Shown here one piece after another: positions 1-64,000 of a stretch of 64,000 nt of DNA. The position numbers and the translations under genes were made by a program. Where the stretch lies: assembly GCF_001854405.1 (NCBI RefSeq), contig NZ_CP017718.1, positions 2,914,001 to 2,978,000 on the forward strand. Direction: 5' to 3'. Numbering within the stretch: position 1 is the first letter of the stretch; every line of letters starts with the position of its first letter. The notes under the pieces are model-generated. The model saw only the letters and a program-made list of their open reading frames with translations. It made no database searches and was not told the DNA's origin. The DNA is from Hyphomonas sp. Mor2. GTDB taxonomy: Bacteria > Pseudomonadota > Alphaproteobacteria > Caulobacterales > Hyphomonadaceae.

Positions 1-2
1 TT

Positions 3-698
3 GTTCGCTCCGAACGACAGCTCGATCGTGTAATGGCCGAAATCGAAGCCGCGCCCGGCGTGGTTTGGTACACGGTTTCGGATGAGAATCTGCGACGGAA
101 GCTCGAACAGTTCTGTCGGCAGCGGGGGATACAAACGCTGCCTGTCCTGGATCCATCCATCCATATGCTCTCGCGCCATCTGGGCATCGCAGCAAGTGAG
201 AAGATTGCCGGCCAGCACTCTTTGAACGAAGACTATTTCAAGCGGATTTCCGCCATTGATTTTGCCCTCAATCATGATGATGGCCAAAACGTTACCGGTC
301 TTGTCGATGCAGATGTGGTCCTGCTCGGTGTCAGTCGAACATCGAAGACGCCAACCTGCGTCTACCTTGCCAATCGCGGCGTAAAGGCCGGAAACATCCC
401 GCTCGTCCCGGGCATTCCATTGCCGTCTATGGTTGAGGAGTTGCAGCACCCCATGGTTGTCGGATTGAAGATCGGGGTCGAGCGGTTGCTGCAAATTCGC
501 AGTCAGCGTCTCATGTCCCTGAACGAAAACTCCAAGACCGACTATGTCGATGAAGAAGCGGTGCGGGCGGAAGTGACCGAAGCCAGCCGCCTGTTTCAGC
601 GGAACAAATGGCCGGTCATCGATGTGTCGCGGCGCAGCGTTGAAGAAACGGCTGCCGCGATCCTGAATAAACTGAATGAACGCCGGGGCTTCATCTGA
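3..698 (+). CDS. Pyruvate,phosphate dikinase / PEP synthase regulatory protein (DUF299), 5' end cut off
   Basis: This bifunctional kinase/pyrophosphorylase family switches PPDK or PEP synthase off and on by ADP-dependent phosphorylation of a threonine. The P-loop-like motif GVSRTSKTP (within residues about 97-107 of the visible part) followed by YLANRG and GNIPLVPGIPLP is diagnostic. The frame stays open from base 3 to the first ATG at 33, and family members are about 270 residues against 221 from that ATG, so the true start lies left of the window. The stop overlaps the maf start (TGATG). In Caulobacter the homologous gene (RP001) borders the replication origin. Confidence 0.93.
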   Translation, partial: VRSERQLDRVMAEIEAAPGVVWYTVSDENLRRKLEQFCRQRGIQTLPVLDPSIHMLSRHLGIAASEKIAGQHSLNEDYFKRISAIDFALNHDDGQNVTGLVDADVVLLGVSRTSKTPTCVYLANRGVKAGNIPLVPGIPLPSMVEELQHPMVVGLKIGVERLLQIRSQRLMSLNENSKTDYVDEEAVRAEVTEASRLFQRNKWPVIDVSRRSVEETAAAILNKLNERRGFI

Positions 699-1291
699 TG
701 ACAAACGTCATTTTGGCTTCCGGCAGCGCCAGTCGCCGGGCTTTGCTCGCAGGCGCCGGTGTGGATGCAGACTCCATAAAACCAAATGTCGATGAGGACG
801 CCGCGAAAATCGCCATGCGGGCTGAGGGCCTGAGCGTCCGGGATCAGGCCATGCAATTGGCTGAAATGAAAGCTGTAAAGGTCTCTCGCTCAAGATCTGG
901 CCTGGTGATTGGCGGTGACCAGATGCTCAATCTGGACAATGAAGCCTTTGACAAACCGGCTGACCTGGAGGCCGCAAAGGACCATTTGCGAAAGCTGTCT
1001 GGCAAGACTCACTATCTCGAAACGGGGATCGTAATTGCTGAAAATGGCACGCCTGTCTGGCGTCACCTGGCCCGCCCCAAACTATCTGTTCGTACACTGA
1101 GTAATGAATTTATCGATGCGTATGTTGAGGCGTGTGGAGAGGCATTACTCAGCACGGTCGGCGCCTATCAGCTTGAGGGTCGGGGCGCTCAGCTTTTCAC
1201 GCAAATTGACGGGGACTATTTCTCCGTTCTTGGCCTGCCTTTATTGCCCTTGCTTGATTATCTTCGAGTTCGGGGGGTCGTGACGACATGA
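698..1291 (+). CDS. maf: Maf-like nucleoside triphosphate pyrophosphatase
   Basis: Cytoplasmic house-cleaning enzyme that hydrolyses modified or non-canonical NTPs to monophosphates. The N-terminal LASGSASRRALLAGAGV matches the Maf signature LASxSPRR; later VIGGDQM and the FDKPAD segment match the rest of the active-site cleft. The length of 197 residues is normal. The ATG overlaps the stop of the preceding gene by one base and the stop overlaps aroE (ATGA), so it is translationally coupled inside the operon. The subfamily (dTTP/UTP or m7GTP specific) is not decided here. Confidence 0.93.
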   Translation: MTNVILASGSASRRALLAGAGVDADSIKPNVDEDAAKIAMRAEGLSVRDQAMQLAEMKAVKVSRSRSGLVIGGDQMLNLDNEAFDKPADLEAAKDHLRKLSGKTHYLETGIVIAENGTPVWRHLARPKLSVRTLSNEFIDAYVEACGEALLSTVGAYQLEGRGAQLFTQIDGDYFSVLGLPLLPLLDYLRVRGVVTT

Positions 1292-2100
1292 CCAAGCTCC
1301 TCGGCGTCATCGGTGACCCCATCGCGCACTCCTTGTCTCCGATTATTCATAATGGATGGCTCAGGGATATGGGCTTTGATGCGACTTATGAAGCGATGCA
1401 TGTCCCAAAGGGAGAATTCACTAGAGCTCTGAAAACACTAGAGAAACGAGACTGCCTCGGCGTGAACGTGACATTGCCGCACAAGGGGGCTGCTTTGCTG
1501 GCAGCGAACATGGTGAGCGACGCGGCGCAAAAAATCCAGGCGGCGAATACGCTGACCTATTTAGGCGAAAGCGAGTGGCGTGCGGACAATACCGACGCCC
1601 CAGGTTTTATGGAAGCGCTTGGACGGGTAAATCCGGACTCAGATCGAGCAGTTATATTAGGAGCGGGCGGCTCAGCGCGCGCGATAGTTCATGCACTATC
1701 TGTATGCGGAGTAAATCTAGCTATCCTGAATCGTACAGTGTCAAAAGCGGAGGCGCTTGCCGGAGATTTAGGCGATGAGAATGCTGTCGGTGCATCGATA
1801 GATCTGTATACAGAATATATCGAATCCGCAACAATCATCATCAATACAACCAGTATGGGGCATGAAGGCAGGGTCCTCGAATTGCCTGATGGCAGAGGGC
1901 GGACGTTTTTCGATATTTCCTATGGCAAGATATCAGCGCCTCAACTTCAACATGCAGCGGAAAAAGGCTGGCAGGTAAAGGACGGACTGACCATGTTGGT
2001 GGCGCAAGCGGCATTCAGCTTCAAGATCTGGTTTGGAGAGATGCCCGATCTCGACTCCGGACTGAGACGGTGCCGCGCCGCACTGGAGGCTGTGTCATGA
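1288..2100 (+). CDS. aroE: Shikimate dehydrogenase
   Basis: NADPH-dependent reduction of 3-dehydroshikimate to shikimate in the chorismate pathway. Seen: substrate-binding GDPIAHSLSPIIHN near the start, NVTLPHKGAAL with the catalytic lysine, NTDAPGF, and the Rossmann loop GAGGSARAIVHAL near residue 125. The length of 270 residues is typical. Overlaps maf and coaE by ATGA junctions. The middle of the gene (about 1680-1860) is unusually AT-rich, 38-43 percent GC on some lines, and uses TTA, CTA, ATA and AGA codons that neighbours avoid; the protein motifs are nevertheless intact. Confidence 0.95.
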   Translation: MTKLLGVIGDPIAHSLSPIIHNGWLRDMGFDATYEAMHVPKGEFTRALKTLEKRDCLGVNVTLPHKGAALLAANMVSDAAQKIQAANTLTYLGESEWRADNTDAPGFMEALGRVNPDSDRAVILGAGGSARAIVHALSVCGVNLAILNRTVSKAEALAGDLGDENAVGASIDLYTEYIESATIIINTTSMGHEGRVLELPDGRGRTFFDISYGKISAPQLQHAAEKGWQVKDGLTMLVAQAAFSFKIWFGEMPDLDSGLRRCRAALEAVS

Positions 2101-2702
2101 TCATTCTCGGGCTCACCGGTTCTATCGGCATGGGGAAGACCGCGACGGCGGCGATGTTCGAAGCTGCCGGACTGCCGGTCTATGATGCTGATGCGGCTGT
2201 GCATGCGCTCTATGAAAAAGGCGGGGCGGCGGTCGGACCCTTGTCCGAAAGATTCGGCGATATTCTCAAAGACGGCGCCGTGGATCGCGCTGCCCTTCGG
2301 GCAAAAGTGGTCGACGATCCGAGTGCAATGAAGGATCTGGAGCAAATTGTGCATCCATTGGTCGGCCAGAGTCAGTTGAGCTTTCGCCAGCAAGCCCTTG
2401 AAAGCGAGTCAAAAATTGCGGTCCTGGACATTCCACTCCTGTTCGAAACGGGCGGGGATCAGCGCTGTGACTATGTCGCGGTGGTCACGGCCCCAGCCGA
2501 TGTTCAACGGGCACGGGTTCTGGCCCGCGGCGAGATGGATGAAGCGCAGTTTGAGCAAATCCGGACCAAACAAATGTCCGACGCCGACAAACGCGCGCGG
2601 GCGGACTTTGTCATCAGCACAGCATTCGGCTTTGACTTCACGCGCGCACACGTTCAAGCCATAATAGATCTTCTAAATGGCCTGGACGAAGCAGATGACT
2701 GA
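2097..2702 (+). CDS. coaE: Dephospho-CoA kinase
   Basis: Last step of coenzyme A synthesis, phosphorylating the 3'-hydroxyl of dephospho-CoA. P-loop GLTGSIGMGKT at residues 4-14, VYDADAAVHALY, and FVIST near the C-terminus are all CoaE hallmarks. The ATG at 2097 is preferred over the upstream one at 2070 because it overlaps the aroE stop as ATGA and starts the protein right before the P-loop, as in relatives. 201 residues, normal length. Followed by dnaQ with a short overlap. Confidence 0.95.
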   Translation: MIILGLTGSIGMGKTATAAMFEAAGLPVYDADAAVHALYEKGGAAVGPLSERFGDILKDGAVDRAALRAKVVDDPSAMKDLEQIVHPLVGQSQLSFRQQALESESKIAVLDIPLLFETGGDQRCDYVAVVTAPADVQRARVLARGEMDEAQFEQIRTKQMSDADKRARADFVISTAFGFDFTRAHVQAIIDLLNGLDEADD

Positions 2703-3393
2703 GACCCTTCGCGAGATCGCGTTCGACACGGAAACCACCGGACTCGAATGGGACAAGGATGATCGGATCATCGAACTGGGCGCGGTCGAGCTGATCAATC
2801 ACGTCCCCAGTGGCAAGACGTTCCAGACCTATATCAATCCCGGACGTCCGGTTTCCGAAGCGACCATCCAGATCACCGGCATCACAGATGATGATCTCGT
2901 CGATAAACCTGGTTTCGAAGATCCGTCTATCGTCGATGCATTTCTGGACTTTATCGGCGATGCGACGCTGGTCGCGCACAATGCCAAGTTTGACCGGGGC
3001 TTCCTGAATATGGAGCTCCAAAGATGCGGGAAGGCGATTATTCCCGAAGAGCGCTGGGTCGACACCGTTGCGATTGCGCGCAAGAAATATCCAGGTGCGC
3101 CAGCCAGCCTTGACGCGCTTTGCAAGCGTTTTGATGTGAATGCCGAAGCGCGGACGTTCCACGGCGCTTTGCTCGACAGTCAGTTGCTGGCCGAAGTGTA
3201 TCTGGAACTACTTGGCGGCCGCGCTCGAAAGTTTGATTTTGGCGGTCAGTCCGGCGTGAGCAGCGGCGAGCGGGCGCCTGCGATACAGCGCCCTGCCCCG
3301 CTCGATCGCGGCATTCCGGAGGATGACAAATCCACCCACGCCGAGTTTGTTGAGTCCCTCGGCGAGGACGCGATCTGGAAGCGTTACGCCTGA
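2695..3393 (+). CDS. dnaQ: DNA polymerase III epsilon subunit (3'-5' proofreading exonuclease)
   Basis: DEDDh exonuclease of the replicative polymerase. ExoI motif FDTETTG near residue 10, ExoII AHNAKFDRGFL, and ExoIII HGALLDSQLLAEVY carry the metal-binding Asp/Glu and catalytic His. The C-terminal tail (about residues 175-232) with proline/serine-rich linker would reach the alpha subunit. The ATG at 2695 lies inside the coaE end (8-base overlap); an in-frame ATG at 2677 is possible. The 3' end overlaps convergent secB by 10 bases. Confidence 0.95.
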   Translation: MTETLREIAFDTETTGLEWDKDDRIIELGAVELINHVPSGKTFQTYINPGRPVSEATIQITGITDDDLVDKPGFEDPSIVDAFLDFIGDATLVAHNAKFDRGFLNMELQRCGKAIIPEERWVDTVAIARKKYPGAPASLDALCKRFDVNAEARTFHGALLDSQLLAEVYLELLGGRARKFDFGGQSGVSSGERAPAIQRPAPLDRGIPEDDKSTHAEFVESLGEDAIWKRYA

Positions 3394-3899
3394 GGTTCGC
3401 TCGGCGCCGGTGCCGCTTGTTGTTGCGCAGCGGCCTGGGCAGCCCGCTGTTTCTGGGAATTATACAGTGCCCCAAAGTCGACCGGATCGATGCGCAGCGG
3501 CGGGAACCCACCTTCTGCTGAGATGTCGGCGATGATGCGACGTGCGAACGGAAACAGGATTCGCGGGCATTCGATCAGCAGAATCGGTTCCATATCTGCC
3601 GGCGCAAAACCTTGCAGCTGGAACAGACCGGCATAGTCCATCTCGATCAGGAACAGCGCGGTAGACTGGGTGCCCGCGCGCGCCTTGAGCTTCAATGTGA
3701 CTTCGAACACGCCCTCCTGGCCTTCACGCGGGGATGCACCGACATCAATGCCGAGCTCGATGTTTGGTTGATCCTGAACCGTGGCGCCTGGATTTTCGAA
3801 AGACAGGTCTTTGATATATTGGCTGAGAACGCGAATAGCGGGCCCTTGTGGCTGGGCATTGTCTTGCGGCTGGGTTGCCATATCTGGGGTGTCGGTCAT
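3384..3899 (-). CDS. secB: Protein-export chaperone SecB
   Basis: Tetrameric cytosolic chaperone that holds preproteins unfolded and hands them to SecA. RVLSQYIKDLSFENPGA near residues 23-39, then the VFEVTLKLKARA and the C-terminal FPFARRIIADISAEGGFPPL stretch, are SecB signature segments. 171 residues with an alanine/glutamine-rich tail. Convergent with dnaQ and divergent from the Tim44-like gene, an arrangement well conserved in alphaproteobacteria. Confidence 0.96.
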   Translation of the reverse strand: MTDTPDMATQPQDNAQPQGPAIRVLSQYIKDLSFENPGATVQDQPNIELGIDVGASPREGQEGVFEVTLKLKARAGTQSTALFLIEMDYAGLFQLQGFAPADMEPILLIECPRILFPFARRIIADISAEGGFPPLRIDPVDFGALYNSQKQRAAQAAAQQQAAPAPSEPQA

Positions 3900-4023
3900 T
3901 GAAATTCACTCTAAGGCTAAGATGACACGCGCGTAACATGTGCCACAATGTGGCGCAACGGTGGGTGGCACTTCGGCGAAAGCGCCTATATGACACTGAA
4001 CAAGACGAAAGAAAGAGTCATAC

Positions 4024-4638
4024 ATGTCTTCATCCATGATCGAATTTCTGCTCCTGGCAGGCATCGCCCTGTTTATCGGCTGGCGGCTATTCGTGACCCT
4101 TGGCCAGGATGATGGTCCGCCGGACGGCCGCGACCGCTCGCCCAATCCAAGCCCGAGCCCCGTCCCTTTCGAGCAAGCGCCAAGTGGCGGCGACGTGGTT
4201 CAGATGCGTCCGAACTTTACCGGACCCGCCGCCGATGGAATGGAGGCGATTTATGATGTCGACCCTTCATTCGAGCCTGTCGGATTCATGCGCGGCGCGC
4301 GCGGCGCCTACGAGATGATTGTCGGTGCCTTCGGCCGTGGGGATCGCGCCGCCCTGAAGCCATTGCTGGATACCGATGTCTATGAAGCCTGGGATGCAGC
4401 GATCGCGGAACGTGAAGCAACCGGCGCGGAAGGTCTGCAATTGTTGCGCATCCGCAAAGCCGAGATCACCGATGCTTCGCTCGACGAAACCGGCATGGCG
4501 CGTGTGACCGTCCATTACGAGTCCGAGCTTGGCGACGGCGAAACGACGACCAAGGCCAGCGAGCTCTGGACCTTTATGCGACAGACCAGTTCTTCCGATC
4601 CGAATTGGTTGCTCGATGATGTGGACACGGCCGACTAG
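4024..4638 (+). CDS. Tim44-like membrane-anchored protein
   Basis: One N-terminal transmembrane helix (about residues 5-22), a proline/serine-rich linker (about 30-50) and a C-terminal Tim44-like domain (about 75-204) with MRGARGAYEMIVGAFGRGD and the closing WTFMRQ...WLLDDV pattern. Bacterial relatives (TimA in Caulobacter) sit in the inner membrane; mitochondrial Tim44 links the TIM23 channel to Hsp70. Its location next to secB and mltA is standard for the group. The exact bacterial role is not settled. Confidence 0.9.
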   Translation: MSSSMIEFLLLAGIALFIGWRLFVTLGQDDGPPDGRDRSPNPSPSPVPFEQAPSGGDVVQMRPNFTGPAADGMEAIYDVDPSFEPVGFMRGARGAYEMIVGAFGRGDRAALKPLLDTDVYEAWDAAIAEREATGAEGLQLLRIRKAEITDASLDETGMARVTVHYESELGDGETTTKASELWTFMRQTSSSDPNWLLDDVDTAD

Positions 4639-4697
4639 CGATTACCAGCCTCATTCGTAACTTGAGCGACGGGGACATTCGCGCCTAGACTCGCCGC

Positions 4698-5930
4698 ATG
4701 CGAATCATCGGCCTTCTTTGCGGGGCGCTGCTTGCCTTGTCCGGATGCGTTTCGAGCGCACCGAACCGCGTTCCGCCGCGCACCGTGCAAGTGCCGCCGC
4801 CGCAACCCGTGGATCCAAGTCTCTGGGAGACGCTGCCTCGTCCCGTTGCCTATGACAGCCTGCCCGGATGGCAGACCGCTGACCTTGCGCCCGGCCTTTC
4901 GGCCCTCGTTCGTTCTTGCCGGGTGTTTGAGGCGCGCACGCCACAAAGTCTTGTGTCCAGTCGCGCGCCCTGGGCAGGTCGGCATGATGACTGGGCGCCA
5001 GCCTGCGCGGCGTTGGATGTCATCGAAGATGCCAACAGCGCCCGCGCCGTGATGCAGGCCCTTTTCACGCCGGTGGAAATTGCAGCGCCAGACGGCCAAT
5101 CGCGGTTTACTGGCTATTTCGAACCTACTTATGAGGCGCGTCTGTATCCGGAACCGCCCTTCACGGAGCCGGTTCCTGGGCGACCGAATGATCTGATCAC
5201 ATCGTCCGGAAAGGTGTATCAGACACTGCCGGATGGCAGCCGGCGGGAATATCCGATTCGGGCGGAGATCACCGCAAGCGGCGTCCGGCCATTGGCCTAT
5301 GCCCATCCGGCGGATGTGTTCTTCCTGCAGATCCAGGGGTCCGGCCGACTGATCCTGCCGGATGGTCGGACGCTGCGCGCGGTCTATGCCGCCAATAATG
5401 GTCAGCCATTCCGGTCGACAGCGAATTGGCTGTTGGAGCGGGGTTGGATCTCGCGCGGGGAGGCCAGCATGCAAGGCATTCGCGCCTGGATGGACCGGAC
5501 CACGCCCGAGCGGGCGCGTCAGGCCATGAACTCCAATCCGCGATTTGTGTTCTTCGACCTGGAGCCAGAAGGTGACCCGCGCCTCGGGCCAAAGGGTTCA
5601 TTCGGGGTTCCACTGACGCCGCTCGGATCGATGGCTGTAGATCTCAATTATCATGCCGGCGGGGTGCCCATGTTTGTGCAGACGACGGCGCCGGGTCTGG
5701 GTGGAAACTGGTCGGGCCTGGTGGTCTCGCAGGATACTGGCGGCGCCATCAAGGGCGCGGTGCGCGGCGATCTCTATTTTGGCACGGGGTCTGCGGCGGG
5801 GGCCCGCGCGGATACGGTCAACGCGCCCGGCCGAATGTGGGTCTTGCTGCCGCGCGCGGTCGCAGAGCGTATCCGATTAAACAGCGCGGCGCAGTCAACC
5901 AGCACTGGACCTGTCGTACTGACGCCCTAA
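4698..5930 (+). CDS. mltA: Membrane-bound lytic murein transglycosylase A
   Basis: Outer-membrane lipoprotein that cleaves peptidoglycan glycan strands with formation of 1,6-anhydroMurNAc. Lipobox LSGC puts the lipidated cysteine at residue 17. The MltA core contains FTGYFEPTYEA and FLQIQGSGRLILPDG, and the C-terminal 3D domain carries SQDTGGAIKGAVRGDLYFG with the catalytic aspartate. 410 residues, normal. Ten bases separate it from the Smr gene, so they are probably co-transcribed. Confidence 0.94.
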   Translation: MRIIGLLCGALLALSGCVSSAPNRVPPRTVQVPPPQPVDPSLWETLPRPVAYDSLPGWQTADLAPGLSALVRSCRVFEARTPQSLVSSRAPWAGRHDDWAPACAALDVIEDANSARAVMQALFTPVEIAAPDGQSRFTGYFEPTYEARLYPEPPFTEPVPGRPNDLITSSGKVYQTLPDGSRREYPIRAEITASGVRPLAYAHPADVFFLQIQGSGRLILPDGRTLRAVYAANNGQPFRSTANWLLERGWISRGEASMQGIRAWMDRTTPERARQAMNSNPRFVFFDLEPEGDPRLGPKGSFGVPLTPLGSMAVDLNYHAGGVPMFVQTTAPGLGGNWSGLVVSQDTGGAIKGAVRGDLYFGTGSAAGARADTVNAPGRMWVLLPRAVAERIRLNSAAQSTSTGPVVLTP

Positions 5931-5940
5931 ACCGACTGGC

Positions 5941-6423
5941 ATGAGTGGTCGTGATCTCACAGACAAGGATAAACGCGCCTGGGCGGCGGTCAGCCGCACG
6001 GTGAAACCGCTTACCGGGCGGCGTGGGACTCCGGCCGGAACACCTCGCGCCCGCGATGAACCCAGTCCATCGGCGCCTCCCAAGCTGCGCAATCGCCCCC
6101 TGCCCGCGCCGCAGAACCGGCAGAATGAGCGATCTGTTCGCCGCGGCAAGCAATCCATCGCGGCCAGTTTTGATCTACACGGCCATACTCGCGAAAGCGC
6201 CTTTCAGATTCTGCCCCGTTTTCTGCGGCTCGAACAAGCGAAGGGTTCGCAATGCGTGATCGTCATCACCGGTAAAGGCAAGCGCGGAGAAGGCGTCTTG
6301 CGCCAGAGCTTTTTGCATTGGCTTGAACTGCCGGAGGCGCGTGCCTTGATCAGCGGTTATGCCCCGGCGCATGCGAAGCATGGGGGAACGGGCGCATGGT
6401 ATGTGTTTTTGCGGCGGCGATAG
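5941..6423 (+). CDS. Smr-domain protein
   Basis: C-terminal Smr domain (about residues 75-160) with the SFDLHGHTRESA, ITGKGKRGEGVLRQ and GTGAWYVFLRR blocks typical of stand-alone Smr proteins, some of which have nicking or RNA endonuclease activity. The N-terminal half is basic, proline-rich and probably disordered. It commonly follows mltA in alphaproteobacteria. Substrate unknown. Confidence 0.9.
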   Translation: MSGRDLTDKDKRAWAAVSRTVKPLTGRRGTPAGTPRARDEPSPSAPPKLRNRPLPAPQNRQNERSVRRGKQSIAASFDLHGHTRESAFQILPRFLRLEQAKGSQCVIVITGKGKRGEGVLRQSFLHWLELPEARALISGYAPAHAKHGGTGAWYVFLRRR

Positions 6424-6430
6424 AGCAAAT

Positions 6431-6457
6431 GAAAAGGGGCAGCCGGAAGCCGCCCCT
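6431..6457 (-). terminator. Rho-independent terminator behind mscL
   Basis: Read on the minus strand, AGGGGC / GCCCCT (arms 6452-6457 and 6435-6440) form a stem over an 11-base loop that can pair further, followed by TTTT (6431-6434). It lies about 55 bases past the mscL stop. There is no T-run on the plus strand, so it serves mscL rather than the Smr gene. Confidence 0.65.
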
Positions 6458-6511
6458 GAACACTCAACACACTCTACTTGTGAGCGTGTATACGCTGTCA
6501 GTATTAATGAA

Positions 6512-6928
6512 TTACGACTGTTTTGCGAGGAGATTGCGAATTTCCTCGAGCAGCACTTCCTGACGCGGTGGGGCCGGTGGTTCCGCTGGTGCTTCCTCTT
6601 CCTTCTTCATCATATTGTTCATGCCCTTGATGATCAGGAACATGACGAAGGCGACAATGATGAAGGAGATCGTCGCGGAGACGAATTCGCCAATCTTGAT
6701 CGATACCGCTTCGGTCACGACCGTGCCGTCTTCGGCCAGAACCGCTGGCGCTATCTCATAAGCCCAGCTGCCAAAGTCCAGGCCACCCAGGACCGGGCTG
6801 AGGGCCGGCAAAAATACGCCCTGAATGAAGGCGGTCACCACGGTGGCAAACGCGCCGCCCATGACGAAACCAACCGCCATGTCGACAAGATTGCCTTTCA
6901 TGGCAAACTCTTTGAATTCGTTGAACAT
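6512..6928 (-). CDS. mscL: Large-conductance mechanosensitive channel
   Basis: Pentameric inner-membrane safety valve that opens under hypo-osmotic membrane tension. The N-terminal FKEFAMKGNLVDMAVGFVMGG amphipathic helix/TM1 start is canonical, TM2 spans roughly residues 77-98 (IIVAFVMFLIIKGMNNM) and the C-terminal EEIRNLL helix bundle follows a charged linker. 138 residues. Monocistronic by appearance, with its own terminator. Confidence 0.96.
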   Translation of the reverse strand: MFNEFKEFAMKGNLVDMAVGFVMGGAFATVVTAFIQGVFLPALSPVLGGLDFGSWAYEIAPAVLAEDGTVVTEAVSIKIGEFVSATISFIIVAFVMFLIIKGMNNMMKKEEEAPAEPPAPPRQEVLLEEIRNLLAKQS

Positions 6929-7028
6929 AATAAACCCCTTCTATGATCCAGACCCCAAAAGGCCATGTCATAGAATGTTGGAATTCTACCCCGGGGTCAA
7001 TTCCTGAAACATTAAGTATTACAGAAGC

Positions 7029-7328
7029 TTATCGCGATTCCGGGTCGACACCGTCATTCACACGGGCCCGCAATTCCTTGCCCGGACGAAAGAAGGGAAC
7101 GGATTTGGCTTCCACCTGTACCGACTCGCCGGTGCGTGGATTGCGACCCTTGCGGGCCTTGCGATGGCGGACGGAGAAGGCGCCGAACCCGCGCAATTCC
7201 ACTCGGTCCCCACGGGCCAGGGCTTCGGCGATCTCATCAAGGATCACACCAACAACTTTTTCGAGGTCTTCGGGGCGCAAATCGGGATTTTCATCCGCAA
7301 GTTTGGCAATCAGTTCGGATCTCAGCAT
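7029..7328 (-). CDS. ihfB: Integration host factor beta subunit
   Basis: DNA-bending nucleoid protein, partner of IhfA. The HU/IHF fold is complete in 99 residues with [20 protein letters not shown], the beta-arm signature, and GKELRARVN at the end. It lies directly downstream of rpsA, the usual rpsA-ihfB order, but a strong terminator stands between the two, so ihfB may depend on read-through or its own promoter. Confidence 0.95.
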
Positions 7329-7345
7329 GTCTTTGAACCTAAACG

Positions 7346-7377
7346 AAAAATGCGCCGGAGACTAGGCCTCCGGCGCA
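7346..7377 (-). terminator. Rho-independent terminator behind rpsA
   Basis: Perfect 10-base arms TGCGCCGGAG and CTCCGGCGCA (7351-7360 and 7368-7377) with a 7-base loop; on the minus strand the stem is followed by TTTTT (7346-7350). It sits between the rpsA stop and the ihfB start. Confidence 0.85.
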
Positions 7378-7423
7378 AAATACTTGTCCATTACCAGATT
7401 GTTAGGTTGGACACTGAACTGAA

Positions 7424-9238
7424 TTAGGCGTCGTCGCCTTCATCAGCTTTTTTCTTCTTTGGAGCGGCCTTCTTTTTCGGGGCCGCCTTTTTCTTTTTCG
7501 GTGCCTCCTCAGCGTCGGCTTCGGCTTTCACCTCTTCCTCAGCTGGGGCCTCTGCTGCGTCACCCGTGGCGAGCGCTGCGCCGAGGATGTCGCCCAGAGA
7601 TGCGCCGCTGTCGGCAGACCCGTACTGTGCGACGGCTTCCTGCTCTTCCGAGATCTCCAGCGCCTTGATCGACACAGAGATGCGGCGAGATGAGCGGTCG
7701 ACCTGAGTGACCTTTGCGTCAACCTTGTCACCAACCGCGAAACGCTCCGGGCGTTGTTCACTGCGGTCGCGGGACAGGTCAGAACGACGAATGAAGGCTT
7801 TGACGGCTGGATCGCCGAACTCAACCTCGATGCCGCCAGAGGCAACTTCCGTCACCGTGCAGGTCACAATTGCGCCGCGCTTGACGCTCGCATTGTCTGC
7901 GATTGGATCGCCGCCAACTTGCTTGATGCCGAGCGAAATCCGCTCTTTCTCAGTGTCGACGTCGAGGACGCGAGCGGTCACCGTGTCACCCTTGTTGAAG
8001 GCCTGGATCGCTTCTTCGCCAGACTGTTCCCAAGAGATGTCATTGATGTGGACCATGCCGTCGAGGTCTGGGCCGAGGCCAACGAACAGACCGAACTCGG
8101 TGATCCCACGGACTTCACCTTCAATGTCGGTGCCGACCGGATGCTCAGCCATGAAGGCCGACCATGGATTGTCCTGAGTCTGCTTGAGGCCAAGCGAGAT
8201 GCGGCGCTTCTCAGAGTCAACGTCGAGGACTTCGACGAGCACTTCCTGAGACGTCGAGACGATCTTGCCAGGGTGAACGTTTTTCTTGGTCCAGCTCATT
8301 TCAGAGACGTGGATCAGACCTTCAACACCGTCTTCCAGTTCAACAAAGGCACCATAATCGGTGATGTTGGTGACCTGGCCAGACATGCGCGTGCCGACGG
8401 TGTACTTGGCTTCGATATCGTCCCAAGGATCGCTTTCCAGCTGTTTCATGCCGAGGCTGATACGCTGGGTCTCTGGGTTGATCTTGATGATCTGAACTTT
8501 GACCGTGTCGCCAACATTGACGACCTGGCTTGGGTGATTGACCCGCTTCCAGCTCATGTCAGTCACGTGCAGGAGGCCATCAATGCCGCCAAGGTCAACG
8601 AACGCACCGTAATCGGTGATGTTCTTGACGACGCCCTCGCGGGTATCGCCTTCATTCATATCGCCAACGATCTCAGCGCGCTGTTCGGCGCGGCTCTCTT
8701 CAAGGATGGCGCGGCGAGAGACAACAACGTTGCCGCGGGCGCGGTCCATTTTGAGGATGGCGAAAGGCTGAACTTCGTTCATCAGCGGGCCAACATCGCG
8801 CACCGGGCGGATATCGACTTGCGAGCCAGGCAGGAAGGCATTGACGCCGCCAAGATCGACGGTGAAGCCACCTTTGACGCGGCCAACAATCGCGCCTTTG
8901 ACAGGCTCTTCCTTGTTGTAATTGTCTTCGAGGCGAATCCAGCTTTCTTCGCGGCGAGCCTTGTCGCGCGACAGAACGGCTTCGCCCATCAGGTTTTCGA
9001 TCCGGTCGAGGTAAACTTCGACAATATCGCCAGCTTCAGGCTGCTTTTCCTCAAGCAGGAATTCTTTTGCTGCAACACGGCCTTCGGTTTTCAGGCCAAC
9101 GTCGAGCACGAGAAAGTCGCCATTATTGGAAATGACGGTGGCTGGAACAACCTTGCCCTCTTGCAGGGTGGAAGCACCAGCGCTTTCCTCGAACATGGAG
9201 GCAAAATCCTCAGTCGAGGGGTTCATTGATTCAGTCAT
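7424..9238 (-). CDS. rpsA: 30S ribosomal protein S1
   Basis: Large mRNA-binding ribosomal protein needed for initiation on weak leaders. Six S1 (OB-fold) repeats are visible across about residues 27-520, with recurring patterns such as ITDYGAFVDLGGIDGLLHVTDMSW and RISLGMKQ. 604 residues, longer than common alphaproteobacterial S1 because of an acidic then Lys/Ala/Pro-rich tail with KKKKAAPKKKAAPKKKK-type repeats from about residue 570. cmk lies upstream and ihfB downstream, as usual. Confidence 0.97.
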   Translation of the reverse strand: MTESMNPSTEDFASMFEESAGASTLQEGKVVPATVISNNGDFLVLDVGLKTEGRVAAKEFLLEEKQPEAGDIVEVYLDRIENLMGEAVLSRDKARREESWIRLEDNYNKEEPVKGAIVGRVKGGFTVDLGGVNAFLPGSQVDIRPVRDVGPLMNEVQPFAILKMDRARGNVVVSRRAILEESRAEQRAEIVGDMNEGDTREGVVKNITDYGAFVDLGGIDGLLHVTDMSWKRVNHPSQVVNVGDTVKVQIIKINPETQRISLGMKQLESDPWDDIEAKYTVGTRMSGQVTNITDYGAFVELEDGVEGLIHVSEMSWTKKNVHPGKIVSTSQEVLVEVLDVDSEKRRISLGLKQTQDNPWSAFMAEHPVGTDIEGEVRGITEFGLFVGLGPDLDGMVHINDISWEQSGEEAIQAFNKGDTVTARVLDVDTEKERISLGIKQVGGDPIADNASVKRGAIVTCTVTEVASGGIEVEFGDPAVKAFIRRSDLSRDRSEQRPERFAVGDKVDAKVTQVDRSSRRISVSIKALEISEEQEAVAQYGSADSGASLGDILGAALATGDAAEAPAEEEVKAEADAEEAPKKKKAAPKKKAAPKKKKADEGDDA

Positions 9239-9351
9239 GGGGTCTCCAGTAACGCAGCAAATACGGGGCTCACCGCCAGATGCACCATGCCTCTGGTCAG
9301 ACGTCGCTGCGATGTCAGGGATAAGCTTGCGAGAGCTTTTAGATTTGGGCC

Positions 9352-9999
9352 TTACGGCTCAGAGCTCTCAGATTTTTGGGCAATGATGGTATCCACCGCT
9401 GCCCGCGCTTTATCCACAGCCGCGTCTATAGTCAGGTGAGTGGTATCGATCAAGACTGAATCTGCGGCTGCAATCATCGGCGCATCGGCGCGATCGCGAT
9501 CACGTTCGTCACGTTCCTTGAGCTGCGCGATCATGTCCTCCAGAGTCAGGCTTTCCCCCTTCTCCGTCAGCTCTTTCCAGCGCCGGGTGGCGCGGGCCTC
9601 AATCGAGGCATCAACCCAGAGTTTCACATCCGCATGCGGGCAGACGACGGTTCCGATATCGCGGCCATCCAGGACGGCGCCCTTGGGTTGATGCGCGAAG
9701 GCGCGCTGAAGGTCCAGCAAGGCTGCGCGCACGGCTGGAACAGCGGCAACTCTTGAAGCGGCTTGTCCGGCTTCCGCCGTCCGCAACTGATCTTCGTCAT
9801 AGTCGTTGAGATCGAGGCTGAGCGCCACTTCGGCAAGCGCGTCTGGATCGTCAAAATCGACGTGCTTGTTCAGCGCCGCCACTCCGGTGGCCCGGTACAG
9901 GCGACCGGTGTCCATATGCGCCAGGCCAAACCAGCGCGCCAGGCGTCTGGCGATGGTGCCTTTTCCAGAGGCGAGCGTGCCGTCAATTGCGATAATCAT
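9352..9999 (-). CDS. cmk: Cytidylate kinase
   Basis: Phosphorylates CMP and dCMP. P-loop GTLASGKGTIARRLA near residues 7-21 (the usual GPAASGKGT is altered to GTLASGKGT), DTGRLYR for nucleotide binding, and LDGRDIGTVV are clear. 215 residues. In many alphaproteobacteria the order is aroA-cmk-rpsA-ihfB; here a peptidase gene lies between aroA and cmk. Confidence 0.95.
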   Translation of the reverse strand: MIIAIDGTLASGKGTIARRLARWFGLAHMDTGRLYRATGVAALNKHVDFDDPDALAEVALSLDLNDYDEDQLRTAEAGQAASRVAAVPAVRAALLDLQRAFAHQPKGAVLDGRDIGTVVCPHADVKLWVDASIEARATRRWKELTEKGESLTLEDMIAQLKERDERDRDRADAPMIAAADSVLIDTTHLTIDAAVDKARAAVDTIIAQKSESSEP

Positions 10000-10114
10000 G
10001 GCAGCGGCGATGCGGGATCACGGCCCGGAAGTCAACGCTTATACCTGCGCATAAAGGAACCACCGCCCGAATGATCGAGCGGCGGTCCCGGTTTGGTATG
10101 TACGAGCGTGAGTC

Positions 10115-12223
10115 TTACTCTTCGACCTCTTCCTCAGGCATCGCGGCGACCGCATCAGCTACGCCCGGAACATAGTCAGCGCCGTGCAGGACCTGAACAG
10201 ACGACCCGTCAAACGCAGACCCGATCGGCTCCGTCTGGCCGCCCAGGCATCCGGCCAGGAAGCCCTCCATGACCGAATAGAAGGCGAGACGATTCTCTGG
10301 CCGCGCAAATCCATGGCCTTCATCCGGGAAGTTCACATAGGTTACCGGCAGGCCTTTCTCGGCCATCACTTCCACCAATTGGTCAGATTCAAGCTTGGTC
10401 ACGCGTGGATCGTTCTCACCCTGACCGATGAGCAGTGGCACAGAGATATTGTCCACCTTGGTGATGGCGGAACGGGCCAGCATGTCGGCTCGATCGTCTT
10501 CATTGGCCGGGTCGCCGACATACTTGAACCAGGTGCCTTCGAGGAACGGCTTCCAGTATTCCGGGAAACTCTCAACCAGGGTGACCAGGCTCGACGGACC
10601 GACAATGTCGACGCCGCAGGCAAACGTATCTGGCGTGAAGGTCACACCGATCAGCGTGGCATAACCGCCATAGGATCCACCGGCGATGGCAACCTTGTCT
10701 TCCTGCGCAATGCCTTCCGCCACGGCCCATTCAACGCTGTCGATCAGATCGTCATGCATCTTGCCGGCAAATTCCTTGACCGCCGCATTGACGAAATTTT
10801 TCCCGAAGCCGGTTGAGCCGCGATAATTGACCGACAGCACAGCATAGCCGCGATTGGCCATCCACTGGTGCCAGCCATTATAGCCATAATTATCCCGCGC
10901 CCAGGGACCGCCATGCACGGCGAGCACCATCGGAACCGGCGCTTCCGGACGTCCATCGCCATCTGCGTCAGAGCCCGGGGGCAAGGTCAGATACGAGACC
11001 AGCGTCAAGCCATCGCGGGACGGAATTTCCAGCGGATGCATGGGCTGCAGCGGCGCGTCTGCGAGTTCCGGACGCGTCGCGAACATCTTGGTCAGTGCGT
11101 CATTCTCACGATCATAGACATAGTACACGCCAGGCGCTTCGGCCGACTCTGAATAGACGATCGCTTTGGTGAGGTCGTCGGTCGAGGCGAGAATTTGCAG
11201 ATCGCCGCTCAACTCACCTTTCAGGAAGGTGAGATCTTCAGCGGTCTCGTCAGTCAATGGCGTCCATTCGCTGCGCAGATAGTCGGTGGCATAGGCCAGC
11301 AATTCATACGTTTCCGGATGGATCAGCACATTGCTGATATCGGCTTTGTCGTTTTCTGCGAGAACCTCGACACTGCCATCTTCCGCGCTGATCTTCACCA
11401 GAGCCGCCGTATCGCGGCCGCGGCTGTCGACCGCATACATATGCGTATTGTCCTTGTTGAACCCGAACGTGTTCGTCGTCAGGAAGTCTTCCGCCGGGAT
11501 CGACATCAGGACATTGCCGTCCATATCGACAATGTCGGAACCGCCGCCGGCGGTCTGGACCAGGCCAAAGCGCGGGGTGAGATTATTGTCGATGACCCAG
11601 CCCGCATAGCCGGGGTTTTCCTTGACCAGTTCACGTTCTCCAGTGGAGGCGTCGACCAGATACAGGTCGAAGATTTGCGGATTGCGCTCATTCAGACCGA
11701 CCAGGATATGGTCCGGTTTTTCAGCCGAGACGCCCTGGATGGTGGCGCGAACCCCTTCGTCCACGGGTGTGAGGTCTTTGACTTCACCTGTGGCCACGTT
11801 CGACGCAAAGACATGGAAATTCTCGTTCCCGCCATCATCCTGCGTGTAGTAGACGTATTGGGAGTTCGGGGCCCAGAAGTGCCCGCGAATGCCGCGATAG
11901 GTGTCATTGGTGATGGCTTTCGCGGCGCTTGGATCATCGGCTGGGGCGACCCAGACATTGAGCACACCATCCACAGGTGCGATCCAGCTGATATAGGCGC
12001 CATCCGGGCTGATCCGGCCTTGTGTTCGTTCCGGATTTCCGAAAATCGCCGAACGATCAATGATCGGGGCAGGGTCTGCGACGACCGCCTCGACGGCGGC
12101 TTCAACCACCTCAATCGCCTCAGTAATGCTGGCATCCGTGTCCGTCGTTTCGGTCTCAGGCGCCAGAGTGGTGCAGGCTCCGAGCGCCAGCGCGCTCGCC
12201 CCCATAATCAAGGTCAGTCGCAT
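10115..12223 (-). CDS. S9 family prolyl oligopeptidase-like lipoprotein peptidase
   Basis: Serine peptidase with a beta-propeller N-terminal part (about residues 50-420) and an alpha/beta-hydrolase C-terminal part. Catalytic triad segments: GGSYGGYATL (Ser), GENDPRVTK (Asp) and DEGHGFARPEN (His). The start chosen, ATG at 12223, gives MRLTLIMGASALALGACTT with lipobox LGAC, so it is exported and lipid-anchored; AAGGGAA stands 8 bases before it. The longer frame to 12283 adds an unlikely 20 residues. It interrupts the usual aroA-cmk pairing. Confidence 0.88.
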   Translation of the reverse strand: MRLTLIMGASALALGACTTLAPETETTDTDASITEAIEVVEAAVEAVVADPAPIIDRSAIFGNPERTQGRISPDGAYISWIAPVDGVLNVWVAPADDPSAAKAITNDTYRGIRGHFWAPNSQYVYYTQDDGGNENFHVFASNVATGEVKDLTPVDEGVRATIQGVSAEKPDHILVGLNERNPQIFDLYLVDASTGERELVKENPGYAGWVIDNNLTPRFGLVQTAGGGSDIVDMDGNVLMSIPAEDFLTTNTFGFNKDNTHMYAVDSRGRDTAALVKISAEDGSVEVLAENDKADISNVLIHPETYELLAYATDYLRSEWTPLTDETAEDLTFLKGELSGDLQILASTDDLTKAIVYSESAEAPGVYYVYDRENDALTKMFATRPELADAPLQPMHPLEIPSRDGLTLVSYLTLPPGSDADGDGRPEAPVPMVLAVHGGPWARDNYGYNGWHQWMANRGYAVLSVNYRGSTGFGKNFVNAAVKEFAGKMHDDLIDSVEWAVAEGIAQEDKVAIAGGSYGGYATLIGVTFTPDTFACGVDIVGPSSLVTLVESFPEYWKPFLEGTWFKYVGDPANEDDRADMLARSAITKVDNISVPLLIGQGENDPRVTKLESDQLVEVMAEKGLPVTYVNFPDEGHGFARPENRLAFYSVMEGFLAGCLGGQTEPIGSAFDGSSVQVLHGADYVPGVADAVAAMPEEEVEE

Positions 12224-12308
12224 GAATTCGTTCCCTTTTCTGCTTATCGAAAATCGATATATACAAAATGGTTGGGAATGCAAGCGTTATAGTTAATGAA
12301 TCGCAAAC

Positions 12309-13628
12309 TCACCCGGACCGCAGGTCTGCGCCGAGCGCGGACATGTGGTCCATGAAGTCCGGATAGCTGGTTGCGATCATGCTGGGATCGTCGATCGAAA
12401 CCGGCTTTTGGCTGGCCGTGCCCATGACAAGCGCGCTCATTGCGATGCGGTGGTCATGATGCGTTTCGACCAGGCCGCCACCGGGGATTGCGCCGTTGCA
12501 GCCCTGGACGATAAAGCCGTCCTTGGTCTCTTCAACCTCGACGCCATTCACGCGCAGCATGTTCACAACCGCCGAAATCCGATCGCTTTCCTTCACGCGC
12601 AGCTCCTCAGCGCCCTTGACCACGGTGACGCCTGCAGCGTGGGCGGCGAGCACGGCCAGGATCGGAAACTCGTCAATCATACTCGGGACCAGCTCGACCG
12701 GGATCTCCGTGCCTTTCAGATCAGCGCTCTCAAAGCTCATATCGATCAGCCGCTCGCCAGCTGCCTCGCCGACATCCTCAGCGCCGACATGCGCGCCCAT
12801 CAGGGCTGCAGCACGATAAAAGCCATCGCGCGTTTCGTTTGACATCATACCTTCGACAAGGACACCACCGTGACCTGATATCATGGCCGCCGCAGCGAGG
12901 AAGGCGGCTGAGCTCGGGTCACCCGGCACGATGGTCTCTTGTGCGTGCAGGGATTGCCCGCCTTTGATCGAGACCAGGTTTGCAGTGCCGTCAGGACGGC
13001 TCGTCACGTCAGCGCCAAAGCCGCGCAGCATGCGTTCGGAATGGTCACGCGTCAGGCGCCTTTCCCGCACAAAGGTCTCGCCTTCTGCATTGAGTCCCGC
13101 CAGCAGGATGCAGGATTTTACCTGCGCAGACGCGTGCGGAGGCTCATAACTGATCGCGCGGAGGTCGCTGCGCCCGCGCAAGGTCAGCGGCAGGGTTTTG
13201 CCTTCGCTGGCGTCATAAGCGACGCCCATTTGCGCCAACGGATCGAGGACGCGGCCCATGGGCCGGCCAGACAGGCTGGCATCGCCGACAAAGCGCGCTT
13301 CGATAGGATACCCGGCAACCACGCCGAGCATCAGCCGCGAGCCGGTGCCGGAATTGCCGAAATCCAAGTCGATGCTCGGCGTTCTTAGTCCGGCTGTGCC
13401 GACTCCGGTGACGCGCCAGGCGCCGTCGCCGAGACGCTCGACATCGGCGCCAAGCGCCGCCATGACCCGACCTGTGTTCAATACATCTTCGCCTTCGAGC
13501 AGGCCGGAAATTTCAGAAGTCCCGGTTGCCAGACCACCGAGAATAAGCGCGCGATGCGAGCACGACTTGTCGCCAGGCGCACGCAGGGTTCCGGTGATCT
13601 TTGCCACCGGATGGGAAGTCCACATCAT
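12309..13628 (-). CDS. aroA: 3-phosphoshikimate 1-carboxyvinyltransferase (EPSP synthase)
   Basis: Joins shikimate-3-phosphate and PEP in the chorismate pathway. APGDKSCSHRALILGG near residue 16, FGNSGTGSRLMLG, GRPMGRVLDPL, SAQVKSCILLAGLN and GDPSSAAF place it in the class II group found in alphaproteobacteria, but with Gly in the NSGT segment rather than Ala. Start ATG at 13628 follows AAGGA by 9 bases; the longer frame to 13682 lacks a ribosome site. Divergent from the TIGR02300 gene. Confidence 0.94.
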   Translation of the reverse strand: MMWTSHPVAKITGTLRAPGDKSCSHRALILGGLATGTSEISGLLEGEDVLNTGRVMAALGADVERLGDGAWRVTGVGTAGLRTPSIDLDFGNSGTGSRLMLGVVAGYPIEARFVGDASLSGRPMGRVLDPLAQMGVAYDASEGKTLPLTLRGRSDLRAISYEPPHASAQVKSCILLAGLNAEGETFVRERRLTRDHSERMLRGFGADVTSRPDGTANLVSIKGGQSLHAQETIVPGDPSSAAFLAAAAMISGHGGVLVEGMMSNETRDGFYRAAALMGAHVGAEDVGEAAGERLIDMSFESADLKGTEIPVELVPSMIDEFPILAVLAAHAAGVTVVKGAEELRVKESDRISAVVNMLRVNGVEVEETKDGFIVQGCNGAIPGGGLVETHHDHRIAMSALVMGTASQKPVSIDDPSMIATSYPDFMDHMSALGADLRSG

Positions 13629-13734
13629 TTTTGTGGGTCCTTGAGTTACAGTACCTCGCGAAAAGCGCTTTGACAGGCGCAAACGTTTCTGGCAAGCGCG
13701 CGGGCAACGAATTTCTCACCGATGGATGAAAAAC

Positions 13735-14262
13735 ATGGCTGATCCGGAACTGGGCACCAAACAGGTTTGCCCGAGCTGCGAGGCAAAATTCTACGATCTG
13801 AACAAGCGCCCGGCGACCTGTCCGAAATGCGGACACTCTTTCGACCCAGCGGACGAATCCGCCCAGGCGACAAAAACCAAAGTCCGCACCGCGGCGGCCA
13901 AGGAAGCCGTGCCAGAGGATGAGGACGAGGAGCTGGAAGAAGAAGAGGCTGCGAAAGCGGCTGCTGCGGCTTCGGATGATGACGAAGACGAAGGCACTGA
14001 AGACGAAGCCAAGGAACTGGGCGGTGACGAGGATGAAGTGGTCCTCGATATGTCCGGCGGCGACGATGACGACGAAGCGCCCGGCAAGATGCCAGCGGGC
14101 TTCAGCGAAGACGGCGTTGATTCAGATGATGATGAGGATGATGGCGACGATATCGACCTTGACGAAGAGTTCGATCTCGGCGGCGACATTGATCTCGACG
14201 ATAATAATGAACTCGGCGAACCTGACGCCGACGACATTGAGCCGGAAGGCGATGATAAATAG
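13735..14262 (+). CDS. TIGR02300 family protein (zinc ribbon plus acidic tail)
   Basis: Small conserved alphaproteobacterial protein of unknown function. The N-terminus has ELGTKQVCPSCEAKFYDLNK and CPKCGHSFDP, so the CxxC...CxxC zinc knuckle is complete here. From about residue 60 to the end it is dominated by Asp and Glu, in places runs of DDDEDE, and is surely disordered. ATG at 13735 matches family members (MxxPELGTK); an ATG at 13726 adds three residues. It is followed at once by a tRNA-Ala gene, a common pairing. Confidence 0.88.
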   Translation: MADPELGTKQVCPSCEAKFYDLNKRPATCPKCGHSFDPADESAQATKTKVRTAAAKEAVPEDEDEELEEEEAAKAAAAASDDDEDEGTEDEAKELGGDEDEVVLDMSGGDDDDEAPGKMPAGFSEDGVDSDDDEDDGDDIDLDEEFDLGGDIDLDDNNELGEPDADDIEPEGDDK

Positions 14263-14310
14263 GGCTTGATTGCTCGGGCGGGAAACTCTATTCCCGCCTT
14301 TCCCGCAGAT

Positions 14311-14388
<78 letters not shown>

Positions 14389-14410
14389 CCTTTCCGGTTT
14401 GCGCAGCAAA

Positions 14411-14435
14411 ATTTTTGATCCGGTGGATCAAAAAT
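14411..14435. repeat. Palindromic hairpin between tRNA-Ala and the TetR gene
   Basis: ATTTTTGATCC and GGATCAAAAAT form an 11-base perfect stem over the 3-base loop GGT. Symmetric A and T runs make it usable as a two-way terminator for the tRNA and the convergent TetR gene. A second short hairpin AGCCC TTT GGGCT follows at 14471-14483. The rest of 14387-14531 holds no gene I can see. Confidence 0.6.
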
Positions 14436-14531
14436 AGGAAATGAATGCTTGAGCGACAGCGAAAGCGCGAAGCCCTTTGGGCTACGCGTGGCGCAGCCAT
14501 GGGGACGACCAAAATGAAGCGTGCCTGTTTC

Positions 14532-15110
14532 CTACGGCCGCATCCCCTCAAATAGAGCATCTATCGACAGAGCCAGCGTCGGCACGGAATCTCGTCCGGT
14601 GCGCAAGTCGTACAGCCCCGCTTCTGCAACCAACGCGTTGAGAAACGCCGCGATGAGCTTCGGATCTGCGGCGCTGAGTTCGCCAGCCTCAATCGCTTCT
14701 GACAGCAATGCTTCGATCCGATGAAGACTGTTGCGGTCTTCGATTTCTTTCGCCTTGCGAGCGCCTAGCGCCGCCGGACCAATCTCGAAGATGATCTTTG
14801 AGACATCCGGCGCGCGCACTTCGCGGGTCCAGTCGAGGCAGGCGGCGCGCAGTCGTTTAAGGGGCGGCGCGGTCGGATCGGTCCGGGTCATCACGCGCTC
14901 GATCGTCGACCGGGACTCATGTTCAAACAGAGCCTCGATGATTTCTTCCTTGCTCGAAAAGTGATGATAGAGCGCGCCCTTGGAGAGACCGGTCTGATCC
15001 AGAACATGCTTGACGGTTGTCGCAGCATACCCGCGTTCGAGGAACGAATTGCGGAATGCGTTCAGCAATTTCAGTCGGGTCTCGTCGGAGCGCTGTTTCT
15101 GTGTGGCCAT
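14532..15110 (-). CDS. TetR/AcrR family transcriptional regulator
   Basis: N-terminal helix-turn-helix with TTVKHVLDQTGLSKGALYHHFSSKEEIIEAL (about residues 30-60), the classic TetR DNA-binding block, and an all-helical ligand domain behind. Start ATG at 15110 gives MATQKQRSDETR; the frame to 15149 runs into the operator region. Divergent from a SnoaL-like gene with a 17-base palindrome between them, so it most likely represses itself and that neighbour. 192 residues, normal. Ligand unknown. Confidence 0.9.
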   Translation of the reverse strand: MATQKQRSDETRLKLLNAFRNSFLERGYAATTVKHVLDQTGLSKGALYHHFSSKEEIIEALFEHESRSTIERVMTRTDPTAPPLKRLRAACLDWTREVRAPDVSKIIFEIGPAALGARKAKEIEDRNSLHRIEALLSEAIEAGELSAADPKLIAAFLNALVAEAGLYDLRTGRDSVPTLALSIDALFEGMRP

Positions 15111-15147
15111 GATTCCCGCTTTACAGGTCGTCGACTCTCTTGTAAAC

Positions 15148-15164
15148 AAACCGTCGGTCGGTTT
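15148..15164. promoter_or_regulatory. Candidate TetR operator
   Basis: AAACCG-TCGGT-CGGTTT: perfect 6-base half-sites around a 5-base spacer, placed between the divergent TetR and SnoaL-like genes, 38 bases from the TetR start. Its size and ACCG/CGGT core fit operators of many autoregulated TetR proteins. Confidence 0.7.
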
Positions 15165-15193
15165 TTAAATTATGCAAGACAAGGAGGCCCGTT

Positions 15194-15559
15194 ATGACGG
15201 CTTATATGGACAATCTCGAAAAGATGATGGCGGTCTGGAATACCGAAGATGCCGCTGAACAGCGCGCTTTGGTGGAGGCGTCGATGGAACACAACGTTCA
15301 TTTCGTCGATCCCAATCACAATATTATTGGCCGCGATGCCTTCCTGAAAATGGTCGAGCTGGTGCAGAGCCAGATCCCCGGCGCGGTTTATTCGCGGGCC
15401 AGCGAGGTCGATATCCAGAACAATTTCTGTCGCTATCACTGGGCCATTCACCTGGATGGCAAGCTGATCATGCCGGGCTTTGATGTCACCGAGGTCAATG
15501 ATGCGGGAAAGATCGTCAAAGTGATCGGCTTTTTCCAGCTATTGGAGCGATCTGATTAG
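15194..15559 (+). CDS. SnoaL-like / NTF2-fold protein
   Basis: 121 residues with the cone-shaped NTF2-like pattern: N-terminal helix MDNLEKMMAVWNTED, EHNVHFVDPNHNIIGRDAFLKMV, then beta strands including YHWAIHLDGKLIMPGFDVTEV and KIVKVIGFF. Such proteins are polyketide cyclases, isomerases or small-molecule binders; nothing here decides which. AAGGAGGCCCGTT precedes the ATG, a strong ribosome site. Likely controlled by the divergent TetR. Confidence 0.8.
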   Translation: MTAYMDNLEKMMAVWNTEDAAEQRALVEASMEHNVHFVDPNHNIIGRDAFLKMVELVQSQIPGAVYSRASEVDIQNNFCRYHWAIHLDGKLIMPGFDVTEVNDAGKIVKVIGFFQLLERSD

Positions 15560-15634
15560 GCGTTCGCGTGAATCCGCGCCTGAAATCGTGTCATCTGTTC
15601 AGATTTCTTAACAACTGAATGTGAATATGGTCGC

Positions 15635-15664
15635 CTTGAAGGTGACAAGGTCGAAACCTAGATT
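15635..15664 (+). promoter_or_regulatory. Heat-shock sigma-32 type promoter before the DUF1150 gene
   Basis: CTTGAA at 15635-15640 and CCTAGATT at 15657-15664 match the alphaproteobacterial RpoH pattern CTTG-N17/18-CYTATNT with 18 bases after CTTG; the -10 has one mismatch. The leader to the ATG at 15760 is about 90 bases with a CCTCCGGAGG palindrome. Confidence 0.55.
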
Positions 15665-15759
15665 CAACCTGAAACCGAACCTCTATCGGCGGGGCTGCCA
15701 TGATGGGGCCTCCGGAGGAAAAGGTGTTCTGGTCCTGTCTGAAACGGAAGGAGTAGACC

Positions 15760-16002
15760 ATGACTGACATGACGAAACTGACCGCTGAGACGCCCGATTT
15801 CAGCCGATTTGTCTATTTTCGCGAGATCAATGAACGCGAACTCGCTGAATTACCGCCTGAGGCACTGCGCTCCATCGATGACGTTGATAATCTCGTCGTC
15901 GTGACCAATGGCGAAGGCCAGAAGCTGGCCATTATCGAAGGCCTGGAAGCGGCTGAAGCGGCCGCCGAAGCTTACAAGCTGGAAGCTGTGAGCCTGCATT
16001 AA
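15760..16002 (+). CDS. DUF1150 family small protein
   Basis: 80 residues with the DUF1150 layout: VYFREINERELAELP, a central VVVTNGEGQKLAIIEG and the ending LEAVSLH. Function unknown; in many alphaproteobacteria it is found beside Hsp20 small heat-shock genes. No hsp20 is nearby here, but the promoter upstream looks heat-shock type, which fits the association. GAAGGAGTAGACC precedes the ATG. Confidence 0.85.
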   Translation: MTDMTKLTAETPDFSRFVYFREINERELAELPPEALRSIDDVDNLVVVTNGEGQKLAIIEGLEAAEAAAEAYKLEAVSLH

Positions 16003-16083
16003 TTTTTGGGTTAAACCCCACGTCATTTCCGCCGACGCCTGCGCAGGCAGGTGTCTCCGGATGTGGTGGTTTCCCAAATTTCC

Positions 16084-17070
16084 TTAAAGGATCGCGGGTA
16101 TCACGCGATCCGGCGGGCGGTGGCCGTCGACAAAGGTCTTGATATTGATGATCACCTTCTCGCCCATCTCGATGCGGCCTTCGACCGTGGCGGATCCCAT
16201 ATGCGGGAGCAGAATGACATTCGGCAATCCGACCAGATCGGGATTGACGGCGGGTTCTCGCTCAAACACGTCGAGACCGGCCCCAGCGAGTTTCTTGCTC
16301 CGAATAGCTTTCGCCAGCGCGGCTTCATCAATCACCTCGCCGCGGGCGGTGTTGACGATAAAGGCGTCCGGCTTCATCAGCTCCAGCCGCCGCGCACTGA
16401 GCAAGTGGAACGTGGCCGGCGTGTGGGGGCAATTGACCGAAACGATGTCCATCCGTGCCAGCATCTGATCGAGGCTGTCCCAATAGGTTGCATCCAGCTC
16501 TTCCTCGACGGGGCGAGAGACTTTCTTTCGGTTGTGATAGTGAATTTGCAGACCGAATGCCTTTGCCCGGCGCGCCACAGCTTGTCCAATCCGGCCCATG
16601 CCGATAATTCCGAGCCGCTTGCCGGACAAACGTCGCCCCATCATCCAGGTCGGCGCCCACCCGTCAAACTTCCCGTCCTGCATGAGATCGATCCCTTCAT
16701 GCAGTCTTCGTGGTACTGCCAGGATCAGCGCCATGGTGACGTCCGCTGTGTCATCGGTCAGGACGCCTGGCGTATTGGTCACCGTGACGCCGCGCTCGTT
16801 CGCGGTCTGGACATCGACATTGTCTACGCCAGCGCCGAATTGCGCGATCATTTGCAATTGCTCGCCCGCTTGCGACAGGACCTGACCATCGACCTGATCT
16901 GTCACGGTCGAGACCAGAACATCTGCGCGCTTCACAGCATCGACCAGCTGCTCGGTCGTGAAGGCTTCGTCGGATTGGTTCAGCTCAGTGTCGAATAGTT
17001 CCTTCAGGCGCAGTTCCACCGCGTCGGGCAGGCGGCGGGTAACAATGACCTTCAGGCGCTTATCTGACAT
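16084..17070 (-). CDS. D-isomer-specific 2-hydroxyacid dehydrogenase (glyoxylate/hydroxypyruvate reductase type)
   Basis: NAD(P)H-dependent reductase of 2-oxoacids. Nucleotide loop GMGRIGQAVARRAKAFG near residue 155, catalytic Arg in NTARGEVIDE, Glu in FEREP and His in LLPHMGSAT. 328 residues. Closest in pattern to GhrB-type glyoxylate/hydroxypyruvate reductases. The 80 bases to the convergent DUF1150 gene contain an imperfect long palindrome with a GCCTGCGCAGGC core, probably a shared terminator or REP-like unit. Confidence 0.9.
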   Translation of the reverse strand: MSDKRLKVIVTRRLPDAVELRLKELFDTELNQSDEAFTTEQLVDAVKRADVLVSTVTDQVDGQVLSQAGEQLQMIAQFGAGVDNVDVQTANERGVTVTNTPGVLTDDTADVTMALILAVPRRLHEGIDLMQDGKFDGWAPTWMMGRRLSGKRLGIIGMGRIGQAVARRAKAFGLQIHYHNRKKVSRPVEEELDATYWDSLDQMLARMDIVSVNCPHTPATFHLLSARRLELMKPDAFIVNTARGEVIDEAALAKAIRSKKLAGAGLDVFEREPAVNPDLVGLPNVILLPHMGSATVEGRIEMGEKVIINIKTFVDGHRPPDRVIPAIL

Positions 17071-17166
17071 TTGTCCTCGCTTTCTGGTCCGCGCTTAGCA
17101 GAGCAAATGCAGATCGCCAATGCGCTGTTTTACCGACGATTCATCTCAATCGGTAAAAAAGCAGAT

Positions 17167-17688
17167 ATGACAGCGCTATTTCCACGCCTTCTGCTTTGTT
17201 TCGCCCTTTGGGGCGGGTTGGGCACACTTGCCGTGGAAGCCCGCCAGGATGCGGAAACGATAAAGATCAGCCGGTTTTCCGGCAAGCCTTTACCGCGATT
17301 TGAATCGCTGCGTTACTCGGCCGTGCATGGGCGTCAGGGGCCGCATCTCGATCATCCGATCCTGTGGCGATATGAGCGTGAAGGCCTGCCCATGCTTGTC
17401 GTGCGTGAAACCCATGGCTGGCGCCGTGTGCGCGATCCGGATGGGGATGAAGTCTGGATGCAGGCACGGATGCTGTCGGCCACCCGGACCGCCCTGGTGA
17501 CCCGCGAGGTCGAGTTGAAGCACCGTCCCGCTGAGGACGCCCGATCCAAGGCGCGCCTGAAACCCGGCGTGATTGCTGAGCTCGGAGATTGCGATGAGGG
17601 TTGGTGCGAGGTGAAAATCGGCCGCGAAAGCGGATGGGTGGACAAATCCATCCTCTGGGGCACCGAGATCGCGACCGGACGCCTCTAG
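17167..17688 (+). CDS. Exported SH3-domain protein
   Basis: N-terminal signal peptide (about residues 1-25, FPRLLLCFALWGGLGTLAVEA), then two bacterial SH3-like repeats with LPMLVVRETHGWRRVRDPDG...VWMQARML and ELGDCDEGWCEVKIGRESGWVDKSIL. This is the alphaproteobacterial SH3_4 (DUF1058) layout; cell-wall binding is assumed. ATG at 17167 gives a proper signal peptide; the longer frame from 17071 starts exactly at the divergent gene and lacks one. Confidence 0.82.
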   Translation: MTALFPRLLLCFALWGGLGTLAVEARQDAETIKISRFSGKPLPRFESLRYSAVHGRQGPHLDHPILWRYEREGLPMLVVRETHGWRRVRDPDGDEVWMQARMLSATRTALVTREVELKHRPAEDARSKARLKPGVIAELGDCDEGWCEVKIGRESGWVDKSILWGTEIATGRL

Positions 17689-17784
17689 TCGATCAAGCCT
17701 TGCCGCCGGGCCGTCGAGCGGGTAACAGGCGCGTCACCTTATTCGCGCGGAAGTCGCGCGCTATCAACGAGCGAGGTCTAACCC

Positions 17785-18324
17785 ATGAAGGGACCGCACG
17801 AATTTCACACGCCGCAGCCATCCTATAGCAAGGAAGACCTGCTGAAGTCTGGCGCCGGCGAACTGTTTGGCCCGGGCAATGCGCAACTGCCCATCCCGCC
17901 CATGCTGATGATGGATCGCATCACAGAGATTTCAGAAGATGGCGGCGAGTTTGGCAAAGGGCATGTGATCGGCGAGTTCGATATCCATCCGGATCTTTGG
18001 TTCTTTGAATGCCACTTCCCGGGGGATCCGGTGATGCCCGGCTGCCTTGGTCTGGATGCGATGTGGCAGGCCGTCGGCTACTGGCTCGGCTGGAGTGGCT
18101 CTTACGGCAAAGGCCGCGCTCTTGGTGTCGGTGAGGTTCGGTTTACCGGTGAGATTACGCCGGACACCAAACTGGTCCGCTATGAGATTGACATGAAGCG
18201 CGTCCGCCGCGGCAGGCTCATTCTCGGCATCGCGGATGGCCGTGTGTTTGCCGATGATGAGAAGATCTATACCGCCAAGGACATGCGCGTCGGCCTGGTC
18301 GATAAACTGGGTCTGAAATCCTAA
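17785..18324 (+). CDS. fabA: 3-hydroxydecanoyl-ACP dehydratase/isomerase
   Basis: Dehydrates 3-hydroxyacyl-ACP and isomerises trans-2- to cis-3-decenoyl-ACP, the branch point to unsaturated fatty acids. Hot-dog fold with [12 protein letters not shown], catalytic His in [22 protein letters not shown] and the Asp two turns on. 179 residues. GAGGTCTAACCC precedes the ATG. In relatives fabA is normally followed by fabB and fabI; here the next rightward fatty-acid gene is fabI at 19895 and no fabB is seen. Confidence 0.96.
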
Positions 18325-19175
18325 GGCACATAGACGGTGTAGACCACCTGGACTTGAAAATCGAAGGTTCCGAGCGACAGATCATAGCCGTTCAGGTTGG
18401 CGGCTGAGATCGAGTATTCGGCATCAAAGCGGACCGACTGGTCGGCAATGGTGCCGGGCGACCGGGCCGTGCGCTGGTTTCCGGTGAACATGTTTCTCGG
18501 CGTCCGCAAATCCCAGAGCCGCAATATCGGCGAGAATCCCGAATTGGCCCCACCTGAATGCGGCAGCTGTGCGCTGGTGCCGAAAGGCAGGCCATCGTCT
18601 CCGCTCAGCGTGGCCGAGAGTTGCACGCGCGTGATCAGAAGCAGGATGAACTCGGTGAATGTGCTCGGCGTGAAGGCTTGTGCATCAATCGCGAAAGGCA
18701 CGTTCGAAGCGACGTAGAAGCTCGAATTCTGCCGAACGGCATCGACCCGGGCATCGGTGATGTTCTGCAGGCCGAACGGGGTGAATGAATCGGCACCGCT
18801 CACCACCCCATCGCCATTTGTATCGGTCGAGAAGGTTCCGCGACTGGTATTGGTGAGCAGGAAAGGCATCCCGCCTGTGGCGCTGGCCACACCGTTCTGG
18901 GTTGGCACCAGCGTGCCGGTGACAACTGTGTGCGCGTCGGTGGAGATCAGGTCGGTGTCGCCGGAGGTCGCGGCGCTTCCGCCAGACCCGGTATCGATGA
19001 TGAAGTCGGAGATAACTGGCGCATTGCTGGCCCCGTCTGCACCCCAGACAATGACCATGCCTTCGACATTGAAATGTGGGCGATCGACCAGCTCGGCCTG
19101 CGCCGCCGGTGCGCCAAGCAGCAGAGCTGCGCCGGTTCCCAATGCCGGGAGAAAATTCCGAATAGCCCGTTTCAA
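18321..19175 (-). CDS. Secreted protein of an unnamed family (paralogue A)
   Basis: 284 residues: signal peptide to about residue 27 ([11 protein letters not shown]), then a mature part rich in Ser, Thr, Gly and Asn with a beta-sandwich look and no cysteine. Blocks [70 protein letters not shown] and the ending VYTVYVP recur in the gene at 57186, and in weaker form in the next gene. Overlaps the fabA stop by four bases, convergent. I do not recognise the family; an exported surface or periplasmic protein is all I can say. Confidence 0.75.
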
Positions 19176-19241
19176 GCCATCAGGGTTAAAAGGTGAAGGC
19201 TAAGAAGCGCTTAAGCCCCGTGTTCTCGGCATCGAACAGGG

Positions 19242-19730
19242 TTAATCGGCAACCAGAAACAGGTCCGGTGAAACGACTCCAGACCAGGTGATTTCCAGCT
19301 CAATGGCCTGGGTTAATGGCGCCCCTGGCCGGATAGCGGTTTTGGCTTGTTGCCGGAACAAGGCGCCGCCTCCGAACGATGCACGGATGAGGGCGTTTTC
19401 TCCGGCGTCGAGCACGCGGACATGAACGTCTTCAGCCAAACCGTCCGCTCGCAGCGAGAACGCTGTATTGCTTGCGACGGAGATGGTGCGTTGATCCGTA
19501 AATTCCGCATCGACGGGTACTAAGACGCCGGCGCCGAGCAGGTCTTCTGGAAACAGGTCGAGCGTGTTGGTGAGGGGAATGCGGTCTCCACGCGCAATCA
19601 ATTCACCGTTTTCCCACACGAGGATTTGCGCAGGCTGAGCAAAGCGCACCTTGTGCACCGTGCCCGCCAAAGCGGCTGCGCTGGTGCTCACGGCCAGCGC
19701 CCATAGCAATCCTTGCCGTACAGCCCTCAT
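19242..19730 (-). CDS. Secreted protein, short member of the same unnamed family (paralogue B)
   Basis: 162 residues with a signal peptide (LLWALAVSTSAAALAG, cleavage near residue 23). Mature part: VRFAQPAQILVWENGE, GVLVPVDAEFT, ISVASNTAFSLRADG and a final LEITWSGVV. These line up, in order, with [31 protein letters not shown] and the last strand of paralogue A, which argues for a common fold. It lies 66 bases upstream of paralogue A on the same strand, probably one unit. Function unknown. Confidence 0.65.
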   Translation of the reverse strand: MRAVRQGLLWALAVSTSAAALAGTVHKVRFAQPAQILVWENGELIARGDRIPLTNTLDLFPEDLLGAGVLVPVDAEFTDQRTISVASNTAFSLRADGLAEDVHVRVLDAGENALIRASFGGGALFRQQAKTAIRPGAPLTQAIELEITWSGVVSPDLFLVAD

Positions 19731-19747
19731 TCTAAGCGCCTGCTCAC

Positions 19748-19765
19748 GGTTAAGCTTCGTTAACC
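19748..19765. promoter_or_regulatory. GGTTAA-N6-TTAACC inverted repeat before paralogue B
   Basis: Perfect inverted repeat about 20 bases upstream of the paralogue B start. It resembles a CtrA box (TTAA-N7-TTAA) but has six, not seven, spacer bases, so the regulator is open. Confidence 0.35.
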
Positions 19766-19894
19766 ATTTCCTAGAGCAAGAGACTCCGTTCGGCTAGAGC
19801 CGTCCCAATGCGCCGCGATCACCCGATTGCTTGACGCGGCCAGCGTGCCCGAATAGCCCTCTCCTCAACGATTATATGAGCAAGGAGCCGAGAC

Positions 19895-20710
19895 ATGGCC
19901 GATTACGGAGACATGCCGACCGGAAACCTGATGGCAGGCAAGCGCGGCATCATCATGGGCGTCGCCAACAAGAATTCCATCGCCTGGGGCATTGCCCAGC
20001 AATTGGCCGCCCAGGGGGCTGAAATCTGTTTCACCTATCAGGGTGAAAGCCTGGAGCGCCGGGTCCGGCCGCTGGTTGAGAGCATCGATATGGATTTCAT
20101 GCTCGAGGCGGATGTCACCAATGATGAGAGCATGGACAAGGCGTTCGCCGCGGTGAAGGAAAAATGGGGCAAGATCGATTTTCTCGTCCACTCCATCGCC
20201 TTTGCCGGCAAGGATGAGCTGATGGGGTCCATGGTGGCCAACACCTCACGTGAAGGCTTCCGGCGGGCCATGGATATCTCCGTCTACAGCTTCATCGACG
20301 CGTCTCGGCGGGCGTCCGAGATCATGCCGGATGGCGGCGCCATCATCTGCATGACCTATCTCGGCGCTGAACGCACAGTGCCCAGCTATAATGTCATGGG
20401 TGTGGCCAAGGCGGCGTTGGAGGCCTCCACCCGCTATGCTGCGCGCGATCTCGGAACGCAGGGCATTCGCGTCAATGCGATCTCAGCTGGCGCGATGCGG
20501 ACCCTGTCGCTGGCCGGGATTCGCGGCGGTAAGTCTCTGATGGGCACCGGCAAGGACTGGTCGCTGCTGAAGGAAGACACACGCATGGAAGGGGTGGCCG
20601 GTTGCGCTCTATACCTGCTCTCCGCACTCGGGCACTCGATTGCTGGTGAAGTGCTGCACGTCGATGCAGGGTTCCACGCGGTCGGTGTGCCAGACATGCC
20701 TGAGGACTAA
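19895..20710 (+). CDS. fabI: Enoyl-ACP reductase (NADH)
   Basis: Last reduction of each fatty-acid elongation cycle; target of triclosan-type inhibitors. IMGVANKNSIAWGIAQ at the N-terminal Rossmann loop, SIAFAGKDELMG, the catalytic TYLGAERTVPSYNVMGVAKAAL (Tyr-x6-Lys) and VNAISAGAMRT. 271 residues. AAGGAGCCGAGAC lies before the ATG. Followed within 3 bases by a quinone-reductase gene. Confidence 0.96.
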   Translation: MADYGDMPTGNLMAGKRGIIMGVANKNSIAWGIAQQLAAQGAEICFTYQGESLERRVRPLVESIDMDFMLEADVTNDESMDKAFAAVKEKWGKIDFLVHSIAFAGKDELMGSMVANTSREGFRRAMDISVYSFIDASRRASEIMPDGGAIICMTYLGAERTVPSYNVMGVAKAALEASTRYAARDLGTQGIRVNAISAGAMRTLSLAGIRGGKSLMGTGKDWSLLKEDTRMEGVAGCALYLLSALGHSIAGEVLHVDAGFHAVGVPDMPED

Positions 20711-20713
20711 AGC

Positions 20714-21301
20714 TTGGCCACGAAGATCTTCGTCTGGGTCGGTCACCCGAACGACACCTCGCTCAGTCATGGCCTGGCGGATGCTTATCAACGCGGCGCC
20801 GAGGCGGCGGGGGCTGAGGTCCGGCGGATGAACCTGCACGACATGGATTTCGATCTGGACCTCACGCATGGCTACAAGCAGCGCAAGGATCATGAGCCGA
20901 GCCTGCTGGCGTTTCTGGAGCTGATGAAATGGGCCGAGCATGTGGCCTGGTTTCACCCGCTCTGGTGGGGCGGTATGCCGGCCAAGATGCAGGCTGTGAT
21001 CGACCGCACCTTTCTGCCTGGAATTGCCTTCGACTATCACGAAGATGATCCGTGGTGGGACAAGCTGTTTGAAGGCCGAACCGCAGACGTGCTGGTCAAT
21101 GCCGACACGCCCGGCTTTTTTATCAAGTGGGTGTATGGCAATCCGCACAAGCATCGGATCATGAAGCAGGTGCTCGGCTTTACCGGCATCAAGGTGAAGA
21201 CCTATGCGCACTTCGCGCAGGCCAAGACGGCGGAACAGAAAAAGATCGATAACTGGCTCGCCAAGGCCGAGAAAATTGGATCGGAGGCGGCCCGCAGATG
21301 A
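20714..21301 (+). CDS. NAD(P)H-dependent FMN quinone reductase (flavodoxin-2 fold)
   Basis: 195 residues with [16 protein letters not shown] near the start (phosphate loop), [26 protein letters not shown] (FMN-facing loop) and FLPGIAFDY, as in MdaB/KefF-type and NQO-like reductases. The frame opens with TTG at 20714, 3 bases after the fabI stop with GAGGA before it; no ATG alternative exists near the phosphate loop. Overlaps the next gene by ATGA, so fabI, this gene and the nitroreductase look like one operon. Confidence 0.86.
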
Positions 21302-21981
21302 AGACTTCAACTGAAACCCATGTCCCGCTCAGCCCGGATTTCCCGCATTATCCGGAAGCCGAGATGCAGGCGCGCGCGGTGGCGTTCCATGATCAGATGC
21401 AGTCTCGCCGCTCGGTCCGGTCATTCTCTTCCAAGGCGGTTCCGCAGGCGATTATCGAACAATGCGTGCTGACGGCAGGGTCTGCGCCCAGCGGCGCCAA
21501 TCACCAGCCCTGGTACTTTGCCTGCGTTGGCTCGACAGCGAAGAAGAAAGAGATCCGCGAAGCGGCTGAAGCGGAAGAGCGCGAGTTCTATTCCGGCCGC
21601 GCGGCGCAGGAATGGATCGATGCGCTGGCCCCGATCGGGACGGATGCGGACAAGCCCTATATGGAGGTTGCCCCATGGCTGATCTGCATCTTCGCGCAGC
21701 GCCGCGGCGGTATCCGCGAGGGCGAGGACAAGAAGAATTACTATATTCACGAGAGCGTCGGCATCGCCACGGGTATGCTGATATCGGCCTGTCACAATGC
21801 CGGGCTGGCCACCCTCGTACACACGCCCAATCCGATGAAGTTCCTGAACAGGATCTGCGGGCGACCGGAAACTGAAAAGCCGTTCTTGATTCTCGTCGCG
21901 GGCTACCCGGCGGAGGATGCGATGGTGCCAAACCATGCACTGGTCAAGAAACCGCTCGGCGAGATCGCTAGCTTCCTGTAG
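21298..21981 (+). CDS. Nitroreductase-fold protein, iodotyrosine-deiodinase-like
   Basis: FMN enzyme of 227 residues. Compared from memory with vertebrate IYD it shares [27 protein letters not shown], an EEREF lid segment, [54 protein letters not shown] and [12 protein letters not shown]. This is much closer to the IYD branch (reductive dehalogenation of halotyrosines) than to general nitroreductases. The presence of lid Glu/Tyr/Lys side chains should be checked. Third gene of the fabI unit; 14-base convergent overlap with the CAP gene. Confidence 0.8.
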
Positions 21982-22879
21982 GCGGCAGGATCTCAATGGT
22001 TGGCCCGGACGGGTAGATCCAGGTGACAAGCGTCCGCGTGATCGGGCCTTCCTCAAATTCCTGCTTGGTTTCGGCGCGGATGCTGAGGCCGATATCACCA
22101 GAGATATTGGCGGGGATCCGTCCCATCTCGAGGTCAACCACTTCGTCCTGATGGGACAAGGCAAGATTGGCGACGTCCCAGCCGGGGGCCTCGGCGGTCA
22201 GATGCAAGGCCTGTGACGCCCGGATCATCAAGGGCGCGGGTTCGGAGAGGTCTCCGAGCACATCCGCGAACAATTGCGTGACGTAGAATCCGGTCTCAGT
22301 GCGCGCGACGCCAACGGCGATATGCGTCATGTCGGGGTCGAGAATGTTGCGTCTATGACCCTCGCTATTCATCAGCTTCTCATGCAGATTGCGCACAACC
22401 TCATCGCGCTCCGGAAAAACGAATCCGCGCACGCGCGTGCAGGAAATCTCCCGATCGCGATGATCGACGCACACGGACGGGCCAAACTGGGCCAGGTTTT
22501 CGGCAGTCCCCTCGGCCAGAAGGGTCCGATCGAAGGCCGCCACCCGCGCCACATGAGAGCGCCCGTCTGGCGATTGATGGCCGAAGAACTCATTTGAACC
22601 CATGTCGAGGCTGTGAAACCGGGCTGCCGGTCGCAGTTCAAAGCGAATCGCCAAGCGGTCCAGGCCATGATCGTCTCGCGCATCATTCACGGCATCGACG
22701 AACATTTGCTCGGTAAAGGGGTCAAATCTGAAGGCTTGCGGCGGCTCGTCCAGGCAGGCTTCGCCATTCATGACATAGTTGGCGAGGGTTTCAGGCCGCT
22801 CGCTTGCCTGCATCTCGCACGCTCGGGAGACGGGCGCCATTAGCGCAAGGACGAACAAGAGACTCAAAACGCGAAACAT
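21968..22879 (-). CDS. Exported CAP-domain (SCP/PR1) protein
   Basis: Signal peptide (about residues 1-20, ending SRAC), then a CAP domain (about 55-205) with [26 protein letters not shown] and [20 protein letters not shown]. The C-terminal 90 residues form a separate beta-rich part. Bacterial CAP proteins are secreted and mostly uncharacterised. Last gene of the leftward tsaB-rimI-fur-udk run, 24 bases after the kinase. Confidence 0.85.
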
Positions 22880-22903
22880 GTGCGAAACGTAGCGGGAATC
22901 TGC

Positions 22904-23590
22904 CTAAAGCACACCCTCTGCCTGCAACCGCCCGATAATCGGGGCGATCATCCGGTTGATCGCTTCATCACTGGGCCGGACCTGGCCATAGGCCGGAAGA
23001 CCTTCATCCGCGATGACCAGATCCGCTTCGAATTTGGCCGGGAAGGTGTGGCGGTAATGGGCCGCACGAACGGTGCCGAGATATTGCGCGAGGACGCTCT
23101 CGACACTGCGCCCGCGCTCAACCACATCCCGGCGAATGCGACGGGCCAGGCGCAGATCGTCCGGCGTATCGACATAGATGGAGAGATCGATCAGAGGCTG
23201 CACTTCCGGTACGGACAGCGCATGGATGCCCTCCAGAATAATGACCGGGGCGGGCGCGATGGTCAGCGTCTCGGTTTTGCGGTCATGCAGGTCATAATCA
23301 TAGATGGGCTGCTCAATGGTGACGCCGGCTTTCAGATCTGCCAGCTGGCGCGCCATCAGACTGGTCTCCTTCGAGACCGGGTCATCATAATTCACTTTTG
23401 CAATGATCGCGTGGCGCTGCTCTTCGGTATCTGCCGATCCGTAATGCGCCATAGGCCAATAATAGCCATCCTCGTGGAAGATCACGACACCGACAGTCTT
23501 GCAGGCCTCCACCAAGGCTTCTGCAACCGTCGATTTTCCGGAGCCGGACCCGCCGGACATGGCAATCAGAAAGGGAGCCGTGCGCGCCAC
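22904..23590 (-). CDS. udk: Uridine kinase-like P-loop kinase
   Basis: ATP-dependent nucleoside kinase family. Walker A GGSGSGKSTVAEAL near residues 13-26, FHEDGYYWPM, NYDDPVS, PIYDYDLHDR and the LEGIHAL segment match uridine kinase. 228 residues. Five bases after fur on the same strand. Uridine is the expected substrate but a related small molecule is possible. Confidence 0.85.
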   Translation of the reverse strand: MARTAPFLIAMSGGSGSGKSTVAEALVEACKTVGVVIFHEDGYYWPMAHYGSADTEEQRHAIIAKVNYDDPVSKETSLMARQLADLKAGVTIEQPIYDYDLHDRKTETLTIAPAPVIILEGIHALSVPEVQPLIDLSIYVDTPDDLRLARRIRRDVVERGRSVESVLAQYLGTVRAAHYRHTFPAKFEADLVIADEGLPAYGQVRPSDEAINRMIAPIIGRLQAEGVL

Positions 23591-23595
23591 GCGGC

Positions 23596-24012
23596 TTAGT
23601 CTTCGCCTTCTTTCAAAGGTACCGCATAGAGTTCGAGCCGGTGATCCACCAGACGATATCCATGCGCGCGGGCAATCTCTTCCTGCAGGCGTTCGATTTC
23701 CTCATTGTGGAACTCGATCACCTTTCCGGATTTCACATCAATCAGGTGATCATGATGCTCATCTGGCACTTCTTCGTAACGCGCGCGTCCGTCGCCGAAA
23801 TCATGGCTTTCGATAATGCCATACTCTTCGAACAACTTGACGGTCCGATAGACCGTGGCCAGTGATATGTTTTTGTCCACTGCATTGGCGCGGCGATGTA
23901 GCTCCTCCGCGTCTGGATGGTCGTCCGCGAGGGACAGGACGCGGGCAATGACCTTGCGTTGCTCGGTCATGCGAAGGCCTTTTTCGGCGCAGAGTTTTTC
24001 CAAACGGTCCAT
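23596..24012 (-). CDS. fur: Ferric uptake regulator family protein
   Basis: 138 residues: winged helix with LRMTEQRKVIARVL and NISLATVYRTVKLFEEYGI, then the dimerisation domain with HHDHLIDVKSGKVIEFHNEEIE. The CxxC structural zinc cysteines of enterobacterial Fur are absent, as in alphaproteobacterial Fur/Mur, so iron or manganese sensing cannot be told apart. Sits 18 bases after rimI. Confidence 0.93.
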   Translation of the reverse strand: MDRLEKLCAEKGLRMTEQRKVIARVLSLADDHPDAEELHRRANAVDKNISLATVYRTVKLFEEYGIIESHDFGDGRARYEEVPDEHHDHLIDVKSGKVIEFHNEEIERLQEEIARAHGYRLVDHRLELYAVPLKEGED

Positions 24013-24030
24013 GCTGGTTCCTGTAGCCCT

Positions 24031-24519
24031 TTAGTTTGCGGCCTGTCTAGCCATCGGCTTCGACATCAAGATGGCGTCCACACGTTTTCCTTCAAGGCGT
24101 TTATAGTAGCCGCGACGGCGTCCATCGACCTGAAATCCGGTTCTGGTGTAGAATTTGATGGCCGCCTCGTTGTCTTCTGCAACATCAAGCAGCCATACGG
24201 CGAAACCGCGATTGATAAGCTCCCCCTCAACGCCCATCAGCAATCGAGCTGCATGGCCCTGCTGACGGCAGTGAGGCGCGGTTGCCAAGGTCAGAATCTC
24301 GGCCTGATCGGCGGCAATCTGGACAATGAGGATGGATAAGAGGTCGCTCTTATCAGTTATGGCGCGAGCGTGCACATTGGCCTGGCCCAGCAGGGATTCG
24401 AACTGACTCGCGACCCATGCCTGGTTTGCGGGGAAGGCCGCGGCATGCAGTCTGGAGATACGGACCGCGTCTGCGCGCGCCAGCTCGATGATCCTGACAG
24501 ATGGAGGCAGGTTTGCCAT
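24031..24519 (-). CDS. rimI: GNAT N-acetyltransferase, RimI-like
   Basis: 162 residues. Acetyl-CoA loop in LATAPHCRQQGHAARLL, followed by VWLLDVAEDNEAAIKFYTRTGFQVDGRRRGYYK, the usual RimI C-terminal block. RimI acetylates the N-terminus of ribosomal protein S18. Two bases after tsaB, the standard neighbour. Confidence 0.88.
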   Translation of the reverse strand: MANLPPSVRIIELARADAVRISRLHAAAFPANQAWVASQFESLLGQANVHARAITDKSDLLSILIVQIAADQAEILTLATAPHCRQQGHAARLLMGVEGELINRGFAVWLLDVAEDNEAAIKFYTRTGFQVDGRRRGYYKRLEGKRVDAILMSKPMARQAAN

Positions 24520-24521
24520 GT

Positions 24522-25163
24522 TTACGGCTTGGCCTGAGGCAAGGCGGCATCAGGCGCCCTGGCATAGGTCGGCCGGGCGATATGATCTTCCGGATTCAGA
24601 TCGGTGGCGAGTTGTGCAGCCCTTGCAGCGCTGGGCTGGGCCTTATGGATGGTGAGATCGGGTCGTTGCGCTTGCAGCGCGTCCGCATCGCCATAGACCA
24701 TATGCGGATGCGAGATGAGCAATTCCATCACAGCCTGAAGCGACATTTCGCTGGCGACATCGGTGGCTGTGCCTGATCTGAACGTCTGGGTCCAGTAAGT
24801 GATGTCCGGCGGACGCTTCTGCGCAGGTTGAAGGGCGATTGCCGACCCCTGCTGGCCTGCGGGCAGGCTCGCTTCGAGTGTGGTGATACCCAGGCAGGGT
24901 TTCCCGGTTGCCAGCGCCAGGCCGCGCGCGAACGCGACCCCCACGCGGATCCCCGTAAAGCTACCGGGCCCGGTAATCACGGCAAACCGATCAACCTGGT
25001 CCAGGGTAAAGCCAGCCTCCGACAATAGATCCTGCACCAGACCGGGCAGGCGGGCATCCTGCCCGCGCATCATCGACTCCGTCCGCTCGTGCACAATCCT
25101 GCCATCGCGGCTGATGGCAAGCTCGCAAGCCGGTCCGGCGGTGTGGAATCCAAGAACGATCAT
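24522..25163 (-). CDS. tsaB: tRNA threonylcarbamoyladenosine biosynthesis protein TsaB
   Basis: Partner of TsaD in making t6A37 on ANN-decoding tRNAs. ASKHA-fold start GFHTAGPACELAIS, then VITGPGSFTGIRVGVAFARGLALA, the TsaB hallmark. 213 residues. Head of tsaB-rimI-fur-udk, 9 bases after a nitroreductase gene. Confidence 0.93.
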   Translation of the reverse strand: MIVLGFHTAGPACELAISRDGRIVHERTESMMRGQDARLPGLVQDLLSEAGFTLDQVDRFAVITGPGSFTGIRVGVAFARGLALATGKPCLGITTLEASLPAGQQGSAIALQPAQKRPPDITYWTQTFRSGTATDVASEMSLQAVMELLISHPHMVYGDADALQAQRPDLTIHKAQPSAARAAQLATDLNPEDHIARPTYARAPDAALPQAKP

Positions 25164-25172
25164 GCGAAACGA

Positions 25173-25778
25173 TCAGAGGATCAGACAGGCGTCTTCGAAA
25201 CTGAGACGCGGACTGCGCTCAAAAATAGTGCTGTCATCGCCATGCCCGATATTGCACAGCCAGTTCGAGCGCCAGGTCTTTGTGGCATCGTTTCCGAGGA
25301 AGAATTCTTCGTCCACGCCGGCATTGTTGAATCCCGACATCGGACCGCAATCCAACCCGAGCGCGCGCGCCGCGAGCATCAGGTACGCGCCCTGCAGGGT
25401 GCCATTGCGGAACGCCGTGAGATGGCGGTTCTGCTCTTCGGCGAACCAGTCCTTGGCGCCAGGATTGTGGGGAAACAGTTCTGGAATCTTCTCATGAAAC
25501 TCCAGATCATGCGCAATGATGACGACCCAGGGCGCGGCCAGAGTCTTCTCGACATTGCCTTCCATCAAGTGGGGTTTCAGGCGCTCTTTGGCCTCTGTCG
25601 ATTGCAGAAACACGAACCGCGCGGGGGAACAGTTGGCGCTGGTCATGCCCATTTTGGTGAGATCATAGGTGGCGCGGATCAGGGTTTCGGGAACATGCTG
25701 TTCCGTCCAGCCATTATACGAGCGTCCATGCCGCCAGATCTGATCCAACGCAGCATCGTTTACAGGGGTTTTTGTCAT
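25173..25778 (-). CDS. Nitroreductase family protein, RutE/malonic-semialdehyde-reductase-like
   Basis: FMN-dependent reductase, 201 residues from the ATG at 25778, which has GGAG six bases before it. ARSYNGW-like N-terminal segment ([13 protein letters not shown]), [17 protein letters not shown] and [12 protein letters not shown] match the RutE group. RutE reduces malonic semialdehyde in pyrimidine breakdown, but no other rut gene is here, so the substrate is open. Confidence 0.86.
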
Positions 25779-25874
25779 GTTCTGCTCCAGCCTAGGCATA
25801 TCGAAGCTCTACATAGGCTGGTTCAATGACAAGGGGAATGCCGCCGCGCAGGATGCGCCGGTCCAGTGTGAGGA

Positions 25875-26318
25875 CTAGGTGCGTGGTTGGTTGAGCTGGA
25901 TGGACCAGATCACTTCCATGGTGCCGATCTCGCGTTCCTTGGAGTCGGTCATGGCAACATCGACCTCGAACTTGACCCGACCTTCGCGATTGAATTCTTC
26001 AAGAATATCGGCGCCGTCGCGGCGGAGGAGGCCAGTGGCCCGAACGACGCCTCGGGCGGCCTTGGCGTAATGTATGGTCGCTGTGGTGATGGCGGCGCGA
26101 ACCATCAGGACCTTGTCTGCGAAAAGCGAGACCATGGCGGCGCCTGAGGCGGCTTCTGCGAGCGTGAACAGGGCACCGGCATGCTGCGAGCCCATATGGT
26201 TTTGCGTTTCTTTCCAGTCCGGAAGTTGAGCCGAGCCGCGACCATCAGCAATCTCAAGTAATTCAATTCCACTATGTTTGGCGTATGGAACATTCTCCTC
26301 GAAGAATGTTTTCATCAT
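25875..26318 (-). CDS. Hot-dog thioesterase-like protein (DUF4442/YiiD C-terminal type)
   Basis: Core with VPYAKHSGIELLEIADG, NHMGSQHAGALFTLAEAASG and a final strand GTMEVIWSIQLNQ. ATG at 26318 gives the usual short N-terminus but has no evident ribosome site; a GTG at 26384 behind GGTGGAAAAACTTC would add 22 residues coded by AT-rich sequence. Substrate unknown; family members bind acyl thioesters. Confidence 0.75.
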   Translation of the reverse strand: MMKTFFEENVPYAKHSGIELLEIADGRGSAQLPDWKETQNHMGSQHAGALFTLAEAASGAAMVSLFADKVLMVRAAITTATIHYAKAARGVVRATGLLRRDGADILEEFNREGRVKFEVDVAMTDSKEREIGTMEVIWSIQLNQPRT

Positions 26319-26580
26319 CGAATATACTTGATCATTTGTATCTAACACAGATTTATTCCCACAAAATTTATTGGTATAGTGCACGAAGTTTTTCCACCGT
26401 CAATTGTCTCAGTAATCGTGAACGAATTCGTTAAAATTTTCGGAGTGTCTCAAGAAATCTGCAACTCAATCAGTCGCGTTAACCAGGTCGCAAGCTTGAT
26501 TGATGGTTTCTAAAAATCATGAACGCAGATTAACGAAGACCACGACCAGTTTTTCAAGACATGTATGATTATGTGCGGGC

Positions 26581-28266
26581 ATGCGCATAACCACCAAAAC
26601 CATGTTTAACAGCATCGTGCACGGCAAGACCGACTTGCCCGAAGGCGAGTTGCGTCAGCTGGTTTTGCGCGAATTGTTTGATCAACTGGCCGCGGTGATG
26701 AAACCGCTCTCGCTGATCACCGCCATTAACGGAACCGTCGTCACCCTGATCTTTGCGCAGTTTACGCAGTGGTGGCTGGCGCTGTTATGGTGGGCGCCGA
26801 TCGCCTATTTCTCCTACTTCCAGTATGTCGGTGCCAAGGCGATGGACAATGTGCCGAAGGACGCCAAGCTGTCTGGCGGTTTCCTCAGGAAAGGGGCCCG
26901 AAACAATTTCCTGTTCGGAGCCTGGTGGGCGCTCAGCTGTATCGTCTTTGCGGGACCCGATCCGGCCGCCAATATCACGCTCGCGGCCCTGTCGACCGGT
27001 ATGTGTGCTGCCGCCGCGGCCTGTCTTGGCTCCAACGCCGCCATGTCGGCGCGTTTCCTCGCAGGCGCTCTGCCGGTGACGATCTTCTCGCTATTGTTCA
27101 TCGACGGCGCCGCTGCGATCATTACTGCCGCGATGGGCGGCACGCTGGGTGTGACCATGGTCTATATGGCGCACCTGAAATATTATGAGACGGTCGAGAT
27201 GCTGCGCGTGCGTCTTGGCCTGCAGCTCTCGAAGGGACGCCTGGAATCTGCGGTGAAAACGCTCGGCATCGGGCTCGAGATTCAGGACAGTTCCGGTGAA
27301 GTCGTATTCTGCAACGCGACCATGGAGAAGAACCGCGAAGCCCTGACGCATGGCGGACGCACGCGGGAGGGCTTCTATTTCTGGGATGGTCAGTATTATC
27401 GCAAGACCGACTTTAACGGCGTTGCGGGCGACCAGATTGAACTGATCGAGAATGTCAGCTCTCTCGTCGAGAGCCAGCAGACCATTCTCGAGTCGCGCCA
27501 GCAGGCGGAGCAGGCCCTTCAAACCAAGTCGGCCTTCTTTGAGTCGATTTCGCGCGAAGTGATTTATCCGATCAAGACGATCCGCAAATATGCGCGCCTG
27601 TTGCAGCCGGACTCTCGGATCAAGTTTGATGATGAAGAGCTCGGTAATCTGGCCAATCTGATCATGAATGCGTCCAAGGATCTGGAAGGTCTGATGTCTT
27701 CCATGACGCGCCATTCGCTCGATGACAACGCCCATCTGGTCGATGCTGAAGCGGTTCGCCTGCGCGAAATTTTCGCCGAAGAATTCGCCCAGATGGCCCA
27801 GTCTGATCTGACCGATGCGCAGCTGGCAGCTCTGGTCAACGCCATTCCCGAGGACCTTCTGGTCAAGTCTTCCGCCAGCGGATCGCTGACGCGGGCATTG
27901 GGGCAGATGTGTCTGAAAGCGCATCGCACGGTCGGCAGCACAGGGCGACTGTCCCTGTATGTGCGCGCAATGACAGATGGGTCCAGCTCGATCTGTTTCA
28001 TCGTCCGCGGGGCCTATGCCGCTACCACCACGCTCAATGAGCAGCCCGTCACCGAGACGATCGAAACCTCGGATGGGTCAGAAGTGACGCTGGATGAGTA
28101 TGCGTCCTACATGTCAGAAACGCATATCGCGAATCTGGGCGGTCAGTACAAAGAGAATCTGAGCGGCGACAAGTCGGTCAATCTGGTCGCGATTATTCCA
28201 GGCGATCATGTCTATAGCACCGGCCAGGACCTCAAGGTGCTACCTTTGCAAGCAGCTGTTCGTTAA
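26581..28266 (+). CDS. Membrane sensor, histidine-kinase-like but lacking the phospho-acceptor histidine
   Basis: 561 residues. About six transmembrane helices between residues 39 and 200, a short PAS-like stretch (about 225-300), then a DHp-type two-helix region with LQTKSAFFESISREVIYPIKT. In active kinases the centre reads SHExxxPL; here the His is Arg325. The C-terminal part (about 420-555) has the length of an HATPase domain but no recognisable N box or DxGxG loop. So it cannot act as a classical kinase and may be a decoy or scaffold. Preceded by 262 bases of AT-rich non-coding sequence; 35-base convergent overlap with the next gene. Confidence 0.72.
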   Translation: MRITTKTMFNSIVHGKTDLPEGELRQLVLRELFDQLAAVMKPLSLITAINGTVVTLIFAQFTQWWLALLWWAPIAYFSYFQYVGAKAMDNVPKDAKLSGGFLRKGARNNFLFGAWWALSCIVFAGPDPAANITLAALSTGMCAAAAACLGSNAAMSARFLAGALPVTIFSLLFIDGAAAIITAAMGGTLGVTMVYMAHLKYYETVEMLRVRLGLQLSKGRLESAVKTLGIGLEIQDSSGEVVFCNATMEKNREALTHGGRTREGFYFWDGQYYRKTDFNGVAGDQIELIENVSSLVESQQTILESRQQAEQALQTKSAFFESISREVIYPIKTIRKYARLLQPDSRIKFDDEELGNLANLIMNASKDLEGLMSSMTRHSLDDNAHLVDAEAVRLREIFAEEFAQMAQSDLTDAQLAALVNAIPEDLLVKSSASGSLTRALGQMCLKAHRTVGSTGRLSLYVRAMTDGSSSICFIVRGAYAATTTLNEQPVTETIETSDGSEVTLDEYASYMSETHIANLGGQYKENLSGDKSVNLVAIIPGDHVYSTGQDLKVLPLQAAVR

Positions 28267-29500
28267 AGCTGGATATGGTCGACACCGCCTCGTGAGAGAA
28301 ACTCGCGCCTGAATGGAAGGTGCGGTTCTTGCCCTGCATCTGGGCCATGGCAGCAATCAAGCCATCTCGCACCGCTTCCGCCTTGTAGGTCGGCATGTAG
28401 GACCAGACGATTTGCTGGATCAGACGCGGGTCGACCGCGCCGCGTTCGCGCGAACTGAACAGAGCCAGTTCGGTCAATTCATCCAGCTCGTAGGCAGACG
28501 ATAGCTGTCCGACCGTGAACAGATGGCGCTCCGACTCGTCGTCGCACTCAAAGCGCGAGAACAGGATCTGGCCGTCATTCGCGTCCGTCGCGCAGGTTGC
28601 GCTCCACGAGTTTACCGGCGCTTTGTGCGGCCAGTCAGCGACCGAGAGCAAGGAGGTCGTGTATCCGCCCCAATCGATCGCCTCGGCAATCTTGATCTCG
28701 TCCTGTGAGGGCGATGTCAGCTTGCAGAATTCGTGCATCGGGATCGTGTTGATCAGTTTGTCAGCGCGATACTCTGCGCCATCTGTCGTCACGACACGAA
28801 TGCCGCTTTCGTCGCGGCGGATTTCGGTTGCGCCCTGCCCCAGCCGGATATCAAGCCCTTCCGAAAACCGGTTCCAGAAATTCTGCCAACCGCCATCCGG
28901 CATGACCGTAAATTTAAGCAGGCCAGTAACCATCATGTTGAAATCGACCCAGCGAAACGCGTGTATGAGGGGCAGCTTGTTGAGATACCCATAGCCAATT
29001 GACGTCACCACGCGGTGCATCATGTTTTCGATCTTGCCGAGATTGTTATCTCGCAACCAGTCACTGGTCGGCTGCGCGAGGGTTTTGTTGACCTCGGGAT
29101 CGTTGGCCTCGGCGCGGTCGATCAGACGTTTCCGCAAGCGTAAATACTTGAATACTTGCCACAGGAATCCAGGTCCGCTGCCGTCGCGGATATAGTCCAT
29201 GAGCTCGCGATCATCGATGCGCTGGGCGCGCAGAAAGTTGCGCTTGATGCCCAGCTTCTTCATCTGCTTCAGAATGTATTTGTGCGACCAAACGGCGTAG
29301 CAGGTTCCGAATTCCACAATGTGATCACCGATTTCAGACGACAGGCATTTGCCGCCCACCTTGTTCGATGCCTCGATCAGAATGACATCTTTGGCCCCAC
29401 GATCTGTCAGCATCTTCGCCATGGTCAGACCGGCGGGGCCGGCGCCGAGAATGAGGTAACGCGCTGAGGTCGCTGATTGGGGGGGCAGTGGAGGGGTCAT
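28232..29500 (-). CDS. FAD-dependent oxidoreductase, amine-oxidase/protoporphyrinogen-oxidase-like
   Basis: 422 residues. FAD-binding LILGAGPAGLTMAKMLTDRG near residue 16, IEASNKVGGKCLSS, and EFGTCYAVWS match the flavin amine oxidase superfamily; the C-terminal FAD loop is poorly marked. The substrate is unknown. Divergent from a THEM6-like thioesterase and an acyl-CoA ligase across an AT-rich 90-base gap (29501-29590), which suggests a link to lipid or acyl-group chemistry. Confidence 0.75.
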   Translation of the reverse strand: MTPPLPPQSATSARYLILGAGPAGLTMAKMLTDRGAKDVILIEASNKVGGKCLSSEIGDHIVEFGTCYAVWSHKYILKQMKKLGIKRNFLRAQRIDDRELMDYIRDGSGPGFLWQVFKYLRLRKRLIDRAEANDPEVNKTLAQPTSDWLRDNNLGKIENMMHRVVTSIGYGYLNKLPLIHAFRWVDFNMMVTGLLKFTVMPDGGWQNFWNRFSEGLDIRLGQGATEIRRDESGIRVVTTDGAEYRADKLINTIPMHEFCKLTSPSQDEIKIAEAIDWGGYTTSLLSVADWPHKAPVNSWSATCATDANDGQILFSRFECDDESERHLFTVGQLSSAYELDELTELALFSSRERGAVDPRLIQQIVWSYMPTYKAEAVRDGLIAAMAQMQGKNRTFHSGASFSHEAVSTISSFNEQLLAKVAP

Positions 29501-29590
29501 TTAACGCAGTATAAAAATTAACAATATAATTTATATAAAAAATCAACCTTGAGTCCCCCCGGCCTCTCTGATTATAGTTCGAGTTGAGTT

Positions 29591-30142
29591 ATGGATCTAT
29601 TCTTTAGCCTTTTGTTAACCGTGTTCCGGACCTATCTCGGCCCGCGTGATGCAAATGTCTGGGGTGGCACGCGTCATCGCTTCAAACCGAAATTCTGGGA
29701 TCGCACAAGAAGCGGCCAATTGTTTCCCTCCAGGATCCCGTCTTTTATCGATATTTCCCTTATCAATTTCTTTATCGGCACGCGCATGTCCGCGGTGGTC
29801 CGCCGCAATGGCTGGATTCCCATCGTTATCAGCTCTGTGCAGACGCGTCAGCAGCCGGAGATTCCGGCTGGGGAACTGGAGATCCATACCCGCGTGGTTG
29901 GCTGGGAGGACCAGTATGTGGAAATTGAACACACCTGGTATGATGCGGCCGGAGCAGAAGTGCTCAACTCGGTCTATCTAACCCGGGTCACGCATGCAGG
30001 TCGTGATAAGATTACCGGCGCCGACATGCTGAGAGAGCTTGGCGAGCCGCATGTTGAAAAGCCCCTATCGCGCGCCGCCAGAGGCCTTTTGGAAGAATAT
30101 TTGCGGGTCAAGGACGCCAATCAGGCCCTGAGTCTTGCCTAA
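29591..30142 (+). CDS. THEM6-like hot-dog thioesterase family protein
   Basis: 183 residues with an N-terminal hydrophobic helix (about 2-14) and a 4HBT-like fold: FWDRTRSGQLFPSRIPSFIDISLINFF, RRNGWIPIVISSVQTRQQ, HTRVVGWEDQYVEIEHTW. The pattern is that of the THEM6/YbgC-like group with unknown acyl-CoA substrate. Ninety-four bases before fadD on the same strand. Confidence 0.75.
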   Translation: MDLFFSLLLTVFRTYLGPRDANVWGGTRHRFKPKFWDRTRSGQLFPSRIPSFIDISLINFFIGTRMSAVVRRNGWIPIVISSVQTRQQPEIPAGELEIHTRVVGWEDQYVEIEHTWYDAAGAEVLNSVYLTRVTHAGRDKITGADMLRELGEPHVEKPLSRAARGLLEEYLRVKDANQALSLA

Positions 30143-30236
30143 TCGTTTCCAACCCATCGGCAAATTCGAAAATCAACCGTAACGAGATTCAAAGCTTGCT
30201 TCGCTAGGGTTTGCTTTCCCCAATCTGGAAAGCATC

Positions 30237-31904
30237 ATGGCCGTTTCACCCGTTTCGAATTTTGTTCCGTCTCAAGACCTGTCGCCTGGCCTGGAGGTCG
30301 GCCGCTTGCACGAGAAAATCTTCGAGGCCGAGCGCGCTTATGGCGATGCGCCATTCCTGACAACGGCGCTGCCCAACGGATCCTCGCAGACCACGGATTT
30401 CAAGACTGCGATTCAGTCGGCACAGAAGCTTGCGAGATACCTGCGCGAAGATCTTGGATATGAGCAGGGCGACGTTGTCGCTATCCAGTCGCCGAACTGC
30501 ACCTCTTACATTGTCAGCCTGCTCGGTGTGTATCTGGCGGGTCTGACGATTACCAACGTGAATCCGCTTTACACGGCGGCGGAAACGCGCCGCCAGCTGA
30601 AAGATTCCGGAGCTCGCTGTCTGATCGGCTCGACCATCTTTTCCGAAATGATGGAAGCGGCCATCGAGGGCACCTCCGTCGATCAGGTGATTTCCATTTC
30701 CTTGACCGATTTCTTCAGCCCTTTGAATCGCAGCTTCCTCAATTTCCTGCTGCAGAAGATCAAGAAGCTGGACCGCCCGTTTGAAGGCGCGCATACGCGC
30801 TTGACGGAAATCCTGGCGCAGGAGGCCGCTCACCGCGTTCACTATGTCGACACGCTGGCACCCGATCGGGACACGATCTACCAGTATTCCGGCGGTACGA
30901 CAGGCGTGTCCAAAGGCGTGCGCCTGACCGAGCAGGGTCTGATGAGCAATATCGCGCAGTTCGCGATCGCCTCGCCGGAGCTGCTCAACACGCCGAAACA
31001 GACCATGCTGCTGGCTTTGCCTGTCTACCATGTGTTCGGCATGCTGGCCTCGGTCATTGCGATTACCAATGGCGGTCACCTGGTCCTGATCCCGAATCCG
31101 CGGCCGCTCACCAACATGAAGCCGGCCTTCAAGAAATTTAAGCCGGACTATTTCCCGGGTGTGAACACGCTGTTCGAGAAGTTGCTCGAAGAAGACTGGT
31201 TCATGGAATATGGGCGCAGTCTGAAGATCACGATTTCCGGTGCAGCCGCGCTGCATGACCGGGTCGCGCAAAAGTGGATGGACGCGACCGGCTCCAACAT
31301 AATCGAAGGCTACGGCATGACCGAGGCCACCACTCTGATTGCGGTGAAAGACCACTCGGCGAGCGTTTCCAGAGGCTCCGCAGGCACGCCCCTGCCAGGC
31401 ACGGAAGTCCGGATCCTGAGCAATGAGGCGTTGACTCAGGCACCAGATATTGTTGGCGAGATTATCATTTCCGGCCCTCAGGTGATGACCGGGTATCTCG
31501 GGCGTGAGCAGGAAACCAAAGCCTCGTACCATGCTGACTGGTTCAAGACGGGCGATATGGGCCGGTTCGACCGGGCCGGAGAGCTGCACATTGTCGATCG
31601 CTGCAAGGACATGGTCCTGGTCAGCGGATTCAACGTTTTCCCGAACGAGGTGGACGAAGTGCTCGCCGCCTGCCCCGGAGTCTCGGAGGCGGCCAGCGCC
31701 GGGATCCGGACCGAGGAGGGCGGCGAAGAGCTGCACGCATTTGTCGTCAAGGGAGCGGAGGATTTGCGCGAGGTCGATCTTCTCGCTTATTGCCGCGATC
31801 ATCTCACCGGCTACAAAGTCCCGCGTCAGGTCCACTTCATTGACGAGCTGCCGAAGAATCCGATCGGGAAAATCCTGCGCCGTAAATTGCAGGAGTGCTT
31901 GTAG
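30237..31904 (+). CDS. fadD: Long-chain fatty-acid--CoA ligase (AMP-binding)
   Basis: Two-step acyl-AMP/acyl-CoA synthesis. AMP-binding motif YQYSGGTTGVSKGVRLT near residue 216, VYHVFGMLA, GYGMTEA, WFKTGDMG, and the C-terminal VSGFNVFPNEVDE and NPIGKILRRKL with the catalytic lysine. 555 residues, full length. A long antisense frame across it is a codon-bias shadow. Confidence 0.92.
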   Translation: MAVSPVSNFVPSQDLSPGLEVGRLHEKIFEAERAYGDAPFLTTALPNGSSQTTDFKTAIQSAQKLARYLREDLGYEQGDVVAIQSPNCTSYIVSLLGVYLAGLTITNVNPLYTAAETRRQLKDSGARCLIGSTIFSEMMEAAIEGTSVDQVISISLTDFFSPLNRSFLNFLLQKIKKLDRPFEGAHTRLTEILAQEAAHRVHYVDTLAPDRDTIYQYSGGTTGVSKGVRLTEQGLMSNIAQFAIASPELLNTPKQTMLLALPVYHVFGMLASVIAITNGGHLVLIPNPRPLTNMKPAFKKFKPDYFPGVNTLFEKLLEEDWFMEYGRSLKITISGAAALHDRVAQKWMDATGSNIIEGYGMTEATTLIAVKDHSASVSRGSAGTPLPGTEVRILSNEALTQAPDIVGEIIISGPQVMTGYLGREQETKASYHADWFKTGDMGRFDRAGELHIVDRCKDMVLVSGFNVFPNEVDEVLAACPGVSEAASAGIRTEEGGEELHAFVVKGAEDLREVDLLAYCRDHLTGYKVPRQVHFIDELPKNPIGKILRRKLQECL

Positions 31905-31981
31905 GGGCGAGTTTAAGACGCTGATCTAATGTTTGCTATCGGCGGCAAAGCGGACAAAAAGATCGAGAATCCCCCTTGAAG

Positions 31982-32073
31982 CCTCATCCTGAGCGAAGTC
32001 GAAGGACGAGGCGGGCTTGATGCAAACGCCCGGAAGCCCGGCCCTTTATCCTTCGACTTCGCTCAGGATGAGG
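31982..32073. repeat. REP-like element with 25-base perfect inverted arms
   Basis: Arms at 31982-32006 and 32049-32073 begin CCTCATCCTGAGCGAAGTCG and its complement, with a 42-base centre that itself contains CCCGGAAGCCCGG-like short pairings. CTGAGCGAAGTCGAAGGA motifs are frequent intergenic repeats in many alphaproteobacterial genomes. Confidence 0.75.
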
Positions 32074-32104
32074 GCCTGAAGACCTGACGTCCCCTTCAAG
32101 CGCT

Positions 32105-32126
32105 CCCCACGGGCTTGTCCGTGGGG
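32105..32126. repeat. Hairpin repeat CCCCACGG/CCGTGGGG
   Basis: Eight-base perfect stem around loop GCTTGT. It lies just right of the larger inverted repeat and looks like a second, independent intergenic repeat type. Confidence 0.6.
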
Positions 32127-32251
32127 TCCAGCACGAGATCCAGCGGCTAAGGCCGGGAGGAGAGTGTGGTCGAAGCCGAGCGCCCCCTCCCGACCCAAAG
32201 CAGACAAAACCAGAGGCCGTCTCACGGCGACTGTAACCCCCAACGTCCCCC

Positions 32252-32285
32252 AAAGAAAAACCCCCGCACCATGCCGGTGCGGGGG
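32252..32285 (-). terminator. Rho-independent terminator behind rpsU
   Basis: CCCCCGCACC and GGTGCGGGGG arms (32261-32270, 32276-32285) with a short loop; on the minus strand the stem is followed by TTTTTCTTT (32252-32260). It sits 27 bases past the rpsU stop. Confidence 0.9.
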
Positions 32286-32312
32286 TTTGTTCAAATCGCT
32301 TGACCCTGTCGT

Positions 32313-32528
32313 CTAGACGAGGCCCTCACGCTGGGCGCGCTTCCGAGCAAGTTTGCGAGCGCGGCGCACAGCTTCGGCCTTCTGGCGAGCCTTCTTCTCA
32401 GACGGCTTCTCGAAATAGGTGCGGGATTTCATTTCACGGAACAGGCCTTCACGCTGCATCTTCTTCTTCAGGGCGCGCAGGGCTTGTTCGACATTATTGT
32501 CGCGAACGGTAATCTGAATAATGGTCAA
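32313..32528 (-). CDS. rpsU: 30S ribosomal protein S21
   Basis: 71 basic residues with [27 protein letters not shown] and the Lys/Arg-rich C-terminus [19 protein letters not shown], the S21 pattern. Own terminator immediately downstream. Confidence 0.97.
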
Positions 32529-32645
32529 CTCTCCATAAAATCGGGGCAGGACGGACCTGCAAGTGTGCGGTTGTGGCCTATAGGGGCCGAAACAAGCCGC
32601 GCCTATAACATGTGGATAGCCCCTTGCCTATCCCCGGAGTCAGAT

Positions 32646-33281
32646 ATGGCGACACCGTCTGAAAATTTACGTGATCGCTGGCTGGATTCCCTGCTGCCTG
32701 AAGTGGACAAGGTGGGTTGGACAACCGGCGCGATGCGTCGATCGGCACAGGCCGCAGGCCTGACGGATGGTGAACGCGCCCTCGCGGCGCCGAACGGGAT
32801 CACGGACCTGATCGACCATTTTTTCGAGCGCTCGACCGATCAAATGCTTGAGACGCTGGCCACCGAAGACCTCGGCTCGCTGCGGACGCATGAGCGCGTC
32901 GCGGCAGGCCTGATGGCCTGGCTTGAGGCGCTCGAGCCCGACAAACAGGCGGTTCGCAAGGCCGCCGGACGCGGCCTCGCGCCCTGGGGCACGGGCGCGG
33001 CGGTTCGGCGGGTCTGGTCCATCGCCGACGTGATCTGGGAGGCGGCCGGCGATACGGCGACGGACTATAATCGCCAGACCAAACGCGCGCTTCTCAGCGC
33101 GGTTATCCCGTCAATTGTCTTGCACTGGCTGGCGCATGACGACCGCGAGCGTCTGCAGCGATTCATCCAGCGGCGGCTTCAGCGGGCCATGAAAATTGGT
33201 CAAACCGGGGGCAAGATCCTTGGCCCAGCGCTTGAATTTGCGGAGCGGGTCCGCGCCCGCCGAGATCCACGCGAACTGTAG
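32646..33281 (+). CDS. COQ9 family ubiquinone biosynthesis protein
   Basis: TetR-like lipid-binding fold, 211 residues. VGWTTGAMRRSAQAAGLTDGERALAAPNG and DVIWEAAGDTATDYNRQTKRALLSAV are family blocks. Eukaryotic COQ9 presents ubiquinone intermediates to COQ7. ATG at 32646 follows GGAG with 6 bases; the longer frame from 32484 runs through the divergent rpsU. Confidence 0.9.
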   Translation: MATPSENLRDRWLDSLLPEVDKVGWTTGAMRRSAQAAGLTDGERALAAPNGITDLIDHFFERSTDQMLETLATEDLGSLRTHERVAAGLMAWLEALEPDKQAVRKAAGRGLAPWGTGAAVRRVWSIADVIWEAAGDTATDYNRQTKRALLSAVIPSIVLHWLAHDDRERLQRFIQRRLQRAMKIGQTGGKILGPALEFAERVRARRDPREL

Positions 33282-33371
33282 CAACTACACCGCAAGGCAC
33301 AATGTGGTTGCGTTCCGTTGAATTCAACGGCTACAAAGGTCGGCCCAAAAAACAAACAGGCGGGGAGGCCG

Positions 33372-33989
33372 ATGCCGCGACCAGCAGGCGTTCGAAATCA
33401 TAATTTTGAGGCAAAGCGGACAGCGCTTCTCGAGACGCTGACGGAGTTTGCCTTGCAGGATGATTTACGCCGCCCGTCGCTCCGTCAGTTCGCTCTGGCG
33501 GCGGGTGCGTCTGAACCGACCCTTCGGCACTATTTCAAGGACCGTCAGGGCGTCGTGATTGCGATTCTGCAGCATATCAACACACGCGCGCTGCCGCTTT
33601 GGGAGGTCATCAAGACCGGCGCCGACGATACAGCCACGGCCGTAGAAGAGTATTTCCGGGTCACAGAGGCTGGACTGACCCATGGCGGATTTGCCCGGGC
33701 GCACGCGTTTGGCCTGATCGAAGGCATGGCCGATGAAGCGGTTGGACAGGCGTATCTGGAATACCTCCTGGACCCGGCGCTCGAGGCCGTGTCCGAGAAG
33801 ATGGACGCAACGCCGGGACGGCCAGAGACGGAGCTGGAGCGCAAGGCTTCCGCCTTCATGATGCTCTCGCCCATCCTGGTCATGACGCTGCACCAACAGC
33901 TACTTGGCGGCAAGGACGCGTCGCCGATCGATACCAATGGGTTCATGACCCTGATGCAGACCTGGCTGGCCTCAGGCCTCAGCCAGTAG
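33372..33989 (+). CDS. TetR family transcriptional regulator
   Basis: Helix-turn-helix with LRQFALAAGASEPTLRHYFKDRQGVVIAIL (about residues 35-65) and a helical C-terminal domain. ATG at 33372 is chosen with GGGAGG just before it; a TTG at 33318 would add 18 residues. 18-base convergent overlap with the threonine aldolase gene. No clear operator found in the 90 bases upstream; target unknown. Confidence 0.8.
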   Translation: MPRPAGVRNHNFEAKRTALLETLTEFALQDDLRRPSLRQFALAAGASEPTLRHYFKDRQGVVIAILQHINTRALPLWEVIKTGADDTATAVEEYFRVTEAGLTHGGFARAHAFGLIEGMADEAVGQAYLEYLLDPALEAVSEKMDATPGRPETELERKASAFMMLSPILVMTLHQQLLGGKDASPIDTNGFMTLMQTWLASGLSQ

Positions 33990-35000
33990 GTCGCGCATCG
34001 CCTCGAGGTCGCTTTCCGGTGTCGCCCAGGAACAGACGAACCGATACGACCCTCCTGGCCAGGGATAGCATTTGACGCCGGCCTTCAGAATCCGGTTTTC
34101 AATCTCTGGCGGCAGGACGCAAAAAACCTCATTCCCATCCGTCGGATACGCCATTGTCACGCCCGACTTTGCACAGAGCAGGTTTGCCAGCTCCGTCGCG
34201 GATTGATTGGCTTTTCCTGCCAGAGACAACCACAGGCTATCGGTGAGCATCGCTTCCGCCTGGGCGGCGAGAAAGCGCATCTTGGGCGGCATGTGCCCGG
34301 ACCGCTTGGCGCGCGCCTGCAATCGGCCAAACGCGGACCGCGCCTTGCCGAACAGCAGAATAATCTCGCAGCCAATTGCACCCGTCTTCGTGAGCCCCAG
34401 CGTCAACACGTCAATGCCGGCTTTCCAGCTCATTTCGGCTGGACTCGCACCGGTTGAGGCCAGCGCATTCCCCAGGCGTGCGCCATCGAGATGCGTTTTT
34501 AGGCCTTCGGCCTGCGCGAGATCCACATAGTGCGCGATTTGCGCCGCTGAATAGGCGGTTCCACACTCGGTCAGATTGGTCAGAGACAGGGTTTCCAGCG
34601 GGGTTTCGTGCACGAAATCCGGATTATTGACCGCCAGAGCCTGACGCAGGGCCGCCTCGTCGATCTGGCCGCCAAGGCCCGGCAGAAGGCGCAGTTTCGC
34701 CCCGCCTGTGAAGAATTCCGGTGCGCCGCGCTCATCCCGCTCGATATGCGCTTCCTCATGACAGGCAATCGCGCCAATTGGCGAGCACAGGACGGACAGC
34801 GCCAGCGCGTTTGATGCGGTCCCGCTGGCGCAGATCCAGACATCGAAATCGTCTGTCTCGAAGGTCTCAGCAACTAAAGCGCGCAAGCGCGCTGTCACCG
34901 CGTCGCCGCCATAGCTCGGCTCATTGCCATGATTGGCCGCCGCGATGGCTTCAATGACGTTCGGGTGCGCGGGCGCTGCGGTGTCGGAAGAAAAGTTCAT
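33972..35000 (-). CDS. ltaE: Low-specificity L-threonine aldolase
   Basis: PLP enzyme splitting threonine or phenylserine to glycine and aldehyde. FSSDTAAPAHPNVIEAI at the start, GGDAVTARL, THLDGARLGNAL and LGLTKTGAIGCE with the PLP lysine. 342 residues. Three bases after an SDR gene on the same strand. Confidence 0.9.
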   Translation of the reverse strand: MNFSSDTAAPAHPNVIEAIAAANHGNEPSYGGDAVTARLRALVAETFETDDFDVWICASGTASNALALSVLCSPIGAIACHEEAHIERDERGAPEFFTGGAKLRLLPGLGGQIDEAALRQALAVNNPDFVHETPLETLSLTNLTECGTAYSAAQIAHYVDLAQAEGLKTHLDGARLGNALASTGASPAEMSWKAGIDVLTLGLTKTGAIGCEIILLFGKARSAFGRLQARAKRSGHMPPKMRFLAAQAEAMLTDSLWLSLAGKANQSATELANLLCAKSGVTMAYPTDGNEVFCVLPPEIENRILKAGVKCYPWPGGSYRFVCSWATPESDLEAMRDLLAEA

Positions 35001-35003
35001 GGA

Positions 35004-35774
35004 TCAGAGCATTACATCCGGCGTTTGCCACATCAAATGCTGGCCGCCATCGCTGGCGATAAGCTGGCCGGTAATGCTGTCAGCTTCGATCAGATAGCGC
35101 AGCGTCTTGACGATTTCGCCGGGATTTGAGCCCTGCTGGGTCAGCGTGGCCTGGGCTTCAGCCGCGAACTCACCGGGTTTTTGATGCACGTTCTCCAGCG
35201 TCGGGCCGGGTCCGATGCCATTGACCCGGATGTTTGGCGCAAAGGACTGCGCCATGGTCCGGGTGGCCGACCAGAGCGCTGATTTGGACAAGGTATAGGT
35301 GAAGAAAAGCGGATTGAGCTTCAGCACCCGCATGTCGATCATGTTGACGATCAGGCCCGCCTCGTCCTGTGGGAGCGCGCGGGCGAAATGCTGGGCCAGC
35401 AGAACGGGTGCCCGCAGATTGGGGCCCATGTGAAAGTCCCAATTCTTGCGCGAATGCTCGAGCGCGGAATCATCTTCGAAGGTTGAGGCAGAATTGACCA
35501 GCAGAGTGAGCGGACCGCCCAGCGCTTCGTGGGCGGCGCGTTCCAGCGTCGCGGTCTGTTCTTCATCAGCCAGGTCGGCCTGCACCAGTTCGGCGCGTCC
35601 GCCGGCAGCACGAATGGTCTCTGCGGTGGATTCGGCGCCCGCTCTCGAGCCGCGATAATGCACGGCAACGGCCCAGCCATCTTCACCGAGCGCTTGCGCC
35701 ATGGCTTTGCCCAGTCGGGCACCGGCACCCGTCACCAGAGCACGCTTGGGGCCTTCTGAAACGCGTTTAGACAC
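35004..35774 (-). CDS. SDR oxidoreductase, pteridine-reductase-like
   Basis: Rossmann loop LVTGAGARLGKAMAQAL near residue 14, LVNSAS, catalytic Tyr/Lys in YTLSKSALW and the GPGPTL loop followed by DGGQHLMWQ. The VNSASTFEDD and GPGPTL details resemble pteridine reductase/FolM-type SDRs. 256 residues. Probably co-transcribed with ltaE; the substrate is an inference. Confidence 0.82.
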   Translation of the reverse strand: MSKRVSEGPKRALVTGAGARLGKAMAQALGEDGWAVAVHYRGSRAGAESTAETIRAAGGRAELVQADLADEEQTATLERAAHEALGGPLTLLVNSASTFEDDSALEHSRKNWDFHMGPNLRAPVLLAQHFARALPQDEAGLIVNMIDMRVLKLNPLFFTYTLSKSALWSATRTMAQSFAPNIRVNGIGPGPTLENVHQKPGEFAAEAQATLTQQGSNPGEIVKTLRYLIEADSITGQLIASDGGQHLMWQTPDVML

Positions 35775-35807
35775 TGAAATCCTCCTTCTTCGGCGAGGAT
35801 ACTCCGC

Positions 35808-35894
35808 TTAGTCGATTCGACGAAAATCGATCAGATTGAGAATTCCAAAGACAGCCACAGTGGCAAGGATCGCCCAGACAGATGCATGGATCAT
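35808..35894 (-). CDS. Putative 28-residue single-span membrane protein
   Basis: Frame MIHASVWAILATVAVFGILN followed by LIDFRRID and a TAA. One hydrophobic helix (about residues 5-22) ends in a basic/acidic tail. A good ribosome site GAGGG lies 8 bases before the ATG. It is too short for ordinary ORF finding. It overlaps the first possible ATG of the divergent Nudix gene, so only one of the two starts is likely used. Confidence 0.4.
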   Translation of the reverse strand: MIHASVWAILATVAVFGILNLIDFRRID

Positions 35895-36440
35895 GGAAAC
35901 AGCCCTCAAATAAACTTGCGTCCTGTTAGACTGTCTTTATCGATTTGGCGAGCCCTGAAGCTGAAAACGTGGTGTCGCATCGTGGTTGACGTAAGGTCAC
36001 AGCTCTTTCGGACATGGTTTCGCTTGTCGAGGCCGATGACGCTTGGGGTGCGCGGGGTTGTCGAGAATGCGCAGGGCGAAATCTTGCTGGTGCGCCACAC
36101 CTATACAAAAGGCCTGTTCTTCCCTGGCGGTGGGGTTGAGCGCGGCGAGACGACGGAACTGTCGCTGCGACGAGAGCTGCAAGAAGAGGGCGGTGTGACC
36201 GTTACGGGCGCGCCGGAGCTGATCGGGGTCTTCTCCAATCATCGTGTGTTTCGCAATGATCACGTCCTGCTGTACCGGGTGCGCAGTGAGGCCTGGACCG
36301 CAGGCGGCGACCCGGTCGGGCATGAAATCTCGGAAATCGTCTGGTGCGATCCACTAGAACCGCCGGAGGACGCGACGCCCGGGACGCGGCGCAGGCTCCA
36401 AGAACTGTTCAAGGACGCGCCGCAATCCCTGATGTGGTGA
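35886..36440 (+). CDS. Nudix hydrolase
   Basis: Nudix box GGGVERGETTELSLRRELQE plus EGG (about residues 82-104) with the catalytic REx2EE. Hydrolyses some nucleoside diphosphate-linked compound. The start is doubtful: ATG at 35886 gives 184 residues but a weak ribosome site and overlap with a minus-strand small ORF; GTG at 35982 would give a more usual length. Confidence 0.82.
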   Translation: MDHGNSPQINLRPVRLSLSIWRALKLKTWCRIVVDVRSQLFRTWFRLSRPMTLGVRGVVENAQGEILLVRHTYTKGLFFPGGGVERGETTELSLRRELQEEGGVTVTGAPELIGVFSNHRVFRNDHVLLYRVRSEAWTAGGDPVGHEISEIVWCDPLEPPEDATPGTRRRLQELFKDAPQSLMW

Positions 36441-36539
36441 TTACCCTTGAGCAAAGGCAAACAGCGCCGGCATCGTCATGAAGACAATCGCCGCAAGCAG
36501 CAGCAGGTGCAGGCTGTATCTTTGCCAGATCCGTTTCAT
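36441..36539 (-). CDS. Putative 32-residue small membrane protein
   Basis: Frame MKRIWQRYSLHLLLLAAIVF continuing MTMPALFAFAQG then TAA. Basic N-terminus and one hydrophobic helix (about residues 10-29). The ribosome site is weak (GAGAGC). It lies directly after the convergent Nudix stop and 68 bases from a CtrA box, which could serve it as well as the plus-strand RNA. Confidence 0.35.
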   Translation of the reverse strand: MKRIWQRYSLHLLLLAAIVFMTMPALFAFAQG

Positions 36540-36607
36540 GCTCTCGATCTGATCGGCAAACGAGGCGTGAATAAGGACCGACTGGCGGCACAATTTAGGC
36601 GGGAATA

Positions 36608-36622
36608 TTAAACGCGTGTTAA
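36608..36622. promoter_or_regulatory. CtrA box TTAA-N7-TTAA
   Basis: TTAA-ACGCGTG-TTAA matches the full CtrA consensus spacing, the only such exact match I found in non-coding parts of the window. A possible -10 (CAGATAG) lies at 36630-36636, so a plus-strand start near 36645 is plausible. Confidence 0.6.
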
Positions 36623-36639
36623 AGCCTTATGTGCCAGAT

Positions 36640-36768
36640 AGAGGGCCATGCCGGGTGTCCCCTTTCCCGGTGTGCTAAGCAGGCAACCAGCGCGGTAATT
36701 CCTCCCCCTTAAATGGCGCGCTGGACCGGAACGAGACGGCCGCGCTACGTGTTAGCGCGGTCGTTTTG
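36640..36768 (+). ncRNA. Candidate small RNA with C-rich loops
   Basis: Three stem-loops in a row with no reading frame: CCGGG/CCCGG (36651-36655, 36666-36670) with loop TGTCCCCTTT; CCAGCGCG/CGCGCTGG (36687-36694, 36717-36724) with a 22-base loop containing TTCCTCCCCCTT; and a 12-base terminator stem followed by TTTT. C-rich loops that can pair with ribosome sites are a feature of alphaproteobacterial CCUCCUCCC-motif small RNAs. The 3' end overlaps the convergent pgsA stop. 5' end estimated from the CtrA box. Confidence 0.45.
36736..36767 (+). terminator. Rho-independent terminator of the candidate small RNA
   Basis: ACGGCCGCGCTA (36736-36747) pairs with TAGCGCGGTCGT (36753-36764) with one G-T pair over a 5-base loop; T-run 36764-36767. 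It includes the pgsA stop codon on the other strand. Confidence 0.65.
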
Positions 36769-37311
36769 GTTGGCGATCAGCGCTCCGATATAGAGACCCA
36801 GCGTGTAAACCGCGAGCAATGCGGCCAGCCAGACCAGGACCAGGCCCGCATTAAACAAGATCCCGCTGGCGAGTGGCGAGGCCAGCAACAGGATCGCTAT
36901 CGCGATCATCTCAATTGCCGTTTTCCACTTGGCAAGCGTCGAGACCGGCATCGAAATCCCTGGCAAGAGTCGCAGGCCCGTGGCGATGAGGTCACGGACA
37001 ATGATCGCGGCCGTCGGGATCAGTAGCAGCAAAGCCATGTCGTTCTGAAGGGTGAGCGCGACCAGACAGGCACCGACCAACACCTTGTCGGCGACGGGGT
37101 CGAGAAAGGCCCCCAATTCGGAGACTGCATCCAGTCGCCGTGCGGCATAGCCGTCGACAAAATCTGTCGCGGCGACCACGAGATAGGCGATGAACGGCCA
37201 GAGCGATGCGTCCGGCAAGCTGATGATCAGCCACGCGACGCCGCCGGCCAGAACACACCGGGCCAGTGTGAGCGCGTTCGGGAGCCAGGACAGGGCGTGT
37301 GTCTGAGACAT
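36745..37311 (-). CDS. pgsA: CDP-diacylglycerol--glycerol-3-phosphate 3-phosphatidyltransferase
   Basis: Makes phosphatidylglycerol phosphate in the inner membrane. CDP-alcohol phosphotransferase motif spans DFVDGYAARRLDAVSELGAF and LDPVADK, with all Asp in place. Several transmembrane helices, 188 residues. ATG at 37311 preferred over TTG at 37314. Third gene of gloB-cupin-pgsA. Confidence 0.93.
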   Translation of the reverse strand: MSQTHALSWLPNALTLARCVLAGGVAWLIISLPDASLWPFIAYLVVAATDFVDGYAARRLDAVSELGAFLDPVADKVLVGACLVALTLQNDMALLLLIPTAAIIVRDLIATGLRLLPGISMPVSTLAKWKTAIEMIAIAILLLASPLASGILFNAGLVLVWLAALLAVYTLGLYIGALIANQNDRANT

Positions 37312-37325
37312 CAACTGGACCGTAA

Positions 37326-37766
37326 CTATACCGCAGGGCGCCAGTCGGGCGGCGCCATTTCAAAGCCGGAAAACTCAAACCCTGGGGCAACGATACAGGA
37401 CACAAGCGTCCAGGCGCCGAGGCTTTCTGCGGTCTGCCAATGGTTTTCAGGCACCGTGAGCTGGGGGCGCTGACCCGCCCGCAAGTCCGGGCCCAGCGTG
37501 TAGGCATTTGCGCCTTTGCCATCTGCCGGTGACAAGGTCAGGGCGAGCGGTCCACCTGCATGCCACAGCCAGTGTTCGTCCGCATCGACCCGGTGCCAGG
37601 CCGATACTTCATCGGCTTGCAGCAAGTAATAGATCGCGGTCGAGTCGGCCCTGCCCGCGCCCTCTGCGCGAAAGGTCTCGGCATAATGGCCGCCTTCCGG
37701 GTGGGGCTGCATGTCGAGCAGGCGAATGATTTCATTCGCGCCAAGGTCGCCCGCAAGCGCCGCCAT
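37326..37766 (-). CDS. Cupin protein, DUF985 family
   Basis: Single-domain double-stranded beta-helix of 146 residues with LLDMQPHPEGGHYAETF, AIYYLLQADEVSAWHRVDADEHWLWHAG and a closing VAPGFEFSGFEMAP. Metal ligands His/Glu are visible in the central block. Enzymatic role unknown. The ATG directly follows the gloB stop. Confidence 0.88.
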   Translation of the reverse strand: MAALAGDLGANEIIRLLDMQPHPEGGHYAETFRAEGAGRADSTAIYYLLQADEVSAWHRVDADEHWLWHAGGPLALTLSPADGKGANAYTLGPDLRAGQRPQLTVPENHWQTAESLGAWTLVSCIVAPGFEFSGFEMAPPDWRPAV

Positions 37767-38528
37767 CTAGAATCGGTCCTTGCGCCCGCGAATCTCGCCA
37801 AAGGTCGCCGCCGCATCTCCGGGATGGCCCATGGCTGCCTGCAGCTCCGGGATATCGGCGCGCAGGAATGGATTGGTATCCAGTTCGCGCGCGAGACCCA
37901 TCGGGACCGTCCGTTCGCCGCGGGCGCGTTTGTCGTCAATCTCGGCAATATAGGCTTTCAGCGCCGCATTGTCCGTTTCGATCGTCTCAGCGAAGCGGGC
38001 ATTGGATTGGGTGTATTCATGCGCGCAATAGAGCGTGGTTTCCGGTGGCAGCGCTTTGATCGCGAGCATGGAGTCCCACATCATCGGCATGTCGCCCTCG
38101 AACACGCGCCCACAACCGAGGGCAAAGACGGCGTCGCCGACAAACGCCGTCCTGGCCGCGGCAATATGATAGGCGATGTGGCCCAGTGTGTGCCCGGGCA
38201 CATCGATGATTGCGGCGTCCAGCCCGCCCAGGGTCACGGTATCCCCACCGCCCACAGCGCGATCAATGCCGGGAATCTTCTCCGCCTCGCCCTTGGGGCC
38301 AATGATCGTGCAGCCCGTGGCCTCCTTGATCTTCAGATTGCCACCCGCATGGTCCGGGTGCCAATGCGTGTTCCAGATCGCTGTGATGGTCCAGCCCTGT
38401 GCTGCGGCTTCGGCGAGATAGACGTCGGCGTCCGGTGTATCGATCGCTGCAGTTTCGCCCGACTCTGGATCGTGGGCCAGATAGCCATAATTATCACTCA
38501 GGCAGGGGAATTGATGTATGGTCAGCAT
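37767..38528 (-). CDS. gloB: Hydroxyacylglutathione hydrolase (glyoxalase II)
   Basis: Metallo-beta-lactamase fold enzyme hydrolysing S-lactoylglutathione. THWHPDHAGGN near residue 56 supplies the binuclear metal site, with GHTLGHIAYH and CAHEYTQSN further on. 253 residues. Divergent from a methyltransferase gene. Confidence 0.94.
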   Translation of the reverse strand: MLTIHQFPCLSDNYGYLAHDPESGETAAIDTPDADVYLAEAAAQGWTITAIWNTHWHPDHAGGNLKIKEATGCTIIGPKGEAEKIPGIDRAVGGGDTVTLGGLDAAIIDVPGHTLGHIAYHIAAARTAFVGDAVFALGCGRVFEGDMPMMWDSMLAIKALPPETTLYCAHEYTQSNARFAETIETDNAALKAYIAEIDDKRARGERTVPMGLARELDTNPFLRADIPELQAAMGHPGDAAATFGEIRGRKDRF

Positions 38529-38574
38529 GATCCCATCTCTCCAAGGTGGATTTGAACTGAAAGATTAGAGCCAT

Positions 38575-39414
38575 ATGCGCCAGCCCGCGGCAACCCTCGA
38601 AACCTTTTATCAGTCGCGACTGGGTGAAGCAGCGGCGCGTCTGATGGGCGCGCGCATGCTTGATCTGTGGGGGGCGTGTGAGTCTTTGCGTGTGCTCGGT
38701 ATTGGCTATCCAGGCCCGCTCCTGCGGCTCTGGCAAAACGACGCAGGTACCTGTGTGGGCGCGGTTCCGGAAGAGATTGGCGCCGTTCGCCACAGCGCCG
38801 ACAAAGGCCAGATCCTCTGCAGCGTGCCCGAGCACCGGCTGCCCTTCCCTGAAGGCCTGTTCGATCGCGTCTTCCTGCTGCATGCGCTGGAAGAGGCCGA
38901 CAGCCCGCGCCAGCTGCTGCGGGAGGCGTGGCGGGTCCTGGCACCGGAAGGGCGCATCGTCGTGGCCGTCACCAATCGGCGCAGCATGTGGTCGCTGGCG
39001 GACAATAAGCCGTTTGGTCATGGCCGCCCCTGGACGCGGCAACAATTGGTCAGCTTCCTGAATGACAGCCTGTTCCAGGTCACCGCCAGTACGACCGCTG
39101 TACACATGCCGCCGCTGGACTGGCGCTTGATTTCAGGGGCTTCGAAATCCTGGGAACGCGCCGGTGAACTGGTCCTGCCGGGTCTCGGCGGTGTCGTATT
39201 GGTTGAGGCCGTCAAGCGGCTTTATTCCAAACCTGGCGGCAGCGCGGCAGCGCCAGTCACCCAAGCTGTAAAGGCGGGCAAACCAAAGTCGGTCATGCCT
39301 AGAAAACTGGCAGGCCGGGAGGCCGCGCAGCCTGTTGAAAACACAGCAATTGACGTTCTGCGCAGACCCGATACCCCTATTAGCAATGAAATTACTGGAG
39401 CCGGGGAAAGATGA
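38575..39414 (+). CDS. Class I SAM-dependent methyltransferase-like protein
   Basis: 279 residues. A reduced SAM loop VLGIGYPGPLL near residue 40, FDRVFLLHALEEADSPRQLLREAWRVLAPEGRIVVAV in the middle (motifs II-III) and a basic C-terminal tail. Target unknown; it is a usual divergent neighbour of gloB in alphaproteobacteria. ATGA overlap with the PII gene. Confidence 0.8.
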   Translation: MRQPAATLETFYQSRLGEAAARLMGARMLDLWGACESLRVLGIGYPGPLLRLWQNDAGTCVGAVPEEIGAVRHSADKGQILCSVPEHRLPFPEGLFDRVFLLHALEEADSPRQLLREAWRVLAPEGRIVVAVTNRRSMWSLADNKPFGHGRPWTRQQLVSFLNDSLFQVTASTTAVHMPPLDWRLISGASKSWERAGELVLPGLGGVVLVEAVKRLYSKPGGSAAAPVTQAVKAGKPKSVMPRKLAGREAAQPVENTAIDVLRRPDTPISNEITGAGER

Positions 39415-39755
39415 AACTCGTAACCGCAATCTTTAAGCCCAGCCGACTGGACGCCGTCATCGACGCGCTTGGTGAGGCTGATGTGTCGGGTCTGACTGTA
39501 TCGGAAGTCCGCGGATATGGCCGCCAGCAAGGCAAGACCGAAGTCTATCGCGGCGCCGAATATGAGGTTCGGCTGCTGCCAAAGGTCAAAGTCGAAGTCG
39601 CTTGCAGCGCGGCGGAAGCTGAGCGGGTCGTTGAAGCGATTACTGGCGCTGCGAATACGGGCACGATCGGTGACGGCAAGGTCTTCGTCGCGGATCTCGA
39701 GACGATTGTCCGGATCCGTACCGGTGAGCGAAACGATCAGGCGATCGGCAGCTAA
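39411..39755 (+). CDS. PII nitrogen-regulatory signal protein
   Basis: Trimeric sensor of 2-oxoglutarate, ATP/ADP and glutamine state. MKLVTAIFKPSRLDAVIDAL at the start, T-loop GKTEVYRGAEYEV with the uridylylatable tyrosine, and IGDGKVFVADLETIVRIRTGE. 114 residues. Whether GlnB- or GlnK-type is not clear. amtB, its frequent partner, is 22 kb away at 61756. Confidence 0.92.
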   Translation: MKLVTAIFKPSRLDAVIDALGEADVSGLTVSEVRGYGRQQGKTEVYRGAEYEVRLLPKVKVEVACSAAEAERVVEAITGAANTGTIGDGKVFVADLETIVRIRTGERNDQAIGS

Positions 39756-39822
39756 GAGACACCCGCCCCTATTCAGCTGCGTACATTGGCTTATGTCTCT
39801 ACGCGCAGCTTAGAGGCGTTTC

Positions 39823-40770
39823 ATGAGAATTGCGATTATCGGTGCAGGTCTGGCGGGGCTGACGCTCGCGCGCGGTTTATCTGCGTCACATAGTGTAACG
39901 GTATTTGAGAAAGCGCGCGGCCCCGGTGGACGCATGTCGACCCGGCGCGCGACGCCTTACGCATTTGATCATGGCGCGCAGTATTTCACGGCAGAGTCGG
40001 ACCCGTTCCTCGACCTCTTGTCGTCGCTTAAATCTCGAGGAATTATCGCCGAATGGCCAGACAGGATCGACCTGCGAGCAGGAGCGCGGGTTTCCGATAA
40101 GCCCAAACTCGTCGCTTCGCCCGGGATGAATGGTCTGTGCAAGACTGTCGCGGAAGGGCTCAATGTACGCCCTGGCGTGAAGATTGAGACTTTGCGCCGA
40201 GACGGTGGCGGGTGGTCCCTCGTGGATGCGGAGGGGGCTTTAACCGGCCCATTCGATTGGGTCGTCTCGACCGCGCCCGCGCCGCAGACGGACGCCCTTC
40301 TGCCAGCTTCATTCGCAGGCAAGGCGAAGCTGTCCCGGGTCAAGATGCTTGGCTGTTTCGCGCTCATGCTCGGCTTTGAGACGCCGCTCGATCTCCCATG
40401 GCAGGCGCTCAAGTCAGGGGCGCCGCCGATTGGCTGGATGGCCGTGAACTCGGCCAAGCCCGATCGCGTAGAGGCATTTTCATTATTGATTCAATCAAGC
40501 AATGACTGGGCTGATGCGCATCTCGAGGACGACCCTGAAACGGTGAAATCGGTGCTGCTGCACGCCGCCAGTGATCTGACGGGGATCGACCTGACGGTCG
40601 CGACGCATCAGGTTCTGCACAGATGGCGGTATGCAGCGACGGAAACGCCGCTGGGAGCCCCTTATCTGATCGACCAGGACCTCAATCTCGCCGCCTGCGG
40701 AGACTGGTGTCTCGGCAGCAAGGTGGAGGCTGCGTTTCTGAGCGCAGAGGCCCTCGCCAAAGCCTTTTGA
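39823..40770 (+). CDS. Renalase-like NAD(P)/FAD-dependent oxidoreductase
   Basis: 315 residues. AIIGAGLAGLTLARGLS at the FAD site, VFEKARGPGGRMSTRRA and FDHGAQYFTA follow, and a C-terminal RWRYAATETPLGAPYL then LAACGDWCLGSKVEAAFLSA closes the FAD fold. This is the bacterial renalase pattern (oxidation of isomeric dihydro-NAD(P)). Confidence 0.85.
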   Translation: MRIAIIGAGLAGLTLARGLSASHSVTVFEKARGPGGRMSTRRATPYAFDHGAQYFTAESDPFLDLLSSLKSRGIIAEWPDRIDLRAGARVSDKPKLVASPGMNGLCKTVAEGLNVRPGVKIETLRRDGGGWSLVDAEGALTGPFDWVVSTAPAPQTDALLPASFAGKAKLSRVKMLGCFALMLGFETPLDLPWQALKSGAPPIGWMAVNSAKPDRVEAFSLLIQSSNDWADAHLEDDPETVKSVLLHAASDLTGIDLTVATHQVLHRWRYAATETPLGAPYLIDQDLNLAACGDWCLGSKVEAAFLSAEALAKAF

Positions 40771-40983
40771 GACCCGCTTGGCGCACAAGAAACCCACGCT
40801 TCTCTCGAGGATTTGCTCCGTCTGCAATCGCCCCTTCACCTGGCGCAAGAAGTGGGAACGAAACTGGGGCAAGGTCAAATCCTGTTCCAGCCACTGCCGA
40901 GCCGCTTCTCGATCTGGGACTGCAGCCCCTTGATTTTCCCGGCTATTGACGGCAGGTCATCTCGCTCAATCAAGGAGACCCTC

Positions 40984-42063
40984 ATGTCCGGGCCACAGGC
41001 ATTGCCAAACATCCTCGAAATCACGCCTTACAAAGGGGGTGAGAAACTCGTGGACGCCCACAAACTGTCATCGAACGAGAATCCGCTTGGCTGCAGCCCG
41101 GCGGCGCAAGCGGCAGTGGCAGAAGCGGCGCGGCATATGGAACTTTACCCGGACGGATCGGCCCTGGCCTTGCGCGAAGCCATTGGCGCCAAATACGGGA
41201 TCGATGCCGAGCGAATCGTTTGCGGGGCCGGGTCGGATGAGATCTTTCAACTGCTCGGCCGCGCCTATCTCCGGCCGGGCGACAATATCGTGCAGAGTCA
41301 GCACGGATTTCTGGTCTATCGCCTGGTCGCCCAACAGGCCGGCGCTGAAACGCGCCGCGCCCCCGAAAAAGACCTGACGACCGACGTCGATGCCATGCTC
41401 GAGCTGGTCGATGACAAGACCAAGATCGTATTCCTGGCGAATCCGAACAATCCCACCGGCAGCTATATCCCGTATTCGGAGGTCAAGCGCCTGCATGAAG
41501 GCCTGCCGGAACACGTGCTTCTGGTGCTCGACGGGGCCTATGCTGAATATGTGCGCAATAATGATTATAGCGCCGGAATGGAGCTTGCGGGCGAGCAGGC
41601 CAATGTCCTGATGACGCGGACCTTCTCCAAGATTCATGGTCTTGCAGCCCTGCGTCTTGGCTGGGCCTATGGTCCGGAAAGCGTCGTCGATGCCATCCAC
41701 CGCACGCGCGGTCCGTTCAATGTCAGCGCAGTGGCGCAGGTCGCGGGGATTGCCGCCCTCAATGATGACGCGTTTCAGGCGCAATCGGTCGAGCACAATT
41801 CTGCCGAACTCGTCCGCGTGGGAGATGCCGTCGAAAAAGCCGGATTCAAGACGTATCCGAGCGTCGGCAATTTCGTATTGATCGAGTTTCCTGAAGCGGC
41901 CGGCCGGACGAGCGCGGAAGCAGATGCCTTCTTGCGGGCGCGCGGGATCGTCATTCGGAATGTGAATGTTTACGGCTTGCCCACCTGCCTGCGTGCCTCG
42001 ATTGGGACCACGGCGCAGAATGACGATTTGATCGCCGCGATTGAGGCGTTTGCGAAAAGCTGA
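40984..42063 (+). CDS. hisC: Histidinol-phosphate / aromatic aminotransferase
   Basis: PLP aminotransferase, 359 residues from the ATG at 40984, which follows AAGGAGACCCTC. LSSNENPLGCSP, VFLANPNNPTGSY and TFSKIHGLAALRLGW with the PLP lysine. Coupled by TGATG to a tyrosine-pathway dehydrogenase, so it likely acts on aromatic substrates as well as, or instead of, histidinol phosphate. Confidence 0.92.
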   Translation: MSGPQALPNILEITPYKGGEKLVDAHKLSSNENPLGCSPAAQAAVAEAARHMELYPDGSALALREAIGAKYGIDAERIVCGAGSDEIFQLLGRAYLRPGDNIVQSQHGFLVYRLVAQQAGAETRRAPEKDLTTDVDAMLELVDDKTKIVFLANPNNPTGSYIPYSEVKRLHEGLPEHVLLVLDGAYAEYVRNNDYSAGMELAGEQANVLMTRTFSKIHGLAALRLGWAYGPESVVDAIHRTRGPFNVSAVAQVAGIAALNDDAFQAQSVEHNSAELVRVGDAVEKAGFKTYPSVGNFVLIEFPEAAGRTSAEADAFLRARGIVIRNVNVYGLPTCLRASIGTTAQNDDLIAAIEAFAKS

Positions 42064-43001
42064 TGTCTGCTGAGTTCGATAAGCTTGCCATTCTTGGCAT
42101 CGGCCTGCTCGGATCTTCGATCGCGCATGCGGTAAAGGCCTATGGCGGTGCCAAACAGGTGGCGTTGTGGGACGGTTCGGATGATGTCCGGGCGCGTGCG
42201 GCGCGGGTGATTGGTGAAGGGGTCGTGGAGACGGCCGAAGCGGCTGTTGATCAGGCCGATTGTGTCATTCTATGTACACCGGTGGGGGTCTTTGGAGCGG
42301 TCACGCAGCAGATCGCGGCGGCCCTGAAGCCTGGCGCGATCCTGACAGATGTCGGCTCGGTCAAGGCCACGGCCGCGCAGGATATGGGCGCGCATTGCCC
42401 GGACGGCGTCCATCTCATCCCGGGTCATCCGATTGCAGGAACCGAAAAGTCCGGTCCGGAAGCTGGATTTGCCAGCCTTTTCCAAGAGGCCTGGCACATT
42501 CTGACCCCGTTGCAGCAAGGCGAGGCGGCTTATGATGACGCCGTCGCACATCTGATCGATTTCTGGAAACAGCTTGGGGCCCGCGTCGAGACCATGGATC
42601 CAGTCCGCCATGACCGCGTTCTCGCCATTACCTCGCATCTGCCGCACCTGATCGCCTATAACATCGTCTCGACCGCCTATGACATGGAGAGCGTTGAGCA
42701 GGGTGAAGTGGTGAAATTCTCCGCGGGCGGCTTTCGCGACTTCACCCGGATCGCCGCCTCCGACCCGGTGATGTGGCGAGACGTGTTCCTGAACAATAAG
42801 GAGGCTGTGCTCGAAACCCTGGGACGGTTCAGTGAAGATCTCGCGGCCTTGCAGCGCGCCATCCGTTGGGGGGATGGCGAGACGCTGATGAAGGAGTTTA
42901 CCCGGGCGCGAGGTATTCGCGAGGCGATCATCGATGCCGGACTCGACACGGCCGAGGCCGATTTCGGACGGCGTCACATCGATCCAAGTGCGGATAAGTG
43001 A
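42063..43001 (+). CDS. tyrC: Prephenate/arogenate dehydrogenase
   Basis: NAD(P)-dependent oxidative decarboxylation towards tyrosine. LAILGIGLLGSSIAHAVKAYG, VILCTPVG, LTDVGSVKA and HLIPGHPIAGTEKSGPEAGF. 312 residues, without a chorismate mutase domain. Overlaps hisC by one base; a 14-base imperfect hairpin follows the stop. Confidence 0.92.
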   Translation: MSAEFDKLAILGIGLLGSSIAHAVKAYGGAKQVALWDGSDDVRARAARVIGEGVVETAEAAVDQADCVILCTPVGVFGAVTQQIAAALKPGAILTDVGSVKATAAQDMGAHCPDGVHLIPGHPIAGTEKSGPEAGFASLFQEAWHILTPLQQGEAAYDDAVAHLIDFWKQLGARVETMDPVRHDRVLAITSHLPHLIAYNIVSTAYDMESVEQGEVVKFSAGGFRDFTRIAASDPVMWRDVFLNNKEAVLETLGRFSEDLAALQRAIRWGDGETLMKEFTRARGIREAIIDAGLDTAEADFGRRHIDPSADK

Positions 43002-43039
43002 ACGGACGACGTTCCCCTTTTAAAAAACGCCGTCCGTTC
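43000..43039. terminator. Possible terminator hairpin after tyrC
   Basis: GAACGGACG and CGTCCGTTC arms extended by CGTT/AACG across one mismatch, around CCCCTTTTAAAA. No T-run follows on the plus strand. The rest of 43040-43272 shows no gene. Confidence 0.4.
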
Positions 43040-43272
43040 CAGGTGCACGTCAAAAGACGGCACTCCCGCGGCGCGTCGAGCGTCCGATAACGGGCACCAG
43101 ATCGCGCGCGGTCGGACGCCTACGAGGTGGATGACTGCGGATCACCACACCTGTCCCCCGTCCTGTCATCAGATCTAGCGACACCTAGCTGAATGAAATG
43201 CGTGTAATGTGTTGGCTTGTGTTCATCTTGAGTCTTCTACGGTGTTCAAGCGGGAAACCGCGGGAGGACAAA

Positions 43273-43749
43273 ATGAGAAAACGATCATTGCTGAGCGCTC
43301 TTGGTTTGGGCGGTTTGGGGTTGTCTGCGTGCACAACAGCAGAGCTGGAAGCGATTTCCGCCGGATTGGCGCAAGGACTGGCAGAAGCCTCGTACGAAAC
43401 CAATACCTATGCCGCTTATCCGGGCGCCTATAGCGGCGCTTATTACGCCCCGACCGGTTTTTCCACCTATTCAGGGTGGCCCACAACCTACTCGTACGGC
43501 CAGTATGTCGGGCCCTTTGGTTGCTCCCATACAGGCAGTTTCTATACATGTGACAGTGATGGCGACGGGTATGCCGACATGTACGGAAATACATCTGACG
43601 GCTCTTATGCCTCCTCGCATTTGCGGGTAAATGGTATGGGAGAAGCGTTTACCTGGGGAAGCGATTGCAGTTGTTGGGAACGAAACCGCGCCTATGATGG
43701 CGAACGCAAGGAACGCCACACTCACTATAAGGATTATCACTATGATTAA
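43273..43749 (+). CDS. Tyrosine-rich lipoprotein with a calcium-loop motif
   Basis: 158 residues. Lipobox LSAC near residue 20 (ATG at 43273 with GGAGG five bases before). The mature part is rich in Tyr, Gly and Ser (YAAYPGAYSGAYYAPTGF), has four spaced cysteines, and contains DSDGDGYADMYG, an EF-hand-like DxDxDG loop. Unknown family. The next lipoprotein gene starts inside its last codons. Confidence 0.7.
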   Translation: MRKRSLLSALGLGGLGLSACTTAELEAISAGLAQGLAEASYETNTYAAYPGAYSGAYYAPTGFSTYSGWPTTYSYGQYVGPFGCSHTGSFYTCDSDGDGYADMYGNTSDGSYASSHLRVNGMGEAFTWGSDCSCWERNRAYDGERKERHTHYKDYHYD

Positions 43750-44218
43750 GTGGATTGCAGTTTCGGCTCTGGCGCTTCTGGGGGCTTGCGCAACCAGTGT
43801 GCCTTATGGTCCAGCGACCTCAGACAGCGCCAAGGGCTATTCCGTCCAACCCATCGAGAATAACCGATTTCGGGTGGCGTACAGGGACAATTCCATGGAC
43901 GTGGCCCGCAGCCGTGCCTTGCGCCGCGCCGCTGAGGTGACGCTCGAGAATGGGGATGAGTGGTTCCTGGTGACGACGGCCTATTCCGATACGGGTGAGC
44001 TTGCGGGTGGCGGCGGCACGTCGGTGTCGATCGGTGGAGCCTCCGGCTCTGGCGGCGGGTCCAGCGTGGGCGTCGGTCTCGGCATCGCGCTACCGCTCGG
44101 CGGGTCATCGGGCCCAGTTGAGCATGTGATGGAAATCATCACGGGCAGCGGTGAGAAGCCGCAAAATGCCGACGCTTATGATGCTACGGACGTGCTCGCC
44201 AATCTCGGCGGCGCTTAG
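43742..44218 (+). CDS. CC0125/CC1285-type lipoprotein
   Basis: 158 residues, lipobox LGAC near residue 15. GYSVQPIENNRFRVAYRDNS and RSRALRRAAEVTLENGDEWFLVT match a small lipoprotein family known from Caulobacter. A glycine/serine-rich stretch follows (about 95-120). ATG at 43742 has AAGGA eight bases before and overlaps the previous gene, so the two are coupled. Function unknown. Confidence 0.82.
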   Translation: MIKWIAVSALALLGACATSVPYGPATSDSAKGYSVQPIENNRFRVAYRDNSMDVARSRALRRAAEVTLENGDEWFLVTTAYSDTGELAGGGGTSVSIGGASGSGGGSSVGVGLGIALPLGGSSGPVEHVMEIITGSGEKPQNADAYDATDVLANLGGA

Positions 44219-44931
44219 GCCGGAACTTCCAGGCCCGCCCAGTCAAACACCTTGCCGCTGTCTTGTGCCGTCAGGCCGCTGAGCACGTTCAGCAAGTGAT
44301 GCGCCGATTGCTGCGGGGTGAACAATTGCGCGTCGGGGACGTTGCCCTGGAAGGCGCGCGACAAGTCGGTGTCGACTGTACCGGGATGCAGGCCGACACA
44401 GATCAACTCGGGATTTCGGCGCGCTTGTTCGATCGCGTAATTCCGGATCAGCATATTCAGCGCGGCTTTTGACGCTCGATAGGCGTGCCAACCGCCCAGC
44501 CGGTTGTCTGAAATCGAGCCGACTCGGGCCGAAAGCGCCGCGAAAACGGCCATGCCCTGTCTCGGCAGGATTGGCAGAAAGTGCTTCGCGACCAGGCCGG
44601 GGCCGTACGTATTGACGGCGAAGACGCGCTCGAATGCGGCCAGCGTCTGGTGGCGATAGGATTTCTCCGGCTGCAGCCCGCCGCCGTCAGAAAGCAGGCC
44701 GCTGGCGACCAGGACGAGTGAGGGTGGACCGCTCGCCGCAACCCGCTTTGCGGCTGCCGCCAGGCTCTGTTCGTCGAGAATATCAATCTGTCCGGACACG
44801 ACTTTCGGATACGCCAGACCCGTTCCGGAGCGACTGAGGGCATACACCTTGTCAAACCGCTCATCCGCGGCGAGTGCTTCGGTCATGGCGCGGCCAATTC
44901 CGCCGCTGGCGCCAATAATCACAGCCTGCAT
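44215..44931 (-). CDS. SDR family oxidoreductase (C-factor-like)
   Basis: 238 residues. IIGASGGIGRAMTEAL, NTYGPGLVAKHFLP, SARVGSISDN, catalytic YRASKAALNML and GLHPGTVDTDLS. The pattern is that of CsgA/C-factor-type SDRs of unknown substrate. Four-base convergent overlap with the lipoprotein gene. Confidence 0.85.
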   Translation of the reverse strand: MQAVIIGASGGIGRAMTEALAADERFDKVYALSRSGTGLAYPKVVSGQIDILDEQSLAAAAKRVAASGPPSLVLVASGLLSDGGGLQPEKSYRHQTLAAFERVFAVNTYGPGLVAKHFLPILPRQGMAVFAALSARVGSISDNRLGGWHAYRASKAALNMLIRNYAIEQARRNPELICVGLHPGTVDTDLSRAFQGNVPDAQLFTPQQSAHHLLNVLSGLTAQDSGKVFDWAGLEVPA

Positions 44932-44982
44932 CGCACGTCTCCTGATGCAGCCGGAATTAGCTTGATTGGGCGCGCTGGAAAG

Positions 44983-45519
44983 TCAGACGCGCAGTCCGGT
45001 CTTGTCGCGATAGATGACCAGCAGATCGAGCTGACTTGGCGTCGGATTGCCTTCTGCTTCAGAAACTGTCACCAGCATGCCGTCCAGATCAACCAGTTCC
45101 TTATTGGTCATCCCGGGGCTGTTGCGGACGAAATCAGTCATCTTCGACATCACGACATGACTGGCGCCGGCATTGCGCGATAACCATCCGGCTTGGGCGA
45201 TCAGCGCGTTGGCGTCGCCTTCCGGGAAATCGAAATGGTGCATGATCTCGCCGCGAATGGCCGCCTCCTGTTTTTCGGTCAGCGTGCCGCGGGCCTGGGC
45301 GATCTCGAGCATCAGGATTGTGGCGGCTTCGCGCGGATCATCGACCACGGCCAGACCGCCTTTGCCCGCCTTGTTCTTGAAGCGCATCTTGCGCGGCAGG
45401 TTGGCGACTGTTTCGGCCACTTTGCGCCCGTCGCGCGCCACTTGTCCAAGCATTTTCAGGCGCCAGTACCAGACGGCGATAAAGCCAATGATACCGATCA
45501 GTGCGACGATGATATGCAT
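44983..45519 (-). CDS. Membrane-anchored protein with TerB-like helical region
   Basis: 178 residues with one N-terminal transmembrane helix (about 3-20) and a cytosolic part where EAATILMLEIAQARGTLTEKQEAAI resembles the TerB fold. The rest is not recognised. 51 bases upstream of the SDR on the same strand. Confidence 0.6.
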   Translation of the reverse strand: MHIIVALIGIIGFIAVWYWRLKMLGQVARDGRKVAETVANLPRKMRFKNKAGKGGLAVVDDPREAATILMLEIAQARGTLTEKQEAAIRGEIMHHFDFPEGDANALIAQAGWLSRNAGASHVVMSKMTDFVRNSPGMTNKELVDLDGMLVTVSEAEGNPTPSQLDLLVIYRDKTGLRV

Positions 45520-45604
45520 GAGTGGCCCCTCGCTGGCGTTAAGTTACCGTAACCTCAAACCGGCGACGATTGAAGTGGAGTATAATCCTTGTCATGGTCT
45601 TTTT

Positions 45605-45970
45605 ATGACCTTGGACGAGTATAATGACTTTTGCGGCTCCCTGACGGCGACCAGCCGGGTCGTGCAATGGGGTGGCAGTCATGTCTGGAAAGTCGGCGGC
45701 AAAGTGTTTGCGATTGCCGGCTGGGGTGACGAGGACTTCTTCGCCGTCACGTTCAAGGTCACGCCTCTGTCCTTCGAGATCCTGCAGGAACAGCCTGGCC
45801 TGCGCCCGGCCCCGTATCTGGCCTCACGCGGGATGAAATGGATCCAGCACTATGCAGATCCAGGTCTGAAGGATGGCGATCTCCAGGCCTATATCGAAAC
45901 AAGCCACCGGCTGGTGGCCGATGGCTTGTCCAAGAAAAAGCAGAGAGAGCTGGGTCTGCTCCTGGCCTAG
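45605..45970 (+). CDS. MmcQ/YjbR family protein
   Basis: 121 residues with EYNDFCGSLTATSRVVQWGG, VWKVGGKVFAIAGW and APYLASRGMKWIQHY, the YjbR pattern. Function unclear; a CyaY-like DNA-binding fold. ATG at 45605 chosen to match family length; the open frame extends far upstream but overlaps the divergent gene. Confidence 0.85.
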   Translation: MTLDEYNDFCGSLTATSRVVQWGGSHVWKVGGKVFAIAGWGDEDFFAVTFKVTPLSFEILQEQPGLRPAPYLASRGMKWIQHYADPGLKDGDLQAYIETSHRLVADGLSKKKQRELGLLLA

Positions 45971-45982
45971 CGGCCTTCCCGA

Positions 45983-48172
45983 TTAAGGCGTGCCGCCTTC
46001 GCTAGCGATGGCATCGTCAATCCCGGCCGAATTATGGGCCTGTTGGACCACATAGGCGCGGATCGATTCAACATCATCCTCTGAGAGAACATCCGCGAAC
46101 GACACCATGCCGAGCGATTGCAAATTGCCGTCCACCAAGACGCCTTTCCAGGCTTCGGAACTGGATGTGTAGCTCGACCAGCGCAGGTCTGGCAGGACGC
46201 CAGAGCTCGAGGCAAACGGGCCGTGACACACCGTGCAATTGCGCGCGTACTGCACTAGGCCATTTGCAAGCTGCTCTTCAGTGCCGAACTCATCTGTCTT
46301 TGGCGTGGCTTCCACGAGCTGGATATCGACGTCTGGAATGGTTCCGCTGGCGCCGAGCTTGAACGTGACGACTTTTCCAACGGTTGGCTGGACCGGCTGA
46401 GGCGCAGCGACCCCGCCAGCCGACAGCAGATAGGCCGAGCCCCATCCCGTGGTGATGGTGACGTATTGCTCGCCATCAATCTCAAATGTGCCCGGGCCAG
46501 ACGCCGCGCCGGATTTGACATCCTCTGCCCAGAGACGCTCGCCGGTGCCGGCATCATAGGCGACGAACTCACCGTTGAGCTTGCCCTGGAAAACCACGCC
46601 ACCCGCCGTCGACAAGACGCCGCCATTCCATGGGCCTTCATGCTCCACGGTCCAGCGGGCTTCGTTTGCGACGGGGTCCCAGGCGATGAGGCGGCCTTTC
46701 AATCCAGACCGCAGGAATTTGAACACTTCGCTCGGGATGAGTTGAGGAACCCCGGCAGCAAAATCTGCCCCCGTGTTCCACTTTGAGCTGTCATCTTGAA
46801 AGCGCGGGTCCGTGCCATAGGCTTGCGGGATTTCCTGCGCCGGGATGTAGGCGAGGCCGACATCGGGATTAAACGCCATCGGGTGCCAATTGTGGCCGCC
46901 AAGTGGGCCAGGCGTCTGCAGATAAGGAATGTCTGAATAGCGCGCGTCCGGCACTTCGATCGGACGCCCCTCATCGCTCAGCCCTGTGGCCCAGTTCATC
47001 GGCACATAATTATTGCCCGAGACAAACTCGCCCGTGGCGGCATCAATGACATAGAAAAAGCCGTTCTTCGGGGCTTGCATGACGACCCGGCGATCCGCGC
47101 CATCCTCACCGACAGGCAGCTCGGCGATGATCAGAGTCTGCGTCGCGGTATAGTCCCAATTGTCGCCCGGCGTGGTCTGGAAATGCCACTTATATTCGCC
47201 GCTATCGGCGTCGACCGCGACAATCGAAGACAGGAAGAGATTATCTAGACCAGATGGATCGCGCAGGCGCTGGTTCCAGGGCGAGCCATTCCCGACGCCG
47301 AAAATCACGCTGTCATTCTCTTCATCATAGATGATTGAATCCCAGACGGTGCCGCCGCCGCCATCGGTTTTCCAGGCGCCCGTATCACCCCAGGTGACAT
47401 TGCCGATTTGCTCAAAGGCGCTGTCCGATGCGGCCCCATCCGGCTGCTTGTCAGCGCTCGGGACGGTGTAGAAGCGCCAGATCAGATCGCCTGTATCGGC
47501 ATCCAGAGCATTGAGATAGCCGCGCACGCCGAGCTCCGCTCCACCATTGCCGATCAACACCTTGCCATCGACCACGCGGGGCGCGCCGGTAATTGTATAG
47601 GGCTTGGATTGGTCGACTGTCACTTGTGACCAGATCACTTCACCGGTCTGCGCATCCAGTGCCTCGACCCGGCCATCAATCACGCCGAGATAGAGTTTGC
47701 CATCATAGACCGCGACCCCGCGATTGACGACATCGCAGCAGGCATTGACGCCGACGGCGCGGTCAACCTCGGGGTCATAGACCCAAAGCTCTTCCCCGGT
47801 TTTGGCGTCCAACGCATAGACGACCGACCAGGCGGAGGTGACATACATGGTGCCGTCTATGACAATGGGAGTGGATTCCACGCCGCGATTGGTCGCCAGA
47901 TCATACGTCCAGGCGACGCCCAGATCCGCAACATTCTCCGTCGTGATGCCGGTCAGAGGCGAGTGGCGCGTTTCTTCGCGGTCGAATCCATAGCTGAGCC
48001 ATTCGCTGGGCGTGGCGTCTGCATTGTCCAGCCGGTCATCGGTGACGTCCGCGAATACAGTCGTTTCGGTTGGAGACTCTGCTGCCGGTGTGTCGGGATC
48101 CTGGGCGCCCGAGCAGGCTGAGAGTGCAAAGACGGATGCAGCCGCAAAGGCCGCCAGATGGAGCGGTTTCAT
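45983..48172 (-). CDS. PQQ-dependent quinohaemoprotein alcohol dehydrogenase
   Basis: 729 residues. Lipobox LSAC at residues 17-20, an eight-bladed propeller with the vicinal disulfide Cys145-Cys146 (VGVNACCDVV), GDNWDYT near the catalytic Asp, and a C-terminal cytochrome c domain with CTVCHG at 646-651 and a Met ligand near 689. Thr at two residues after the Asp suggests calcium rather than lanthanide use. Passes electrons from periplasmic alcohols to the respiratory chain. No pqq or partner genes are nearby. Confidence 0.9.
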   Translation of the reverse strand: MKPLHLAAFAAASVFALSACSGAQDPDTPAAESPTETTVFADVTDDRLDNADATPSEWLSYGFDREETRHSPLTGITTENVADLGVAWTYDLATNRGVESTPIVIDGTMYVTSAWSVVYALDAKTGEELWVYDPEVDRAVGVNACCDVVNRGVAVYDGKLYLGVIDGRVEALDAQTGEVIWSQVTVDQSKPYTITGAPRVVDGKVLIGNGGAELGVRGYLNALDADTGDLIWRFYTVPSADKQPDGAASDSAFEQIGNVTWGDTGAWKTDGGGGTVWDSIIYDEENDSVIFGVGNGSPWNQRLRDPSGLDNLFLSSIVAVDADSGEYKWHFQTTPGDNWDYTATQTLIIAELPVGEDGADRRVVMQAPKNGFFYVIDAATGEFVSGNNYVPMNWATGLSDEGRPIEVPDARYSDIPYLQTPGPLGGHNWHPMAFNPDVGLAYIPAQEIPQAYGTDPRFQDDSSKWNTGADFAAGVPQLIPSEVFKFLRSGLKGRLIAWDPVANEARWTVEHEGPWNGGVLSTAGGVVFQGKLNGEFVAYDAGTGERLWAEDVKSGAASGPGTFEIDGEQYVTITTGWGSAYLLSAGGVAAPQPVQPTVGKVVTFKLGASGTIPDVDIQLVEATPKTDEFGTEEQLANGLVQYARNCTVCHGPFASSSGVLPDLRWSSYTSSSEAWKGVLVDGNLQSLGMVSFADVLSEDDVESIRAYVVQQAHNSAGIDDAIASEGGTP

Positions 48173-48366
48173 GTACGCTTTCCTCGTTTCCTCACTTTAG
48201 ATCAGCGTCTGCAGCGCTGTTTCTGTTGGCAGACTAGGCGAATTGAGGCGTCTGTCGAGGCTGGACGCGGGGGAAAGTTAGGGTGAACGCCCTAGATTCC
48301 TGACGAGGCTGACAAAAATGTGGTGCGGGGGGCGCCGCGACATATATCAGCGTCAGAGCCAACAGG

Positions 48367-50457
48367 ATGCGGGGTGCTGGAATGGCGAATGAAAACAAGC
48401 TGAAGAAGAATCTGACGCTGTTTGATGTCTATGCTGTTTCCACCGGGGCCATGTTCAGCTCCGGTTTCTTTCTGCTTCCCGGCATTGCGGCCAGCTATAC
48501 AGGCGACTCGGTCTATCTCGCCTATCTCCTCGCGGGGTTTTTGATCATCCCGGCCATGTTGTGCATGGCAGAGCTGTCGACCGCCATGCCCAAGGCGGGC
48601 GGCACCTATTACTTCCTGGACCGCGCCCTCGGCCCCCTATTCGGGACGATTGGCGGGCTCGGATCCTGGGTTGCGGTGGTGTTCAAGAGCGCCTTTGCGC
48701 TGGTCGGGATGGGGGCCTATCTCAGCCTGTATCTGGACGTTCCGATCCTGGTCCTGGCGGTGGTCCTGACCATCGTGTTCGGTCTGATCAACGCTTTCGG
48801 GGCCAAGGAGACCACCTTCCTGCAGCGTCTGCTCGTCTCGACCCTGGTGGTCATCCTGGCGGCATTCGTGATCCTCGGACTGACGCATACGGGGATCGCA
48901 GACGGCCTGCATCCCAACCGAGAGAGCCAGCCATTTCTGACCTCAGGGTCTGTCGGATTCATTGCCACGATCGGGCTGGTATTTGTCTCCTATGCCGGTC
49001 TGACCAAGGTCGCGAGCGTGGCCGAGGAGGTTCAGAGCCCGGACCGCAACATTCCGCTCGGCATGGTGCTATCGCTCCTGACCGCGACGGCCATCTATAC
49101 ACTCGGCCTGGTCGTCATCATCGCCATCCTGCCGATTGAGGAGCTGTATGGCAGTTTGACGCCGGTCGCAGACGCAGGCCGACAGTTTGTCGGTGATTGG
49201 CCACTCGATCTCGGTGTCATTCTGATCGTGGTCGCGGCAATTGCGGCATTTGCCTCGACCGGCAATGCCGGGATCATGTCGGCCAGCCGCTATCCCTATG
49301 CGATGGCCAAGGACAAGCTTCTGCCCGAGCGGTTCGCCGCGATTGGCCGGTTTGGGACGCCGGTCTTCTCGATCGCCGTCACAACACTGAGCATGATTGC
49401 GGTCCTGCTTCTGTTTGATGTTGAGGCTGTGGCGAAACTGGCCAGTGCGTTCCAGCTCTTCCTGTTCGGACTGGTCAGTGTCGCGGTCATCGTCATGCGC
49501 GAAAGCCGTATCGCAACCTATCAGCCCGGCTATCGCCTGCCTTTCTATCCGTGGCTGCCTATTTTCGGCATTCTGATCTCCTTCTGGTTGATCGTGGAGA
49601 TGGGCATTCTGGCGATCGGCTTTACCGGCATGCTGACCATTGCCTGTGCGCTCTGGTTCCAGTTCTACGCGTCAGGCCAACTGGTGCGGCGCGGCGCGAT
49701 CTATCATGTCCACGAACGGCTCGGGCAGATGCGCTATGAAGGGCTGGAGCGGGAATTGATGACGATCATTCACGACCGCACGCAGAAACAGAACCTGACC
49801 TATGAAGCCCTGATCGCGCGCTGCGTGGTCCACACCTACGCCCATGGCATCTATAGCCGCGAAATGCTGATCGATGAGGTGCAGAATATTGGCCACAGCG
49901 CCTTCGGCATTGATGAAGAGGTCATGGAAAATGTCTTCAGCACCGGCACAGCGACGCTTCACCCATTGAGCGATCGCGTGCTGCTTGCCTATCGCAGCAA
50001 TGACGGGCTGGAGAGCCCGGAACTGGTCGTGTTCCGCTTCTCCGCCAATGCCGCCATGGATATGGAGGAAGCCAAGGACGTTCATACGATCATGATGCTG
50101 ATCTGTCCGCGGCGACCGGCGGGCCTCGACCTGCGCCTAGCGGGCCACCTGGCAGAGGTGGTGCAGTCCTTTGACTTTGAACGCCGCTGGCTGTCAGCCA
50201 AGTCCGACAAGGACATGAATGAGATCCTGATGCGGGACGATCACTTCCTGCACGCACCGATCTCTGATCTGGGCAATTTGCGCGACTTTGTCGGCAAACC
50301 TCTGGCCGAGATTGACCTGCCGGGCAGTTGCCTGATCGCGATCATCGAGCGGGATGGCAATATCATCATCGCAGCACCGAAAGAGGTGCTGCAGCCGGGC
50401 GATCATGTTGCCGTGATTGGCGAACCAGAAGACCTGACGGCCCTGGTCAAAGGCTAA
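48367..50457 (+). CDS. APC-superfamily permease fused to EIIA-like and RCK_C domains
   Basis: 696 residues. Residues about 15-440 form an amino-acid/polyamine permease (12 helices, STGAMFSSGFFLLPGI at TM1). Residues about 465-600 resemble a PTS fructose-type EIIA, keeping the active-site His in GTATLHPLSDR. Residues about 620-690 (VGKPLAEIDLPGSCLIAIIE, LQPGDHVAVIG) are an RCK_C/TrkA_C ligand domain. The substrate is unknown. ATG at 48382 is an alternative start. Confidence 0.8.
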   Translation: MRGAGMANENKLKKNLTLFDVYAVSTGAMFSSGFFLLPGIAASYTGDSVYLAYLLAGFLIIPAMLCMAELSTAMPKAGGTYYFLDRALGPLFGTIGGLGSWVAVVFKSAFALVGMGAYLSLYLDVPILVLAVVLTIVFGLINAFGAKETTFLQRLLVSTLVVILAAFVILGLTHTGIADGLHPNRESQPFLTSGSVGFIATIGLVFVSYAGLTKVASVAEEVQSPDRNIPLGMVLSLLTATAIYTLGLVVIIAILPIEELYGSLTPVADAGRQFVGDWPLDLGVILIVVAAIAAFASTGNAGIMSASRYPYAMAKDKLLPERFAAIGRFGTPVFSIAVTTLSMIAVLLLFDVEAVAKLASAFQLFLFGLVSVAVIVMRESRIATYQPGYRLPFYPWLPIFGILISFWLIVEMGILAIGFTGMLTIACALWFQFYASGQLVRRGAIYHVHERLGQMRYEGLERELMTIIHDRTQKQNLTYEALIARCVVHTYAHGIYSREMLIDEVQNIGHSAFGIDEEVMENVFSTGTATLHPLSDRVLLAYRSNDGLESPELVVFRFSANAAMDMEEAKDVHTIMMLICPRRPAGLDLRLAGHLAEVVQSFDFERRWLSAKSDKDMNEILMRDDHFLHAPISDLGNLRDFVGKPLAEIDLPGSCLIAIIERDGNIIIAAPKEVLQPGDHVAVIGEPEDLTALVKG

Positions 50458-51341
50458 TCGGCCAGACCGACCCCAGTCAGATCCGCTTGCGCCAGATCGA
50501 TCGCATCCGCCACGATTTTGTGCCAGGCCTCAATCGTCTCGGCCTGATCTGATCCAGCTGGAAACGTCACTGAGCGCGAGGCATTTACGCAGCCCCCTTC
50601 CGGACGATTGGCACTGTCGCGGGCCGGGACGAAGCCAGCCATAGCTTCAGCCGCACCGGCGCCTTGGGCGCCATAGCCAGGGACCAGAAACAGGGCGTCC
50701 GGAGCCAGGGTTCTGAGCTGACGGGCCTCGTCGGGCCCGGTTGCGCCCGTGACCAGCATCAGACCGGACCAGCCGCTGTCTCCGCGCAGGCGCTCGATCA
50801 TCGGAGCCAGGCTCTCAACCACACGGGCGTAAAGCGGTGCACCTTCCAGATCCCGCGCCTGATAATCGGCACTGCCTGGATTACTGGTCCGCGCCAGCAC
50901 GATTACGCCCTTGCCGCTGGCCTCTGCCGCTTCAACATGCGGCTCCAGCGTATCCAGGCCCATATACGGGTTCACGGTCAGGGCATCGCAGGCGAACGGC
51001 GCGTCCGCAGCGAGATAGGCCTGCGCATAGCCTTTGGCCGTCGAGCCGATATCGCCCCGTTTGGCGTCCAGCAGGACGATCAAATCGTGCGCCTTGGCCG
51101 CCTCACAGACCCGCGCAAGGGCACGCATGCCCTGCCAGCCATGGCGTTCGAACAGTCCGGCTTGCGGCTTGACGATCCCTGTGCGCTCCGCCGCGGCTTC
51201 GACCACAGCCATGCCCCAGCGCTCCAACCCTTCAGGCGTGTCGCCGCCAAACAATGCGGGGATGCGTCCTGCGTGGGGGTCGATTCCGACGCAGAGGGGG
51301 CCGTGCGCGCGGGTCGCGGCAATCAATCGATCAGCAAACAT
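50454..51341 (-). CDS. pyrF: Orotidine 5'-phosphate decarboxylase (type 2)
   Basis: UMP synthesis. CVGIDPHAG, LLDAKRGDIGSTAKGYAQAY with the catalytic Lys/Asp, VNPYMG and VPGYGAQGAG. 295 residues, the longer type 2 form. Five bases after a trypsin-like protease on the same strand; 4-base overlap with the convergent permease. Confidence 0.93.
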   Translation of the reverse strand: MFADRLIAATRAHGPLCVGIDPHAGRIPALFGGDTPEGLERWGMAVVEAAAERTGIVKPQAGLFERHGWQGMRALARVCEAAKAHDLIVLLDAKRGDIGSTAKGYAQAYLAADAPFACDALTVNPYMGLDTLEPHVEAAEASGKGVIVLARTSNPGSADYQARDLEGAPLYARVVESLAPMIERLRGDSGWSGLMLVTGATGPDEARQLRTLAPDALFLVPGYGAQGAGAAEAMAGFVPARDSANRPEGGCVNASRSVTFPAGSDQAETIEAWHKIVADAIDLAQADLTGVGLAD

Positions 51342-51346
51342 CAGGT

Positions 51347-52171
51347 CTATTCTTCCACGCTGCAGGCGACTTTGACGACTTGCAGATTGCGCCGCGCGTG
51401 ATCGGCTTCGCGGCCATAGGTCTCTTTCGAGAAGTTACGCGGTGCCTCGCCAAGCGTCTCGATGCCGGTCGCCTTGATAAAATTCGCGACGGTTTCCGGC
51501 GCCGCCGTGTAGATCCGGCCGCGGCGTGCGCTTTCGGCGATGATCACGCCGCGGACATTGCCGGCCTGGTCATAGACCGGTCCGCCGCTGAGGCCGCCGA
51601 GCGACCCCATCAGGCCCCGCGTGCGCCCTGTTTCGGCCCAGGCCAGGACCGATTCGCTGTTCGAGCGCTGGCCGCGCGAAATCAGGTTTGAGCGTGCCAT
51701 CAACCGGGAGGCCGCTTCCCCCGGACGTCCCTGCGGATATCCGACATGGAATCCGTAGGTGCCGATGCGCAGATCATTGTCTGTGTTCAGAGGTGCCGGG
51801 TTCGGGCTGGTTTCCGTCTCGATCAGGGCCAGGTCGTATCGCTCAGACACAACCACGCTGCGGGCCGGAGCGTATTGGCCGGGCGCGACGAGCAAGGAGA
51901 CTTCATTGCAGCCATCGACCACGTGCCGGGCGGTGAGCCATTGGCCCTCATCATTGATCGCGAAGGCGGTCCCAATGCCGCTCTTTGGGGTCGTGACCTG
52001 GACCAGAACGCGCTCATCGAACGCTGAAGGCGGTGGCAGCATCGCGCCTTCCTGCTGAATCGCCTCTGGGGGCGGTGGCGGCGCATCGTCTGAGCCTTCG
52101 GAGAAGACCGCCCACAACACGACACCGAGCGCCAGGGCATAGAGTATCCAGTCAGGTATCCATCTCAGCAC
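51347..52171 (-). CDS. Membrane-anchored trypsin-like serine protease
   Basis: 274 residues: N-terminal helix (about 5-22), proline-rich linker, then an S1-type domain with His in WLTARHVV, Asp in RYDLALIE and Ser in GLSGGPVYDQ. No PDZ domain. Presumed periplasmic. Between DUF350 and pyrF with 15- and 5-base gaps. Confidence 0.85.
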   Translation of the reverse strand: MLRWIPDWILYALALGVVLWAVFSEGSDDAPPPPPEAIQQEGAMLPPPSAFDERVLVQVTTPKSGIGTAFAINDEGQWLTARHVVDGCNEVSLLVAPGQYAPARSVVVSERYDLALIETETSPNPAPLNTDNDLRIGTYGFHVGYPQGRPGEAASRLMARSNLISRGQRSNSESVLAWAETGRTRGLMGSLGGLSGGPVYDQAGNVRGVIIAESARRGRIYTAAPETVANFIKATGIETLGEAPRNFSKETYGREADHARRNLQVVKVACSVEE

Positions 52172-52186
52172 GTGCGGCGATCCTTT

Positions 52187-52618
52187 CTAAACGCGTCCGA
52201 TATTCGGATCCCAAAGTCCGGCAGCGAGAATCATCGCTGCGGCCAGCTTGGCAGCAATCAGAACAATCGCGGCGCCGGCCTCGTCATTCTGAATACGGGT
52301 TGGAATGTCGCGCAGAAGCATGTCGATAATGCGATAGGTCAGCAATTGCAGAAGCAAGGCGACGACGCCCCAGACCAGCAGGTCCAGAAGGGTCAGGCTC
52401 GACGCCAGGCAAGACGCGATCGGGATGGCCAGGCCCGCAATGGCGCCCGACAAGGCGAGGCCCGCTGCGCCATTGCCGCCGCGCACCAGTGCCAATTCCT
52501 TCCAGGGCGTGAGCAGAATGTAAATCGTGCTCGCCAGCACGAGCAGGATCCCCGCAGTCCCTGTCATCAACAGGAAATCAGGAAAGCCCTGGCGAAAAGA
52601 TTCTAGCGTTGCCGTCAT
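52187..52618 (-). CDS. DUF350 membrane protein
   Basis: 143 residues, four predicted helices: about 15-36, 50-72, 78-100 and 115-137, with YILLTPWKELALVRGGNGAAGLALSGAIAGLAIPIASCLA in the DUF350 pattern. Function unknown. Heads the leftward DUF350-protease-pyrF group. Confidence 0.85.
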   Translation of the reverse strand: MTATLESFRQGFPDFLLMTGTAGILLVLASTIYILLTPWKELALVRGGNGAAGLALSGAIAGLAIPIASCLASSLTLLDLLVWGVVALLLQLLTYRIIDMLLRDIPTRIQNDEAGAAIVLIAAKLAAAMILAAGLWDPNIGRV

Positions 52619-52698
52619 CGTGAAAACTCTTGCCTGTTAAGCCGTCCGCAAATGCTCTAACCAAGCCCGGTGACGCACTCAAGGCAGAAGGACTAAAA

Positions 52699-53481
52699 AT
52701 GCTCAAAGGAAAAACGGCTTTGGTCACGGGGTCGACCAGCGGGATTGGGCTTGGCATCGCAAAATCGCTTGCAGAACAGGGGGCTGACATCGTTTTGAGC
52801 GGCCTCGCGACCGAAGAAGAGGTCGAGAAGCTGAAATCTGAATTTCAGGACATGTATGGCGTGAAAGCCGGGTTCTCTGGCGCGAATCTGACAGATCCCG
52901 ACGCTATTGAAGGTCTTATGGGATATGTGGCGCGCGATTTTGGCGGCGCGGACATCCTCGTCAACAATGCAGGAGTTCAGCACGTTTCCCCGATCGAGGA
53001 TTTTCCCGTCAACCGCTGGGACCTGATCATTGCGCTCAATCTGTCAGCCGCGTTTCACACCACGCGCATGGCGATTGCGGGCATGAAAGAGAAAGGGTGG
53101 GGCCGCATCATCAATACCGCGTCCGCGCATGCGCTTGTCGCGTCGCCGTACAAGTCCGCTTATGTCGCCGCCAAGCACGGGATTGCGGGTCTGACCAAGG
53201 TCGTGGCGCTTGAAGGGGCCGAACATGGCGTCCGCTGCAATGCGATCTGCCCGGGCTATGTCTACACACCGCTGGTCGAAGGACAGGTGGCAGATACAGC
53301 CAAAGCGCGCGGCATTACCGAAGAGGAAGTCAAACGCGATGTCTTGCTGGCAGCGCAGCCGACCAAGGAGTTCGTCACCACCGAACAGATCGGCGCCTTC
53401 GCCGCCTTCCTCTGTTCGCCAGGCGGCGATGGGATCAATGGCGCGATACTCAGCATGGACGGCGGCTGGGTTGCGCAATAA
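52699..53481 (+). CDS. bdhA: 3-hydroxybutyrate dehydrogenase
   Basis: SDR, 260 residues from ATG at 52699 (AAGGA six bases before). ALVTGSTSGIGLGIAKSLA, LVNNAGVQHVSPIEDFP, catalytic SAYVAAKHGIAGLTKV, ICPGYVYTPLV and the closing LSMDGGWVAQ are those of D-beta-hydroxybutyrate dehydrogenase, linking PHB/ketone bodies to acetoacetate. PhyH gene follows after 9 bases. Confidence 0.93.
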   Translation: MLKGKTALVTGSTSGIGLGIAKSLAEQGADIVLSGLATEEEVEKLKSEFQDMYGVKAGFSGANLTDPDAIEGLMGYVARDFGGADILVNNAGVQHVSPIEDFPVNRWDLIIALNLSAAFHTTRMAIAGMKEKGWGRIINTASAHALVASPYKSAYVAAKHGIAGLTKVVALEGAEHGVRCNAICPGYVYTPLVEGQVADTAKARGITEEEVKRDVLLAAQPTKEFVTTEQIGAFAAFLCSPGGDGINGAILSMDGGWVAQ

Positions 53482-53490
53482 GGTCGCCCG

Positions 53491-54417
53491 ATGACGCAAA
53501 GACACACGACCGCGCAGGTGGATCAATGGCTTCGCGACGGGGCGATTTTACTGGATCAATTCCTCGCCCCGGACGAGATTCAGCCCTGTTTCGAGGATAT
53601 GCGATTGCTGTATGGCGATCGTGCACCTGAGATCTCGAAAACGCGCAGGGATGATCATCGTGGCCAGGTCGGAACGTTCAGTTTCGATCAGTTCCGCAAT
53701 AATGAGGACATGCCGTTCAATTGTTCCCCGGCGCTCAATCTGATCGGTCTGCATCCGGCTCTGATCGCAATGGCGAAAGCGGCTCTCGGGACGGATGATG
53801 TCCACCTCTATCAGTCGCACACCTGGGCAAAATATACCGGCGCGGCGGACTATGAGCAGCCGTTTCACTGCGATTTCAAGAACCATACGCTCACCGTGCC
53901 GTCAGAAGACGCAATGGGGCGGACGATCAATTTCATGATCTATCTGACCGATGTGACCGAAGATCACGGCGCGATCGCCTATGTGCCGCTGCCAGATAGT
54001 GACCCGATCACCGGCCCCAACCGCGCCATGTTCCTGGACACAGATGTCGAGACGCAGGAACGCCTGCAACAGGTCGAAAAACGCGGCGTCGGCAAGGCCG
54101 GGTCGGTCTTTGCTTATGGGATCGACGTCTATCACCGCGGCATGAACCTGATCGTGCCGGATGGGTATCGATACACCCTGACCGCCAGTTACAAGGCCGC
54201 TGGAAACGACATGATTGGCTGGTCCGCCTGGCCGCATGCTTTCCTGAAACCCTGGCATCTGGTCATCAACAATGCGACGCCGGAACAGCTGGCCTGCCTC
54301 GGCGTGCCGCGCCCGGGGGATGCATTCTGGACAGAGCGGACGCTCGAGCGCGCGCAGCTCCGCTGGCCGGACTGGGATCTGAGCGCATACAGGCAGGCGA
54401 TCGCTGCGATAGCTTGA
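53491..54417 (+). CDS. Phytanoyl-CoA dioxygenase (PhyH) family protein
   Basis: 308 residues, Fe(II)/2-oxoglutarate dioxygenase fold. Metal ligands HCDFKNH (His, Asp) near residue 130 and the distal His in DVYHRGMNLI. Hydroxylates an unknown substrate. Downstream of bdhA in the same direction, so probably co-expressed. Confidence 0.86.
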   Translation: MTQRHTTAQVDQWLRDGAILLDQFLAPDEIQPCFEDMRLLYGDRAPEISKTRRDDHRGQVGTFSFDQFRNNEDMPFNCSPALNLIGLHPALIAMAKAALGTDDVHLYQSHTWAKYTGAADYEQPFHCDFKNHTLTVPSEDAMGRTINFMIYLTDVTEDHGAIAYVPLPDSDPITGPNRAMFLDTDVETQERLQQVEKRGVGKAGSVFAYGIDVYHRGMNLIVPDGYRYTLTASYKAAGNDMIGWSAWPHAFLKPWHLVINNATPEQLACLGVPRPGDAFWTERTLERAQLRWPDWDLSAYRQAIAAIA

Positions 54418-54536
54418 CCTGACGCCCAACTGCAATTCGGTGCAAAACATCTCGTAATGCGATTGATCTGAAATAGGTTATTCGCTAGCGAACTTGCGAA
54501 CGCGGTTTTTGCCGGGCCACCTTGAGATAGACAGCC

Positions 54537-55607
54537 ATGACACTTGCCGGTTTCGAGATCTTCGCTCTGATCGGGTTTTTCTTCGCGGCTTACGCGGTGA
54601 TCGCGAACGACTCGATCCAGACTCTCGGGACATTCCTGGCGTCCAATTCGCACCGCCCCTGGTGGATTCTCTGGTTGTTTGCGGCCGGGATCATGGTCGG
54701 GGCGCTTCTGTTCCAGCTGTTCTATGGCGGCGGCGACATCGCCGACGGCAAGCTGAACAAGATTCCTTACCCGGAAGGCGGGATCTCGTGGTGGCATGCG
54801 CTGCCGCCGGTCGTTCTGCTCTTCCTGACCCGTTTCGGCATACCGGTTTCAACCACGTTCCTGGTGCTCACCGTATTTGCCCTCTCCGGCGGCTCGGCCA
54901 CCGAAGGGGTCATGACCTCCATGCTGATCAAATCCCTGACCGGTTATGTCGTCGCGTTCGCAGCCGGCGCTGCGGTGTGGCTGCTCATCTCCAGGGCCTG
55001 GGAAGTCTGGGTCGGCCGGACCCGCGATGATGATGAGCGCCTGCACCCCATGTGGACCGTCTTCCAGTGGGCGACGACCGGTTTCCTGTGGTGGACCTGG
55101 TTGCTGCAGGACTTCGCCAATATCTTCGTCTTCATGCCGCGCGAGCCTGTCTATGTTGACCCTTCGTGTCTGACGGATCCAGCGATCCAATGCCAGGTGG
55201 AAATGATGGTGTTCCGGCCAGAAATCATCATTGGCGGTGCCATGCTGATGGCCGCGATGATGGCCTATATCTTCAAGACCCGTGGCGGTGAGATCCAGAA
55301 GATCGTTCTGTCCAAGACCCACACGACCGATATCCGCGCCGCCACCATTGTCGACCTGATCTATGCGATCGTGCTGTTCTACTTCAAGGAAATGAACGAC
55401 GTGCCGATGAGTACGACCTGGGTCTTCCTCGGTCTGCTGGCTGGCCGCGAGATGGCGATTTCCTTTGTCACCGCATTGCGCGAGCGCGGAGCCGCGCTGA
55501 TGGATGCCGGCTCAGACGCCGGCCGGGCCCTGATCGGCTTGATTATCAGCGTGATCCTGGCCGTCGGCATGCCCTGGGCCGCCACCGGACAAATGCCGAT
55601 TTTCTAA
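54537..55607 (+). CDS. Divergent PiT-like membrane transporter
   Basis: 356 residues with about eight to nine hydrophobic helices. Two repeats carry the phosphate-transporter-like elements: AVIANDSIQTLGTFLAS and RFGIPVSTTFLVLTV in the first half, KEMNDVPMSTTWVFLGLLAG in the second (PVSTT pattern). Differs from standard PiT proteins in the linker with DPSCLTDPAIQC. Substrate not known; phosphate is a guess from the motif. Confidence 0.62.
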   Translation: MTLAGFEIFALIGFFFAAYAVIANDSIQTLGTFLASNSHRPWWILWLFAAGIMVGALLFQLFYGGGDIADGKLNKIPYPEGGISWWHALPPVVLLFLTRFGIPVSTTFLVLTVFALSGGSATEGVMTSMLIKSLTGYVVAFAAGAAVWLLISRAWEVWVGRTRDDDERLHPMWTVFQWATTGFLWWTWLLQDFANIFVFMPREPVYVDPSCLTDPAIQCQVEMMVFRPEIIIGGAMLMAAMMAYIFKTRGGEIQKIVLSKTHTTDIRAATIVDLIYAIVLFYFKEMNDVPMSTTWVFLGLLAGREMAISFVTALRERGAALMDAGSDAGRALIGLIISVILAVGMPWAATGQMPIF

Positions 55608-55643
55608 CGCCCTATCAGGGGATCTCGATTACCCAGTTGGGGT

Positions 55644-55745
55644 GAGCGCCAGCGCTCGCATTGCCAACGCAAGTTGGCATCCATGGCGGCTGGCTGGCGT
55701 GTTCGACAATGTCCTCGACCGCCATGGATCCTGACTTTCGTCAGG
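55644..55745. repeat. Cluster of four palindromes between convergent genes
   Basis: GAGCGC/GCGCTC (55644-55657), GCCAAC-GCAA-GTTGGC (55663-55678), ATCCATGGCGG/CCGCCATGGAT (55679-55689, 55719-55729) and CCTGAC-TTTC-GTCAGG (55730-55745). Together they fill the gap between the PiT-like gene and purA. No T-run, so a REP/BIME-like element is as likely as a terminator. Confidence 0.6.
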
Positions 55746-55758
55746 AAGGCGGTGGATT

Positions 55759-57057
55759 CTAACGCTGTTCGAACGGATCGCGCATCAGGATGACGTCTTC
55801 GCGCTCCGGTGAGGTCGAGACCAGCGCGCACGGTTTGCCAACCAGCTCTTCCAGGCGGCGGACATATTTGACCGCCTCGGCAGGCAGATCGTTCCAGGAC
55901 CGGGCCCCGCGAGTGGAGTCACTCCAGCCTGGCATGCTTTCATAGATCGGCTCGACCGCTTCCTGCGCCGCCGCTGTGGCGGGCAGATAGTCCAGCACTT
56001 CATCGCCAAGCTTGTAGCCGGTGCAGACCTTGATCTCTTCCATCCCGTCCAACACGTCGAGCTTGGTCAGCGCCAGGCCATCGACGCCGGATACCGCGCA
56101 GGCCTGACGAACCATGACCGCATCAAACCAGCCGCACCGACGCGCCCGCCCGGTGACCGTGCCGAATTCGTGTCCGCGTTCGCCCAGTCCCTGGCCGATC
56201 TCGTCAAACAGCTCGGTCGGGAACGGCCCGGTGCCGACCCGCGTCGTATAGGCCTTGGCGAGGCCCAGCACATAGCTGACCGCGCGAGGCCCGAGCCCGG
56301 TTCCAGCGGCGGCTTGCCCGGACACCACATTGGAAGAGGTCACGAATGGATAGGTGCCGTGATCGACGTCGAGCATGACGCCTTGCGCGCCCTCAAACAG
56401 GATGCGTCGGCCGAGCTTCTGGCTTTCGCCGAGCACTTTCCAGGCGGGGCCTGCAAAGGCCAGCACTTTCGGAGCGATCGCCATCAGCTCCGCTTTCAAC
56501 GCCGCAACATCAGGCTTGTCGAGGCCGAGCCCGGTGCGCAGCGGCGCATGGTGCGCCATCAACCGCTCGAGCTTCTGGTCTAGCGCATTCTCATCGGCGA
56601 GGTCCGCCACGCGGATGGCGCGGCGACCGACCTTGTCTTCATAGGCGGGACCGATCCCGCGCTTGGTCGTGCCGATCTTGGCCTTGTCACTGGCGGCGCC
56701 TTCGCGCGCGGCATCAAGGTCACGGTGCCAGGGCAGGATGAGGCAAGCCGTTTCGGCCAGCAGCAAATCATCCGGCGTGAGCGAGATGCCGGCTTTCTCC
56801 ATGCCCTCAAGCTCGGACAAGAGCTGCCATGGATCGACCACAACACCATTGCCGATGACCGACAGCTTGCCGCCCCGGACGACGCCGGATGGCAACAGGT
56901 TCAGCTTGTAGGTGGTGCCATCAATGACCAACGTATGGCCGGCATTATGCCCGCCCTGAAACCGCGCCACAACGTCGGCGCGATGCGACAGCCAATCCAC
57001 AATCTTGCCTTTGCCTTCATCGCCCCATTGAGCGCCGACAACCACAACACCTGCCAT
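55759..57057 (-). CDS. purA: Adenylosuccinate synthetase
   Basis: Joins IMP and aspartate with GTP in AMP synthesis. [20 protein letters not shown] at the start, [13 protein letters not shown], and [21 protein letters not shown]. 432 residues, full length. Confidence 0.96.
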
Positions 57058-57185
57058 GTTCTGAAACTCCTAAATCAGGACCCGCGCCAATGACCGCGTT
57101 TGTCCAGAAAAAGCAAGGCCCTGAATGGGATGAATAGGGTTAATTCGATCAAATTCGATCGATCTGCTTTGCGGAATGCGAAGAG

Positions 57186-58046
57186 ATGTTTGGTACAGTT
57201 GCCGCCATAATGGAGAGACAATTATTCAATTTTCCCGCCTGGTTGCGGATGAGCACGGTCTTTATGGGGGCCGGTCTGTGCCTGTCACAGGCGTCGCTCG
57301 GGGGCACCATTGATCGGCCGCATTTCAATGTCGACGGGATTGCCATTGTCTGGGCAGCTGATGCCAGCGGCACGGCGCCGATTGTCTCTGACTTCATCAT
57401 CGATAGTGGCGGCGCCGATACCGATCTTATCAATGGCGACGTTCATACCGTCATCACCGGCAGTCTCGTGGCGGCAGACAATGCCTTTCCCGATGGAACC
57501 GGCGCGACGCTGCGCATCCAGAACAGCCCCGGTGGCGGCAATCAGAATACGCGGCAAGGCGACCGGTTTACGTCCGCCGCGGACGTGCTGAACCCGTTCC
57601 AGCTTGGTGGCAATACAGATGTTCGCACCATTCGCAGTGACATCCTGACCAGTTTCTATGTGGCGACCAACAAGGCGTTCAACATCGATGTCATCGCCGC
57701 GCCGGTGGGCAATCCAGCCGATCTCAACCTGATCCGTGTGCGCATGCGCATGACGCAGAACGGCACCGATGATGGGCTGGGTTTTGGCGCCGCGGCGCAA
57801 ATCCCGCACAGCGGCAATACAAACCGATCCGGCGTGCAGTGGGGGGGCTATCGCCGACTCTCAACGCTGACCGCTGGGCGCGACATCTTTCGCGGCAACC
57901 GACGCACCGCTGCCGGTCCAGGCACGATTGCAGACCAGTCTGTGCGATTCGATCTCGATTATCGTTGGAATACCGGCAATATCGACCTCAGCGACGGGGT
58001 CTTCGACGTCGAAGCCGATGTGATCTACACGGTCTATATTCCGTAA
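57186..58046 (+). CDS. Secreted protein of an unnamed family (paralogue C)
   Basis: 286 residues; a hydrophobic signal segment (MSTVFMGAGLCLSQASLGG, about 22-40) precedes IDRPHFNVDGIAIVWAADA. Shares [67 protein letters not shown] and the ending VIYTVYIP with the gene at 18321, and more weakly with 19242. Start uncertain (ATG 57186, 57210 or 57249). Unknown function, exported. Confidence 0.72.
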   Translation: MFGTVAAIMERQLFNFPAWLRMSTVFMGAGLCLSQASLGGTIDRPHFNVDGIAIVWAADASGTAPIVSDFIIDSGGADTDLINGDVHTVITGSLVAADNAFPDGTGATLRIQNSPGGGNQNTRQGDRFTSAADVLNPFQLGGNTDVRTIRSDILTSFYVATNKAFNIDVIAAPVGNPADLNLIRVRMRMTQNGTDDGLGFGAAAQIPHSGNTNRSGVQWGGYRRLSTLTAGRDIFRGNRRTAAGPGTIADQSVRFDLDYRWNTGNIDLSDGVFDVEADVIYTVYIP

Positions 58047-58925
58047 TCAGTGAAAAATCGCCGGTTTGGAGGCTTCGAACCGGGCCTGTGCCTTGGCGAT
58101 CGCCGCCTGTTGCGCCGTGGGGGCCATGCCATAGGTCTGATCTCTCAGGAAGTTCATCAACTCATGGCGTTTTCCGGCATTGGCCAGGGTTTCAGGCGTC
58201 AGCGTCTCGCCAATGTGGACCGGAATCGCCGTTCCGACCCGGCGTTTCACTTCCCGAAAGATCAGCGCCAGGCGAAGCTCGATCGAGACGTGGCTCGCCC
58301 ACTGAAACAGGCGCGAATTCTGGCCTTCGAAGAAGACCGGCGTGACCTGCGCCTGGCTGCGCGTGATCAGCTTTGCCGTGAACGGCTTCCAGGTATCGTC
58401 GACGGCGGCGCGAGCAAACGGCGTCGGCGAGGTGGATACGCCGCCCGCGGGAAAGATGATGATACACTCGCCCGCGTTCAGGCGATCGAGGCATTCTGCG
58501 CGGGTCGCTATATTGGTGGCCTGGGCCTCCTTGGTGGGCGCGAAATCGATCGGCAGCAGCCATTCGCGGGCTTCGGGCGCACCGTCCAGGACGGCATTGG
58601 TCAGAACCTTGAAATCCTTGCGGCGAAGCGAAATCAGCCAGGAGACCAGTAAGCCGTCCAGGACGCCAAAGGGATGATTGGCGACGACGACGAGCGGCCC
58701 GGATTCTGGAATTTGAGCCAGACGCGCAGAACTGAACTCAACGTCGAGATTGAGCAATTTCACCGCCGCCGCGAAGAAGGGCTCGTCGGCGAGATTCTCG
58801 CGATAGGTCTCGTACAGTTTCTGCAAATAAGGCTGGCCCGACAGGCGCTCAATTGTGCGGACCATGCCGCGTTTCAGCGGATGGTCGAAATACGCTGCAT
58901 ATGAAAGCTTCGGGGCCTCCTCCAT
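58047..58925 (-). CDS. Lysophospholipid acyltransferase family protein
   Basis: 292 residues, PlsC-like. NHPFGVLDG stands for the HX4D catalytic motif, FPAGGVST for the substrate-binding block, and VTPVFFEGQNSRLFQ follows. It resembles the OlsA/hemolysin-type acyltransferases of ornithine-lipid synthesis, though the exact acyl acceptor is open. The stop abuts paralogue C. Confidence 0.85.
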   Translation of the reverse strand: MEEAPKLSYAAYFDHPLKRGMVRTIERLSGQPYLQKLYETYRENLADEPFFAAAVKLLNLDVEFSSARLAQIPESGPLVVVANHPFGVLDGLLVSWLISLRRKDFKVLTNAVLDGAPEAREWLLPIDFAPTKEAQATNIATRAECLDRLNAGECIIIFPAGGVSTSPTPFARAAVDDTWKPFTAKLITRSQAQVTPVFFEGQNSRLFQWASHVSIELRLALIFREVKRRVGTAIPVHIGETLTPETLANAGKRHELMNFLRDQTYGMAPTAQQAAIAKAQARFEASKPAIFH

Positions 58926-58969
58926 CGCTCAGAGGTGACCCAATTTGGCGTTTTCGGCAAGAAAACGAG

Positions 58970-59587
58970 TCAGTCTTTCATCAAGCCAGCGGCCTTGAGG
59001 GTCTTACCAGCACGGATCACGCGGGCCAGTTTTTCCTCCGAGGATCGATCGCCGCTATTCGAGTCCGGATGGAAGCGGCGGACATATTCGGCGTACCGCG
59101 CGCGGATCTCCGGCGCCTTGGCATCAGGCTCGAGATCAAGCTCAGCCAGCGCCCGTTTGGCAACGCCGGTGGCGGACCGGTTGGCGCGACGCTGTTCGCG
59201 GGCAGTGGCGGCATCCTCGAAGAATTCCGAGCCGCGCCAGGTGCGCGGATCATGCGCTTTTCCGGCCTTGTCGCCGCCCATCGGACCGGCGCCGAACTTC
59301 CAGGTCTGTTTGAACCCGTAGCGTGCGTTCTCGTTGAAGGCCTTCAATTGTTCTTCATTCATCGTGTCGAAGAAATTGAAACTCTTATTGTACTCGGCTG
59401 CATGACGCTTGCAGAACCAGTGCTTGCCATCACCGAACTGCTTTGGCGCTGGGTGTTCACCCGCCAGATCGCAGCTGGGGTGTTCGCAAATCCTTGTTTT
59501 TGCGGCTTTTTCACGCGAGGTCTCGTCGGCCGGCGGCTTCACCCTTATATCGGTGAACTTGGGGCGATATTTGTATCCGTCATCCAT
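58970..59587 (-). CDS. J-domain protein with N-terminal zinc-type motif
   Basis: 205 residues from ATG at 59587. ICEHPSCDLAGEHPAPK and HWFCKRHAAEYNKSFNFF form a Cys/His cluster; the C-terminal J domain (about 145-200) has RRFHPDSNSGD with the HPD triad. DnaK co-chaperone. Divergent from bolA, the usual arrangement in alphaproteobacteria. Confidence 0.87.
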   Translation of the reverse strand: MDDGYKYRPKFTDIRVKPPADETSREKAAKTRICEHPSCDLAGEHPAPKQFGDGKHWFCKRHAAEYNKSFNFFDTMNEEQLKAFNENARYGFKQTWKFGAGPMGGDKAGKAHDPRTWRGSEFFEDAATAREQRRANRSATGVAKRALAELDLEPDAKAPEIRARYAEYVRRFHPDSNSGDRSSEEKLARVIRAGKTLKAAGLMKD

Positions 59588-59631
59588 AGGCGCGGTAACA
59601 TAGGTGCTTCGGGTTAAAGAGACCAGAACTA

Positions 59632-59889
59632 ATGAACAGATCAGAACGTATTCATAAAACTTTGACACAAGCCTTCACGCCAAAGACCCTGGAAGTGATC
59701 GATGATAGCCACAAACATGCGGGTCATGCGGGCGCTCGTCCGGAAGGGGAAACGCACTATACGGTGGTCATTTCCGCGGCGGCTTTTGACAGCCTGTCGC
59801 GAGTCGCAAGGCAGCGCGCCGTAATGGATGTGCTGAAACCAGAATTCGACTCTGGTTTACATGCGCTTTCGATTAAAGCGACGTCATAA
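59632..59889 (+). CDS. bolA: BolA family protein
   Basis: 85 residues with IDDSHKHAGHAGARPEGETHYTVVI and RQRAVMDVLKPEF, the BolA fold; works with monothiol glutaredoxins in iron-sulfur handling or as a morphology regulator. Divergent from the J-domain gene. Confidence 0.92.
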   Translation: MNRSERIHKTLTQAFTPKTLEVIDDSHKHAGHAGARPEGETHYTVVISAAAFDSLSRVARQRAVMDVLKPEFDSGLHALSIKATS

Positions 59890-59960
59890 TTCCAGGCCGA
59901 TAGGTTTCGTTAAGTCATCGCGGCTATTTTACAGGCACCGGACAAGCACCGGAGTGTAGA

Positions 59961-60383
59961 ATGACTGCAACAGCTTTTAAACTTCCCCGCGGCGAAGAAA
60001 GCCCGATTACGGTGCGCGTAACTGCGACACCGGACCAGACCTGGGCGCTGGATGCAGAATACCTGCATGGCCGGTTGGACGTCCTGAAGCGGCTAGGGTC
60101 GCACTATGCCAATCAGATCGCCTTGCTCAATCTGGTGTCAGACTTCCTGCTGCTGGCGGGTGTGATCTGTACCTTCTTCGTGGCCTGGTGGACCTGCATT
60201 CCGATTGTCGGCTTCGCGGTGCTGCAACGCGTGGCGAACAAGCGCCTGGCTGGAGAGATGGCGGGCAAGGCGGCGCAGGAATCGACCGACGCTTTCCTGT
60301 ACCTGTACAATTCAGGCGCGCTCTGGCTGGAGCAGCCTACCAATCATTCATCGGACCCGCTACGCCGTCTTCTGTCGCGCTAG
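59961..60383 (+). CDS. Hypothetical membrane protein
   Basis: 140 residues. A soluble N-terminal stretch with a predicted strand-helix, then two close hydrophobic segments (about 54-70 and 71-88: LLNLVSDFLLLAGVICTFFV, AWWTCIPIVGFAVL) and a short C-terminal helix. Not recognised. It overlaps the convergent monooxygenase gene by 47 bases. Confidence 0.6.
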   Translation: MTATAFKLPRGEESPITVRVTATPDQTWALDAEYLHGRLDVLKRLGSHYANQIALLNLVSDFLLLAGVICTFFVAWWTCIPIVGFAVLQRVANKRLAGEMAGKAAQESTDAFLYLYNSGALWLEQPTNHSSDPLRRLLSR

Positions 60384-61563
60384 CCTTTTTCGCGAGGAAG
60401 CGCCGAAGCGGTGATATCCGCGCGGCGGCGATCAATCCGAGCGTGCGGATCGGCTTCGTCCAGTTGGAGTCATTTGAAAACAGCCGATCAATCGCATCGA
60501 GCGCAAGCGCTGTGCCGGTGCCGTCAAACCGCCGCGCCTGGCTGTAGGCCTCAAGCATTTGCGGCGATCCGATCTCGCCGCCCAGGCGTCGTGTCTGCTC
60601 GGCAATCTCGATCAATGCGGCGACATCGCGAAAGCCCTGATTGAGCCCCTGCCCGGCCAGCGGATTGACGCGCCTGGCCGCATCGCCCACCAGCGCCGCG
60701 CGCGGCCCGACGAGTTCGGTCGCCAGCTGCAGGATCAGCGGATAAGACCCGGCCTGGCCTTCAATCGTCATCTCTCCGGCAAAGTCGGCAAATCGGGCAT
60801 TGAGCTCGGCCTCCGCCTCGGCCTTGGGCAGCGCTGCGAGCGTCTCAGCTGCGCCGCGCTGCAGATACCAGGCGAGATTGGCGCGGTCGCCTTTCAGTGG
60901 CAAAGTCGCGAAAGGACCTTCCGGCGTGAACAATTGCCGGGCAATGCCCTCATGTGGGCGGCTCAAGGTGACATTCGCGGTGAAAACGGACTTGTCATAG
61001 TCCCGGCCCTCGGTCGGAATGCCGAGGGATTGGCGGACGGGTGAAGTCATGCCGTCTGCGCCGACCAGGAGGCGCGCGCGCAGCACTTTGCTGCTTTTCA
61101 GCGAGATTTCAGCACATCCCGGCAACGCGCGTTGCGCCTCAAAGAAGTCCGGCGCAATGCGGTCGATGCGGGTGTCTTCCTCCATGGCGCGATCAAGCGC
61201 GCGCTGCAGCGGCTCAGCCATGACCATCTGGCCCAGCGGCTCGTCCGGATCCGGGCTGTCGAGATCCTCCTGCGTGAACAAGACAGATGGCTGACCGAAA
61301 TAGTGCGTGCCACCGTCCACGGCCTCCAGGCCGCGCAAAGGCTGGCTGGAAGCGTCGAGGTCCGCGGTCACCCCGAGCTTGCGCAGCATGCGCCAACTGC
61401 CTGTGACAATTGCGAAATTACGCCCATCGGGCCTCAACTCTGCCTGCGGGTCACGGGTGTCGATCACAGCCACACGGAGGTCCGCCTGGGCGAGGCCCAG
61501 CGCCAGCGCGGCTCCGGTTGGACCGGCGCCCACAATCGCAACGTCATAGATCTGATCGCTCAT
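60337..61563 (-). CDS. UbiH/UbiF-type FAD monooxygenase
   Basis: Ubiquinone-ring hydroxylase family. VAIVGAGPTGAALALGLAQ near residue 8, VGADGMTSPVRQ (DG motif) and ALVGDAARRVNPLAGQGLNQGF (GD motif). 408 residues from ATG at 61563. Which ring position it hydroxylates (UbiH, UbiF, UbiI, UbiL) cannot be told. Divergent from amtB. Confidence 0.88.
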   Translation of the reverse strand: MSDQIYDVAIVGAGPTGAALALGLAQADLRVAVIDTRDPQAELRPDGRNFAIVTGSWRMLRKLGVTADLDASSQPLRGLEAVDGGTHYFGQPSVLFTQEDLDSPDPDEPLGQMVMAEPLQRALDRAMEEDTRIDRIAPDFFEAQRALPGCAEISLKSSKVLRARLLVGADGMTSPVRQSLGIPTEGRDYDKSVFTANVTLSRPHEGIARQLFTPEGPFATLPLKGDRANLAWYLQRGAAETLAALPKAEAEAELNARFADFAGEMTIEGQAGSYPLILQLATELVGPRAALVGDAARRVNPLAGQGLNQGFRDVAALIEIAEQTRRLGGEIGSPQMLEAYSQARRFDGTGTALALDAIDRLFSNDSNWTKPIRTLGLIAAARISPLRRFLAKKASATEDGVAGPMNDW

Positions 61564-61755
61564 GATCGTCAGATAAGAAACCCCGCGCTTGAGGTCCATG
61601 CCTGACAGACAAACGAGCGTTTGGGTCGCAGCCTGCTCGAAATTTGGTCACGAACGGGCTGCCTGCAGATTCTTGTCTCTAATTTTGTGGCGCGACTTTG
61701 GGCAGACCGCTTTCTTGCCGAGGTCAATTAATCAGAGCTGCGGGAGATACGGGCT

Positions 61756-63102
61756 ATGAAACTATGGATGAAAACAGCGATGCGAGGAGCGATGATGCTC
61801 CCGGTTGCAGGACTAGCGGGGCTGTCGGCTCACGCGCAGGAGGCCAGCGCGGTCAGTGCCTATGTGGACAGCTCTTATCTGTTCCTGATCGGCGGACTGA
61901 TCGTCATGTTCATGGCCGCAGGCTTCCTTTGCCTGGAATCAGGACTGGTGCGGTCGAAGAATGCGTCCATGCAGTCCCTGAAGAACATTGCCCTGTTCTC
62001 AATCGCTGGCCTGATGTTCTGGCTGGTCGGTTACAACATGGCCTATCCAAGCGAGACCATTCTGAACGGTCTGTTTGGTGTCCCGGCCTTTATCTGGGTG
62101 GGTGAAGAGAGCCTCGATACCGGTTACGCCGCGAGCTCTGACTGGTTCTTCCAGATGGTGTTCGTCGCCACCGCGGCATCGATTGTTTCGGGCACGGTCG
62201 CTGAGCGCGTCAAGCTCTGGTCCTTCCTGGCCTTCGTCGCCGTTCTGACCGCCTTTATCTACCCAATCGTTGCCTCCTGGGAATGGGGTGGTGGTTACCT
62301 CGACAGCGCTTGGGGCTTCTCTGACTTTGCTGGCTCTACGCTGGTCCACTCGACCGGTGGCTGGGCGGCTCTGATCGGTGCGATCATCATCGGGCCACGT
62401 GCTGGCAAGTATTTCGGCGAGAAAGTGAACCCAATGCCAGGCTCCAACATTCCGCTCGCGGCGCTGGGTACGTTCATTCTCTGGTTCGGTTGGTTCGGCT
62501 TTAACGGTGCGTCTCAGCTAGCCGCCGGTACGTTTGACGACATCAATGCTGTCGCCAAGATCTTCGCCAATACCAACATGGCTGCCGTCGGTGGCGTTCT
62601 GGCCGCGATGGTCCTGACCGCGGTCCTCTACAAGGGGAAGGTTGACCCAACCATGGCGTTTAACGGCGCGATTGGTGGCCTGGTCTCGATCACGGCTGAG
62701 CCGCTGGCTCCAAGCATGGGTGCGTCTGTCGCAATCGGTGCCGTCGGTGGTGTCCTGGTCGTCCTGACCGTGCCGCTGCTCGACAAGCTGAAGATTGACG
62801 ATGTGGTCGGCGCGATCCCGGCTCACCTGGTCTGCGGTATCTGGGGCACGATCATCGTCGCTGCGTCTTACGGCAACGCCATCATGCCGCCTGCACCTGA
62901 TGCAGAAGGCGCCATCGGTGTCAGCTATGTCGGCCAGCTTGTCGGCGTCATTTTGACCGGTGTATTTGTCTCTGTCGCTTCTGCCGCTGTCTGGCTGGCG
63001 CTCAAGGCCACGATCGGTGTCCGCGTCAGCGAAGAGGACGAGCAACTCGGCCTCGACCGCGCAGACACAGGTGTCGAAGCCTATCCGGAGTTTGCCTCCT
63101 AA
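61756..63102 (+). CDS. amtB: Ammonium transporter AmtB
   Basis: 448 residues; a cleavable signal segment (GLSAHA near residue 27) then 11 helices. FLCLESGLVRSKN, FIYPIVASWEWGGGYL, DFAGSTLVHSTGGWAALIGA and FNGAIGGLVSITAEP carry the conserved ammonium-channel residues. No PII gene beside it; one lies at 39411. GGGAG nine bases before the ATG, and a strong terminator after the stop. Confidence 0.95.
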   Translation: MKLWMKTAMRGAMMLPVAGLAGLSAHAQEASAVSAYVDSSYLFLIGGLIVMFMAAGFLCLESGLVRSKNASMQSLKNIALFSIAGLMFWLVGYNMAYPSETILNGLFGVPAFIWVGEESLDTGYAASSDWFFQMVFVATAASIVSGTVAERVKLWSFLAFVAVLTAFIYPIVASWEWGGGYLDSAWGFSDFAGSTLVHSTGGWAALIGAIIIGPRAGKYFGEKVNPMPGSNIPLAALGTFILWFGWFGFNGASQLAAGTFDDINAVAKIFANTNMAAVGGVLAAMVLTAVLYKGKVDPTMAFNGAIGGLVSITAEPLAPSMGASVAIGAVGGVLVVLTVPLLDKLKIDDVVGAIPAHLVCGIWGTIIVAASYGNAIMPPAPDAEGAIGVSYVGQLVGVILTGVFVSVASAAVWLALKATIGVRVSEEDEQLGLDRADTGVEAYPEFAS

Positions 63103-63112
63103 AACCGGCTTT

Positions 63113-63137
63113 CCAGCGCCGGGAGCCCCGGCGCTGG
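63113..63137. repeat. GC-rich hairpin after amtB
   Basis: CCAGCGCCGGG (63113-63123) pairs with CCCGGCGCTGG (63127-63137) over a three-base loop. No T-run follows; the true terminator is the next hairpin. Confidence 0.55.
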
Positions 63138-63182
63138 TTACCAGTACGCTTCCATAGTTCGGAAGCGTTTCCTCCCGACTTA

Positions 63183-63212
63183 CCCCCGGAGCGATGGCTC
63201 CGGGGGTTTTTT
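63183..63212 (+). terminator. Rho-independent terminator of amtB
   Basis: CCCCCGGAGC (63183-63192), loop GATG, GCTCCGGGGG (63197-63206), then TTTTTT (63207-63212). Confidence 0.93.
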
Positions 63213-63304
63213 CGTCAAAATCATGTCTGTTAGCGCCGTTTTAAGGCCGCACCGGTAATTTCATTTTTGGTTCAGAACGTCCGTCCGACCTCGGAGAGTA
63301 GATT

Positions 63305-64000
63305 ATGGCGAATTCCATCGCAGAAGCGGCGCCCATGCGCGAAGTGTCAGACCCGGTCTGGCGCATTATCACGGGCACGGGCGCGTTTGCGCTCGGCGTG
63401 TTCATTTGTGGCAGTGTCGGGTCGTATGATCCGCTCGATCCGAGCTGGAATGCCGCCAGCGATCGGGATGTCCAAAATCTGTTCGGGACAGGCGGAGCCG
63501 TGTTTGCTGACGCCATGCGCCAGCTGCTCGGTTGGTCGGCCTGGGTCGCTGGTCTCGCTCTGATGATTGGCGGCGCCATGCGCGCCGTTCTGATCGGCGC
63601 GCCGAAGATCCGCAGATGGATGCTGGGATTCCTGTTCGTGCCGCTGTCGGCTGCGTGTTTCGCAGCCTGGCCCGTGCCGACCTCCTGGCCCCTCCGGGCT
63701 GGACTGGGTGGCATGGTCGGTGACGGTCTTCACGATTTGGCCGCCATGCCGTTCCGGGCCTTGCTTCTGCCTATGCCGGAAGTTTTATCTGGCCTGGTCG
63801 CCGGTGCCTTTGCGATGATTTGCGCCTTTACGGCGCTTGGCTTCCGGCGCGGGGATGCGCGTTTGCTGCAAGCCGCGGCGGCCAAGTCCAGTGCCCGCGC
63901 AGCGCGCCAGGCAGGCGGTCTGTGGTCTCGCTTCAGCTTCCGCCGTAGGTCCGGCGTCGAAGATCTGGAAGATGAAACTGAAGCGTTCCGCATCCATCGC
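63305..64000 (+). CDS. ftsK: DNA translocase FtsK, N-terminal part
   Basis: Divisome protein and chromosome translocase; the frame runs open to the window end, so only the membrane region and start of the linker are seen. SYDPLDPSWNAA after the first helix is an FtsK_4TM hallmark; four helices lie between about residues 22 and 180, followed by a basic linker. ATG at 63305. Confidence 0.9.
   Translation, partial: MANSIAEAAPMREVSDPVWRIITGTGAFALGVFICGSVGSYDPLDPSWNAASDRDVQNLFGTGGAVFADAMRQLLGWSAWVAGLALMIGGAMRAVLIGAPKIRRWMLGFLFVPLSAACFAAWPVPTSWPLRAGLGGMVGDGLHDLAAMPFRALLLPMPEVLSGLVAGAFAMICAFTALGFRRGDARLLQAAAAKSSARAARQAGGLWSRFSFRRRSGVEDLEDETEAFRIHR

Follow-up and report, generated by a model that had tools for sequence, protein, structure and literature searches.

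Introduction

CcnA of Caulobacter crescentus is a 182-nt RNA located in the replication origin, with a CtrA box in its promoter and a CCCC loop for which pairing with GGGG upstream in the ctrA and gcrA 5' regions was proposed (PMC8959179). The ar14/NfeR1 RNAs are described as hairpins with anti-Shine-Dalgarno loops on dissimilar stems; NfeR1 is 123 nt long, and the reported promoter is of the sigma-70 type with an upstream stretch (PMC10746234). In the aR8 RNAs (SisA-D/MmgR), the C-rich sequence UUUCCUCCCU is single-stranded and follows a weak hairpin, and the C-rich SisA-D are sponged by CrfA in Caulobacter (PMC12559287). For CtrA, the consensus in H. neptunium is TTAA-N7-TTAAC, with 222 sites, and the main text of that article mentions neither a small RNA nor pgsA (PMC7200025).

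Here we describe a locus of Hyphomonas sp. Mor2, analyzed within a stretch of 64,000 nt (the window), at which a CtrA box precedes predicted hairpins beside pgsA. Our preferred reading, to which we assign a probability of roughly 0.6, is that positions 36647–36768 of the plus strand specify a trans-acting small RNA (sRNA) of ~120 nt that would be activated by CtrA and would pair through C-rich loops with G-rich ribosome sites. CtrA bound at 36608–36622 would activate the promoter, the transcript would end at a hairpin over the pgsA stop codon, and the C-rich apical loops would be exposed for pairing with G-rich Shine-Dalgarno regions, where, by analogy with CcnA and ar14, they would block, or occasionally free, ribosome binding. 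CcnA is a described CtrA-box RNA with a CCCC loop; the window RNA would be a second, at another locus, and its conservation over a family with stalked budding bacteria would make the generality of post-transcriptional CtrA feedback testable. It would also add an RNA family not found by Rfam searches, for which relatives without the RNA allow comparison.

The window RNA shares with CcnA the CtrA box and the CCCC loop, and ctrA and gcrA here also bear GGGG near their starts; it differs in its length of ~120 nt, its position between a NUDIX gene and pgsA, and its two C-rich apical loops, as compared by description rather than by sequence. Like ar14/NfeR1, it combines several hairpins, anti-Shine-Dalgarno loops, and unlike stems, but it lacks CCUCCUCCC, gives no model match, and has a CtrA box instead of a sigma-70 promoter. 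A C-rich 10-mer of anti-Shine-Dalgarno character is common to it and aR8, whereas five genomes of the same genus that lack the pgsA-side RNA carry an aR8-like RNA elsewhere. C-rich loops are also said to occur in the sRNA sX13 of Xanthomonas, which belongs to another lineage and is set beside the window RNA by description only. We suggest, by analogy, that the window RNA resembles ar14 and CcnA in its type of action, and we claim membership in neither family.

Results

An exact CtrA box upstream of a predicted three-hairpin RNA

The palindromic CtrA box TTAA-N7-TTAA (TTAAACGCGTGTTAA) was located by sequence match at 36608–36622 on the plus strand and is the sole exact match in the window. Dinucleotide shuffles led to an expectation of 0.08 matches, near the ~0.1 chance boxes per 64 kb that the first-pass annotation had estimated when it called an exact CtrA site here, a call that the search bore out. 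Across the 3.63-Mb genome the pattern occurs 16 times (a density of ~0.28 per 64 kb) versus 28 times for the reversed control pattern; exact CtrA boxes are thus without genome-wide enrichment. The CtrA of this genome is 80% identical to the Caulobacter sequence used as query. Full CtrA boxes of Caulobacter have their 5' base near −35, as at ctrA P2, where it is at −39 (PMC4287350). Applied to the box 5' base at 36608, this spacing rule predicts a start near 36647, just 5' of the first hairpin (SL1); the box 5' base would then be at about −39, a spacing that fits activated CtrA promoters. The possible −10 element of the sRNA, AGATAG at 36636–36641 (plus strand), is placed by the same rule and is not conserved in sequence, and a simple scanner found no sigma-70 promoter for the sRNA.

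The stretch 36623–36768 sits between a NUDIX hydrolase ORF on the plus strand (35886–36440, start uncertain; PF00293, E 4.3e-18), which is the upstream neighbor, and the convergent gene that served as our anchor, a CDP-alcohol phosphatidyltransferase on the minus strand (36745–37314; PF01066, E 8.7e-28), to which the name pgsA was assigned both in the first-pass annotation and by us. A small ORF of 28 aa, MIHASVWAILATVAVFGILNLIDFRRID, was noticed by eye on the minus strand at 35808–35894, and a similar sequence is found near pgsA in genome G007.

The candidate sRNA (36647–36768, plus strand) is supported by fold and covariation, with both ends predicted. SL1 has its stem at 36648–36655/36666–36673 and the loop UGUCCCCUUU, and is followed by a single-stranded linker, GCAGG (36679–36683). 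The second hairpin (SL2), with a bulged stem at 36687–36697/36714–36724, presents the anti-Shine-Dalgarno-like loop AUUCCUCCCCCUUAAA, which includes TTCCTCCCCCTT at 36699–36710; CCTCCCCC is confined to SL2, and SL1 has CCCC. The predicted fold thus contains the two hairpins with CCCC-rich loops that had been noted downstream of the box. The third hairpin, a predicted terminator at 36732–36768 (plus strand), lies over the pgsA 3' end and has a loop with no C-run. It had been described at first as a 12-base terminator with a T-run over the pgsA stop, which holds for the fold, the core stem of ~12 bp, and the stop codon (minus strand, 36745–36747) that falls inside the hairpin; the subsequent TTTT (36764–36767) is partly paired in the predicted fold. 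A simple scanner for terminators did not list the 36732–36768 hairpin. The plus strand folds with −56.5 kcal/mol (36648–36770; z −2.7), an energy equaled by 1 of 200 shuffles, and the minus-strand fold of the same region is no better than shuffles (z −0.6). A coding reading of a 16-codon plus-strand frame from 36648, noted by eye, was rejected on account of short indels in the alignments of relatives.

Conservation and covariation within the genus

The box, SL1, SL2, and the terminator adjoin pgsA in 10 of the 28 genomes of the same genus, the source genome included. A DNA search gave matches in 9 of 61 genomes, again counting the source, and the match in G013 (L009) lies away from pgsA. When the 10 same-genus RNAs were aligned, 92.4% of the cells were paired, and 10 of the 29 base pairs had changed on both sides, compared with a mean of 4.9 in shuffles (1/500 as high) and with 0–4 in slid registers. 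These double changes affect 5/7 pairs of SL1, 2/6 of SL2, and 3/16 of the terminator. Conservation of the hairpins by covariation, which had been suggested as a check on the initial proposal, was accordingly observed. Among five covariation measures, that of further pair types was only mildly above shuffles (43/500 as high), and we take covariation as support rather than proof, since related sequences can beat such shuffles without a structure.

Several sequence elements are also retained. All 10 same-genus RNAs have GCAG in the linker and TTTT following the terminator, with the linker lying within AAGCAGG in 7/10, and CTCCCC is found in all 10 (9% of shuffles). In G015 the C-run of SL2 has been lost and CCUCCCC occurs in SL1. 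Conservation of the RNA and the box together, as elements, is well supported, and this conserved locus, with its CtrA box, is very probably transcribed into an sRNA.

The position over the pgsA stop codon, with the NUDIX gene upstream on the same strand, would also suit a reading in which the structures simply belong to the convergent pgsA and NUDIX genes, as their terminator and 3' UTR, and no independent RNA is made, and the exact box is missing beside pgsA in 18/28 genomes of the genus, as this reading would allow. We nevertheless consider it very unlikely, because SL1 and SL2 covary and their C-rich loops persist though they are unneeded for termination, the TTTT that follows the hairpin is on the plus strand while the minus-strand tail is not T-rich, and a promoter-type box lies upstream in 34/99 genomes of the family.

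One of those 18 genomes, G023, keeps the C-loop hairpins and a one-mismatch box; in G002, G004, G014, and G017, inspection by eye showed a NUDIX-like frame that abuts pgsA directly. For G012, G026, G020, G009, and G010, stretches near or on the far side of pgsA (2.6–4.6 kb) contained no exact box. Absence of the element from part of the genus is more simply read as loss, a view reached without a tree, because the layout is present, with drift, in other genera.

The divergent side of the CtrA box

On the minus strand the box faces a −10-like TAAATT (36592–36597), which belongs to the highly conserved block TTCCCGCCTAAATTGTGCC, lies at a spacing similar to that on the plus side, and leads to a 32-aa ORF, MKRIWQRYSLHLLLLAAIVFMTMPALFAFAQG (36441–36539, minus strand), that is ATG-started in 9 of the 10 box-bearing genomes of the genus. 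Across those 10 genomes, conservation amounts to ~1.6–1.8 bits per base on the minus side and ~0.3–0.6 in the plus-strand −10 region. The better-conserved minus side and the ORF indicate that the box need not serve the sRNA alone, and in this genus it is probably bidirectional, also driving the divergent 32-aa ORF.

A stricter version of this view is that the box serves solely the divergent minus-strand gene and that the hairpins belong to a separately transcribed RNA outside CtrA control. The far greater conservation of the minus-side core, its −10-like element at CtrA spacing, the small ORF, and the divergent YkuD-domain ORF of G070 all favor it, but the spacing on the plus strand is likewise suited to activation by CtrA, the minus side is conserved no better than the plus side in 22 g5 genomes, and G113, from another genus, keeps the box and the hairpins without the small ORF. 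On this balance we hold exclusive divergent use to be unlikely.

The 32-aa ORF is hydrophobic and conserved in the genus, and has no Pfam match. Hyphomonas-like genomes have a longer ORF at the divergent position, with a YkuD domain in that of G070, and since a PAL(F/L)AFA segment is common to the two, the 32-aa ORF may be a shortened N-terminal remnant of a YkuD-domain protein. At L016 of G015, the conserved minus-side block was seen by eye to lie ~21 bp farther away from the box, and another −10-like element occupies the usual spacing.

Conservation across the family

A pgsA match was obtained in 101 of 105 family genomes, and the pgsA 3' side was extracted from 99 of them (G024 and G100 were left out). 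The pgsA stop was taken from the matched frame, so that the anchor position may be wrong where pgsA has a long C-terminal extension (up to 64 codons). An exact box lies no more than 230 nt from the pgsA stop in 34/99 genomes, versus 0.2% of 4950 shuffles. By genus, the exact box is present in 10/28 genomes of g1, 22/41 of g5, 1/14 of g4, and 1/3 of g8; none was found beside pgsA in 13 genomes of six other genera. Among the g4 genomes listed without an exact box, 5/7 have a one-mismatch box.

At least two C-loop hairpins were predicted in 40/99 family genomes (11% of shuffles), compared with 2/99 on the opposite strand, and 15/99 have both an exact box and at least two such hairpins. Nearly all box-bearing genomes (30/34) have at least one C-loop hairpin, with a mean per sequence of 1.16 against 0.59 in shuffles. 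All 34 box-bearing RNAs contain TCCCC, CCCCT, or CTCCC, as do 56–78% of shuffles. The CTCCCC of the source genus is found in 0/22 g5 RNAs, which bear other C-runs; the exact C motif therefore differs between genera.

Covariation was also evaluated in subsets picked by eye, comprising 11 of 14 g4 genomes, chosen for clear hairpins, and 22 of 41 g5 genomes. The g4 consensus fold had a score of −40.3 versus −2.7 (sd 2.0) for shuffled columns, with double changes in 13/30 pairs; the structure of this second genus covaries and bears C-rich loops. In three g5 subsets, double-change pairs numbered 1/36 (g5a), 8/31, and 4/40. In pairwise alignments of 15 relatives with the window RNA, G070, G095, and G113 beat all 300 shuffles, seven were marginal (3 to 14/300 as high), and G122, G106, G074, G032, and G078 were no better than shuffles (36 to 186/300 as high); for these last five, putative orthology of the elements comes from position and layout alone.

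An RNA model of the window RNA and its same-genus relatives (R1) gave strong matches (E 5e-18 or better) solely in its 10 training genomes. Weak matches outside the training set fall beside pgsA in G077 (E 3e-5) and in G113, G023, and G078 (E 0.005–0.03). At loose limits R1 matched 59/105 family genomes (E 0.1) and 85/200 order genomes (E 0.05), tallies that are no evidence of the RNA because many of these matches align with the terminator positions alone.

In one g5 group, at L110, L103, L108, and other loci, a G-rich hairpin (GGGGGAGTGAACC) replaces SL1 in the same stretch as the C-rich loops, and could pair with these loops, internally or between copies. A G-rich segment was present in the same stretch in 10 of 22 box-bearing g5 relatives, as it was in 32% of shuffles, and in 0/10 same-genus RNAs. 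The g5 segments, together with the Caulobacter precedent in which CrfA acts on the C-rich SisA-D (PMC12559287), would be expected of an RNA that acts as a sponge or decoy, its C-rich loops capturing small RNAs rich in G, or the G-rich hairpin of some relatives, instead of mRNAs, but with no such segment in the source genus we regard that function as highly improbable for the window RNA.

Relationship to known RNA families

At the gathering cut-off, an Rfam search of the window detected a tRNA alone; a relaxed search added sraL at 19.9 bits and three weaker matches, all below cut-off. No description of a pgsA-side RNA was recognized among the literature matches listed. The similar architecture of ar14 (NfeR1), with anti-Shine-Dalgarno loops and unlike stems (PMC10746234), raises the question of whether the window RNA is a member that a too narrow Rfam model has missed, and one positional relative, G121, does match RF02344 at full length (36.5 bits, E 0.0015 for 25 kb). 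The window RNA itself, however, has no match to this model at E up to 10, none of the 105 family genomes exceeds its gathering score of 58.8 bits, and 1 of 14 control genomes also gives a sub-cut-off match. Of three hairpins each with an unpaired CCUCCUCCC, which would mark an ar14 RNA, the window RNA has none; it contains two C-rich loops and no copy of CCUCCUCCC. The 20 best ar14-like matches of the order, inspected by eye, lie away from pgsA. Membership in ar14 is for these reasons quite unlikely. As for aR8, which would be recognized by UUUCCUCCCU in a single-stranded stretch before the terminator, the window RNA instead has AUUCCUCCCCCU inside a hairpin loop.

Of the ar14-like matches located ~4 kb from pgsA in several same-genus genomes, the five inspected (L180, L181, L182, L183, and L186) were rejected as versions of the pgsA-side element because they contain GTTTCCTCCCT, as in aR8, and have no exact CtrA box in the preceding 140 bases. 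A further locus, L184 (G014:C10:159081–159200), is RNA-like, with two very C-rich hairpin loops and a weak ar14 match of 34.4 bits.

Possible targets of the C-rich loops

Upstream of the ctrA start ATG, CGGGGAGC was found in 9/9 genomes (the ctrA fragment of G011 was left out), and at all 8 readable gcrA loci two GGGG blocks lie no more than 35 nt from the ATG (G006 was left out). Among 197 sampled genes, GGGGAG occurs near the start in 4 and GGGG in 26. Predicted duplexes at least as strong were formed by 18 of the 197 genes for the SL2-ctrA pairing, 41 for SL2-gcrA, 72 for SL1-ctrA, and 37 for SL1-gcrA; reversed-loop controls gave, in the same order, 54, 34, 37, and 55. With 18/197 genes pairing with SL2 at least as strongly, ctrA is not singled out, and because two of the four ctrA/gcrA pairings are no better than their reversed-loop controls, the anti-ribosome-site reading, though plausible, is not specific.

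Of the cell-cycle-regulated anti-ribosome-site RNA that the first-pass annotation had proposed, the layout stands, with box, hairpins, and terminator conserved with covariation; the supposed loop pairing proved unspecific, given GGGG in 26/197 genes, and the box is also divergent. Judged from the sequences, the RNA may feed back on ctrA, and it is equally likely to act broadly, on many mRNAs. The wider proposal, that a family-wide CtrA-activated anti-Shine-Dalgarno RNA beside pgsA, distinct from CcnA by its neighbors, exerts feedback on the translation of ctrA and gcrA in the Hyphomonadaceae, is one that we put forward as speculative and rather doubtful. Were it true, a C-loop RNA would have been kept, or would have re-evolved, within the CtrA circuit across stalked and budding lineages, and the apparent loss in part of the source genus would provide a natural test. 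As a lead for targets, GGGGGAG-N(3–13)-ATG has 29 matches in the source genome versus 9 for the reversed pattern, and 21 of the 29 start ORFs of fewer than 100 codons.
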